Virus record (IMG/VR): IMGVR_UViG_3300025736_000117
Span: 1 to 30,383 of that record
Direction: 5' to 3' (one strand)
Origin: a virus
DNA length: 30,383 nucleotides
Shown here: in pieces, positions 1 through 30,383 of the stretch
How positions within the stretch are numbered: the stretch's first letter is position 1
Layout: each line of letters starts with the position of its first letter
Made by a program: the position numbers and the translations under genes
The notes under the pieces: model-generated
The model's input: only the letters and a program-made list of their open reading frames with translations
The model's database searches: none
What the model was told of the DNA's origin: nothing

Positions 1-128
1 TCATTACTTGCTAGAGCTGCCATTTCGTATCTACCAAAACTAATATTGTTGTCTCCATATAGGTTATTTTTAACCAAAATCTCGTCAATGAACGACTGTT
101 GAAGTAGGTGGGTTACAATTTTGCCCAT
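1..128 (-). CDS. Partial hypothetical protein, 3' end outside window
   Basis: An open frame starts with ATG at 128 and runs off the low-coordinate edge of the window after 42 codons without a stop. Just upstream on the coding strand is a purine-rich GGCGGGAGA element a few bases before the ATG, one of the better ribosome binding sites in this block, which supports the start. The visible N-terminus begins MGKIVTHLLQQSF and shows no motif I recognise. It follows the sulfotransferase-like gene after a 41-base gap, so it probably belongs to the same carbohydrate-modification operon. Function unknown. Confidence 0.6.
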   Translation of the reverse strand, partial: MGKIVTHLLQQSFIDEILVKNNLYGDNNISFGRYEMAALASN

Positions 129-169
129 ATTCTCCCGCCTCTTATATGATAGTAGACAGGCTGTTACTT

Positions 170-790
170 TCATTTGGCAAAATGGACATTTTTAACAAAC
201 TTTTTATAGTTTCTATTCTCTTTTGGAATACCAATAAAGTTATATATTTCATCCTGACCTCTGTTGGTGTTAATTTTTTCAATATCAAAAATTTTAACCC
301 TGCCTGGGAAAAGTCTCTCTAGTATACTAGACTTATAATAATATGAATCATAAAATTCTCCAGCAACTTCCTCAATAGTTTTTTCATCTGAGAATGAATA
401 TTTGGGATAAGACAAATCCCAACCCAGCCCACTTTTTTCCCACACATTTTCATAATTTAAAGAAAATGGATTACTTCGTAAGGATGTATGAGCCATTGTT
501 CTAATAGTTTTTGACCTATCCCTTTTTAAACAAAGAACCTTGATATCTGGAATTTCCGCCAAAAAAGTAGTCACATATGGAAGGAAAAACAAGCCAACTT
601 CCCCATAACTGTCCTTTTCTTTAAAAACTTTTAACTTGTTAACTATCTTTTCCTTGCTGTATCCCCATGGTAAGAAACTATCCATTTTTCCCTCGTGAAC
701 ACATTCTATGCCACAATTTTTAATCATCTCCGCAAAAGATGATGAACCGCAGCTCCCAGTCCCAATTCCTATAAATTTTATACCACTCAT
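170..790 (-). CDS. Sulfotransferase-like protein
   Basis: About 206 residues. Near the N-terminus is a P-loop-like GIGTGSCGSSSF, resembling the 5'-phosphosulfate binding loop of PAPS-dependent sulfotransferases. Further on, IKVLCLKRDRSKTIRTM resembles the 3'-phosphate binding segment (strand, then Arg and Ser/Thr). If correct, it would transfer sulfate from PAPS to a sugar hydroxyl in the cytoplasm. I chose the ATG at 790 because it overlaps the TGA of the upstream epimerase-methyltransferase gene (ATGA), the usual coupling in this block; an in-frame ATG at 799 is also possible. It is last but one in the visible glycosyl cluster, so sulfation of a finished glycan is an attractive but inferred role. 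The family call rests on these two short motifs. Confidence 0.62.
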   Translation of the reverse strand: MSGIKFIGIGTGSCGSSSFAEMIKNCGIECVHEGKMDSFLPWGYSKEKIVNKLKVFKEKDSYGEVGLFFLPYVTTFLAEIPDIKVLCLKRDRSKTIRTMAHTSLRSNPFSLNYENVWEKSGLGWDLSYPKYSFSDEKTIEEVAGEFYDSYYYKSSILERLFPGRVKIFDIEKINTNRGQDEIYNFIGIPKENRNYKKFVKNVHFAK

Positions 791-2202
791 TTTGTCCATA
801 AGAATTCACTATCAGACAATTCAGTCCGTTTATAAATCTTGTCCAGGTTCCTCATTAATTCTTTTTCAGTTTCGTCATAATCTAAGGTTTGTCCTTTAGA
901 CATATTGATGTGGAACTCTGCCGCAATCGTATCTATTTTTTCGTGCAATCCATTTAAAATCTCTGGTACAATCTCTTTTTCTCCACCCTCGCAGTCCATT
1001 TTAAGGAAATCGCAGTGGTCTATCTTGTTATCTTCCATGATTGACTTAAGGGTTACGGTTTCAACCTCTTCATAATGTTCTTCATCAAAGTCTGGTAAGA
1101 TTAAATCAAGACTGTTAGAGCCGGTATTGGTTTCATGTATATACAGTTTTCTCTTTCCTGGTGTTCCTACAGCTTTATTAAAAGGAATAATTTTATCCCC
1201 ATACCCATTGCGGTTAATGTTTTCAACTAACAACTTATAACTTTCGGAAAACGGTTCATATGCATAAACAATTGCACCTCTGCTGGCAGCCAAGAGAGAA
1301 GCTGACCCTATCTGAGCGCCAATATCTATCACCGTCATTTCCTTCATGTATCCTGGCATCCTATATACATTATCTCTAAACACCGAACGAATTATTCCCA
1401 GGTCGCTAGAGTTATATCTTGTTTCAAATTGAAAACCACTTATGTTTACCATACAATCACTTTCTACCATTTTTTTAATTCCCCTTTTAATTCCAACCTT
1501 AATCTCAACTGGATCTTTTGAAAAAATACCAGCGGCATACCCTTTTGGAGCATCAACATATTTAGGTTTTATTTCTGTTCTGAGTTCTTTGTTTATGTGT
1601 TTAATAATTTCATTAAAGCTAACTAGATTTCCAGAACCAATATCCTTTATCCCAGTCGTACCGTCTATAGCATATTTTAACACATTATCAACAACATCAT
1701 CAATGTGTATAAAATCTCTTTTTTGCTCTCCATCACCATATACTATAGGAGATTCCCCCTTCTTCATGGATTCACACCACTGGTAAATAGCTGTGGGATG
1801 TCCCCTGTCACCTTCTGTCTCACCATAAATAGGGAAAATTCTTAGTCCAAGATTTTCGGGGAAGTGTTTTGTTTGCAACTCCTCCAATCCTTTTTTAAAT
1901 CTAGCAAACTCTGTATCTTTTTCATACACCAAAGCGCTTGATGGCCAGACTAATTTAATATCATTTAGTAAGCAAAATCGAAATAAATACTCAAATGATG
2001 CCATAACAGTATAAGCATGATAGGCAGGATTTTTTTCAAAAGGAAGATGAGTTGGTGAAGCGAACGCGAAAATAAAATCGCAGTCTTTTGTTGGGGTAGA
2101 AGTGGTTGCCGCTCCTAGTTTCTTTAATTTCTTTTCAATAGCTGAGCCAATAAAACCATGTCTACCTAGAATACAAACCTTTTTGCCTTTATATCTTTTC
2201 AT
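787..2202 (-). CDS. Fusion: SDR epimerase-like domain + FkbM-type methyltransferase
   Basis: 471 residues in two domains. Residues about 5-230 are an extended short-chain dehydrogenase/epimerase fold, with nucleotide loop GRHGFIG (13-19), a serine strand WPSSALVYE (86-94), and YGDGEQKRDFIHIDDV typical of NAD-dependent sugar epimerases and dehydratases. The YxxxK catalytic motif appears as FARFK (99-103), so the tyrosine seems to be phenylalanine. Residues about 290-440 are an FkbM-family SAM methyltransferase with VIDIGAQIGS (291-300), KMDCEGGE (401-408) and AEFH. Known FkbM enzymes O-methylate sugars or related substrates. The ATG overlaps the preceding gene's stop (ATGA) and its own stop overlaps the sulfotransferase start. 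I infer a sugar-binding SDR half, perhaps without redox activity, tethered to an O-methyltransferase. Confidence 0.85.
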   Translation of the reverse strand: MKRYKGKKVCILGRHGFIGSAIEKKLKKLGAATTSTPTKDCDFIFAFASPTHLPFEKNPAYHAYTVMASFEYLFRFCLLNDIKLVWPSSALVYEKDTEFARFKKGLEELQTKHFPENLGLRIFPIYGETEGDRGHPTAIYQWCESMKKGESPIVYGDGEQKRDFIHIDDVVDNVLKYAIDGTTGIKDIGSGNLVSFNEIIKHINKELRTEIKPKYVDAPKGYAAGIFSKDPVEIKVGIKRGIKKMVESDCMVNISGFQFETRYNSSDLGIIRSVFRDNVYRMPGYMKEMTVIDIGAQIGSASLLAASRGAIVYAYEPFSESYKLLVENINRNGYGDKIIPFNKAVGTPGKRKLYIHETNTGSNSLDLILPDFDEEHYEEVETVTLKSIMEDNKIDHCDFLKMDCEGGEKEIVPEILNGLHEKIDTIAAEFHINMSKGQTLDYDETEKELMRNLDKIYKRTELSDSEFLWTK

Positions 2203-2945
2203 ATAGGATATTCCTTAGTGTGACTAAAATGATAAAACATTATTTCTTTCCCCATACGCCTGCCCGTAACCTTGTCTATAGCTACTTGATAAAGTGAACC
2301 ATCGTCTTTTTGCTCAAACTCTAAGGGTAGTCTGTCATGTCCATGCCACGGATAGTGTGGAGGATACTTAAATCTTACATGTTTCTGCGTAGCCATCCAT
2401 GGTCCCATAATAAGTTCATCAAATCCAAAGAGTTTGTGTACTTTAAACACTTTTTCCCATCCTGGAACCTTTTTAAATAGGCTGTTCACTTCGTCACAGT
2501 TGCGGTATATGGAAAATGTCCCATTAAGTTCATTGTCTTCATCCGCAAAGACATCACAGTCCTCCAAATACTCATCTGTTAAAAAATGGTCTAGCCTCCC
2601 AAACACAACATCCCAATTTGTGTGTCCCCAGAAGTCGAATCCCTCGACATGGTCTTCCATAATTAACCCATAAGCTGGGTAATAGTCACTTGTAAGTTTG
2701 TGTGGAGCATATATGTCTATATAGTTTCCTGGTTTTACACCTGTTTTTTCCTTAACTCTTTCGTCAAATTCTTCTATGGTCATGTCTATAATGTGCACAT
2801 TCTTCCTTCCACCGATGGCATGGGGCGTAAACACCTTAAGTGTCCAGCCATATGGTGCTAACATCTCAAAGTTGTCGAAATACTTATCAACCCAATCGAA
2901 GGGGGTCCCAAACATCATTTGCAATATCACCTTTTTATATTTCAC
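2199..2945 (-). CDS. DUF6625-like glycosyltransferase-type protein
   Basis: 248 residues, starting at a GTG codon. The middle carries a block, APHKLTSDYYPAYGLIMEDH followed by EGFDFWGHTNWDVVFG, that I recognise from DUF6625-type proteins of capsule and lipopolysaccharide clusters. There the block is typically PYKLCDxKPAYG...YDFWGxxDxDxIFG and is thought to form a GT-A-like nucleotide-sugar site. NWDVV occupies the DxD position with its first Asp changed to Asn. LNGTFSIYRN also matches the family. No membrane segment or signal peptide is visible. It sits between the deacetylase and the epimerase-methyltransferase, with which it overlaps (ATGA). Donor and acceptor are unknown. Confidence 0.72.
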   Translation of the reverse strand: MKYKKVILQMMFGTPFDWVDKYFDNFEMLAPYGWTLKVFTPHAIGGRKNVHIIDMTIEEFDERVKEKTGVKPGNYIDIYAPHKLTSDYYPAYGLIMEDHVEGFDFWGHTNWDVVFGRLDHFLTDEYLEDCDVFADEDNELNGTFSIYRNCDEVNSLFKKVPGWEKVFKVHKLFGFDELIMGPWMATQKHVRFKYPPHYPWHGHDRLPLEFEQKDDGSLYQVAIDKVTGRRMGKEIMFYHFSHTKEYPI

Positions 2946-2963
2946 TACATACAGACTATCATA

Positions 2964-3506
2964 CTAAACCTTTATATAGTTTATATACTCTGGCTTGCCA
3001 ACAACCGCATCAAAATGTGGTTTGTTTATCCCGTGTTGGGATTTATAACAATTCATGGCCTGATCTTTCAGCTTCCACTCTTCAACAGAGGGCACTAAAC
3101 CGACGTCTCCATCGGGAAAAAGTCTTTGTTTGGTGTAAGTAGAATAGTATACAACCTTTTTACCCCATATCTTTGTTGCCACTTCACTTACGGCATCATG
3201 TTGACGATGTCCTCCCTCTACGGCTGGTGCAAATACCATGTCTGGTTCGTATTTACGAAGTTTTTTTTCTAGGTCTTTCATAACAAGTCTTTTGTCTGGT
3301 AGTCCAAGGAAATCAACTTCACACCCAAGTATTTTACAAGCATCTCTACTTTCTTGGCGCCTTGTTTCTGGGTCTATATCAAATCTTTCTTTGTGGAGAA
3401 TACCGTCAGTACAAACAACAACCTTTATGGGCTTATTTCTAAGAATAATATAAGAACAAAATAAAACTTCGTCATCTGAATGTGTAGAAATTAGTAGATT
3501 ACTCAT
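2964..3506 (-). CDS. PIG-L/LmbE-family deacetylase
   Basis: 180 residues. STHSDDEVLF near the N-terminus matches the AHPDDE zinc-binding motif of the LmbE/PIG-L family, with the first residues varied, and EGGHRQHDAVS supplies the later conserved histidine and aspartate. Family members are zinc hydrolases that remove acetyl groups from N-acetylglucosamine conjugates such as GlcNAc-inositol. The length is slightly short for the family. It overlaps the 3' end of the upstream CgeB-like gene by eight bases and is followed closely by the DUF6625 gene. In this context it probably de-N-acetylates a sugar on the glycan being built, exposing an amine. Substrate is inferred. Confidence 0.85.
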   Translation of the reverse strand: MSNLLISTHSDDEVLFCSYIILRNKPIKVVVCTDGILHKERFDIDPETRRQESRDACKILGCEVDFLGLPDKRLVMKDLEKKLRKYEPDMVFAPAVEGGHRQHDAVSEVATKIWGKKVVYYSTYTKQRLFPDGDVGLVPSVEEWKLKDQAMNCYKSQHGINKPHFDAVVGKPEYINYIKV

Positions 3507-4335
3507 GCTCTTTAATTAAATTTAATATGCTGACAAGACGATGGTCGTAAGTATGGTGCAACAATGCCTTCTTCCTGCCATTTATGGCAATCTGCTCTGC
3601 TATCTCTGGATTATCTATTAACATGTGCATTTTGTCAAGCATTTCCTCATCATCTTTATATGATAAGTAATCTGTCCCTTCCACCAAACCAGTAAGTTCA
3701 AGGTCTGGATGATAATCTTTTAACACAGGCCCTATTGCAAGACATTCAAAAAATCTCTGTGCAACTTGGCTGTCGCCAATATGGGTCTTACCAGAACGAA
3801 TCCATTGAACCCTGGCTTCATTTATTTTTTCAACATATACATTTGGCTTGTGATTCTTTCCGCAGTCGTTAAAACTAAATTCGGTTTTCATCAAATCAAG
3901 ACATCGTTGCCTTTCAGTATAAACACCGAGTCCAAGAGAACCTGCAAAAACAAAGTCGTACTTTTGTTCAATTTCGGGAATTCTTCGGTGTAAATCTGGA
4001 TCACACGCTTGTTGAAATACTATTTTTTTGCCAGGAAAAGCATTCAATCGAGAAGATGTGTTGGAAGATGCTAATAGCACTATATCACAGGTGGCCCAAG
4101 TGGATGGATTCGTTTCAGCTCTGTCCATAAGTAGGTCAATCTCCCAAACCATAGTGGTTTTATTACCTGTATAAAAAATAGAAAATGGTTCTATGTTTAA
4201 AACATGGTCTTGAGGAGATTCTGGCGTTTTGTAATCATGAACCACTATTCCTAAGCGTTTAGCCGCACGCATAAGATAGTTTTTTTTGTTATATGTTATA
4301 GGATTGTCTTCGCACGAAATTGTTAATTCAATCAT
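3499..4335 (-). CDS. CgeB-like glycosyltransferase (GT-B, Glyco_trans_1_2 type)
   Basis: 278 residues. The second half, from KYDFVFAGSLGLGVYTERQ through GDSQVAQRFFECLAIGPVLK to the C-terminal helix, matches the C-terminal nucleotide-sugar domain of CgeB/Glyco_trans_1_2 proteins, in which a conserved R-x-FE-xLA motif contacts the donor. The N-terminal half, with a strand (VLLASSN) and KKIVFQQACDPD, fits a shortened acceptor domain. The start ATG lies one base after the TAA of the upstream GT2 gene, forming a TAAAATG junction seen several times in this window. The product is predicted soluble. The exact sugar is not deducible. Confidence 0.8.
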   Translation of the reverse strand: MIELTISCEDNPITYNKKNYLMRAAKRLGIVVHDYKTPESPQDHVLNIEPFSIFYTGNKTTMVWEIDLLMDRAETNPSTWATCDIVLLASSNTSSRLNAFPGKKIVFQQACDPDLHRRIPEIEQKYDFVFAGSLGLGVYTERQRCLDLMKTEFSFNDCGKNHKPNVYVEKINEARVQWIRSGKTHIGDSQVAQRFFECLAIGPVLKDYHPDLELTGLVEGTDYLSYKDDEEMLDKMHMLIDNPEIAEQIAINGRKKALLHHTYDHRLVSILNLIKEHE

Positions 4336-4336
4336 T

Positions 4337-4954
4337 TTATTTCCAATTAATTCTTTCTGGATAATCTTTTGTTATTATACCACGATATGTCTGGGAATCC
4401 AACAGAGCTTCTTCTTTCATGTCATTTTCCATTGAATTTATGGTGCTTCTTTTGTGGTGATATATTTTAACTCTACCTTCAACCCTAAGAAGCTCTTTAA
4501 CCCTCTTAAAATAGTCATCATCAGAAGCAAAATATTTTAAAGTCTCGTCTAGTTTTCCAAACTCACGCTTAATTGCTCTGGGAACCATAAAATAACATCC
4601 CATGGCCGGTTTATTCTTTTGATTAGACACTTCCGGTGTGGTTACGTGTTCAGTGCACATATCAACTAGGTTTCCAGACTCGAGCATTGTATCTGAATTG
4701 GCTATTATTGTAAAATCAGTATCTGATAAGACCCAGCCGCGGTTGACATTTTTTGTAAATCCGGTATTTTCCCTTGAATAAATGTAAATATCCGAAACCT
4801 CTCTGAGTTTTTTACTATATCTACCACCATCCTCACTAATAATAACTTTTTCTACCACATCTTTGTGTGATTCTACGCAGGCTAAGGCCATTGTCTCAAG
4901 GTCTTCGCTGATGGTATATGTTGGAATAACAAGTGTTATTGATTTTTTGTTCAT
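4337..4954 (-). CDS. GT2-family glycosyltransferase (paralogue of the HNH-fused GT2)
   Basis: 205 residues with a GT-A nucleotide-sugar domain: SITLVIPTYTISEDL at the N-terminus, SEDGGRYS after strand two, GFTKNVNRGW, then ANSDTM at the metal-binding DxD position (as NSD). It closely resembles the C-terminal half of the protein at 10389-11528 over its whole length, including IPTYTIS, EDGGR, GFTxNVNRGW and the IYHH near the end. The two are clear paralogues. The ATG overlaps the stop of the upstream DUF616-like gene (ATGA). This copy shows what the GT2 domain looks like without the endonuclease. Confidence 0.88.
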   Translation of the reverse strand: MNKKSITLVIPTYTISEDLETMALACVESHKDVVEKVIISEDGGRYSKKLREVSDIYIYSRENTGFTKNVNRGWVLSDTDFTIIANSDTMLESGNLVDMCTEHVTTPEVSNQKNKPAMGCYFMVPRAIKREFGKLDETLKYFASDDDYFKRVKELLRVEGRVKIYHHKRSTINSMENDMKEEALLDSQTYRGIITKDYPERINWK

Positions 4955-5631
4955 TTGTATACCGTCCTTTCTGGGTGTTTTGAAAATTTAAACCAATCGT
5001 TTCTTCTCTCTGGTGTGGAATGTCTTATAGGTTCCATTGTTTTTACTTTAGCTCCAGAATACCACACAGCGTATGGCAGGCTAAGTTGGTCTCTTAATGA
5101 CCCATTAACCATCTGGTAAAACCATTCCCTATTGAGCAATTCTATTGTTGGATTATTCTTTCTCACTACACACTTGGTCTCATATAGCCCAACATCATCT
5201 GGAAAGCCTTCTGAGTGCATTCTAAGGGCATGCTCGGCTATCGTATGTGTATTGTCTAGTTTCATTGTCATACACTCTTCTGCCTCTTCAGCAACCGTTG
5301 TTCTTTCTGGGTGTCTAAATGTCAACATGTCCGCATCCCCCATTTCGTCGATTAGTGTGGTTGCCTTCACGTCCAGTTGAATAGAGCCATCTATCCAAAC
5401 GGTATAGTCATATTCAGGAAAAAACCTATGAGATAATATTTTGTATCTCCTTGCATCTCTACGAGGGTCTATAAATAATCGCTTAGCATGTCTATACTCC
5501 CACCAACCATCTTTTGATAGCGTGTCCTTTTCTGTATAGAAATGGTAATCTACTCCATCTTCAAAAAGGTGGTCTTCTTTAATACTGTCGTACCCTCCCG
5601 TAACACACGTATAAACTGCTATTTTATTCAT
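4951..5631 (-). CDS. DUF616 / TOD1-MUCI70-type glycosyltransferase-like protein
   Basis: 226 residues. It starts with IAVYTCVTGGYDSIKED, continues with AKRLFIDPRRDARRYKILSH and YDYTVWIDGSIQL, then FRHPERTTVAEEAEECM and SLRDQLSLPYAVW. These are the hallmarks of the DUF616 family, named TOD1/MUCI70 in plants and implicated in glycosylation, also frequent in bacterial polysaccharide loci. The WIDGS segment probably plays the DxD role. The gene overlaps both neighbours by a few bases. It is predicted to be a soluble GT-A-like enzyme of unknown donor. Confidence 0.8.
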   Translation of the reverse strand: MNKIAVYTCVTGGYDSIKEDHLFEDGVDYHFYTEKDTLSKDGWWEYRHAKRLFIDPRRDARRYKILSHRFFPEYDYTVWIDGSIQLDVKATTLIDEMGDADMLTFRHPERTTVAEEAEECMTMKLDNTHTIAEHALRMHSEGFPDDVGLYETKCVVRKNNPTIELLNREWFYQMVNGSLRDQLSLPYAVWYSGAKVKTMEPIRHSTPERRNDWFKFSKHPERTVYK

Positions 5632-6700
5632 TGTTAATTGCCAACTGATAAGCCTTCTTTATGTCTCGTGCATATTTCCTCATACCATACTCTTTAACAG
5701 CTTTTTCTCTAGCCGCTATTGACATTTTGTTTCTTAAGGAATCGTCGTCAAGTTTAATGAGTGCCTTAGCCGCTTCAGGATATCCTTTGAAGTTCACCTT
5801 AAAGCCACATGACTCATCTACGAAGTCAGCCTGTCCGCCGTAATTATAAGTAATAACTGGTAGTCCAGAGGCTAACGCCTGTGGTGTAGTTAAACCTATC
5901 TGTTCAACAAACTTAAAGTCAGAGTTGGGCAGGGTAATGAATACGTCACCGAGGTTAAAGATCTTGTGTACCTCAGGTTGAGGAACTGCATCTATGAAGA
6001 ATACCTTGTCGGTTAATCCTTCCTTAGCTATCCACTTCTGTAATATCTTCTTGTCCCAGGGTTTGGTGGGGTGTACTCCACCTACATACACGAGCACCCA
6101 GTCCTTTAAGTTAGCTCTCTTGAACGTGTGAAATATTTCAAAGATACCCTTTTGTTCTTGAACCCTACCAACAAAAAGTAAAACCTTCTTATCCTTGAAG
6201 CGAGTCTTTTCTCTTGGTTTAAACCTGTCAGTATCACAACCACCGTGCAACAAGGATATTTTGTCTTTATCTATACCCTCTTGAGTAAGACAATCATAAA
6301 CCGATTGGCTTCTGGCAACAAATGATTTAACTTTCTCTTTCGCCAAGGTTAAACACTCACTTGCCCAATCCTGTTTGCCCCAGAGAAAACCGTAAGTGGG
6401 AATGTTCCAAGCAATCTCTGGCACAGAGTTGTTGAAATGTTCCATAATTATTTTCTGAACTGGACCATAAAATTCATAAATACTTATAACATCATACTCT
6501 TTCAAACTATTTAACAAGGTGGCCTCGCTTCGATAAACGACTTCATTAAGATTGTTGTTAGATATGAATGCTCTGCTCTGAGAAGTGTCTGTTGGTTCTG
6601 AGCCCTTGGTGAACACATCAATATCCATCCCTGCCTCTTTGGCGTATTTGAAGTGTTCAAGCAAGTCGTTGCGTAGAACAGTTAATAAGGCTACCTTCAT
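5624..6700 (-). CDS. GT4-family glycosyltransferase (GT-B fold)
   Basis: 358 residues, about the usual length for GT4. The N-terminal acceptor domain is followed by SLLHGGCDTDRFKP and KKVLLFVGRVQEQKGIFEIF, the typical start of the C-terminal donor domain. LTTPQALASGLPVITYNYGG then stands where GT4 enzymes have the E-x7-E donor loop, here with Gln (TPQA) at the second acidic position. It is retaining in the known family and uses nucleotide-activated sugars. The start overlaps the methyltransferase stop (ATGA). This is one of the most canonical enzymes in the block. Confidence 0.93.
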   Translation of the reverse strand: MKVALLTVLRNDLLEHFKYAKEAGMDIDVFTKGSEPTDTSQSRAFISNNNLNEVVYRSEATLLNSLKEYDVISIYEFYGPVQKIIMEHFNNSVPEIAWNIPTYGFLWGKQDWASECLTLAKEKVKSFVARSQSVYDCLTQEGIDKDKISLLHGGCDTDRFKPREKTRFKDKKVLLFVGRVQEQKGIFEIFHTFKRANLKDWVLVYVGGVHPTKPWDKKILQKWIAKEGLTDKVFFIDAVPQPEVHKIFNLGDVFITLPNSDFKFVEQIGLTTPQALASGLPVITYNYGGQADFVDESCGFKVNFKGYPEAAKALIKLDDDSLRNKMSIAAREKAVKEYGMRKYARDIKKAYQLAINNE

Positions 6701-7311
6701 TTTTGGCTAATAGCTAAATAGTATTCTCCAGTAGATTCAACTCCGTTTCTCGTATTGGTGTTTATTATCTTACTTATGGTTACTTTTCCCTTGAATAGTT
6801 TCCCTAACTTCTTTTTGTCAAACCAATGCTCATGTTCGCTATCCATTTCCGCTATGAACTTCTTATACTTCTTACTGTGGTCTGCTGGAACGAGTACGAT
6901 TAAGTATCCTCCTGGCTTACAAACCCTGTAAGCGTTGTTCATTAACCCCTTTGTGTCTACAACGTGTTCAACGATCTCACTCATAACCACATAGTCAAAG
7001 TAGTTCGATAGTATTGGGTGAGGTATCTCTGGTAAAGTTGAAACGAATCCATCAATCCCCCAGAACTCCTTCAGTTGCATGATGGCTGAGGTAGATATGT
7101 CTAACCCCACAAGCTCCATGTCTTTCTTCTCATTCTTTATCCTCTCCAGTAACCAGCCGTTCCCACAGCCTAAGTCAATTAGTTTTGAGCCGTCTCTAAT
7201 AAAGTCAATCACAGCATCAAATAACTGAGGGTACTTCCTCCACGTATCTTTGCCCTCCTCTAACCATTTAGTGTTCCAGTGTCCTTGATTGTTTATGTTT
7301 TTAGTCCTCAT
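6697..7311 (-). CDS. Class I SAM-dependent methyltransferase
   Basis: 204 residues. KLIDLGCGNGWLLERI is a canonical SAM-binding motif I, followed by LVGLDISTSAI (acidic ribose-binding residue), YVVMSEIVEHV and CKPGGYLIVLVP, the order seen in Methyltransf_11/23 proteins. Substrate cannot be read from sequence; lying between two glycosyltransferases with four-base overlaps at both ends, it probably methylates a sugar or lipid-linked or protein-linked glycan. Soluble, with no membrane segments. Confidence 0.9.
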   Translation of the reverse strand: MRTKNINNQGHWNTKWLEEGKDTWRKYPQLFDAVIDFIRDGSKLIDLGCGNGWLLERIKNEKKDMELVGLDISTSAIMQLKEFWGIDGFVSTLPEIPHPILSNYFDYVVMSEIVEHVVDTKGLMNNAYRVCKPGGYLIVLVPADHSKKYKKFIAEMDSEHEHWFDKKKLGKLFKGKVTISKIINTNTRNGVESTGEYYLAISQK

Positions 7312-8126
7312 AATTCTATTTCTCTATCCCCTTCCATCTCACCCCAGGTTATACCTGTGTTAGCGTAAGGAGTATTGTTATTAGCTTTCTTAATCATGTC
7401 CCATTGTGCTCTCCTAGCCTCACCATCGTAAAGGTGTGCCTCCATTGTTCCATGTCTGGCGTGGTGGTGATGAACACAAGGAACCCAACTCACCTCGTGG
7501 GGTTTTAATCCATAGTCTATAAATCTCTTTCTTAGACTTAACATCCAGTAGCCATAATCTCTCCATCTCTCGTCAAATCCTTTTAGCTTCAAGATGGTCT
7601 CTCTTGGGAGGGAATAGAAGATGGTCTCGTTTTCAGCCTTCTCCTTAGTGGCGATTGTTGTAGGTTTGGCTATTGACCATAGTAGTTTAGGGTTACTTCT
7701 CCAATCAACTGACTCAATAGGATTGTTCTCTAGTGTTCCTTCAGTTAGATATGGTAGAACAGTGCAGAATATGTCCTTCTCCCTAGTGTGGGGTCTGTAC
7801 AGAGCCTCTATCGCATCAAAGGAAGTCAACCTATCCTCCATTGTAGCTCCTATGATATCTCCTTTTGCCTGTTTGAATCCTATGTTCCATGCGTGTACAG
7901 GGCATTTCCAGTTCACATCACCCTCATAAACAAAGTATCTCAGGTTTAGTTTGGGATATAATTTTTTACACTCCTTAGCCACTGCGATACCCTCAGGGTC
8001 ATTACCGCCATCTAAGACAATCACTTCATAGTCCTCTTTAGGAAAGGTTTGATTCGCCCAGATATGTAAGGTCTTTTTTAGTATCTTCGGTTGTTTGAAG
8101 TATGAGAGTAGTTGTGTATATTTCAT
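7308..8126 (-). CDS. GT2-family glycosyltransferase
   Basis: 272 residues. TLHIWANQTFPKEDYEVIVLDGGNDP is the typical GT2 beginning, followed by AWNIGFKQAKGDIIGATMEDRL, where MED occupies the metal-binding position. A later segment, GFDERWRDYGYWMLSLRKRF, fits the GGFDE...ED acceptor-binding region. The N-terminus (MKYTQLLSYFKQP) lacks the usual VSVIIPTYN strand, so the first strand is divergent. It overlaps both neighbouring methyltransferase genes by four bases, making a methyltransferase-GT2-methyltransferase unit. Confidence 0.87.
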   Translation of the reverse strand: MKYTQLLSYFKQPKILKKTLHIWANQTFPKEDYEVIVLDGGNDPEGIAVAKECKKLYPKLNLRYFVYEGDVNWKCPVHAWNIGFKQAKGDIIGATMEDRLTSFDAIEALYRPHTREKDIFCTVLPYLTEGTLENNPIESVDWRSNPKLLWSIAKPTTIATKEKAENETIFYSLPRETILKLKGFDERWRDYGYWMLSLRKRFIDYGLKPHEVSWVPCVHHHHARHGTMEAHLYDGEARRAQWDMIKKANNNTPYANTGITWGEMEGDREIEL

Positions 8127-8635
8127 TTCTTTATAGCTATGACTCTAATGGAAGGACTTGGATGGTCTTTACCATGGTATCTTGCCTCCACGTCACACCC
8201 TAATTCCTCTAATGTTTTTATATACCAGTCTGCGGTGTAATGGGCGATGTGTGTGTTCTCGGGGTAGTCTTGACCTCCACCGGTAACGTAAGCCACAAAG
8301 GCACTGTCAACAGGTCCACCACGCCACTTCTCACTCTTTGGTAGGTCTCTTTGAGTTACCAAGTTCTCCCAGAGTCTAAAGAAGTCGGGTAATATCATTT
8401 CTAGTCGTCCACCTTTTTTAAGAACTCTCAGCCATTCAACTAAGACATCTTCAACAATCCTCCAGCTAAAGTGTTCTATCACATGAGAAGAAAATATATC
8501 TTCTAGCTCTCCATCTTTGTAGGGTAACTTCTTAGCGTCACAAACCAAATCTATTCCCTCCAGCTTACGGATGTCTTGGTGAATCCAGCCTTCCTTTTGT
8601 GGGTTTAGCCCCGTACCTATCTCAAGTTTTAACAT
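8123..8635 (-). CDS. Small SAM-dependent methyltransferase
   Basis: 170 residues. LKLEIGTGLNPQKEGWIHQDI is a variant motif I region of the LNLGxGxxxxxGWxNxDI type, followed by DLVCDAKKLPYKDGELEDI, SSHVIEHFSW and LKKGGRLEMILPDF. This pattern is common in small methyltransferases embedded in polysaccharide clusters. It resembles the protein at 11530-12084 in layout and in the HxxEHFS motif, so the two are likely paralogues. Substrate unknown; it overlaps neighbours at both ends. Confidence 0.85.
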   Translation of the reverse strand: MLKLEIGTGLNPQKEGWIHQDIRKLEGIDLVCDAKKLPYKDGELEDIFSSHVIEHFSWRIVEDVLVEWLRVLKKGGRLEMILPDFFRLWENLVTQRDLPKSEKWRGGPVDSAFVAYVTGGGQDYPENTHIAHYTADWYIKTLEELGCDVEARYHGKDHPSPSIRVIAIKK

Positions 8636-9581
8636 TGTCTATTATAATTGCTAATTTTTTAGCAGATTCTCTCCATGACCATTGGTCAACAGCGACCCTA
8701 ATTTTTCTCCATCGTCGGTAATTCTCCCACATTTTATCTTTTAACTCGTTTTTATTATTAAAGAAATCGGTATTTATGTCATTCAAGAATACCATTGCCG
8801 GCGTGTGTTGTGATATTATCCTCAACCCACAAGACAAGGCCTCTAATGTTGGTAGGCTCCAACCCTCACCTCTACTATTTTTAACAAATACGTGGTGTTT
8901 GGCATACAATAGGTTAAAATCCTGTGGCACCAAATCTATCTCCATCACCTGAACCTCTGGCAATTTGGCACGATCATATCCCTTTTCCCCAATCAACTTA
9001 TCTCTCCACCCCACCCACGCGTAGTGATCAACTCTCCAACTCTTCTGTGTATAAACAACATCGGCGTTATAGTTGTCATAAAAGGTTTCATAATATGTTT
9101 CTATGTTCTCTTTCCAATTCTCTCGAGACCCGTTACTACCAAGACCATCATAGGCAGACATCATGGCAAACCTACGATTTTTATATCCTTTAAATATTTT
9201 AGTATTTACTCCTAATGGACATACGTATATCGGTACGGTTACACCCTCTCTACTAAACACACCCTTATTCCATTCTGTTGGTGTGATAATCGCATTGCAC
9301 TTGTTTAATGTTTCTGGCCAATCTTTCTTCCAACCTTCAAATGTCTCCTTTTCGTGCATAGTAAAGAATACGTTAAAATTGGTTTCGTCAAAATACTTCT
9401 CTTTTGCGTAGTGCGGAGGTCTAATCCATAACCACATATCGGCTTTTTTAGTAGGGTCTTGGTCAAAATAGTGGATATCATGCCCGTAAGCCTTTAATCT
9501 CTCACCAAACTGTTCAGACATTAAACCATATCCTGAAGTAGGTGCTTTGCGTCTACCTGCGTCTACTATTTTAATTGTCAT
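8622..9581 (-). CDS. GT4-like glycosyltransferase
   Basis: 319 residues. SGYGLMSEQFGERLKAYGHD is a typical GT-B N-terminal acceptor loop, followed by FFTMHEKETF, IITPTEWNKGVF and VPIYVCPLGVNTKIF, which lead into the donor domain. SRGEGWSLPTLEALSCGLRI fits the GT4 E-x7-E donor motif (E in GEG and in LEA). The region between the domains is longer and more aromatic than usual. Its start overlaps the upstream GT2 stop (ATGA) and its end overlaps the next methyltransferase by 14 bases. Donor and acceptor unknown. Confidence 0.88.
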   Translation of the reverse strand: MTIKIVDAGRRKAPTSGYGLMSEQFGERLKAYGHDIHYFDQDPTKKADMWLWIRPPHYAKEKYFDETNFNVFFTMHEKETFEGWKKDWPETLNKCNAIITPTEWNKGVFSREGVTVPIYVCPLGVNTKIFKGYKNRRFAMMSAYDGLGSNGSRENWKENIETYYETFYDNYNADVVYTQKSWRVDHYAWVGWRDKLIGEKGYDRAKLPEVQVMEIDLVPQDFNLLYAKHHVFVKNSRGEGWSLPTLEALSCGLRIISQHTPAMVFLNDINTDFFNNKNELKDKMWENYRRWRKIRVAVDQWSWRESAKKLAIIIDNVKT

Positions 9582-10213
9582 AAATCTCCCCTTAGTCCTT
9601 TAATTTTTAAATTTCCCTTTTTCCTCTCGGCCTCTTCATCCATTTCCCCTCTGGCCTGAGCAGCTTTTGCACTTGCTGAATGTTCATGATGAATAAAAAC
9701 ATCCGTTCTCCAATATTGCTTATAGCCGGCCTTTGTAATTCTGTCAATAAAAGCAACCTCTTGTCCGTAGAATCCAAAATCTTCTGGAAAACCACCACAC
9801 TCTTCCCACACCTTTTTAGGAAACACCATACAAAAGCCTGATAAACACCATCCAGGATAAGTTTTACCAAAGTTTATTATTTTCTTTTTTTTACCGTTAG
9901 GCTTACCAGACTGCTGATTTCTAGAATTATCAGTTGATGGTCCAACTACACCAGCATCTGGGAGCTCTTTAAATACCCCTAGAAGGCGTTCTAACCACCT
10001 TTCCTCTACGATGGTATCAGTATTAAGCAAACAGATGTATTCTGACTCGCTCTCGCCGATTAACCGGTTCCATAGTTTTCCAAGATTGTGATTCTTTGGA
10101 GCATTGTCAAAAACCCTAAGAGAATATGGCTCATTGGTAAACTCTACTACAGAGGCCATGCAGTCTTTTTCTGTTTCTGGAAGTTTGTAACGTACAAGTA
10201 TTATTTCTAGCAT
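9578..10213 (-). CDS. GT2-family glycosyltransferase (rhamnosyltransferase-like)
   Basis: 211 residues. After a short first strand (LEIILVRY) come the donor-site features NLGKLWNRLIGESESEYICLLNTDT (DxD as NTD), VVGPSTDN, and CMVFPKKVWEECGGFPEDFGFYGQEVAF, the acceptor and catalytic region with a FYGQE variant of the usual ED. This layout resembles bacterial rhamnosyltransferase-like GT2 enzymes. A lysine-rich stretch around residue 105 is unusual. It overlaps the 61-residue unknown gene upstream by seven bases. Confidence 0.88.
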   Translation of the reverse strand: MLEIILVRYKLPETEKDCMASVVEFTNEPYSLRVFDNAPKNHNLGKLWNRLIGESESEYICLLNTDTIVEERWLERLLGVFKELPDAGVVGPSTDNSRNQQSGKPNGKKKKIINFGKTYPGWCLSGFCMVFPKKVWEECGGFPEDFGFYGQEVAFIDRITKAGYKQYWRTDVFIHHEHSASAKAAQARGEMDEEAERKKGNLKIKGLRGDL

Positions 10214-10392
10214 TTTTTTTGCTGAAAAAACTCAATAGTATCGATCATGTTCTCGGCCAAAAGCTCAAAAAGGTCCTTCACCATGAACTCGTCCAAACTA
10301 TTCGTGTTTGGAAGACACACCTTTTGACATATCTTTTTTCCATTAATTTTAATATTCCATTCCAGTTCCCCCTCTAATTTTATTGGTTTCAT
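10207..10392 (-). CDS. Hypothetical small protein
   Basis: 61 residues, beginning MKPIKLEGELEWNIKINGKK. The first half looks like two beta strands and the second half is a helix rich in Phe, Leu and Glu (MVKDLFELLAENMIDTIEFF). No catalytic or metal-binding motif is visible. It overlaps the HNH-GT2 fusion stop by four bases and the next GT2 start by seven, so it is translationally embedded in the operon and very likely real. Function unknown. Confidence 0.65.
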   Translation of the reverse strand: MKPIKLEGELEWNIKINGKKICQKVCLPNTNSLDEFMVKDLFELLAENMIDTIEFFQQKKC

Positions 10393-11528
10393 TTTGCTCT
10401 TCCTTCTTCTATTAAATTGGCATAAATCTCTCGGTCTCTCTGTTGCTCTTCTCCACCCTCCACACCAGCTGCTGATACCGTTTTGGCCTGATGATGATAT
10501 ATCTCGACGCTCTCTACCTTTTGAAAAATATCCTTAACTCTTTCATCGTATTCAGAATCTGAAAAATACGTTTTTAGTTCTTCCATTAACATTCCCCTCT
10601 CCTTGGTGACAGTTCGTGGTGTCACCCAGAATGGTCCTGCAAGTCGGTCAATATATTGGTTTTTAAGCAAGGGGGAAACAACTTTCCCAGGAATACATAA
10701 GTCTTTTAGTTTTCCTTTTAACAAAAAAGTATCCGAATTAACAATAAACACAAATTCTCCAGTTGCTAAACTCCACCCACGATTTACATTCGCGGTAAAA
10801 CCAACATTGTCTTTGTTAAAAGCGTATATGTCAGACAAAGACATTAGGTCTTTTGAAAAACGCCCACCATCTTCACAAATAATTAATTGGTCGACTTGGC
10901 CACGATAAGATAGGGCACACCTAATAGCTAGTTCTTCTAACTCATCACTAATAGTATATGTTGGAATCATCATGGAAATAAACACATTTTTTCTGTTTGC
11001 TTTCCCTCCAAAATTTGGAGTCTTCCTGTGACACTCTTCACAAAGAGTTCTCCCATTCGATATCTCAAACCTAAGTTTTGGTGATTTAGACCATGCCACC
11101 TTATGGTCTGCAACCAATTTACCACCATGCTTTTTACACCAAACACAGGTATAATTATCTCTCTCTAAAATAGCTGTTCTCCATTTTTTATAAAGAGGAT
11201 TTTTTCTTTCCAACAAAGATTCCCCTGCTTTACCACCCTTCCAATTCCAGTGTTTTTCTCTTCTTGAAGATGCGCTTATTTTTGCACGAGTCTCTTCGGA
11301 TACAGTGCGTCCAACACCAGCTATTCCTATATTTTTTTTATGATTCTCAGAGAGTTTTTTTCCCGTATGGGCTTTTTTAAATTTGCTCACAATGTCTTTG
11401 TTCCACTTCTTTCCTTTATTCCAGGGAACATGTCCTTTCTTAAAAGCACTTTTTGGTATCGGAGAATTTCCCTTCTTGGTCAAGCTAATTTTTTTCTTTG
11501 TCTCTTCTGTCAACTTTGGTCTTTTCAT
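10389..11528 (-). CDS. NUMOD3-HNH homing endonuclease fused to GT2 glycosyltransferase
   Basis: 379 residues in one uninterrupted frame. Residues about 1-90 hold NUMOD3-like DNA-binding repeats (LTEETKKKISLTKKG, LSENHKKNIG, VSEETRAKIS). Residues 115-170 form an HNH nuclease: CVWC (128-131), ADH (140-142), N158, CEECH (163-167). From residue about 181 the sequence is a GT2 enzyme, MMIPTYTISDEL, CEDGGRFS, GFTANVNRGW, VNSDT, aligning over its length with the separate GT2 at 4337-4954. The boundary lies near nucleotide 10988, exactly where the stand-alone paralogue has its start codon. The ATG at 11528 follows the previous TAA by one base. Both halves keep their key residues. Possible roles are a bifunctional protein or a homing gene caught using the GT2 5' end. 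Confidence 0.88.
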   Translation of the reverse strand: MKRPKLTEETKKKISLTKKGNSPIPKSAFKKGHVPWNKGKKWNKDIVSKFKKAHTGKKLSENHKKNIGIAGVGRTVSEETRAKISASSRREKHWNWKGGKAGESLLERKNPLYKKWRTAILERDNYTCVWCKKHGGKLVADHKVAWSKSPKLRFEISNGRTLCEECHRKTPNFGGKANRKNVFISMMIPTYTISDELEELAIRCALSYRGQVDQLIICEDGGRFSKDLMSLSDIYAFNKDNVGFTANVNRGWSLATGEFVFIVNSDTFLLKGKLKDLCIPGKVVSPLLKNQYIDRLAGPFWVTPRTVTKERGMLMEELKTYFSDSEYDERVKDIFQKVESVEIYHHQAKTVSAAGVEGGEEQQRDREIYANLIEEGRAK

Positions 11529-11529
11529 T

Positions 11530-12084
11530 TTATTTTATCGCCTTAACTAATAAACAGCCCATCTCGTGAGCTTCAAACTTCTTCTCCACTATAGCCTTTT
11601 CAAACCCTGCATCTATTAAAAGTTTTCCAAGACTATTCCTTGTAAATCCAGATTTGTGAATCTCTCCTTTATGTTCATGAGAGCCATATATTACACCCTG
11701 CAATCCATGTTCTCCTTCCCACTCGGAATAATATCCTTCTAATTTTTCTCCCTTGTCAAATTTTAATATTTGTTTAGCAGCCCATGCCATGTCTGGAACA
11801 TTTAAAATCATCTCTCCTCCTGGTATTAATTTCTTATACCACCTTTTTAATATTGCTGGAACTTCTCTATGAGAAAAATGTTCTAATAAATGCGAAGCAT
11901 AAATTCTGCAAACACTACCATCCTCAACTTCTTTTAAAAATCTTGCATCCCACTTTTTTACATTAGGTGCGTCTACATATTTATCTACCAACGTCCAAAC
12001 ATCAACATTGCCACCCATAATATCAACATGTTGAGCATGAAATGGTGGTAGGGCGCATCCTAAATAAAGATTTAATTTAGACAT
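11530..12084 (-). CDS. SAM methyltransferase-like protein with altered motif I
   Basis: 184 residues. The N-terminus LNLYLGCALPPFHAQHVDI corresponds to the LNLGCGxxxxxGWVNVDI SAM-binding motif, but the GxG turn reads GCALPP. Downstream features are present: VKKWDARFLKEVEDGSV, YASHLLEHFSH, and LIPGGEMILNVPDM. It resembles the smaller methyltransferase at 8123-8635. The altered turn may weaken SAM binding or represent a subfamily variant. The ATG overlaps the upstream glycosyltransferase stop and the gene ends one base before the HNH-GT2 fusion. Confidence 0.78.
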   Translation of the reverse strand: MSKLNLYLGCALPPFHAQHVDIMGGNVDVWTLVDKYVDAPNVKKWDARFLKEVEDGSVCRIYASHLLEHFSHREVPAILKRWYKKLIPGGEMILNVPDMAWAAKQILKFDKGEKLEGYYSEWEGEHGLQGVIYGSHEHKGEIHKSGFTRNSLGKLLIDAGFEKAIVEKKFEAHEMGCLLVKAIK

Positions 12085-12911
12085 TCGTCAATTCCCTTCG
12101 AAAGTTGAGCAGCGTAATAATGTTGGTCATACAATGGACCATTTAGAACCTCTAGAAGTTTTGGATTGTCTGGCTCAACCTCAACAGGTATGCCGCATGC
12201 CCTAGCTTCTAGAACCGTTCTTTCTCCGCCACCGGTAATATCACAGGGAACATAAACTCTTTTTGAACAGTTGTATATTTCCCTGAGTCTTGTTGGATAA
12301 GTCATATCTGAAATTGCAACACTGTCTGCAATTAGGTCAGCAACGATATCAAAAGACTCTTTCCAGTTATTTTTTTGAATTTGTCCTATAACAAGTTTTG
12401 TTCCCTTTTTCTTTTTTATAAGATGGAACCTCTTCCATACTGCAAAAGCACCCACAGATAACCAATCCCAGATTAATGGTGCTTCCAGGTTCGGATTAAA
12501 AATGTTTGTGTTTGTTCCAAATGCGTGAACAATATTAAGGTTCCCTTCAATTTGTGGTTTATACCATTCTGTTTCATAAAACAAAACATCATATTTACCA
12601 TCACCTTCTGGTGGAAAGGCATTGCCTCCAATACACAATCCTATCTTTGCCTTTGTGTTATCGTGAAGAGCCTGTAGTAATTTGTCAACAGGACTACCAA
12701 AAGCGCCCCATCCAAGGAAAAGATCAACACTTTCCAAAGCCTTTTTCGATCCATATTTTTCTCTGAAAGCAGATCTTTCTTCTATCATATAAATATTGAC
12801 CATTTCAATATCATATTTTTTTCGAAGAATATTCAGTGCCTCCCACAGTCCGTCTCTCCAAATTTCTGGAAAAGAGTGGTCATATATAAAAACAATTTTT
12901 GCCTTTTTCAC
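12072..12911 (-). CDS. GT-B fold glycosyltransferase-like protein
   Basis: 279 residues starting with GTG, which overlaps the TAG of the upstream gene (TAGTG). The N-terminal half has a Rossmann-like strand (AKIVFIYDHSFPEIW) and DLFLGWGAFGSP; the C-terminal half has KLVIGQIQKNNWKESFDIV and CDITGGGERTVLEARACGIPVEVE, the GT4 donor loop with E in GER and E in LEA. It is shorter than typical GT4 enzymes, so the acceptor domain is reduced. Soluble. Sugar specificity unknown. Confidence 0.78.
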   Translation of the reverse strand: MKKAKIVFIYDHSFPEIWRDGLWEALNILRKKYDIEMVNIYMIEERSAFREKYGSKKALESVDLFLGWGAFGSPVDKLLQALHDNTKAKIGLCIGGNAFPPEGDGKYDVLFYETEWYKPQIEGNLNIVHAFGTNTNIFNPNLEAPLIWDWLSVGAFAVWKRFHLIKKKKGTKLVIGQIQKNNWKESFDIVADLIADSVAISDMTYPTRLREIYNCSKRVYVPCDITGGGERTVLEARACGIPVEVEPDNPKLLEVLNGPLYDQHYYAAQLSKGIDECLN

Positions 12912-13297
12912 TATTTACCATCCTTCTTTTTGGCTAGATTTTCTTTTCTCTTTTTACGAGCCTTTTTAAGAGCCTCAACTCTTTTGGCCTTTATTTCTAG
13001 AGCCCTTTTTTCTTTCTCGTCTGGTGTAAGTTCGTCAGTCTTTTTTTGTATAGGTTTCTTTAAGTGTTCTGTAACATGTTTTACAAAAGAAGATAGTCCG
13101 TCTTTTTTCTGAAAACAAACGGGACAAACAAAATTCTGTCCAGGCATTTCCAACTCATTTCCGTCCATGTCTACTAAAACAGCCATGCCACTTTTAACCA
13201 GCAAATCTGGGTTAGTAACCTCTACAGTGTCACCGATTTGTAATCCGGGATTCTCAGAGGGGGTCCACAGTTCTGAAGTTTTTTTAATTAAAGTCAT
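12911..13297 (-). CDS. C2H2-like zinc-finger small protein
   Basis: 128 residues. The first half has a short beta-type domain (LQIGDTVEVTNPDLLVKSG). The middle contains CPVC followed by FVKHVTEH, a C2H2-type zinc finger. The C-terminus is a highly basic coiled or disordered tail (KAKRVEALKKARKKRKENLAKKK). The ATG is preceded by GGAGGTGA at seven-base spacing, one of the best ribosome binding sites in the window, suggesting strong expression. It sits at the start of the glycosyltransferase block but could be a small structural or nucleic-acid binding protein. Function unknown. Confidence 0.72.
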   Translation of the reverse strand: MTLIKKTSELWTPSENPGLQIGDTVEVTNPDLLVKSGMAVLVDMDGNELEMPGQNFVCPVCFQKKDGLSSFVKHVTEHLKKPIQKKTDELTPDEKEKRALEIKAKRVEALKKARKKRKENLAKKKDGK

Positions 13298-13304
13298 TAA
13301 ATTT

Positions 13305-13490
13305 TCACCTCCTCTTTTGTTTTATTTTTTTTACGATATCCAATCCAGAGTTTTTCACTATTTTTTTCCATATTTGTCCAGCGTGTTCTCTTGACATAAA
13401 GTCTGAGTTGGTGGCTATTTGCAAGGCTTTTATAAAGTTAAGCAATTCACCAGCACTGGAATAAATAGAAGTTTCCAATAGTGTATCCAT
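13305..13490 (-). CDS. Hypothetical small protein
   Basis: 61 residues, predicted helical (SAGELLNFIKALQIATN and AGQIWKKIVKNSGLDIVKKIKQKRR), with a basic C-terminus. No recognised family. The ATG lies one base after the TAA of the zinc-ribbon gene (TAAAATG junction) and the gene ends seven bases before the next ATG. Tight packing supports a real gene. Confidence 0.55.
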   Translation of the reverse strand: MDTLLETSIYSSAGELLNFIKALQIATNSDFMSREHAGQIWKKIVKNSGLDIVKKIKQKRR

Positions 13491-13491
13491 T

Positions 13492-13689
13492 TTAGAATTT
13501 TGTTAAATCTCTTTTTGGTTTGTCCATTGGTCCTGACATTGTTCCCCTATATCTTTTAAGATATTTGGCTTTTGCCTGACAAATACGACTACAATACTGA
13601 GGTTTTGTACTCCTCGTGTCTCTAAGAATAACATCTTTACCGCACGCAGGGCATTTACCCATGGTTCGCGAAATTGACGTGTTTTGCAT
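13492..13689 (-). CDS. Zinc-ribbon small protein
   Basis: 65 residues with CPAC (14-17) and a later CSRICQ, together C-x2-C ... C-x3-C, a likely single zinc-binding site of the type found in small phage and ribosome-associated proteins. The rest is basic. Its ATG overlaps the TAA of the large GT2-TPR-GT4 gene (TAATG), so it is probably translated by coupling. Function unknown. Confidence 0.66.
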   Translation of the reverse strand: MQNTSISRTMGKCPACGKDVILRDTRSTKPQYCSRICQAKAKYLKRYRGTMSGPMDKPKRDLTKF

Positions 13690-16193
13690 TATAAGTCCTT
13701 TCTTTTTAGCATCTCGGGATTTTGGAGATATACTCTAAATAATTTGTCCCAGTTGAAGGCCACCCTTTCCCAGGTATAAAAATCCTTCGCCCATTTCATC
13801 ATTGGTTCACGAATTTCTTCTTGTTTTTTCTTATCTTTCAAAAGCTCAACTAAAGACTCAACATATTCCTTTCGAACATCCTTTTCAGTAATGTCAGCAT
13901 CTATTTTGATGCCGTTTTTAACGGTCTCGTTAAGTGCTGCCAACGTTGTTGTAACGGGAATAGCTCCTAAAATCTGCGCCTTCATGGCAGTAATGCATGA
14001 AATCTCTGTAAAGTCTGTTGGATATGCCCAGACACCACACCCCTCCATTGCCTTGTGTAACTCTTCATGTCCAATCCTACCATGGTACTTAATACCATCC
14101 TGCTTAAGCATTCCCATTATTCCAGCTTTCCACTTCATCATTGCCGGGTTGTCTGCATATAAAACATCAAAGGTGTTAAATCCGTAATAAACGTCTAGAG
14201 TTGCTTTGGGAACTTCTTTTTTGATTGTTGGCCACATTTTTAAAAGATGAACTAGTCCTCTGTCTGGAGAAGAAGCATAAATCATCTTATACTGATCTCT
14301 CTTGTTTTTCTTGGAAGGTGGTTTAAGGTTAAAGGTTCCGTTTTCTGTTAAAAAGATTTTTTTCTTTGGAATTTTTTCATAAGTTCCATCTTTCTTTTGG
14401 TACCTTAAAAGACTCTCGTGATATTCTGACAAAACTGCAATCTTATTAACCTTATTGACTCGCTCTTCAGTAAAGTCTGCATTGTTTGGAACATCGTGCA
14501 TCCAAACCATTTTAAACTTAGCCTTGGGATTAAGGTCAACAAATCCAATATTTCTCCACAGTATTAGGGCGTTGAAATTGTCATTAATATTTATTTCATG
14601 ATATTCTCTATATTCAATTCCATTGAACTTTCCAGCCTTTTCTCCTGGTGCTGCAAATACGGTAACCTTCCATCCAAGTTTTTTAAGTTCTTGAGAGAGG
14701 TAAACAACCGCTTCTTCTGAGCCTCCCAATCCTGTTTTAACAGAGTCTGGAGTCCAGGGTTCAACGCCTGCCCCACAAAGAATTGCAATTTCGTTATCTT
14801 TCCATGTTCTTGGTGGCAAAAACCTGTGTCTCATTTCTGAAACAAATTTTTCATTTGCCATACTCTCCGGTATTGCTCTAGTTAAGTATTCAAGATTTTT
14901 TTTGCCAACCTTATTTGCTTCCATATATTTACCTAAATATACGATGGACTGGGCAGCCTTATTTGCCTCCATTGCCTCTCTTGTGCTCTTAAGTCTCTCT
15001 TTTAAAGCCTTGTCCTGCGGCAACAACTGAATCAACTTCTCTAGATCTACGACAGCTTCTTCAAACTTGCCCTCCCTGAGTTGGATATAAAAATCCGTCT
15101 CAAGGGCTCGTGTTTTCATGTCTTTTGGTGTCGTAATAAGTGTTGTTTCTGGAGAATCGAAAGATGTTGCTAGTGTTAACCAGTGTTTGGCCTTTTCTAT
15201 GTCTCCCTTGGTGTTTGTGAGGGTATATGCCATTGCAAGGTTCACGTAGTGCTGTGGGTATAGTGGAGACTCTTCTATTGCGTTCTGAAAGGCTTCAACG
15301 GCGATCTTTGGGGCCTTTTGAACAACTGCCATTTCTCCTATGTGGCTCCAAGCAATAGCTCTTTCCTCTGGCCACCCAGATGGAGCAATGTAGTTCTTTT
15401 CTCCAGGAACTCCCTTACCTTCTAAATATGTATAAAAAAGTCTTAAGGCTTGGTCCCACCAGGACTGTCTTTCAACGCCCGGTTTTTCTATTTTTCCTTT
15501 GTCAAAATATGCTCTTGCCAAATACACCAATGTTCTTGGATCTTTGCCGCCGTCATCAATTGTCTGTTTTTCTAAAATACGAATATTTCTTTCAATGTTT
15601 TTGTCAGCCCTATCGTCGTCTGTGTTCGCGTGAATAACAACACAATCATTCATGGAAACTTTTTTAACATTTTCAACTCTTTGTTCAATTAATGTCTCAT
15701 GCAACATTCCAATCCATTTAAAAGTATCGTCGTTTCTAATTATTCTTTCTCTCTTGTGCTTAACCAAAATGTTTGTAATTTCTCCTGTTTCATCAAAATC
15801 AACCTTGTACCAGTAGTCAAAAAACACAGCAGCCCATTGGTTAATGTGAGCCATCTTCGTAATTTCTTTTAACTTTTCTGCTCCACGCAACTTGTCATCC
15901 GCGTCCTGCCAATATAGGTAAATATTTTCACCCTTTGGAACCTGGTTCATGGCAAAGTTTCTTGCCTCTGAAAAGTCGTCTGTCCACTTGAAGAAAGAAA
16001 CTTCACAATCCATTTCTTTAAGCATTTTAACTAGCGGGTTTTTACCTGTTGGAACTTCTTTGCCATATGTCACAACAATATACGCCCCATCTGTGTGGGG
16101 AAGTACTGACGTTATCGAATCTCTAACAATTTTTAGGGGTTCGTCTTCTTTGAGAATCATACTCAAGAAGAGTTTTTCTTTTGTTTTTTGCAT
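13689..16193 (-). CDS. GT2-TPR-GT4 multidomain glycosyltransferase
   Basis: 834 residues, the largest protein here. Residues 1-115 form a GT2 domain: FLSMILKEDEP, a WTDDFSEARNFA segment typical of TPR-linked GT2 enzymes, and WQDADD with DAD at 97-99. Residues about 215-430 are helical repeats of TPR type (for example LVYLARAYFDKG, AVEAFQNAIEESPLYPQHYVNLAMAY). Residues about 465-834 form a GT4 GT-B domain with TGLGGSEEAVVYLSQELKKLG (487-507) and TEISCITAMKAQILGAIPV as the donor loop. Two active sites in one chain suggest consecutive sugar additions, and TPRs often bind protein acceptors. It opens the glycosyl block, separated from the head genes by a hairpin. Role in virion protein glycosylation is inferred. 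Confidence 0.9.
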   Translation of the reverse strand: MQKTKEKLFLSMILKEDEPLKIVRDSITSVLPHTDGAYIVVTYGKEVPTGKNPLVKMLKEMDCEVSFFKWTDDFSEARNFAMNQVPKGENIYLYWQDADDKLRGAEKLKEITKMAHINQWAAVFFDYWYKVDFDETGEITNILVKHKRERIIRNDDTFKWIGMLHETLIEQRVENVKKVSMNDCVVIHANTDDDRADKNIERNIRILEKQTIDDGGKDPRTLVYLARAYFDKGKIEKPGVERQSWWDQALRLFYTYLEGKGVPGEKNYIAPSGWPEERAIAWSHIGEMAVVQKAPKIAVEAFQNAIEESPLYPQHYVNLAMAYTLTNTKGDIEKAKHWLTLATSFDSPETTLITTPKDMKTRALETDFYIQLREGKFEEAVVDLEKLIQLLPQDKALKERLKSTREAMEANKAAQSIVYLGKYMEANKVGKKNLEYLTRAIPESMANEKFVSEMRHRFLPPRTWKDNEIAILCGAGVEPWTPDSVKTGLGGSEEAVVYLSQELKKLGWKVTVFAAPGEKAGKFNGIEYREYHEININDNFNALILWRNIGFVDLNPKAKFKMVWMHDVPNNADFTEERVNKVNKIAVLSEYHESLLRYQKKDGTYEKIPKKKIFLTENGTFNLKPPSKKNKRDQYKMIYASSPDRGLVHLLKMWPTIKKEVPKATLDVYYGFNTFDVLYADNPAMMKWKAGIMGMLKQDGIKYHGRIGHEELHKAMEGCGVWAYPTDFTEISCITAMKAQILGAIPVTTTLAALNETVKNGIKIDADITEKDVRKEYVESLVELLKDKKKQEEIREPMMKWAKDFYTWERVAFNWDKLFRVYLQNPEMLKRKDL

Positions 16194-16206
16194 ATGTGTA
16201 ATTAAA

Positions 16207-16228
16207 GAAAACGGCCAAGCCTGTTTTC
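16207..16228 (-). terminator. Terminator or attenuator-like hairpin before glycosyl block
   Basis: GAAAAC and GTTTTC pair as six base pairs, with GGC/GCC stacked above a TTG loop and one bulged A. On the minus strand the stem runs into TTTCTTTAATT, a weak U-rich tail. It lies in the 60-base gap between the last small head-region gene and the GT2-TPR-GT4 gene. It may reduce read-through from strong head transcription. Confidence 0.45.
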
Positions 16229-16253
16229 TACAATCCAGTATGTTAATTTTTAA

Positions 16254-16508
16254 CTATACAAGCTTCTTGTGTGCTGAGCCGGGTTTTACCGATGCTCTGC
16301 CTGATAGCTTTGATATTTTTTGTATTTTAGCTGAAGAACTATTTGTGACGCTATTGGTTAAATTAACCTTTTTTCCAAAAGGAGCCTTGTCTTTTTCATA
16401 AGACTGGTCTGCCATTTGAGGAGGGTTGTCATTGTCCCCTTGTCTAAAACCTCTCTTGCTAAAAGGTTTTGCGTTTTTATCGTAATCTGCCATTGGGTTG
16501 TTTTTCAT
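16254..16508 (-). CDS. Hypothetical small hydrophilic protein, head region
   Basis: 84 residues, rich in Asn, Lys, Ser and Gly (for example KPFSKRGFRQGDNDNPP), probably disordered with a basic C-terminus. No recognised domain. AGGTGGTGA lies ten bases before the ATG at 16508; a second in-frame ATG follows at codon 6. It is the last gene before the glycosyl block and could be a minor virion or DNA-associated protein. Function unknown. Confidence 0.55.
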   Translation of the reverse strand: MKNNPMADYDKNAKPFSKRGFRQGDNDNPPQMADQSYEKDKAPFGKKVNLTNSVTNSSSAKIQKISKLSGRASVKPGSAHKKLV

Positions 16509-16577
16509 AAATATGTGTCACCACCTTTTTTGAGTAACTAATTAATAGTTCAACAGACTAAATACCTTTTGTCAATA

Positions 16578-16886
16578 CTAAGTATTGAGATAATATCTAA
16601 TCTTGTTTTCGTTAATGTATTTTGAAGGCTCTACTCCGATAGAAACAACTGCCTCTTTCCAAAGGGTGGAATCTTTCGCGTATTCGGAAGGTGTATCGCC
16701 GTTATCTACAATAACCTTTTTAAGCCATCTATCTTCTAGAGTACTAAGACCTTCTTTTGAGTTATCTCCTCCCAGTTCGGTAGAATAATAAACTCTCTTA
16801 ATCTGGTTAAGCGGTGTTTGTGCGGTTACGCCTACAGCCTTAGACGAAAACCATTGTCTTTCTATTGAGGTTAAATTAGTAGCCAT
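16578..16886 (-). CDS. Hypothetical small phage protein with internal duplication
   Basis: 102 residues. Two related segments are visible: LTSIERQWFSSKAVG near residue 5 and LSTLEDRWLKKVIVDNGDTP near residue 47, both with an L-x-x-[IL]-E-x-x-W core followed by a helix. The C-terminus YINENKIRYYLNT is polar. The position after the capsid gene fits a small head or neck-region protein, but I recognise no family. No clear ribosome binding site precedes the ATG. Confidence 0.62.
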   Translation of the reverse strand: MATNLTSIERQWFSSKAVGVTAQTPLNQIKRVYYSTELGGDNSKEGLSTLEDRWLKKVIVDNGDTPSEYAKDSTLWKEAVVSIGVEPSKYINENKIRYYLNT

Positions 16887-16903
16887 ACATATGTTATATC
16901 AGA

Positions 16904-17293
16904 CTAAGCACTCTCTGTGAGAGAAAAATTAGGATACCTTTTAATAAATTCTCTATAAAACTTTCTATCCATTGGAAGCTCGTCTGCTTTATACTGTGTT
17001 CTTATAAGTAATTGAAGACCCATGGGGAAAATTAAGGTTGCCCTTCTTTCCATATCCTTCCCTCCTTTGGTTTGTCCATATTTCTTATCATAAAGTGTTT
17101 CCTTTTGGTCAGAAATATCTATTTTAAGAGCCTGAACCTCTTCAGGAGCTCTTTTAGTCCACGACCTTACCAGTTCGTCAATAACCAGCCAGGGATTTTT
17201 CTTTCTTCTCAATTTATCAATTTTTTCTGCCAACTCGTAACTTTCAGAGTCAACTATTTTTCCTGTTTCTGTAACAATTAATTTTCTGTTCAT
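16904..17293 (-). CDS. Hypothetical protein downstream of major capsid gene
   Basis: 129 residues. The N-terminus KLIVTETGKIVDSESYELAEKIDKLRRKKNPWLVIDELVRSW is followed by a charged middle and ATLIFPMGLQLLIRTQYKA. It is predicted alpha-beta with no transmembrane segment or metal motif. It is the first gene after the structured 190-base region that follows the capsid gene. Head completion is a guess from position only. Confidence 0.62.
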   Translation of the reverse strand: MNRKLIVTETGKIVDSESYELAEKIDKLRRKKNPWLVIDELVRSWTKRAPEEVQALKIDISDQKETLYDKKYGQTKGGKDMERRATLIFPMGLQLLIRTQYKADELPMDRKFYREFIKRYPNFSLTESA

Positions 17294-17484
17294 ATATTTT
17301 ATTTAAAGAAGCTAAGGGGGGAGAAGAAAACTTCCTCCCCCTTGCTTTATTTCTTTTATATTTAGCAGTCTGTGTGCCAGCCCTAAATATTTGTTTTCAA
17401 ACTTGTCGGTGGGTAACGGGAGTGAAAAGCCCCCGGTCTTATGTGCCCCCCAAGCAAAAAGTAAAACTTACTTAAATGCTAGAT
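17294..17484 (-). other. Structured non-coding region after the major capsid gene
   Basis: This 191-base gap carries several inverted repeats and no gene. ATATTTAG at 17358-17365 pairs perfectly with CTAAATAT at 17383-17390. Near 17312-17345 a G-rich arm (AAGGGGGGAGAAG) and a C-rich arm (CTTCCTCCCCCTT) pair across a four-base loop with one mismatch and one wobble, extendable at its base by AAGC/GCTT. A CGGG...CCCG element lies near 17417-17435. None has a strong minus-strand U-run, so mRNA processing, stabilisation or partial termination after the capsid gene is more likely than a simple terminator. Confidence 0.6.
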
Positions 17485-18393
17485 TTAACCGTTTTGGTTA
17501 TATCCACTGCGTTTAAGGTCTGCTTTTTCTTCAAGAACTTCTAGTGTGAACTCAGTCACCCATTGGCCTCTATCTGCGTCGCCGATCTTGCTTAACTCTT
17601 GGAAAAGAGGTTTGTCAAGGTAGGCAATTTTATGCATTTCTTCGCGAAGACCGTAGACGGTAGTTGTACCGGCGGTGTTCTGAACGTCTCTGTGATGCAT
17701 GATTCTATGTGAACCAACAGCAGAGTCGTAAACGAGAACGTCTTTAATAAGACGTCTATCTGAAGCGTCAATGTATCTAGTAGAGTTACCGGAGAATCCA
17801 GCAATTGCTTGCTTTATCTTTACGGTACAAAGAACCATATCGAACACTTTGTCTGCGCTTACTGCGGTGTATGCGTCAGATGCCATGCTATTTAGTTCCT
17901 CCTCTGAGAAGGATGTACCCGAGTTTCTTGCTGTAGCGTTAGTAGTAATGAAGGCGTTAATTCCTGTCATTGTCCTAGCGGTACCAGATGATCCGGAAGC
18001 CTTTGTTGAGTTCAAGATGGCGTATTCCATCTTTAACTTCAACTGACGTAAACCGTCAGACTTTTGGAAAGCGTATGGGTCGCCGATTGCGGCCACATTT
18101 ACGCGTCTCTCTGTTCGTGAAACTTGAATAGATTGTGGAATAATATGTGTAATATTACTCTCTCTTGATGGTGCAGTTAAGTCTGCGAACGTTGCGTCCG
18201 CTCCTTCAGCTGCTGAACTAGTAGAAGTAGGTCGTGAAATATTATATTTCAACCACTCGTGTAGAGTGCCTCTTGCTGTACTTGTTCCAAAAAGAGTCAT
18301 CAAGGGTGTTTCGTCGGGACTTACGTCCGCTAAAACATCCATCAAATCTTCTCTTCTAGAAGTGTCTTGGTATGTAATTAATCCCCAAGCCAT
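17485..18393 (-). CDS. Major capsid protein, SU10-like (DUF5309 type)
   Basis: 302 residues. The start AWGLITYQDTSRREDLMDVL followed by DVSPDETPLMTLFG is the signature beginning of the SU10/DUF5309 major capsid family (HK97 fold). VSRTERRVNVAAIGDPYAFQ and the C-terminal GDADRGQWVTEFTLEV also fit. It forms the icosahedral shell. The ATG is preceded by a very purine-rich GGGAGGGGGTGA, about 14 bases away, and a long hairpin lies further upstream. It directly follows the scaffold candidate, as expected. No protease domain or N-terminal delta-domain is visible. Length is normal for the family. Confidence 0.92.
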   Translation of the reverse strand: MAWGLITYQDTSRREDLMDVLADVSPDETPLMTLFGTSTARGTLHEWLKYNISRPTSTSSAAEGADATFADLTAPSRESNITHIIPQSIQVSRTERRVNVAAIGDPYAFQKSDGLRQLKLKMEYAILNSTKASGSSGTARTMTGINAFITTNATARNSGTSFSEEELNSMASDAYTAVSADKVFDMVLCTVKIKQAIAGFSGNSTRYIDASDRRLIKDVLVYDSAVGSHRIMHHRDVQNTAGTTTVYGLREEMHKIAYLDKPLFQELSKIGDADRGQWVTEFTLEVLEEKADLKRSGYNQNG

Positions 18394-18433
18394 GTTATTT
18401 TATGTTTTCACCCCCTCCCTTATAATGTTTTGT

Positions 18434-18471
18434 CCATATCTCTTTTAATACCCACTAGGGTAGAGATATGG
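18434..18471 (-). promoter_or_regulatory. Long hairpin in capsid gene leader
   Basis: CCATATCTC and GAGATATGG pair as nine base pairs, and TACCC and GGGTA pair inside as five more above a four-base loop, with a six-base bulge on one side. The structure lies between the scaffold stop and the capsid ribosome binding site. It lacks a following U-run, so an mRNA stability or processing role is more likely than termination. Confidence 0.6.
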
Positions 18472-18478
18472 ATCCACA

Positions 18479-19429
18479 CTATGAGGTTGTTTTTGTCGGT
18501 TCTCCAACGTGGTCAGTGTTTGCAAGTCTCCTTGCAATTGCTTCTAGGTTTCCCTCTCGGGTTTTCCTAACAAGCATTTCTCTGTCCTCTGTTGGTACAG
18601 ACTGTGGTCGAGCCGCGGGCTGTTGTCCTGCCGTATCGGCAGCAGCCTGTTCCTTTATGTCTTGAGCAGCATCAACTGGTTCCGGTTGCTTATCTGCAAC
18701 TGGTTCAACTGGTGTAGCTTGACCTTTAGTAGGTTCGGTCATGTCTGTATTGACATTAGATGATTGCGTCTTTACGTAGCTGGCTGCTTCTTTGAAATCC
18801 AACGCTCTTCCACTATAGTCATTAGGACTCATCATGGAATCAAGTAAAACAGCTCTAACCTGTCTACTAAATTCTTTATCAAAACTTTCTCCTCTCGGAT
18901 TAAGTTCTGGGAATGTAGTAAAGGTTTCCCTGTTCTGTCTATCAATCTCTCGGGCTTCTGATGTTTTAATATAGTCCTGTACTGCCTTTTGGGCATTAGT
19001 GGCTTGTTTATTTAAATTTGAAATTTTAGCTTTAAGCTTAACTTCATTAATAAACTTGTCACCAGTTACTGGGTCTACTTCAACGAAATCCTCAGGATTA
19101 ACTTTCTCTTGAGCCTGTTGTTGTACTGGCTGTTGGTTTAAAGAACTGGCTTCACGGTTTGCTTCTTCTCTTCTCCTCTGAGAACCAATTAGGGCTTTAT
19201 TAGCCTCCATTAATTCTCTATTAGAATCGAGTAGTTTATCAAACTGTTCTGTCGTTCTTTTGTTTTCTGTATTTATAGCTGGCTTACTAGGTTCTGTCTT
19301 TGCTTTTGTAGCTGGTACTGTTGGTTTCGCTGGTGTAGCTGGAACCACAGGGGCTTTAGTCGCTGTAACAGGGTTAGTAGCTGGCTTTTTAGAAGCGTCC
19401 TTTACGGTCGCTTTATCTGTGTTTGCCAA
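18479..19429 (-). CDS. Scaffolding protein candidate
   Basis: 316 residues. The N-terminus is a low-complexity Ala/Pro/Thr/Lys segment (ATKAPVVPATPAKPTVPATK), followed by a long charged helical region (about 60-160) with coiled-coil character, and another disordered Pro/Gln region (about 230-280). This composition, and its place between portal and major capsid genes, is typical of phage scaffolding proteins, which line the procapsid and exit before packaging. The start is TTG at 19429, chosen because a perfect GGAGGTGA lies seven bases upstream and no ATG fits. Sequence similarity alone would not identify it. Confidence 0.75.
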   Translation of the reverse strand: MANTDKATVKDASKKPATNPVTATKAPVVPATPAKPTVPATKAKTEPSKPAINTENKRTTEQFDKLLDSNRELMEANKALIGSQRRREEANREASSLNQQPVQQQAQEKVNPEDFVEVDPVTGDKFINEVKLKAKISNLNKQATNAQKAVQDYIKTSEAREIDRQNRETFTTFPELNPRGESFDKEFSRQVRAVLLDSMMSPNDYSGRALDFKEAASYVKTQSSNVNTDMTEPTKGQATPVEPVADKQPEPVDAAQDIKEQAAADTAGQQPAARPQSVPTEDREMLVRKTREGNLEAIARRLANTDHVGEPTKTTS

Positions 19430-19452
19430 ATGTTTTCACCTCCTTCTTGTCG

Positions 19453-19488
19453 TGTCCAGTTATATTCGGGAGCTCGGACATCTCTCCC
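19453..19488 (-). promoter_or_regulatory. Predicted H-type pseudoknot in scaffold leader
   Basis: On the coding strand GGGAG (19488-19484) pairs with CUCCC (19472-19468), and UGUCC (19480-19476), inside that loop, pairs with GGACA (19457-19453) beyond it. Loops are AGA, GAG and a ten-base A/U-rich strand. The knot ends nine bases before the GGAGGTGA of the scaffold gene, a position suited to translational control. Confidence 0.5.
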
Positions 19489-19535
19489 ATACGGATGTGT
19501 GGTATTCCGTAAACATTGGCTATTTTAATAATGTG

Positions 19536-19817
19536 CTACATACCTAAAGGCTTCCCTTTCGAGAACAATTTACCCTTACGTATTTCGAGATCTTTGCCAA
19601 CAAGGCCGAAATGGCACTTTTGACACTGTACGCCTTTAGACGTATGTTTAAAATTGTGGTCGCAATCTTGATGTGGCTCAATTTCTTCACGAATGAGTTC
19701 GTTTTTATCCCAGAAATCACCTGATTTTGTTTTGTAAAAATGGTCTTTCGAATTCCAGCGCAGGCTTTGAGGGTCAGATTTTGGAAGAGGAGGTAGTATT
19801 TTATCATTTGGTGACAT
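19536..19817 (-). CDS. Zinc-binding small protein, head module
   Basis: 93 residues. CDHNFKHTSKGVQCQKCHFGL contains C-x-H and C-x2-C-H, a likely zinc knuckle. The sequence before it is polar with aromatic residues (SLRWNSKDHFYKTKSGDFWDK) and the end is basic (KGKLFSKGKPLGM). It is encoded between portal-proximal and scaffold genes. Role unknown; small Zn proteins with a similar layout occur near portal genes in environmental phages, in my recollection. Confidence 0.65.
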   Translation of the reverse strand: MSPNDKILPPLPKSDPQSLRWNSKDHFYKTKSGDFWDKNELIREEIEPHQDCDHNFKHTSKGVQCQKCHFGLVGKDLEIRKGKLFSKGKPLGM

Positions 19818-19852
19818 TTGTTATGTTTTTTTTGAAGACTCCCTTTTATAGG

Positions 19853-20200
19853 CTAAATCCTCATTGGTCTTCTTTGTAACTCACCAGACTTCACTTTGTC
19901 AAGATATTCCGATTTTTCAATAACTTTTTGAATCTCTGATAAAAGCTCTTGTGCGTTATTTGCCGCATGAAAAGCGTTTAATTCTCGCCACTCCCATTCT
20001 TTCTTGTCTTTTGCCTCTCTTGGGTCTACCCAGCTGTGGAAAGCCATCGTGTTAAGCATCTTAAGTACAAATTGCCAACCTGCTGTCTTGGTCATTTCGT
20101 AAACTGCCTGTGCGTCACGTAACTCTTCAACCTCTTCTGGTTTTAAAGGGTTTTTAATCGTAACTTTTTCTATCGTCTTGTCATTTTTCGACTTACTCAT
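19853..20200 (-). CDS. Hypothetical protein downstream of portal
   Basis: 115 residues. Largely helical and charged, with AGWQFVLKMLNTMAFHSWVDPREAKDKKEWEWRELN in the middle and a helical C-terminal segment (NNAQELLSEIQKVIEKSEYL). No motif recognised. Its position directly after the portal gene suggests a small virion or assembly protein; short helical proteins here are common in phages with P22-like portals. Function unknown. Confidence 0.6.
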   Translation of the reverse strand: MSKSKNDKTIEKVTIKNPLKPEEVEELRDAQAVYEMTKTAGWQFVLKMLNTMAFHSWVDPREAKDKKEWEWRELNAFHAANNAQELLSEIQKVIEKSEYLDKVKSGELQRRPMRI

Positions 20201-20217
20201 TTTATTTATTTAATTTT

Positions 20218-22401
20218 TTAACCTGCAGGACTTTTACTAAACTTATCCTGTACTTGTTTTAAATACTTTGGATTTGGTTGTCCAAGGTTTTCATCTTTTG
20301 GTGCCTCTGGTTTACTTAATCCTGGTATTACTTTCGCTAATTGATTAGCACCTTTTCCAGTACCTTCTTTTTCCGCGGGAGCAGGGCCACCAGCTTCTTT
20401 CTTAAACATGTCTAGAATATCTTGTCCTGGTTCGCCACCTGCTGGCTGAGCACCGGGCTGATCTGATCCTTCAAAGTATTTTCCAGCATCAGTAAAACCT
20501 AAATCCTCTAACCAAACAACAAACAACTCCTTGAACTTTGGTTTAACACCTTCTTGCTGTAATAGAGCCAATAAGTTTGGATTGGATACCAATAGTGAAA
20601 CAGCAGTTTGTCGGCCTTGTCTTTTTTCTTCATCTGCACTTACTGTCATAGATTCAACGTCAACCGAGAAGTCAAAATTGCCTCTAAGGTCATCAGGTTC
20701 AATAAACAATTCTCCATAATTGTCACCCTTCTCAGCCATCTTTAATTTCCTAGTTAAATCAATATTGCCATCCTTACCCTGATTAATAGGATATTTTGGA
20801 AAGGTTATTCCTTTTCCTTGAGTTGCCTTGGCCAAATCTTTTAGATCGAGTCCAAGAATTTCCGATTGACTTTTAAGTAGCTGTAAAGTAACATCTTCGA
20901 TTACCTCATCTCCAAGACCCCTCTTCATAAAATAATCTAAGGCGTCTTTCCCAACAATTCTAATCGTGTAAAATTTCTTATCAGGGTCGCTGAAAATAAG
21001 TTTCTGGTTCATCATATGCCAAAGCATCATTTGCCTCTTAATTGCCTCTGAAAGCATTAGTTGGTTGTAATTGTCTCGAGCATTTCTTTGTAGTGTTAAA
21101 GCCTTAACCTCTGTAGCGGTTTTGTCCTGGGAGAATGGCCTCATGTTTGAAACACCCAGAGAAGACTCTCCAAGAGCATTCATCATTGCCGCAACTAATA
21201 CGGAATAAGTGTTGTTAAAATATTGTGCAGCATTTGACTTTGATTCAACAAGTCTAAAGTCGGTTAAAGGATTACTCATAATCCATCGAGCACCCTTACC
21301 CCATTCTAGGGTGTGTTGTCGTACTCCTGGACCGATTGCAATAGGCGAGTAGAGGTTCTGGTTAATTTCGTCAACATATTGACACAGAAGGGCGTTAATA
21401 GCCTTCTGAAGGCCTTTAACGGGCTCAATCTCTGAAAGACCATATAGGTCATCGTCTACCACATAGTACCTAAGCATTACAACTGGTATTTCATAGTTTT
21501 CGTAAGGGTTTGGTATGTCTCTCAAAATTATTCCATGTTTTGGTGCAAAAGTAATCCATCTATCTTTTCTATATTCTGTACAAATCTCAACCGTTTTAAA
21601 CACAAGGTCCTTAGATGTTGGATCGTTTTCAAGTCCAGAAATCTCTCTGTTTTTTGATCTCCAGTTAACTTCTCTAGAATCTCCAGTTCCGCCCTCATCA
21701 GATTTTTTCCCTATTGCGTCTCTTAAGATTGAAATGTTCTTGTAAATTGGTTTTTCTCTTGCATGGTCGTTAATTCTTTCCAAATCTTGCATTGTAACAT
21801 ATTTCCTAACTTGAAACCAATTACATCCTTCAATAGATGTTGCGGTCATGTCGTGAGAAATGTCTCGGTTGTTTAAAACCTCCATGTCAGGACCATCAAA
21901 AACAACTTTTCCTTTAGAGTCTAATTCGTATCTCCATTTGTTTAAGGCAAAAGATGCTCCGTACTTACGTGCGTTTATGTCCATCAATGCCCACTTTGAT
22001 AGCATTGTGCCACCTCTTGTAGCATTGTCCCATTGGTAGTCAAGAAGAGCGCTGTTAACCTTTGCGGCCAACATGTCTGTTCCTTCTCTTGGAACCAGTC
22101 TTGCTTTTGGCTTACTTGCTATAAGTCTAGATGTCTTTTCAAAAATAAAGGTAAAAACACGTGGGTCAAATAACAGTGCGTCATATGGCCAATTGTCCTC
22201 ATCTAAGTAAGACCTAAAGAGCTCATCAGCCTCATCAAACGAAATTGAACCAATTCTTCCTTTTCCGGTTGCCCTCTTCTCTGTCTCATCAAAACCGTCT
22301 TGGTAGTGCATGTGTACTTCCTGCCAAGAAAGGTCCTCTTTCCTTCTTGTCATAGAGAGATCCGCCTTTTCCTGTTTTTTAGTTTTCCTTTTTGTAGCCA
22401 T
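20218..22401 (-). CDS. Portal protein, P22-like
   Basis: 727 residues, within the range for P22-type portals. Recognisable blocks are YDALLFDPRVFTFIFEKTSRLIASKPKA, ALMDINARKYGASFALNKW, GLSEIEPVKGLQKAINALLCQYVDEI, and QDKTATEVKALTLQRNARDN, the last in the stem and crown region. The C-terminal part is disordered and rich in Pro, Gly and Gln. The portal forms the dodecameric ring at one capsid vertex through which terminase pumps DNA. It follows the terminase genes after a small unknown gene. Start ATG at 22401 with little ribosome binding signal. Confidence 0.9.
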   Translation of the reverse strand: MATKRKTKKQEKADLSMTRRKEDLSWQEVHMHYQDGFDETEKRATGKGRIGSISFDEADELFRSYLDEDNWPYDALLFDPRVFTFIFEKTSRLIASKPKARLVPREGTDMLAAKVNSALLDYQWDNATRGGTMLSKWALMDINARKYGASFALNKWRYELDSKGKVVFDGPDMEVLNNRDISHDMTATSIEGCNWFQVRKYVTMQDLERINDHAREKPIYKNISILRDAIGKKSDEGGTGDSREVNWRSKNREISGLENDPTSKDLVFKTVEICTEYRKDRWITFAPKHGIILRDIPNPYENYEIPVVMLRYYVVDDDLYGLSEIEPVKGLQKAINALLCQYVDEINQNLYSPIAIGPGVRQHTLEWGKGARWIMSNPLTDFRLVESKSNAAQYFNNTYSVLVAAMMNALGESSLGVSNMRPFSQDKTATEVKALTLQRNARDNYNQLMLSEAIKRQMMLWHMMNQKLIFSDPDKKFYTIRIVGKDALDYFMKRGLGDEVIEDVTLQLLKSQSEILGLDLKDLAKATQGKGITFPKYPINQGKDGNIDLTRKLKMAEKGDNYGELFIEPDDLRGNFDFSVDVESMTVSADEEKRQGRQTAVSLLVSNPNLLALLQQEGVKPKFKELFVVWLEDLGFTDAGKYFEGSDQPGAQPAGGEPGQDILDMFKKEAGGPAPAEKEGTGKGANQLAKVIPGLSKPEAPKDENLGQPNPKYLKQVQDKFSKSPAG

Positions 22402-22444
22402 TTATGTACTCATTTTAACTTACTAAATATATAAAGAAAGCATA

Positions 22445-22798
22445 TTAGTCCCTTAAAGCCTTTTTTAGCGTTTCTTCTTCGGTTGGTAAAATTAAGTTTT
22501 CGTTCATTTTTGTTGCCTCTTCTCCTCGAACAAAAGACACAATACCATCCTGAACTTCTACGGTAACTTTCCCGTACTTGCTTCCCATGGTTAAATTGTG
22601 AAGATGTCTTATAACCTGAAAAAGAACGAGATGGTTAATTTTTGTTTTTTCCAACAAGTCCATAAGAACATATATTTCTGGACGAGTTTGTTTAATTATA
22701 TCAGAGAAGACCCGAACATTATTTTGGGACTCTCTTTCATATACAGACTTCTTAAGATCCTTTTTAATGACTTTCTTTTTGGTTGTTTTTTTTGCCAT
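22445..22798 (-). CDS. Hypothetical protein between terminase and portal
   Basis: 117 residues with a very basic N-terminus (MAKKTTKKKVIKKDLKKS), then a helical domain (RPEIYVLMDLLEKTKINHLVLFQVIRHLHNLT) and a strand-rich end. No family recognised. The ATG overlaps the TAA of the terminase nuclease gene (TAATG), so translation is coupled. A terminase accessory or head-assembly role would fit, but this is inference. Confidence 0.65.
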   Translation of the reverse strand: MAKKTTKKKVIKKDLKKSVYERESQNNVRVFSDIIKQTRPEIYVLMDLLEKTKINHLVLFQVIRHLHNLTMGSKYGKVTVEVQDGIVSFVRGEEATKMNENLILPTEEETLKKALRD

Positions 22799-23490
22799 TA
22801 CTTAAACCTCCATTTTTCTCTATGAGACCTCATGCGCTCTGGTTCAAACTCGCCAAAGTCTGTATCTGGCGTAACCTGCGCAACCTGCCATGCTCCCGCG
22901 GTAGCCATTACCAGGTCATCATGTTTTTTCGCTCGAGCCTGCGCGCGACCCTTAACAATCACAAAAGACTTTAACTGATCTATTTGCTGTTTATCATATA
23001 TCTTTAACTTACCTTGCTTAATTGCCAATGCAAGGTCGTCTAACATTTTTCTCCTAGTTCCTTTTAATTCTCCCCCAGAGATATGTCCTGTGGTTGTCCA
23101 ACCAACGTGCCCCTTTTCTTGTACGGACTGAGAGGAAAAGTCAACCATCCTAAACATGTCTGGATAATTATTCTGTTGAAGTACGAAAATAGTTGCCTGT
23201 CCAGTATTTCTTTCAACGGCGAGTTTTGGCCAAAGGTTTGTTCTTACTTGGATATATTTTCCAAGGTTCATGAGTTCATATCCAAACTGAGAAGACTCCA
23301 TCACTTCATTAAATACTATAGGGAAATCAAAATGTTTCTTGCTAAAGGCAACAGCGGCACAAAAGTCTTGTGAGTCGGCTGGGTCAGCAAACATAACAAG
23401 TTGTTCGTTTATATCAAGCTTGCGATAAACTCTACAAGGATAACTTTCTCCTTCTTTGTATGGATTGATTATTTCTTCTTTGTCTGCCAT
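22798..23490 (-). CDS. terL: Terminase large subunit, nuclease half
   Basis: 230 residues from the ATG at 23490. This is the RNase H-like headful nuclease domain: FADPADSQDF (D36), AVERN (E93) and KHDDLVMA (D191, D192) supply the acidic catalytic cluster of large terminases. It lacks the ATPase domain, which is encoded immediately upstream in another frame (23492-24385). The start lies one base after the upstream TAA, in a TAAAATG junction also found between ordinary genes here. A longer frame reaches 23580 but its extra residues only shadow the ATPase gene. Together the two products make one complete terminase. Confidence 0.85.
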   Translation of the reverse strand: MADKEEIINPYKEGESYPCRVYRKLDINEQLVMFADPADSQDFCAAVAFSKKHFDFPIVFNEVMESSQFGYELMNLGKYIQVRTNLWPKLAVERNTGQATIFVLQQNNYPDMFRMVDFSSQSVQEKGHVGWTTTGHISGGELKGTRRKMLDDLALAIKQGKLKIYDKQQIDQLKSFVIVKGRAQARAKKHDDLVMATAGAWQVAQVTPDTDFGEFEPERMRSHREKWRFK

Positions 23491-23491
23491 T

Positions 23492-24385
23492 TTATCTTGC
23501 TGATGTAGCGAACGAGAAATGTCCGTCTGATAATATAATTCCAAATTCTTCTGGTATAGGGGCCTTTTTAAGCATTGCATTTAATTTAGCAACGTCGAAA
23601 TATGGAGACCCAGATGTTATAAACGCCTCTTCTGGTGTACTTGGATATTCCTGCATCCACATCTTGTCTGTTGGGAACTCAAGTCTCTTCTTTTCAACCC
23701 ACTCCTTGGTGTAAAATTCTTGCCAACCAAAAAATCTCGTACTATAAGAGCTCTTTCCGCTACTGGCTCTTTCCCATTCTGAGTGGTAAAAATTACCCTC
23801 ACCGTTAGCAGTAGATTCGATAAAAATCATACCTTTATCCTGCGGAACCTGCTGAGACGTTGCTAAAATGATTTCTTCAGCAGTAATAAGCTCAGTGTCC
23901 TGATAAAAAGCCGCCTCTGAAAAGTGAACGTTCCTGGCAGATCCTCCACGTCCTCCAACTTTTGTACCAGCCGTACCAATGTAAAACATTGCATTATTGG
24001 TAGCATTTTCTAACATGTTCTTACTATCGGTTTTAAGAAGGCTGGACATGTCTAGCCCATTCTTCTCGCAGTAAGTTTCTAGGTAAAATTTAACCTTCTT
24101 GAAAAGAAGTTCCGTAGCATCTTTCCTATGGGATATACAGATTGAAATCGAATATGGGCGAAACAAGAAGTCTACGGCAAAGAGTGCTAAAATTAAAGAC
24201 GAGAAGCCCTGCTGCCTAGCCTTTAAGATTATGTCTCGTATTCCATCCATGTCCGGTTTCTCCTTCATTAAAATGTTCACATACTTCCTCTGAACCTTGT
24301 TTAACTTAAATGGAACAGGAAGTTGAGTCTCCCTATCCAAAACTTGAAAATTTTCTTCTATAAACTCAATATATTTAATCTTCAT
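23492..24385 (-). CDS. terL: Terminase large subunit, ATPase half
   Basis: 297 residues. ILKARQQGFSS (53-63) is the variant Walker A of large terminases, RNVHFSEAAF with E157 the Walker B, and FIESTANGEGN the coupling motif, followed by QEYPSTPEEAFITSGSPYFD, the usual end of the ATPase domain. The protein stops there instead of continuing into the nuclease, which follows in the next frame. It powers DNA translocation into the procapsid at the portal. Its ATG overlaps the small subunit candidate's stop by 11 bases. Confidence 0.88.
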   Translation of the reverse strand: MKIKYIEFIEENFQVLDRETQLPVPFKLNKVQRKYVNILMKEKPDMDGIRDIILKARQQGFSSLILALFAVDFLFRPYSISICISHRKDATELLFKKVKFYLETYCEKNGLDMSSLLKTDSKNMLENATNNAMFYIGTAGTKVGGRGGSARNVHFSEAAFYQDTELITAEEIILATSQQVPQDKGMIFIESTANGEGNFYHSEWERASSGKSSYSTRFFGWQEFYTKEWVEKKRLEFPTDKMWMQEYPSTPEEAFITSGSPYFDVAKLNAMLKKAPIPEEFGIILSDGHFSFATSAR

Positions 24386-24887
24386 CTACAACCTCTCCCT
24401 CCTCTGGTTCATCACCCTCAAGAATGTACTTTTCAAGCATTTTTTGTTGTCCGCCTATAATCTGGACAATTCCAGGAGCCATTTTGTTCTTATCATCCTT
24501 AACTGGATTTTCGTGCCCAGAAATAGCCATTAACCTGTCCCACCATTCTGTCTTTTTAGACTTTTCCATGTTTTCAACAGCAACATCTAACAATTTTCCA
24601 TATCCAACACCTTTTGTCTCTAAATATATTCTCCCAATTTCTTTTGCCTGTTTAAGTATCCTACTACCCATTACCGCAGCGCTGGCTCTTGTGGAAGGAT
24701 TAAAAACAACCATTGCAGCCTCTGTTGCGTTGCCACCGTTCTTTAGATACTCTTCTAAAAACATATCCGTCCTCTTAAACTGTCGAAGTTTTAATTCTTT
24801 AGTTTTTCTTTTCTCAACAGCCTTATTTGTTATTTTTGCTTTATGTGCTGTGTCTGGTAATGGAGCTTTGGGTTTTTTGCTGGACAT
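24375..24887 (-). CDS. terS: Terminase small subunit candidate
   Basis: About 170 residues from the ATG at 24887, just after the previous gene's TAG. The central part, FLEEYLKNGGNATEAAMVVF followed by TRASAAVMGSRILKQAKEIGRIYLE, matches the DNA-binding helical domain of Terminase_2-like small subunits (N-A-T-x-A-A and S-A-x-x-x-G-S-R-x-L). The N-terminus is basic; the C-terminus is acidic (EGDEPEEGEVVDED), as in the segment that contacts the large subunit. It directly precedes the ATPase gene. An upstream in-frame ATG at 24938 is less likely because it overlaps the previous gene. Confidence 0.8.
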   Translation of the reverse strand: MSSKKPKAPLPDTAHKAKITNKAVEKRKTKELKLRQFKRTDMFLEEYLKNGGNATEAAMVVFNPSTRASAAVMGSRILKQAKEIGRIYLETKGVGYGKLLDVAVENMEKSKKTEWWDRLMAISGHENPVKDDKNKMAPGIVQIIGGQQKMLEKYILEGDEPEEGEVVDED

Positions 24888-24891
24888 GTAT

Positions 24892-25290
24892 CTAGACTGG
24901 AATCTTGTATGGGAGCGGTGCTCTAACAGGAAGTCCATCTATTGTTTTAACCGGCTCTGTATTTCCTTTTAAAAGTTTTGAAATTATAAAAGTTTCATCC
25001 CCCCAGGTATATCTCACCGTTCCGCGCTCCAATGCCTTCTTGAAAATTTCGTCTACTGACTTTTCGTTGCCACCAAGAACTTCTTTGATAATAATCTCTC
25101 CAGTGTACTTATCTTGAAAAATAATTGTTGTAACCCCAAAAAGAGCTTTTTCTGCTGTATAACCGTCAATTTTGGTCAACACTTCACTGTCAGGTCTTGG
25201 ACTTGCGTACATTTTGTCAACTATTTCCCAAGACTTAATTGGTTGAACCCTATTCTTTTTTTGGAGCCTTTGTATTAACTTTTTGAACAT
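24892..25290 (-). CDS. Hypothetical protein upstream of terminase genes
   Basis: About 132 residues if begun at the ATG at 25290; other in-frame ATGs lie at 25305 and 25326, all within the preceding gene, and none has a good ribosome binding site. The N-terminus is basic (MFKKLIQRLQKKNRVQPIK), the middle a beta-rich region (KALFGVTTIIFQDKYTGEIIIKEV), and the end contains GLPVRAPLPYKIP. No family recognised. It overlaps the ribbon-helix-helix gene by about 40 bases. Confidence 0.6.
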   Translation of the reverse strand: MFKKLIQRLQKKNRVQPIKSWEIVDKMYASPRPDSEVLTKIDGYTAEKALFGVTTIIFQDKYTGEIIIKEVLGGNEKSVDEIFKKALERGTVRYTWGDETFIISKLLKGNTEPVKTIDGLPVRAPLPYKIPV

Positions 25291-25423
25291 TCTTAAATGA
25301 TTCATTAATAATCTCGCGAGTTGCATAGCGAATAAACTCTGAACGATTATAAGAATTAATCTTACAATAAGAATCTATTTCTCCTAACAACAACTCTGGA
25401 AGGCTTATAATAATTTTGGCCAT
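25250..25423 (-). CDS. Ribbon-helix-helix DNA-binding protein, repressor candidate
   Basis: 57 residues from the ATG at 25423. AKIIISLPELLLGEIDSYCKINSYNRSEFIRYATREII is a typical CopG/Arc-type ribbon-helix-helix: a short basic strand, then two helices with N-R-S-E-F-I-R at the turn. Such proteins bind inverted repeats as dimers and often repress their own promoter. A perfect 13-base palindrome (ATACATAATGTAT) overlaps the -10 region and the start codon, a plausible operator. The remaining 20 residues are basic and probably disordered. It stands at the boundary between the early region and packaging genes, so it may control the switch between them. Confidence 0.82.
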   Translation of the reverse strand: MAKIIISLPELLLGEIDSYCKINSYNRSEFIRYATREIINESFKNVQKVNTKAPKKE

Positions 25424-25459
25424 ACATAATGTATATATAGCTAAAACATCATTTGTCAA
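25422..25459 (-). promoter_or_regulatory. Promoter with palindromic operator
   Basis: TTGACA at 25454-25459 is a consensus -35. TATACA or TATATA, 18 or 16 bases further on, serves as -10. The palindrome at 25422-25434 covers the -10 and the first bases of the gene. The predicted start of transcription is within a few bases of the ATG, leaving no room for a ribosome binding site. Confidence 0.65.
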
Positions 25460-25464
25460 TACAA

Positions 25465-25558
25465 AAAACCCATAAAGCCTATAACGCGTAAGGAAAATGA
25501 GAATTTCGTTTCTAAAACAATTTGCAACTCAACATCCTCAAAACCCATAGTAGGCTTT
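25465..25558. repeat. Inverted repeat pair in gap before ribbon-helix-helix gene
   Basis: AAAGCCTA at 25474-25481 and TAGGCTTT at 25551-25558 pair perfectly over 69 intervening bases. The ten-base string AAAACCCATA also occurs twice directly, at 25465-25474 and 25540-25549. On the minus strand the stem is followed by ATGGGTTTTTTG. No gene lies here (25424-25577). It could be an unusual terminator, a folded RNA or a pair of protein sites. Confidence 0.4.
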
Positions 25559-25577
25559 ACAAGTTCTTAATTTAAAG

Positions 25578-25817
25578 TTACCTTATTTTTTCGCACTCGG
25601 CAATCTCTAAAATTATCTTTGACACGACAACCATCATGTCCTTAAATAAAGCTTCTTTTCTTTTTTCTCCTCCACTATTTATAAGAGAAAAGATGGCCAT
25701 CTCTAAAAGCCTTTCGACTTCGCCCCCCTTTTCAATGTGGGTTATTAAATAATGTACAACCAAGTCGTGCAAGCTCTCTATCTTTTTGTTGCAAACTGGA
25801 CACCTGTCTTCATTCAT
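25578..25817 (-). CDS. C2H2-like zinc-finger small protein
   Basis: 79 residues. CPVCNKKIESLHDLVVHYLITH gives C6-x2-C9 with His at about 22 and 27, a C2H2-type finger. The rest is helical (VERLLEMAIFSLI, EALFKDMMVVVSKIILEIAECEK). It may bind nucleic acid or a protein partner. A TTGACA at 25846-25851 lies 34 bases before the ATG, although the -10 at optimal spacing is weak. Function unknown. Confidence 0.68.
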   Translation of the reverse strand: MNEDRCPVCNKKIESLHDLVVHYLITHIEKGGEVERLLEMAIFSLINSGGEKRKEALFKDMMVVVSKIILEIAECEKIR

Positions 25818-25845
25818 AATATTAATTTAAACTAATTGTTAATAT

Positions 25846-25851
25846 TGTCAA
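25846..25851 (-). promoter_or_regulatory. Possible -35 element
   Basis: TTGACA begins right after the TAA of the helix-turn-helix gene, 34 bases before the next ATG. The -10 at 17 bases (AAATTA) is poor; TAATAT appears only at 21 bases. I list it because the same arrangement recurs at other gaps nearby. Confidence 0.35.
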
Positions 25852-26034
25852 TTACCTGTTATAATCAAACCACACAATAAAAGAAATAACATCTTCCGCC
25901 AATCTAAAATCTAACTCTTTTCCCTTTTCCTCTTCATACCTTTTTTTGAAACTCTGAACAGTCCTTCGGTCAACCTTAAAATACTTTGCTATCTCCCTGT
26001 TGTCAATTCTCTTTTTTTCTCCTGTATATTTCAT
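25852..26034 (-). CDS. Helix-turn-helix small protein
   Basis: 60 residues. RIDNREIAKYFKVDRRTVQSFKKRYEEEKG is a helix-turn-helix: REIAKYF first helix, KVD turn, RRTVQSFKKRY recognition helix. The C-terminal half (DFRLAEDVISFIVWFDY) is a hydrophobic helix, possibly for dimerisation. Its ATG overlaps the TGA of the upstream gene (ATGA). A small transcription regulator or a component of replication or packaging control is plausible. Confidence 0.7.
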   Translation of the reverse strand: MKYTGEKKRIDNREIAKYFKVDRRTVQSFKKRYEEEKGKELDFRLAEDVISFIVWFDYNR

Positions 26035-26249
26035 TTAAGTCCTTCAACGACCCTAATCTTGTTAACCTTCTTGTTTATTTCAGCGGCCTCTTTCTTAATC
26101 TTCTCAACGTCTTCCTTTTTTGTTGTCAGCCAGTATTTTAAAACAAAAGGACTTTCTAAAAAACTCTTCATTCCCATTAACTCAATCTCTTTGGCAGGTT
26201 TTTCTACCAGTTCACCACTTTTTACTAAATAAAAATATGTTTTTTTCAT
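26031..26249 (-). CDS. Hypothetical small protein
   Basis: 72 residues from the ATG at 26249; an in-frame TTG at 26267 is less likely. It begins KKTYFYLVKSGELVEKPAKEI and ends with a charged helix (KKEDVEKIKKEAAEINKKVNK). No family recognised. A TTGACA-17-CATTAT promoter ends six bases before the ATG, so the message may be leaderless. It overlaps the helix-turn-helix gene, with which it is probably cotranscribed. Confidence 0.6.
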   Translation of the reverse strand: MKKTYFYLVKSGELVEKPAKEIELMGMKSFLESPFVLKYWLTTKKEDVEKIKKEAAEINKKVNKIRVVEGLK

Positions 26250-26255
26250 TAACTT

Positions 26256-26284
26256 ATAATGACACAAAAATGGCTATTTGTCAA
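26256..26284 (-). promoter_or_regulatory. Promoter, possibly for a leaderless message
   Basis: TTGACA (26279-26284) and CATTAT (26256-26261) are separated by 17 bases. The ATG at 26249 follows six bases after the -10, so transcription should begin at or next to it. No Shine-Dalgarno sequence is present. Confidence 0.6.
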
Positions 26285-26762
26285 GTACCACTTGCGCGGG
26301 GAAGTTCTTTGAATACTCAACAGCCCTCTTAGCCATTTCTAAAAACCTTTTTTCACCATAACGATCTATGGCACTGATTATATAAAGGTTACAATCTCTA
26401 CAAAGTAATCCGCGAACGGTCTTTCTTTTCTCTTTTGCAGAAATTTCACTATTTTTTTTATTTTTATGTTTTGGCTGATGATAATGGTCTACATGAGTAT
26501 CCTTCAACAAAACTCTCTTGCCGCAAATAGGGCAACGCTGTTTCTGATGGCGATAAATCAAACTCTTCTCCTTTTGCTTTAATCCATAGTTATAATATAT
26601 AAACCCTTCCGTTATCCTCTTCCTATTTTTCTGGTAATATTTTTTCTCGCATATTCTACACCTGGGCTGTAGCCCGTCCTTAGCCGGTAAACACTTATTA
26701 AAGCAGCTAAGTGTTTTTTTCTTACCACACTGGTTGCATTTTTTCCTTTTAAGTTTCGACAC
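26274..26762 (-). CDS. Endonuclease VII-like HNH nuclease
   Basis: 162 residues, starting at GTG (26762), which overlaps the previous TAG (TAGTG). An N-terminal zinc ribbon has CNQCGKKK and CRICEKKYY. The nuclease part has CPICGK, DTHVDHYHQPKHKN, and VRGLLCRDCNLYI, the pattern of the recombination endonuclease VII family (VDHDH, V-R-G-L-L-C-x-x-C-N). Members resolve branched DNA during phage packaging or nick DNA. HYH replaces the usual HDH. An insertion of basic residues lies between VDHYH and VRGLLC. It is transcribed with the 41-residue zinc-finger gene. Confidence 0.85.
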   Translation of the reverse strand: MSKLKRKKCNQCGKKKTLSCFNKCLPAKDGLQPRCRICEKKYYQKNRKRITEGFIYYNYGLKQKEKSLIYRHQKQRCPICGKRVLLKDTHVDHYHQPKHKNKKNSEISAKEKRKTVRGLLCRDCNLYIISAIDRYGEKRFLEMAKRAVEYSKNFPAQVVLDK

Positions 26763-26887
26763 TATTCAGACACTTCTTTAATTGGAGCATTTTTGTCAAA
26801 ATGTTTCATGCACGTATTCTGTCCCTTCTTGACACAAACATTTTTTGCTCTTTTACTGCAGACATCACACTTTACTTTAATTTTCAT
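26762..26887 (-). CDS. 41-residue Cys-rich protein
   Basis: 41 residues beginning MKIKVKCDVCSKRAKNVC, with CDVC, a further Cys after NV, and KKGQNTCMKHF, giving four Cys and a His suited to one zinc site. A nearly identical core, KKAKNVC-x-KKGQNVC-x-KH, occurs in the partial gene at the high-coordinate edge (30295-30383), so this is a small paralogous family. An excellent promoter (TTGACA-17-TAGAAT) lies upstream. Its TAG overlaps the GTG of the endonuclease gene. The short length alone would hide it; the paralogue is strong evidence that it is real. Confidence 0.78.
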   Translation of the reverse strand: MKIKVKCDVCSKRAKNVCVKKGQNTCMKHFDKNAPIKEVSE

Positions 26888-26919
26888 TTTTCGTATTTGT
26901 TTTTTAACTTGATTAACAA

Positions 26920-26948
26920 ATTCTACTACAGACTGAACCAGTTGTCAA
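26920..26948 (-). promoter_or_regulatory. Strong sigma70-type promoter
   Basis: TTGACA (26943-26948) and TAGAAT (26920-26925) are exactly 17 bases apart, 11 of 12 consensus positions. It begins two bases after the metallophosphoesterase stop codon. The predicted 5' leader is about 26-28 bases, and drives the 41-residue gene and the endonuclease. Confidence 0.75.
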
Positions 26949-26950
26949 GT

Positions 26951-27934
26951 TTAAGTCTTGTTTCGACGGTCCATTTCCTCACCAGCACCCAAGATGCTGT
27001 GCTCATATACAACCTCATTCCTATCTGGCCTCAAGATTACGCTTGCCCCATACATTTCTTCTGGTTGTTGCACTACCCATCCATTTTTTCTACTATAGTC
27101 ATCTTGTGACTTATAAGGACCTAGTGCTATGTAATGAACGTTGTGTCTTTTGTTACCGAAGGCTTTAACAGTGTCTCTACTGTACCCCTTCTTATGGTTG
27201 TGGGCCGACACTACAATATCACTTCCAAAAGCCCCTCCATGCCTATTAGCGGCCCTCATTTGGGGGTGTGTGTTGTTGTAGATGGAGCTTCCTGGCAACT
27301 GGTGGGCTAAAGTAATGTGATATTCCTGTTCTCCGACATAAAGTGTTAAATAGCTCATTCCTTGTAAGTAGTGCGCACCGTAAGTCTCTGCAAAGTCTGC
27401 ATATGGGTTGATTCCCATCTTCTTTGGCCATAAGTCGTGATCTCCTCCAAGTGCAGCCAATAATCGATTATCGCTAGAAACGTGCTTAAACAATGCCTTC
27501 ATGTACTTAATTTGTTCCGGTGTCTGCTCCATTTCCTCCATTTGTGCACTGTTAAAGAAGAATCCGTCAATTAAATCGCCCATAAAAATAATGTACGAGT
27601 TTGGAGTGCCCATAATTACATCAATTTCCTGTTCTATTCTCTCATAGTCGGTAAATCCTGAACCTGCGTGCAAATCGGGTATAAAGTTTATGCAATTAAC
27701 CGTGTCTGGCAACCTTATCTCCACATGGTTGGTTGGCACTTCAAAGTTTTCCTTGAACTGCTCAGCTCTCTGTCTAAATCTTGGTGAATGGTAATCCTTA
27801 AACCCTCGCTCTATTGGAAGTGGTGTAATAATCTCTGGTTCTACAATATCTCCACGCAAAGCGTACTCTTTTCTAATTTCTTTTGTTGAGGAAAAATCCT
27901 CTTCACTTGGTCCTCGATATAATCCTCTTTCCAT
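26951..27934 (-). CDS. Calcineurin-like metallophosphoesterase
   Basis: 327 residues. The metal-binding motifs appear in order: PDLHAG (D87, H89), MGDLIDG (D120, D123), GGDHDLW (GDHD in place of the usual GNHD), LAHQLPG, and SAHNHKKGY (H-x-H). The N-terminal 75 residues are an extension without recognisable domain. Family members are di-metal phosphodiesterases or phosphatases; phage examples may act on nucleic acids or nucleotides. The Asn-to-Asp change in motif III removes a metal ligand usually provided by Asn but Asp can also coordinate. A TTGATT-17-TACCAT promoter lies close to the ATG. Confidence 0.88.
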   Translation of the reverse strand: MERGLYRGPSEEDFSSTKEIRKEYALRGDIVEPEIITPLPIERGFKDYHSPRFRQRAEQFKENFEVPTNHVEIRLPDTVNCINFIPDLHAGSGFTDYERIEQEIDVIMGTPNSYIIFMGDLIDGFFFNSAQMEEMEQTPEQIKYMKALFKHVSSDNRLLAALGGDHDLWPKKMGINPYADFAETYGAHYLQGMSYLTLYVGEQEYHITLAHQLPGSSIYNNTHPQMRAANRHGGAFGSDIVVSAHNHKKGYSRDTVKAFGNKRHNVHYIALGPYKSQDDYSRKNGWVVQQPEEMYGASVILRPDRNEVVYEHSILGAGEEMDRRNKT

Positions 27935-27940
27935 TAACTA

Positions 27941-27969
27941 ATGGTAACCCGCTAAGAGGCTAAAATCAA
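27941..27969 (-). promoter_or_regulatory. Possible promoter of the metallophosphoesterase gene
   Basis: TTGATT (27964-27969) and TACCAT (27941-27946) are 17 bases apart, and the ATG follows six bases after the -10, so the message would be nearly leaderless. No Shine-Dalgarno sequence is visible. Confidence 0.5.
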
Positions 27970-28030
27970 GGCTAAAATGAGGGTATTTCGTCTATATAAA
28001 AAGTGTGTATATCTCTGTATATACCATGTC

Positions 28031-28285
28031 CTAACTTTGATATATTGTGCCGCGTTTTTCTTCTTTTACTGGAATATTTAGTTCTGCTGTTTTTTCTAAT
28101 TTTGCTCGAAATTTTTCTGTCTGTGTTGTGGTGTCAACAGGTGCTTCTGGCTCATCTTCAATCATTGGACAAAAGGTGCCATCACAAGGAGCCTCATAGG
28201 GACACTTAATCTTGCTTTGGTCAAGTTTCCTTTTTTCTGCTAACTTGTAAGCAAATTCCATTAAAGAACACTTTTCTCTTTCCAT
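28031..28285 (-). CDS. Cys-rich small protein
   Basis: 84 residues. CPYEAPCDGTFCPM, with an earlier Cys near the N-terminus (EREKCSLMEFA), could bind a metal. The N-terminal third is helical; the C-terminal half is acidic and polar. It resembles small Cys-cluster proteins found in phage early regions but I cannot name a family. The gap upstream (28286-28328) has no convincing promoter. Confidence 0.58.
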   Translation of the reverse strand: MEREKCSLMEFAYKLAEKRKLDQSKIKCPYEAPCDGTFCPMIEDEPEAPVDTTTQTEKFRAKLEKTAELNIPVKEEKRGTIYQS

Positions 28286-28328
28286 AATAATGGCAGTTTA
28301 TCACAATACTTCAAACAAAACAACAAGT

Positions 28329-28667
28329 TTACTTTTTTGCACATGCAGGGCATGCCCAGTCTTCCCATTTTCCAGTGTGCAACTCTTCGTAGTGACAATG
28401 CGAACATCCAATTTGCGTAATATCTTCTTTCCCTGGACGGGTCTGCCCATGGGGTTTTAAATACCAAATGCCATCTGGCAAATTACTTTCTTTTGATAAA
28501 ATCAACGTGTCCTTATATTGTGGCCACTTTGTGAAAAATGGATCCATACACTTTCTGTGGAAAACATATTCAGCATTTTTAAGCCATGCATAGACGGCAT
28601 CTTCTTTTGTTACCCCCTCGGAGCAGTAAAAACATTTTCTATCGATTGTTTTTTTCATTTCTTGCAT
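28329..28667 (-). CDS. Zinc-binding protein with two Cys clusters
   Basis: 112 residues. CFYC and HRKC near the N-terminus, CSHCHYEELH and CPAC near the C-terminus, suggest two zinc sites; the last part resembles a zinc ribbon. The middle is WPQYKDTLILSKESNLPDGIWYLKPHGQ. The ATG at 28667 follows five bases after the U-run of the structured RNA described at 28672-28791. If that RNA is a leader, this gene is its target. Function unknown. Confidence 0.66.
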   Translation of the reverse strand: MQEMKKTIDRKCFYCSEGVTKEDAVYAWLKNAEYVFHRKCMDPFFTKWPQYKDTLILSKESNLPDGIWYLKPHGQTRPGKEDITQIGCSHCHYEELHTGKWEDWACPACAKK

Positions 28668-28671
28668 AGGT

Positions 28672-28791
28672 TAAAAAAAATAAAAGAGGGGTGCCTTGAT
28701 TATCAGCAGTCTTACGGGTTTTTCGAGGGTACTGATTTCAAGACGGTACTGTTACCCTTTATTCCCTTTGACCCCTCTCTTTTAATTCTCT
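28672..28791 (-). ncRNA. Candidate structured RNA with own promoter and U-run
   Basis: The segment is closed by AAAAGAGAGGGG (28783-28772) paired with CCCCUCUUUU (28691-28682), ten pairs with a two-base bulge, followed by UAUUUUUUUU-like sequence. Inside, CUUGA-A-AUCAG (28742-28732) pairs with CUGAU-AA-UCAAG (28706-28695), ten pairs. A small hairpin GGUA-ACAG-UACC lies at 28756-28745. Two CCC runs in the 25-base apical loop could pair with two GGG runs upstream. A TTGACA-17-TAAAAC promoter starts it. It may be a free small RNA or a regulatory leader of the next gene. I recognise no known RNA class. Confidence 0.6.
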
Positions 28792-28797
28792 TCTTAT

Positions 28798-28826
28798 GTT
28801 TTACCACACACGGCAATGTTTGTCAA
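28798..28826 (-). promoter_or_regulatory. Promoter of the structured RNA
   Basis: TTGACA (28821-28826) and TAAAAC (28798-28803) are separated by 17 bases. The expected transcription start, about 28791, is eight bases before the closing stem of the RNA. It lies right after the membrane-protein stop codon. Confidence 0.6.
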
Positions 28827-28829
28827 ATT

Positions 28830-29012
28830 CTACTTGATAGCAGTACAAAAAAAGCAAAATAATCCAAATACTACCAGGATTGGGAAAAATACAGATATAA
28901 ATACCGCAAGCAGGCAAATAATAGAAAGTAAAAAGGAAACAACTAGGGCAATTGGAGATAATATGATATTAAGAAGCTTTAAAGGGAATGGTTTGTTTTC
29001 CATCTTTGCCAT
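28830..29012 (-). CDS. Small membrane protein
   Basis: 60 residues, mostly hydrophobic: after a polar start (MAKMENKPFPLK) come LLNIILSPIALVVSFLLSII and LAVFISVFFPILVVFGLFCFF, enough for two membrane helices with a very short turn. A holin or inner-membrane modifier is possible, but phage early membrane peptides are too diverse to name. No good ribosome binding site. Confidence 0.58.
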   Translation of the reverse strand: MAKMENKPFPLKLLNIILSPIALVVSFLLSIICLLAVFISVFFPILVVFGLFCFFCTAIK

Positions 29013-29066
29013 TGTGTTTATAATATTAATCTATCACACTATCGGATATTACTGCTTGTCGTTGTG

Positions 29067-29300
29067 TCATTTTCTTTTACGGCTCTTTTTTTTTGGCTTC
29101 CATTTACCTTCTTCATTGAGTCGTATCTCTCTTAGTAACTCGGTCATCCACAATTCCTTTTCTTTTAGTGTAGCATCCTCTGGTGGTAAGCCTTCAACAC
29201 CAGCCCTTCTCATACTCTCTAAACATCTTTCCTCCCTTATGTTGTAGCAGGTAGAGATGTAACCACATTCTACATCAAATATTGGACATTGTTCTTTCAT
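29067..29300 (-). CDS. Cys-containing small protein
   Basis: 77 residues. CPIFDVECGYISTCYNIREERC has four regularly spaced Cys near the N-terminus, a possible metal site. The centre is acidic-helical (ATLKEKELWMTELLREIRL) and the end strongly basic (KWKPKKKSRKRK). Its ATG overlaps the stop of the HAD gene (ATGA), so the two are translationally coupled. Function unknown. Confidence 0.64.
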   Translation of the reverse strand: MKEQCPIFDVECGYISTCYNIREERCLESMRRAGVEGLPPEDATLKEKELWMTELLREIRLNEEGKWKPKKKSRKRK

Positions 29301-29635
29301 CTTTTTGTTTTATTCCACTCTGCTCTACTAATTGAATTGTTTATCCTTTTTACTTTTACATTAACTTTCCCCAAGGCCACATCACAATCATCAAAAGCAA
29401 TATCCACATCTTCGCTTTTTTCTTTAACTCTTACCTCAAATGGTTCTAGTCCTAGTTTCTCTCCCCATCGCTTAGCCCAGTCTATTCCGCTTCCAGACCA
29501 AATAATCATGTCATGTCCCATTAACTGAAACCACTTGTATATAGCTATCGCATCATAATTGGGAGTTATCTCTCGTCTTTCAAGAGCTACTCCTGGAACT
29601 ATTAGTGTGTCGTCTACATCAAATGCAATTTTCAT
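29297..29635 (-). CDS. HAD-like phosphatase
   Basis: 112 residues, a minimal HAD fold without a cap. FDVDDTL (D6, D8) is motif I, IIWSGSG motif II with its Ser, RVKEKS a likely motif III Lys, and IAFDDCD motif IV. Such phage enzymes are often nucleotide or polynucleotide phosphatases; the small size suits a macromolecular substrate. Upstream are GTGACA-17-TACGAT and ATGACA-17-TAAAAT, two overlapping promoter candidates. Confidence 0.82.
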   Translation of the reverse strand: MKIAFDVDDTLIVPGVALERREITPNYDAIAIYKWFQLMGHDMIIWSGSGIDWAKRWGEKLGLEPFEVRVKEKSEDVDIAFDDCDVALGKVNVKVKRINNSISRAEWNKTKR

Positions 29636-29639
29636 ATCG

Positions 29640-29889
29640 TCTATCTTTCGTCTATCGTATCATTTTATAATTTTACTGTCACCTTGTCATTGTATAGAGG
29701 TAAAAAACTACTATATGGAGTGAAGTGTCCCAAAGTAGAGGACAGTTGGTATGATGGTTTACAGATAATGTACAAATTAGTACAGTAACTGTAAACCACT
29801 ATATTGAGTGACAGTGTGGTTTATAGATACTATACAAATCTGTTAAGTTGCTGTAAACCACTTATATACAGCTATCACACCATGGTGTG
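29640..29889. repeat. Hairpin-rich non-coding region
   Basis: A 250-base gap with no gene. GGTTTACAG (29756-29764) and CTGTAAACC (29789-29797) enclose a second stem TGTAC/GTACA. A related copy, GGTTTATAG (29818-29826) with CTGTAAACC (29851-29859), follows about 62 bases later. The spacers after each share ACCACT-TATA-like text. CACACCATGGTGTG (29876-29889) is a perfect 14-base palindrome, and TGTCC/GGACA (29726-29744) a smaller hairpin. No U-runs follow. Origin, regulator binding array or structured RNA are all possible. Confidence 0.6.
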
Positions 29890-30174
29890 TTATTTATCTA
29901 AACTTAAAGAATAGCAATAAAAAGAACCAACCTCTATCTCCTCTGCCAATTCTATTATCTTTCCATTGCCCAGATTGTAAAAATAGACACTTTCCCCTTC
30001 TTGCTCAATTGCATATTGATAGCCTCTAATCTTTACACATCTCTTGGGGCTGCTTTTTGTTAGAAGTACTAAAGTTATAAGCGATATAAACAGCAGGACA
30101 ATCACAATAATATCCTTTACTTGTCTTCCAGATAGGTCCTTTATCTTATTTCTCCAGTCTTTTAGTGTTTTCAT
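29890..30174 (-). CDS. Single-pass membrane protein
   Basis: 94 residues. A charged, partly amphipathic N-terminal segment (KTLKDWRNKIKDLSGRQ) precedes one membrane helix, VKDIIVIVLLFISLITLVLL (about 19-38), then an extracytoplasmic or cytoplasmic domain with two or three strands (KIRGYQYAIEQEGESVYFYNLG). Cys residues are at positions 46 and 87. No family recognised. ATGA overlap with the upstream small gene. Confidence 0.62.
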   Translation of the reverse strand: MKTLKDWRNKIKDLSGRQVKDIIVIVLLFISLITLVLLTKSSPKRCVKIRGYQYAIEQEGESVYFYNLGNGKIIELAEEIEVGSFYCYSLSLDK

Positions 30175-30305
30175 AAGCTCTTAATTTTTTTGACTACTTG
30201 ATTGTAGCCATCTCTAATAAATGGTCTTCTTGCTTTCACAACCTTACACTTAGTTGAACCTAATTCAAACTTCTTCTTCGTCTGTTCAATGTGTTTATTT
30301 AGCAT
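30171..30305 (-). CDS. Hypothetical basic small protein
   Basis: 44 residues from the ATG at 30305, beginning MLNKHIEQTKKKFELGSTKC, very basic, with one Cys. I prefer this start to an upstream one because the region above 30305 is better explained by the Cys-rich gene in another frame, and the ATG here lies within that gene's last codons. No family recognised. Confidence 0.5.
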   Translation of the reverse strand: MLNKHIEQTKKKFELGSTKCKVVKARRPFIRDGYNQVVKKIKSL

Positions 30306-30383
30306 AGTGCTTCCCACAAACATTCTGACCCTTCTTAATACAGACATTCTTGGCTTTCTTCTCACATCCTTTGTGTTCACATT
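30295..30383 (-). CDS. Partial Cys-rich protein, paralogue of the 41-residue gene
   Basis: 29 codons with a stop at 30295; the 5' end lies outside the window. It reads CEHKGCEKKAKNVC then IKKGQNVCGKHYAK, matching the core of the protein at 26762-26887 (KRAKNVC-x-KKGQNTC-x-KH). The first Cys pair is wider spaced (C-x4-C rather than C-x2-C). The shared core across a window of 3.5 kb suggests a small zinc-binding family duplicated within this phage. Confidence 0.7.
   Translation of the reverse strand, partial: CEHKGCEKKAKNVCIKKGQNVCGKHYAK

Follow-up and report, generated by a model that had tools for sequence, protein, structure and literature searches.

The packaging RNA of phage phi29 is a phage-encoded RNA of about 120 nt, which has paired ends and a three-way junction. 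The OOP RNA of phage lambda is a short phage transcript ending at an intrinsic terminator. OOP and sar are phage small RNAs with their own promoters (reviewed in PMC12197685). In type III toxin-antitoxin loci, a promoter, an RNA, an intrinsic terminator and an ORF follow one another (PMC5086642). Attenuation leaders and riboswitches are structured RNAs that stand immediately in front of a gene and have a terminator at their end.

RNA-A, a predicted RNA of an uncultured phage, resembles each of these systems in part. It shares size, paired ends, the three-way junction and phage origin with the phi29 packaging RNA, but has no match in Rfam and no loop-loop complementarity by eye. Like OOP, it is predicted to be a short phage transcript with its own promoter. 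In contrast, the genes of OOP and sar lie opposite their targets, on the antisense strand, whereas RNA-A shares its strand with the surrounding genes and overlaps no target; no sequence relation to either was seen. The gene order is that of type III loci, but unlike the ToxI, CptI and TenpI RNAs, RNA-A contains no tandem repeats and has no ToxN/AbiQ-type endoribonuclease match downstream. RNA-A shares its structured nature, its terminator and its position before a gene with attenuation leaders and riboswitches; in contrast to them, its terminator stem surrounds the entire RNA, a search for an alternative fold found none and Rfam gave no match. RNA-A is a real, structured element and probably a small-RNA gene, an orphan of a known kind. 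By itself, it is one further orphan candidate.

Locus and gene neighbourhood

The window is the stretch of DNA analysed here, positions 1 to 30,383 of IMG/VR record IMGVR_UViG_3300025736_000117 (30383 bases). It encodes an SU10-type major capsid protein, a portal and a terminase, and nearly all of its genes are on the minus strand. RNA-A occupies a 162-base gap between a membrane-type gene and a zinc-protein gene, and a phosphoesterase gene lies downstream. The features of the locus are as follows.

28830 to 29012, minus strand: upstream gene, 60-aa membrane-type protein (ORF)
28821 to 28826, minus strand: -35 element TTGACA, perfect (from the sequence)
28798 to 28803, minus strand: -10 element TAAAAC, weak, 4/6 with the final T missing (from the sequence)
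28673 to 28791, minus strand: RNA-A, predicted transcript of ~119 nt, with its start placed from the promoter and its end at the U-run
28771 to 28781, minus strand: 5' arm of P1, AAGAGAGGGGU (pair probabilities 0.70-0.96; inverted repeat)
28757 to 28770, minus strand: linker CAAAGGGAAUAAAG between P1 and P2, 14 nt, purine-rich, single-stranded in the MFE and centroid structures
28745 to 28756, minus strand: P2, small hairpin GGUA-ACAG-UACC, 4 bp (pair probabilities 0.82-0.97)
28693 to 28744, minus strand: P3, long stem of 7+7 bp plus 4 weaker apical pairs (14 main pairs at 0.90-1.0)
28682 to 28692, minus strand: 3' arm of P1, ACCCCUCUUUU, terminator stem (pair probabilities, terminator scan, inverted repeat)
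28673 to 28680, minus strand: U8 run, terminator tail, preceded by A (from the sequence; terminator-type scan score 14.5)
28329 to 28667, minus strand: zinc-protein gene, 112 aa, directly downstream of RNA-A (ORF)
26951 to 27934: phosphoesterase gene, downstream of RNA-A

As the preliminary description of this DNA had stated, the stretch from the promoter to the U-run contains no gene, and the start codon of the zinc-protein gene lies 5 nt past the U-run. The zinc protein has two Cys/His zinc-type motifs and a possible alternative ATG at 28658. It gave no significant family in Pfam, PHROG, PADLOC or NCBIfam, and neighbour-protein scans found it in the same virus only. No Shine-Dalgarno sequence precedes its start (anti-SD pairing of only -1.5 to -1.9 kcal/mol), which is not specific because many genes of these phages have no strong one. 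The 60-aa upstream protein is possibly homologous to the protein encoded after a closed RNA in the related contig L003, to judge from an alignment of 33% identity over 51 aa (E 0.057). Relatives of the terminase and of the HAD gene provide context but contain no RNA-A, and their four genome matches, only 28-34% identical, do not indicate the host.

Putative promoter and terminator

The promoter had been called consensus-like. This holds for the perfect TTGACA and the 17-nt spacer, while the wording is somewhat generous for the -10 element, which matches at 4/6 positions and is preceded by TGG. The automatic consensus scan did not list this promoter. In the window's minus-strand gaps TTGACA is enriched, with 4 of 22 copies falling in 4% of the sequence (p 0.015). 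We infer that transcription begins near 28791 from this promoter and terminates at the U-run.

The run of eight U is present at 28680-28673. The 11-bp stem followed by A-U8 qualifies as a terminator on sequence grounds, with an unusually long loop of 78 nt. Elements of this type were scanned as a stem plus a U tail, with a loop of 9-200 nt and a score of at least 14, and 100 dinucleotide-shuffled windows served as the control. Two elements were found in the real window, versus a mean of 0.14 per shuffled window; at least one was found in 13/100 shuffled windows and two in 1/100. The outer stem P1 and the U-run read as a single intrinsic terminator, with the structured RNA as its putative loop.

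Fold of RNA-A

RNA-A (28673-28791) folds with -34.9 kcal/mol (z -3.35), and none of 200 dinucleotide shuffles was equally stable. The complementary strand folds far more weakly (z -1.03), and this asymmetry is expected of an RNA rather than of a DNA palindrome. Strong folding is not unique to RNA-A: in a coarse z-score survey of the minus strand over the whole window, several other gaps fold equally well or better.

The closed outer stem described earlier is P1, in which 28781-28771 pair with 28692-28682 to form 11 bp (AAGAGAGGGGU/ACCCCUCUUUU) around 78 nt, including 18 well-determined internal pairs. The small hairpin, P2, was likewise found as described. The second stem, P3, adjoins P1 and P2 and is longer than the ten pairs claimed for it, since it has 14 bp in two 7-bp halves with a small internal loop between them, plus the four apical pairs. 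Pair probabilities are at least 0.9 across most of P1 and P3. P1 dominates the ensemble, with core pairs at 0.93-0.96, and no competing antiterminator fold was found. A pseudoknot had also been proposed from matching G and C triplets; its support is limited to at most three or four complementary bases (GGGU/ACCC, at most 4 bp). An alternative GGGUA/UACCC pairing was rejected, having probability 0 in the ensemble.

Search for relatives of RNA-A

The statement that RNA-A fits no RNA family agrees with the Rfam search, in which the covariance models matched nowhere in the window at the gathering threshold; relaxing the cut-off to E 10 added only weak, unrelated matches, none of them on the RNA strand over RNA-A. 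In the collections searched, RNA-A recurs only as an identical copy, in one further contig of this virus (L002/L099). Consistently, blastn against phage and plasmid records and the neighbour-protein scans found RNA-A in the same virus only. DNA patterns for the 5' part and P3 did so too, and the other 18 pattern matches fail the RNA model there. The covariance model R1, run over ~1 Mb of relatives, gave weak matches (E 0.01-2) that bypass most of the structure. RNA-A was not found by sequence in L003/L004 and L005, whose phosphoesterase is 81-85% identical; the L005 contig stops short of the expected place. With identical copies only, the lack of covariation in RNA-A is counted neither for nor against the RNA.

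Analogous elements in related phages

Closed RNAs of similar anatomy but unrelated sequence were also found elsewhere in the window and in relatives. None of those searched has an Rfam match, and, the copies of RNA-B aside, no two match one another by sequence.

25467 to 25565 of the window, minus strand: RNA-B, second terminator-closed RNA, 15-bp stem, 69-nt loop and U tail, homologous in L003/L004/L005, upstream of a ribbon-helix-helix gene
4650 to 4762 of L005 and 10786 to 10895 of L003: copies of RNA-B, likewise upstream of a ribbon-helix-helix gene
7433 to 7522 of L003 (region 7390-7540): closed RNA with TTGACA-N17-TATAAT, 9-bp stem and U7 (z -3.25)
6455 to 6730 of L100 (region 6415-6735): closed RNA (z -6.0 over 321 nt)
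5948 to 6051 of L110: first element, a three-way junction closed by 21 bp, then U7

For RNA-B, compensatory change between relatives was observed. In its closing stem, 4 of 15 pairs are changed on both sides among the window, L003 and L005, which was reached by 11/500 shuffles, and an ACGCG motif is conserved. The fold has z -4.3 in the window and -6.9 in L005, and the L005 copy has no Rfam match. This copy is preceded by a promoter of its own, TTGACA-N17-TAATAT, and past its terminator a distinct, conserved promoter serves the following gene. Read from these promoters, RNA-B in L005 appears to be a free-standing unit, which shows that such units would be able to stand alone.

In the L003 RNA, a stem of CGAGGCGGA/UCCGCCUCG surrounds 72 nt, and the ATG of a membrane-protein gene follows 10 nt downstream. 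Its loop contains AAAGGAGGUGAU, 12 nt that are perfectly complementary to the 3' end of 16S rRNA. After AAAGGAGGUGAU, the start-codon spacing has only CUG-UAG, which would fit a ribosome decoy or a start-stop leader. The HAD genes of L100 and the window are 95% identical. Downstream of its HAD gene, L100 has a promoter (TTGACA-N17-TACTAT) and a closed RNA of ~280 nt; this RNA, again with no Rfam match, precedes an array of 12 tRNA genes. Two structured elements stand in succession at 5940-6150 of L110.

A survey of the gaps near the HAD gene, with long gaps considered to 400 bases, gave a mixed picture, and a structured RNA was not seen in every relative. A hot spot of structured RNAs near this gene is a suggestion. 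The recurrence in relatives is of greater interest than RNA-A alone, though it is based on few hand-picked cases. The candidate at 8678-8767 of L106 was rejected as a closed RNA, being inside a 37-aa ORF.

A probable small-RNA gene and its alternatives

The preliminary description had offered either a small RNA or a leader of the zinc-protein gene. The fold, the Rfam search and the analogues support a structured small RNA, and do not settle this choice. Our main reading, with a probability of about 0.5, is a phage-encoded small-RNA gene with its own promoter and terminator. The closing stem is also the terminator stem, and RNA-A is therefore best explained as a free small RNA. From the TTGACA promoter, polymerase would pass through a three-way-junction RNA made of P1, the hairpin P2 and the long hairpin P3. 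Pairing of the RNA ends would then cause the stop at the U-run, P1 serving as both closing stem and terminator stem. The product would be a compact RNA of ~119 nt with paired ends, in which the purine-rich linker and the apical loop of P3 are exposed. The zinc-protein gene would be transcribed by read-through, which RNA-A would limit. Against a small-RNA gene are the weak -10 element, the lack of any homologue of RNA-A and the leader-like position of the zinc-protein start codon; the L003 RNA, too, stands directly before a gene.

For its target and action, we infer that the exposed linker or apical loop base-pairs with a target in trans, and the leader of the phosphoesterase mRNA is one candidate. 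The 3' strand and loop of P3 agree with the reverse complement of this leader in 24 of 29 columns, just upstream of the start codon, and CUUAGCGGGUU belongs to the proposed antisense pairing. Among 46 gene starts this match ranked first or tied first in 2 of 3 scorings, with nominal significance only (p 0.02-0.16, depending on the scoring). Genome-wide duplex energies did not single out this leader, and the L003 RNA showed no notable pairing with its own phosphoesterase leader. The phosphoesterase leader is thus a weak lead, suggested by complementarity. The gene at 12911-13297 was rejected as a target, its match being a low-complexity one between the terminator tail and a Shine-Dalgarno sequence.

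It is possible, though somewhat unlikely, that RNA-A acts in cis, as a leader (attenuator) for the zinc-protein gene and the rest of its operon, in which the terminator stops transcription by default and a signal such as a protein, a metal or the ribosome opens P1 for read-through. The 5 nt between the U-run and the start codon cannot accommodate another promoter, and a Shine-Dalgarno sequence is absent, although a strong one is missing from many genes of these phages. The L003 RNA is similarly close to its gene, and its complement of 16S rRNA could couple it to ribosomes; the genes after the two RNAs, on the other hand, are unrelated. An attenuator is also at odds with the stability of P1 (core pairs 0.93-0.96) without a competing antiterminator, and with the lack of a riboswitch or leader family match in Rfam. 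A free unit is favoured over a leader because RNA-B in L005 precedes a separate promoter of the next gene.

We consider it unlikely that the gap is an ordinary operon boundary, where the terminator belongs to the upstream early genes, the loop is structured by chance, the promoter is fortuitous or weak and the RNA has no function. RNA-B of the window comes directly after a gene, for which it could serve as a terminator in the 3' UTR, the -10 element of RNA-A is weak, the z of -3.35 is notable yet matched by other gaps, and at least one stem of the same class arose in 13 of the 100 shuffled windows. Intrinsic terminators, however, normally have short loops, in contrast to the 78 nt with 18 well-determined internal pairs seen here; two such elements per window occurred in a single shuffle of 100, and the promoter followed by a closed RNA recurs in relatives. 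A type III toxin-antitoxin-like locus, with RNA-A as the antitoxin and the zinc protein as the toxin, is very improbable, since beyond the shared order of promoter, RNA, intrinsic terminator and ORF (PMC5086642), the RNA has no tandem repeats and the protein no toxin family match in Pfam, NCBIfam or PADLOC.

Beyond the small-RNA gene itself, we raise the doubtful idea that small RNAs turn over fast in the early region of this SU10-capsid phage lineage, a nursery in which RNAs unrelated in sequence follow one plan, a TTGACA promoter and then an RNA whose paired ends form its own terminator. The proposed members are RNA-A, RNA-B, the L003 RNA, L100 6455-6730 and L110 5948-6051. From one close relative to the next, one such RNA would take the place of another, a behaviour expected of RNAs for counter-defence or host takeover. 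Phage small RNAs have no sequence relatives and are for this reason under-catalogued. If genomes of the lineage repeatedly carry promoter-terminator closed RNAs in neighbouring positions, the double use of one stem for closure and termination would be a simple architectural signature, by which orphan phage RNAs could be found without covariation.

Other structured regions

Further structured regions were observed in the window and its relatives. In L106, a strong closed hairpin RNA (ACACAAAACCCAU/AUGGGUUUUGUGU) comes after a TTGACA-N17-TAAAAT promoter in the gap at 7800-7940 (z -6.3). The noncoding region 3000-3310 of L003, directly upstream of the HAD gene, folds with -102.6 kcal/mol over 320 nt and has no Rfam match. 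It comprises two structured units in series, each preceded by CAGAGAATTGA, and a 13-bp stem closes the second. In the window, the gap upstream of the HAD gene (29636-29889, minus strand) has two similar ~45-base copies of inverted repeats of the GTGGTTTACAG...CTGTAAACCAT type, and the fold has z -3 to -5. The lowest z in the minus-strand scan (-5.96) was found at 18394-18612 (minus strand), at and upstream of the start of the major capsid gene, where a long hairpin with arms ATCCATATCTCT / AGAGATATGGA precedes a strong Shine-Dalgarno sequence. Between the window and the L005 contig, this gap shows 88% identity.
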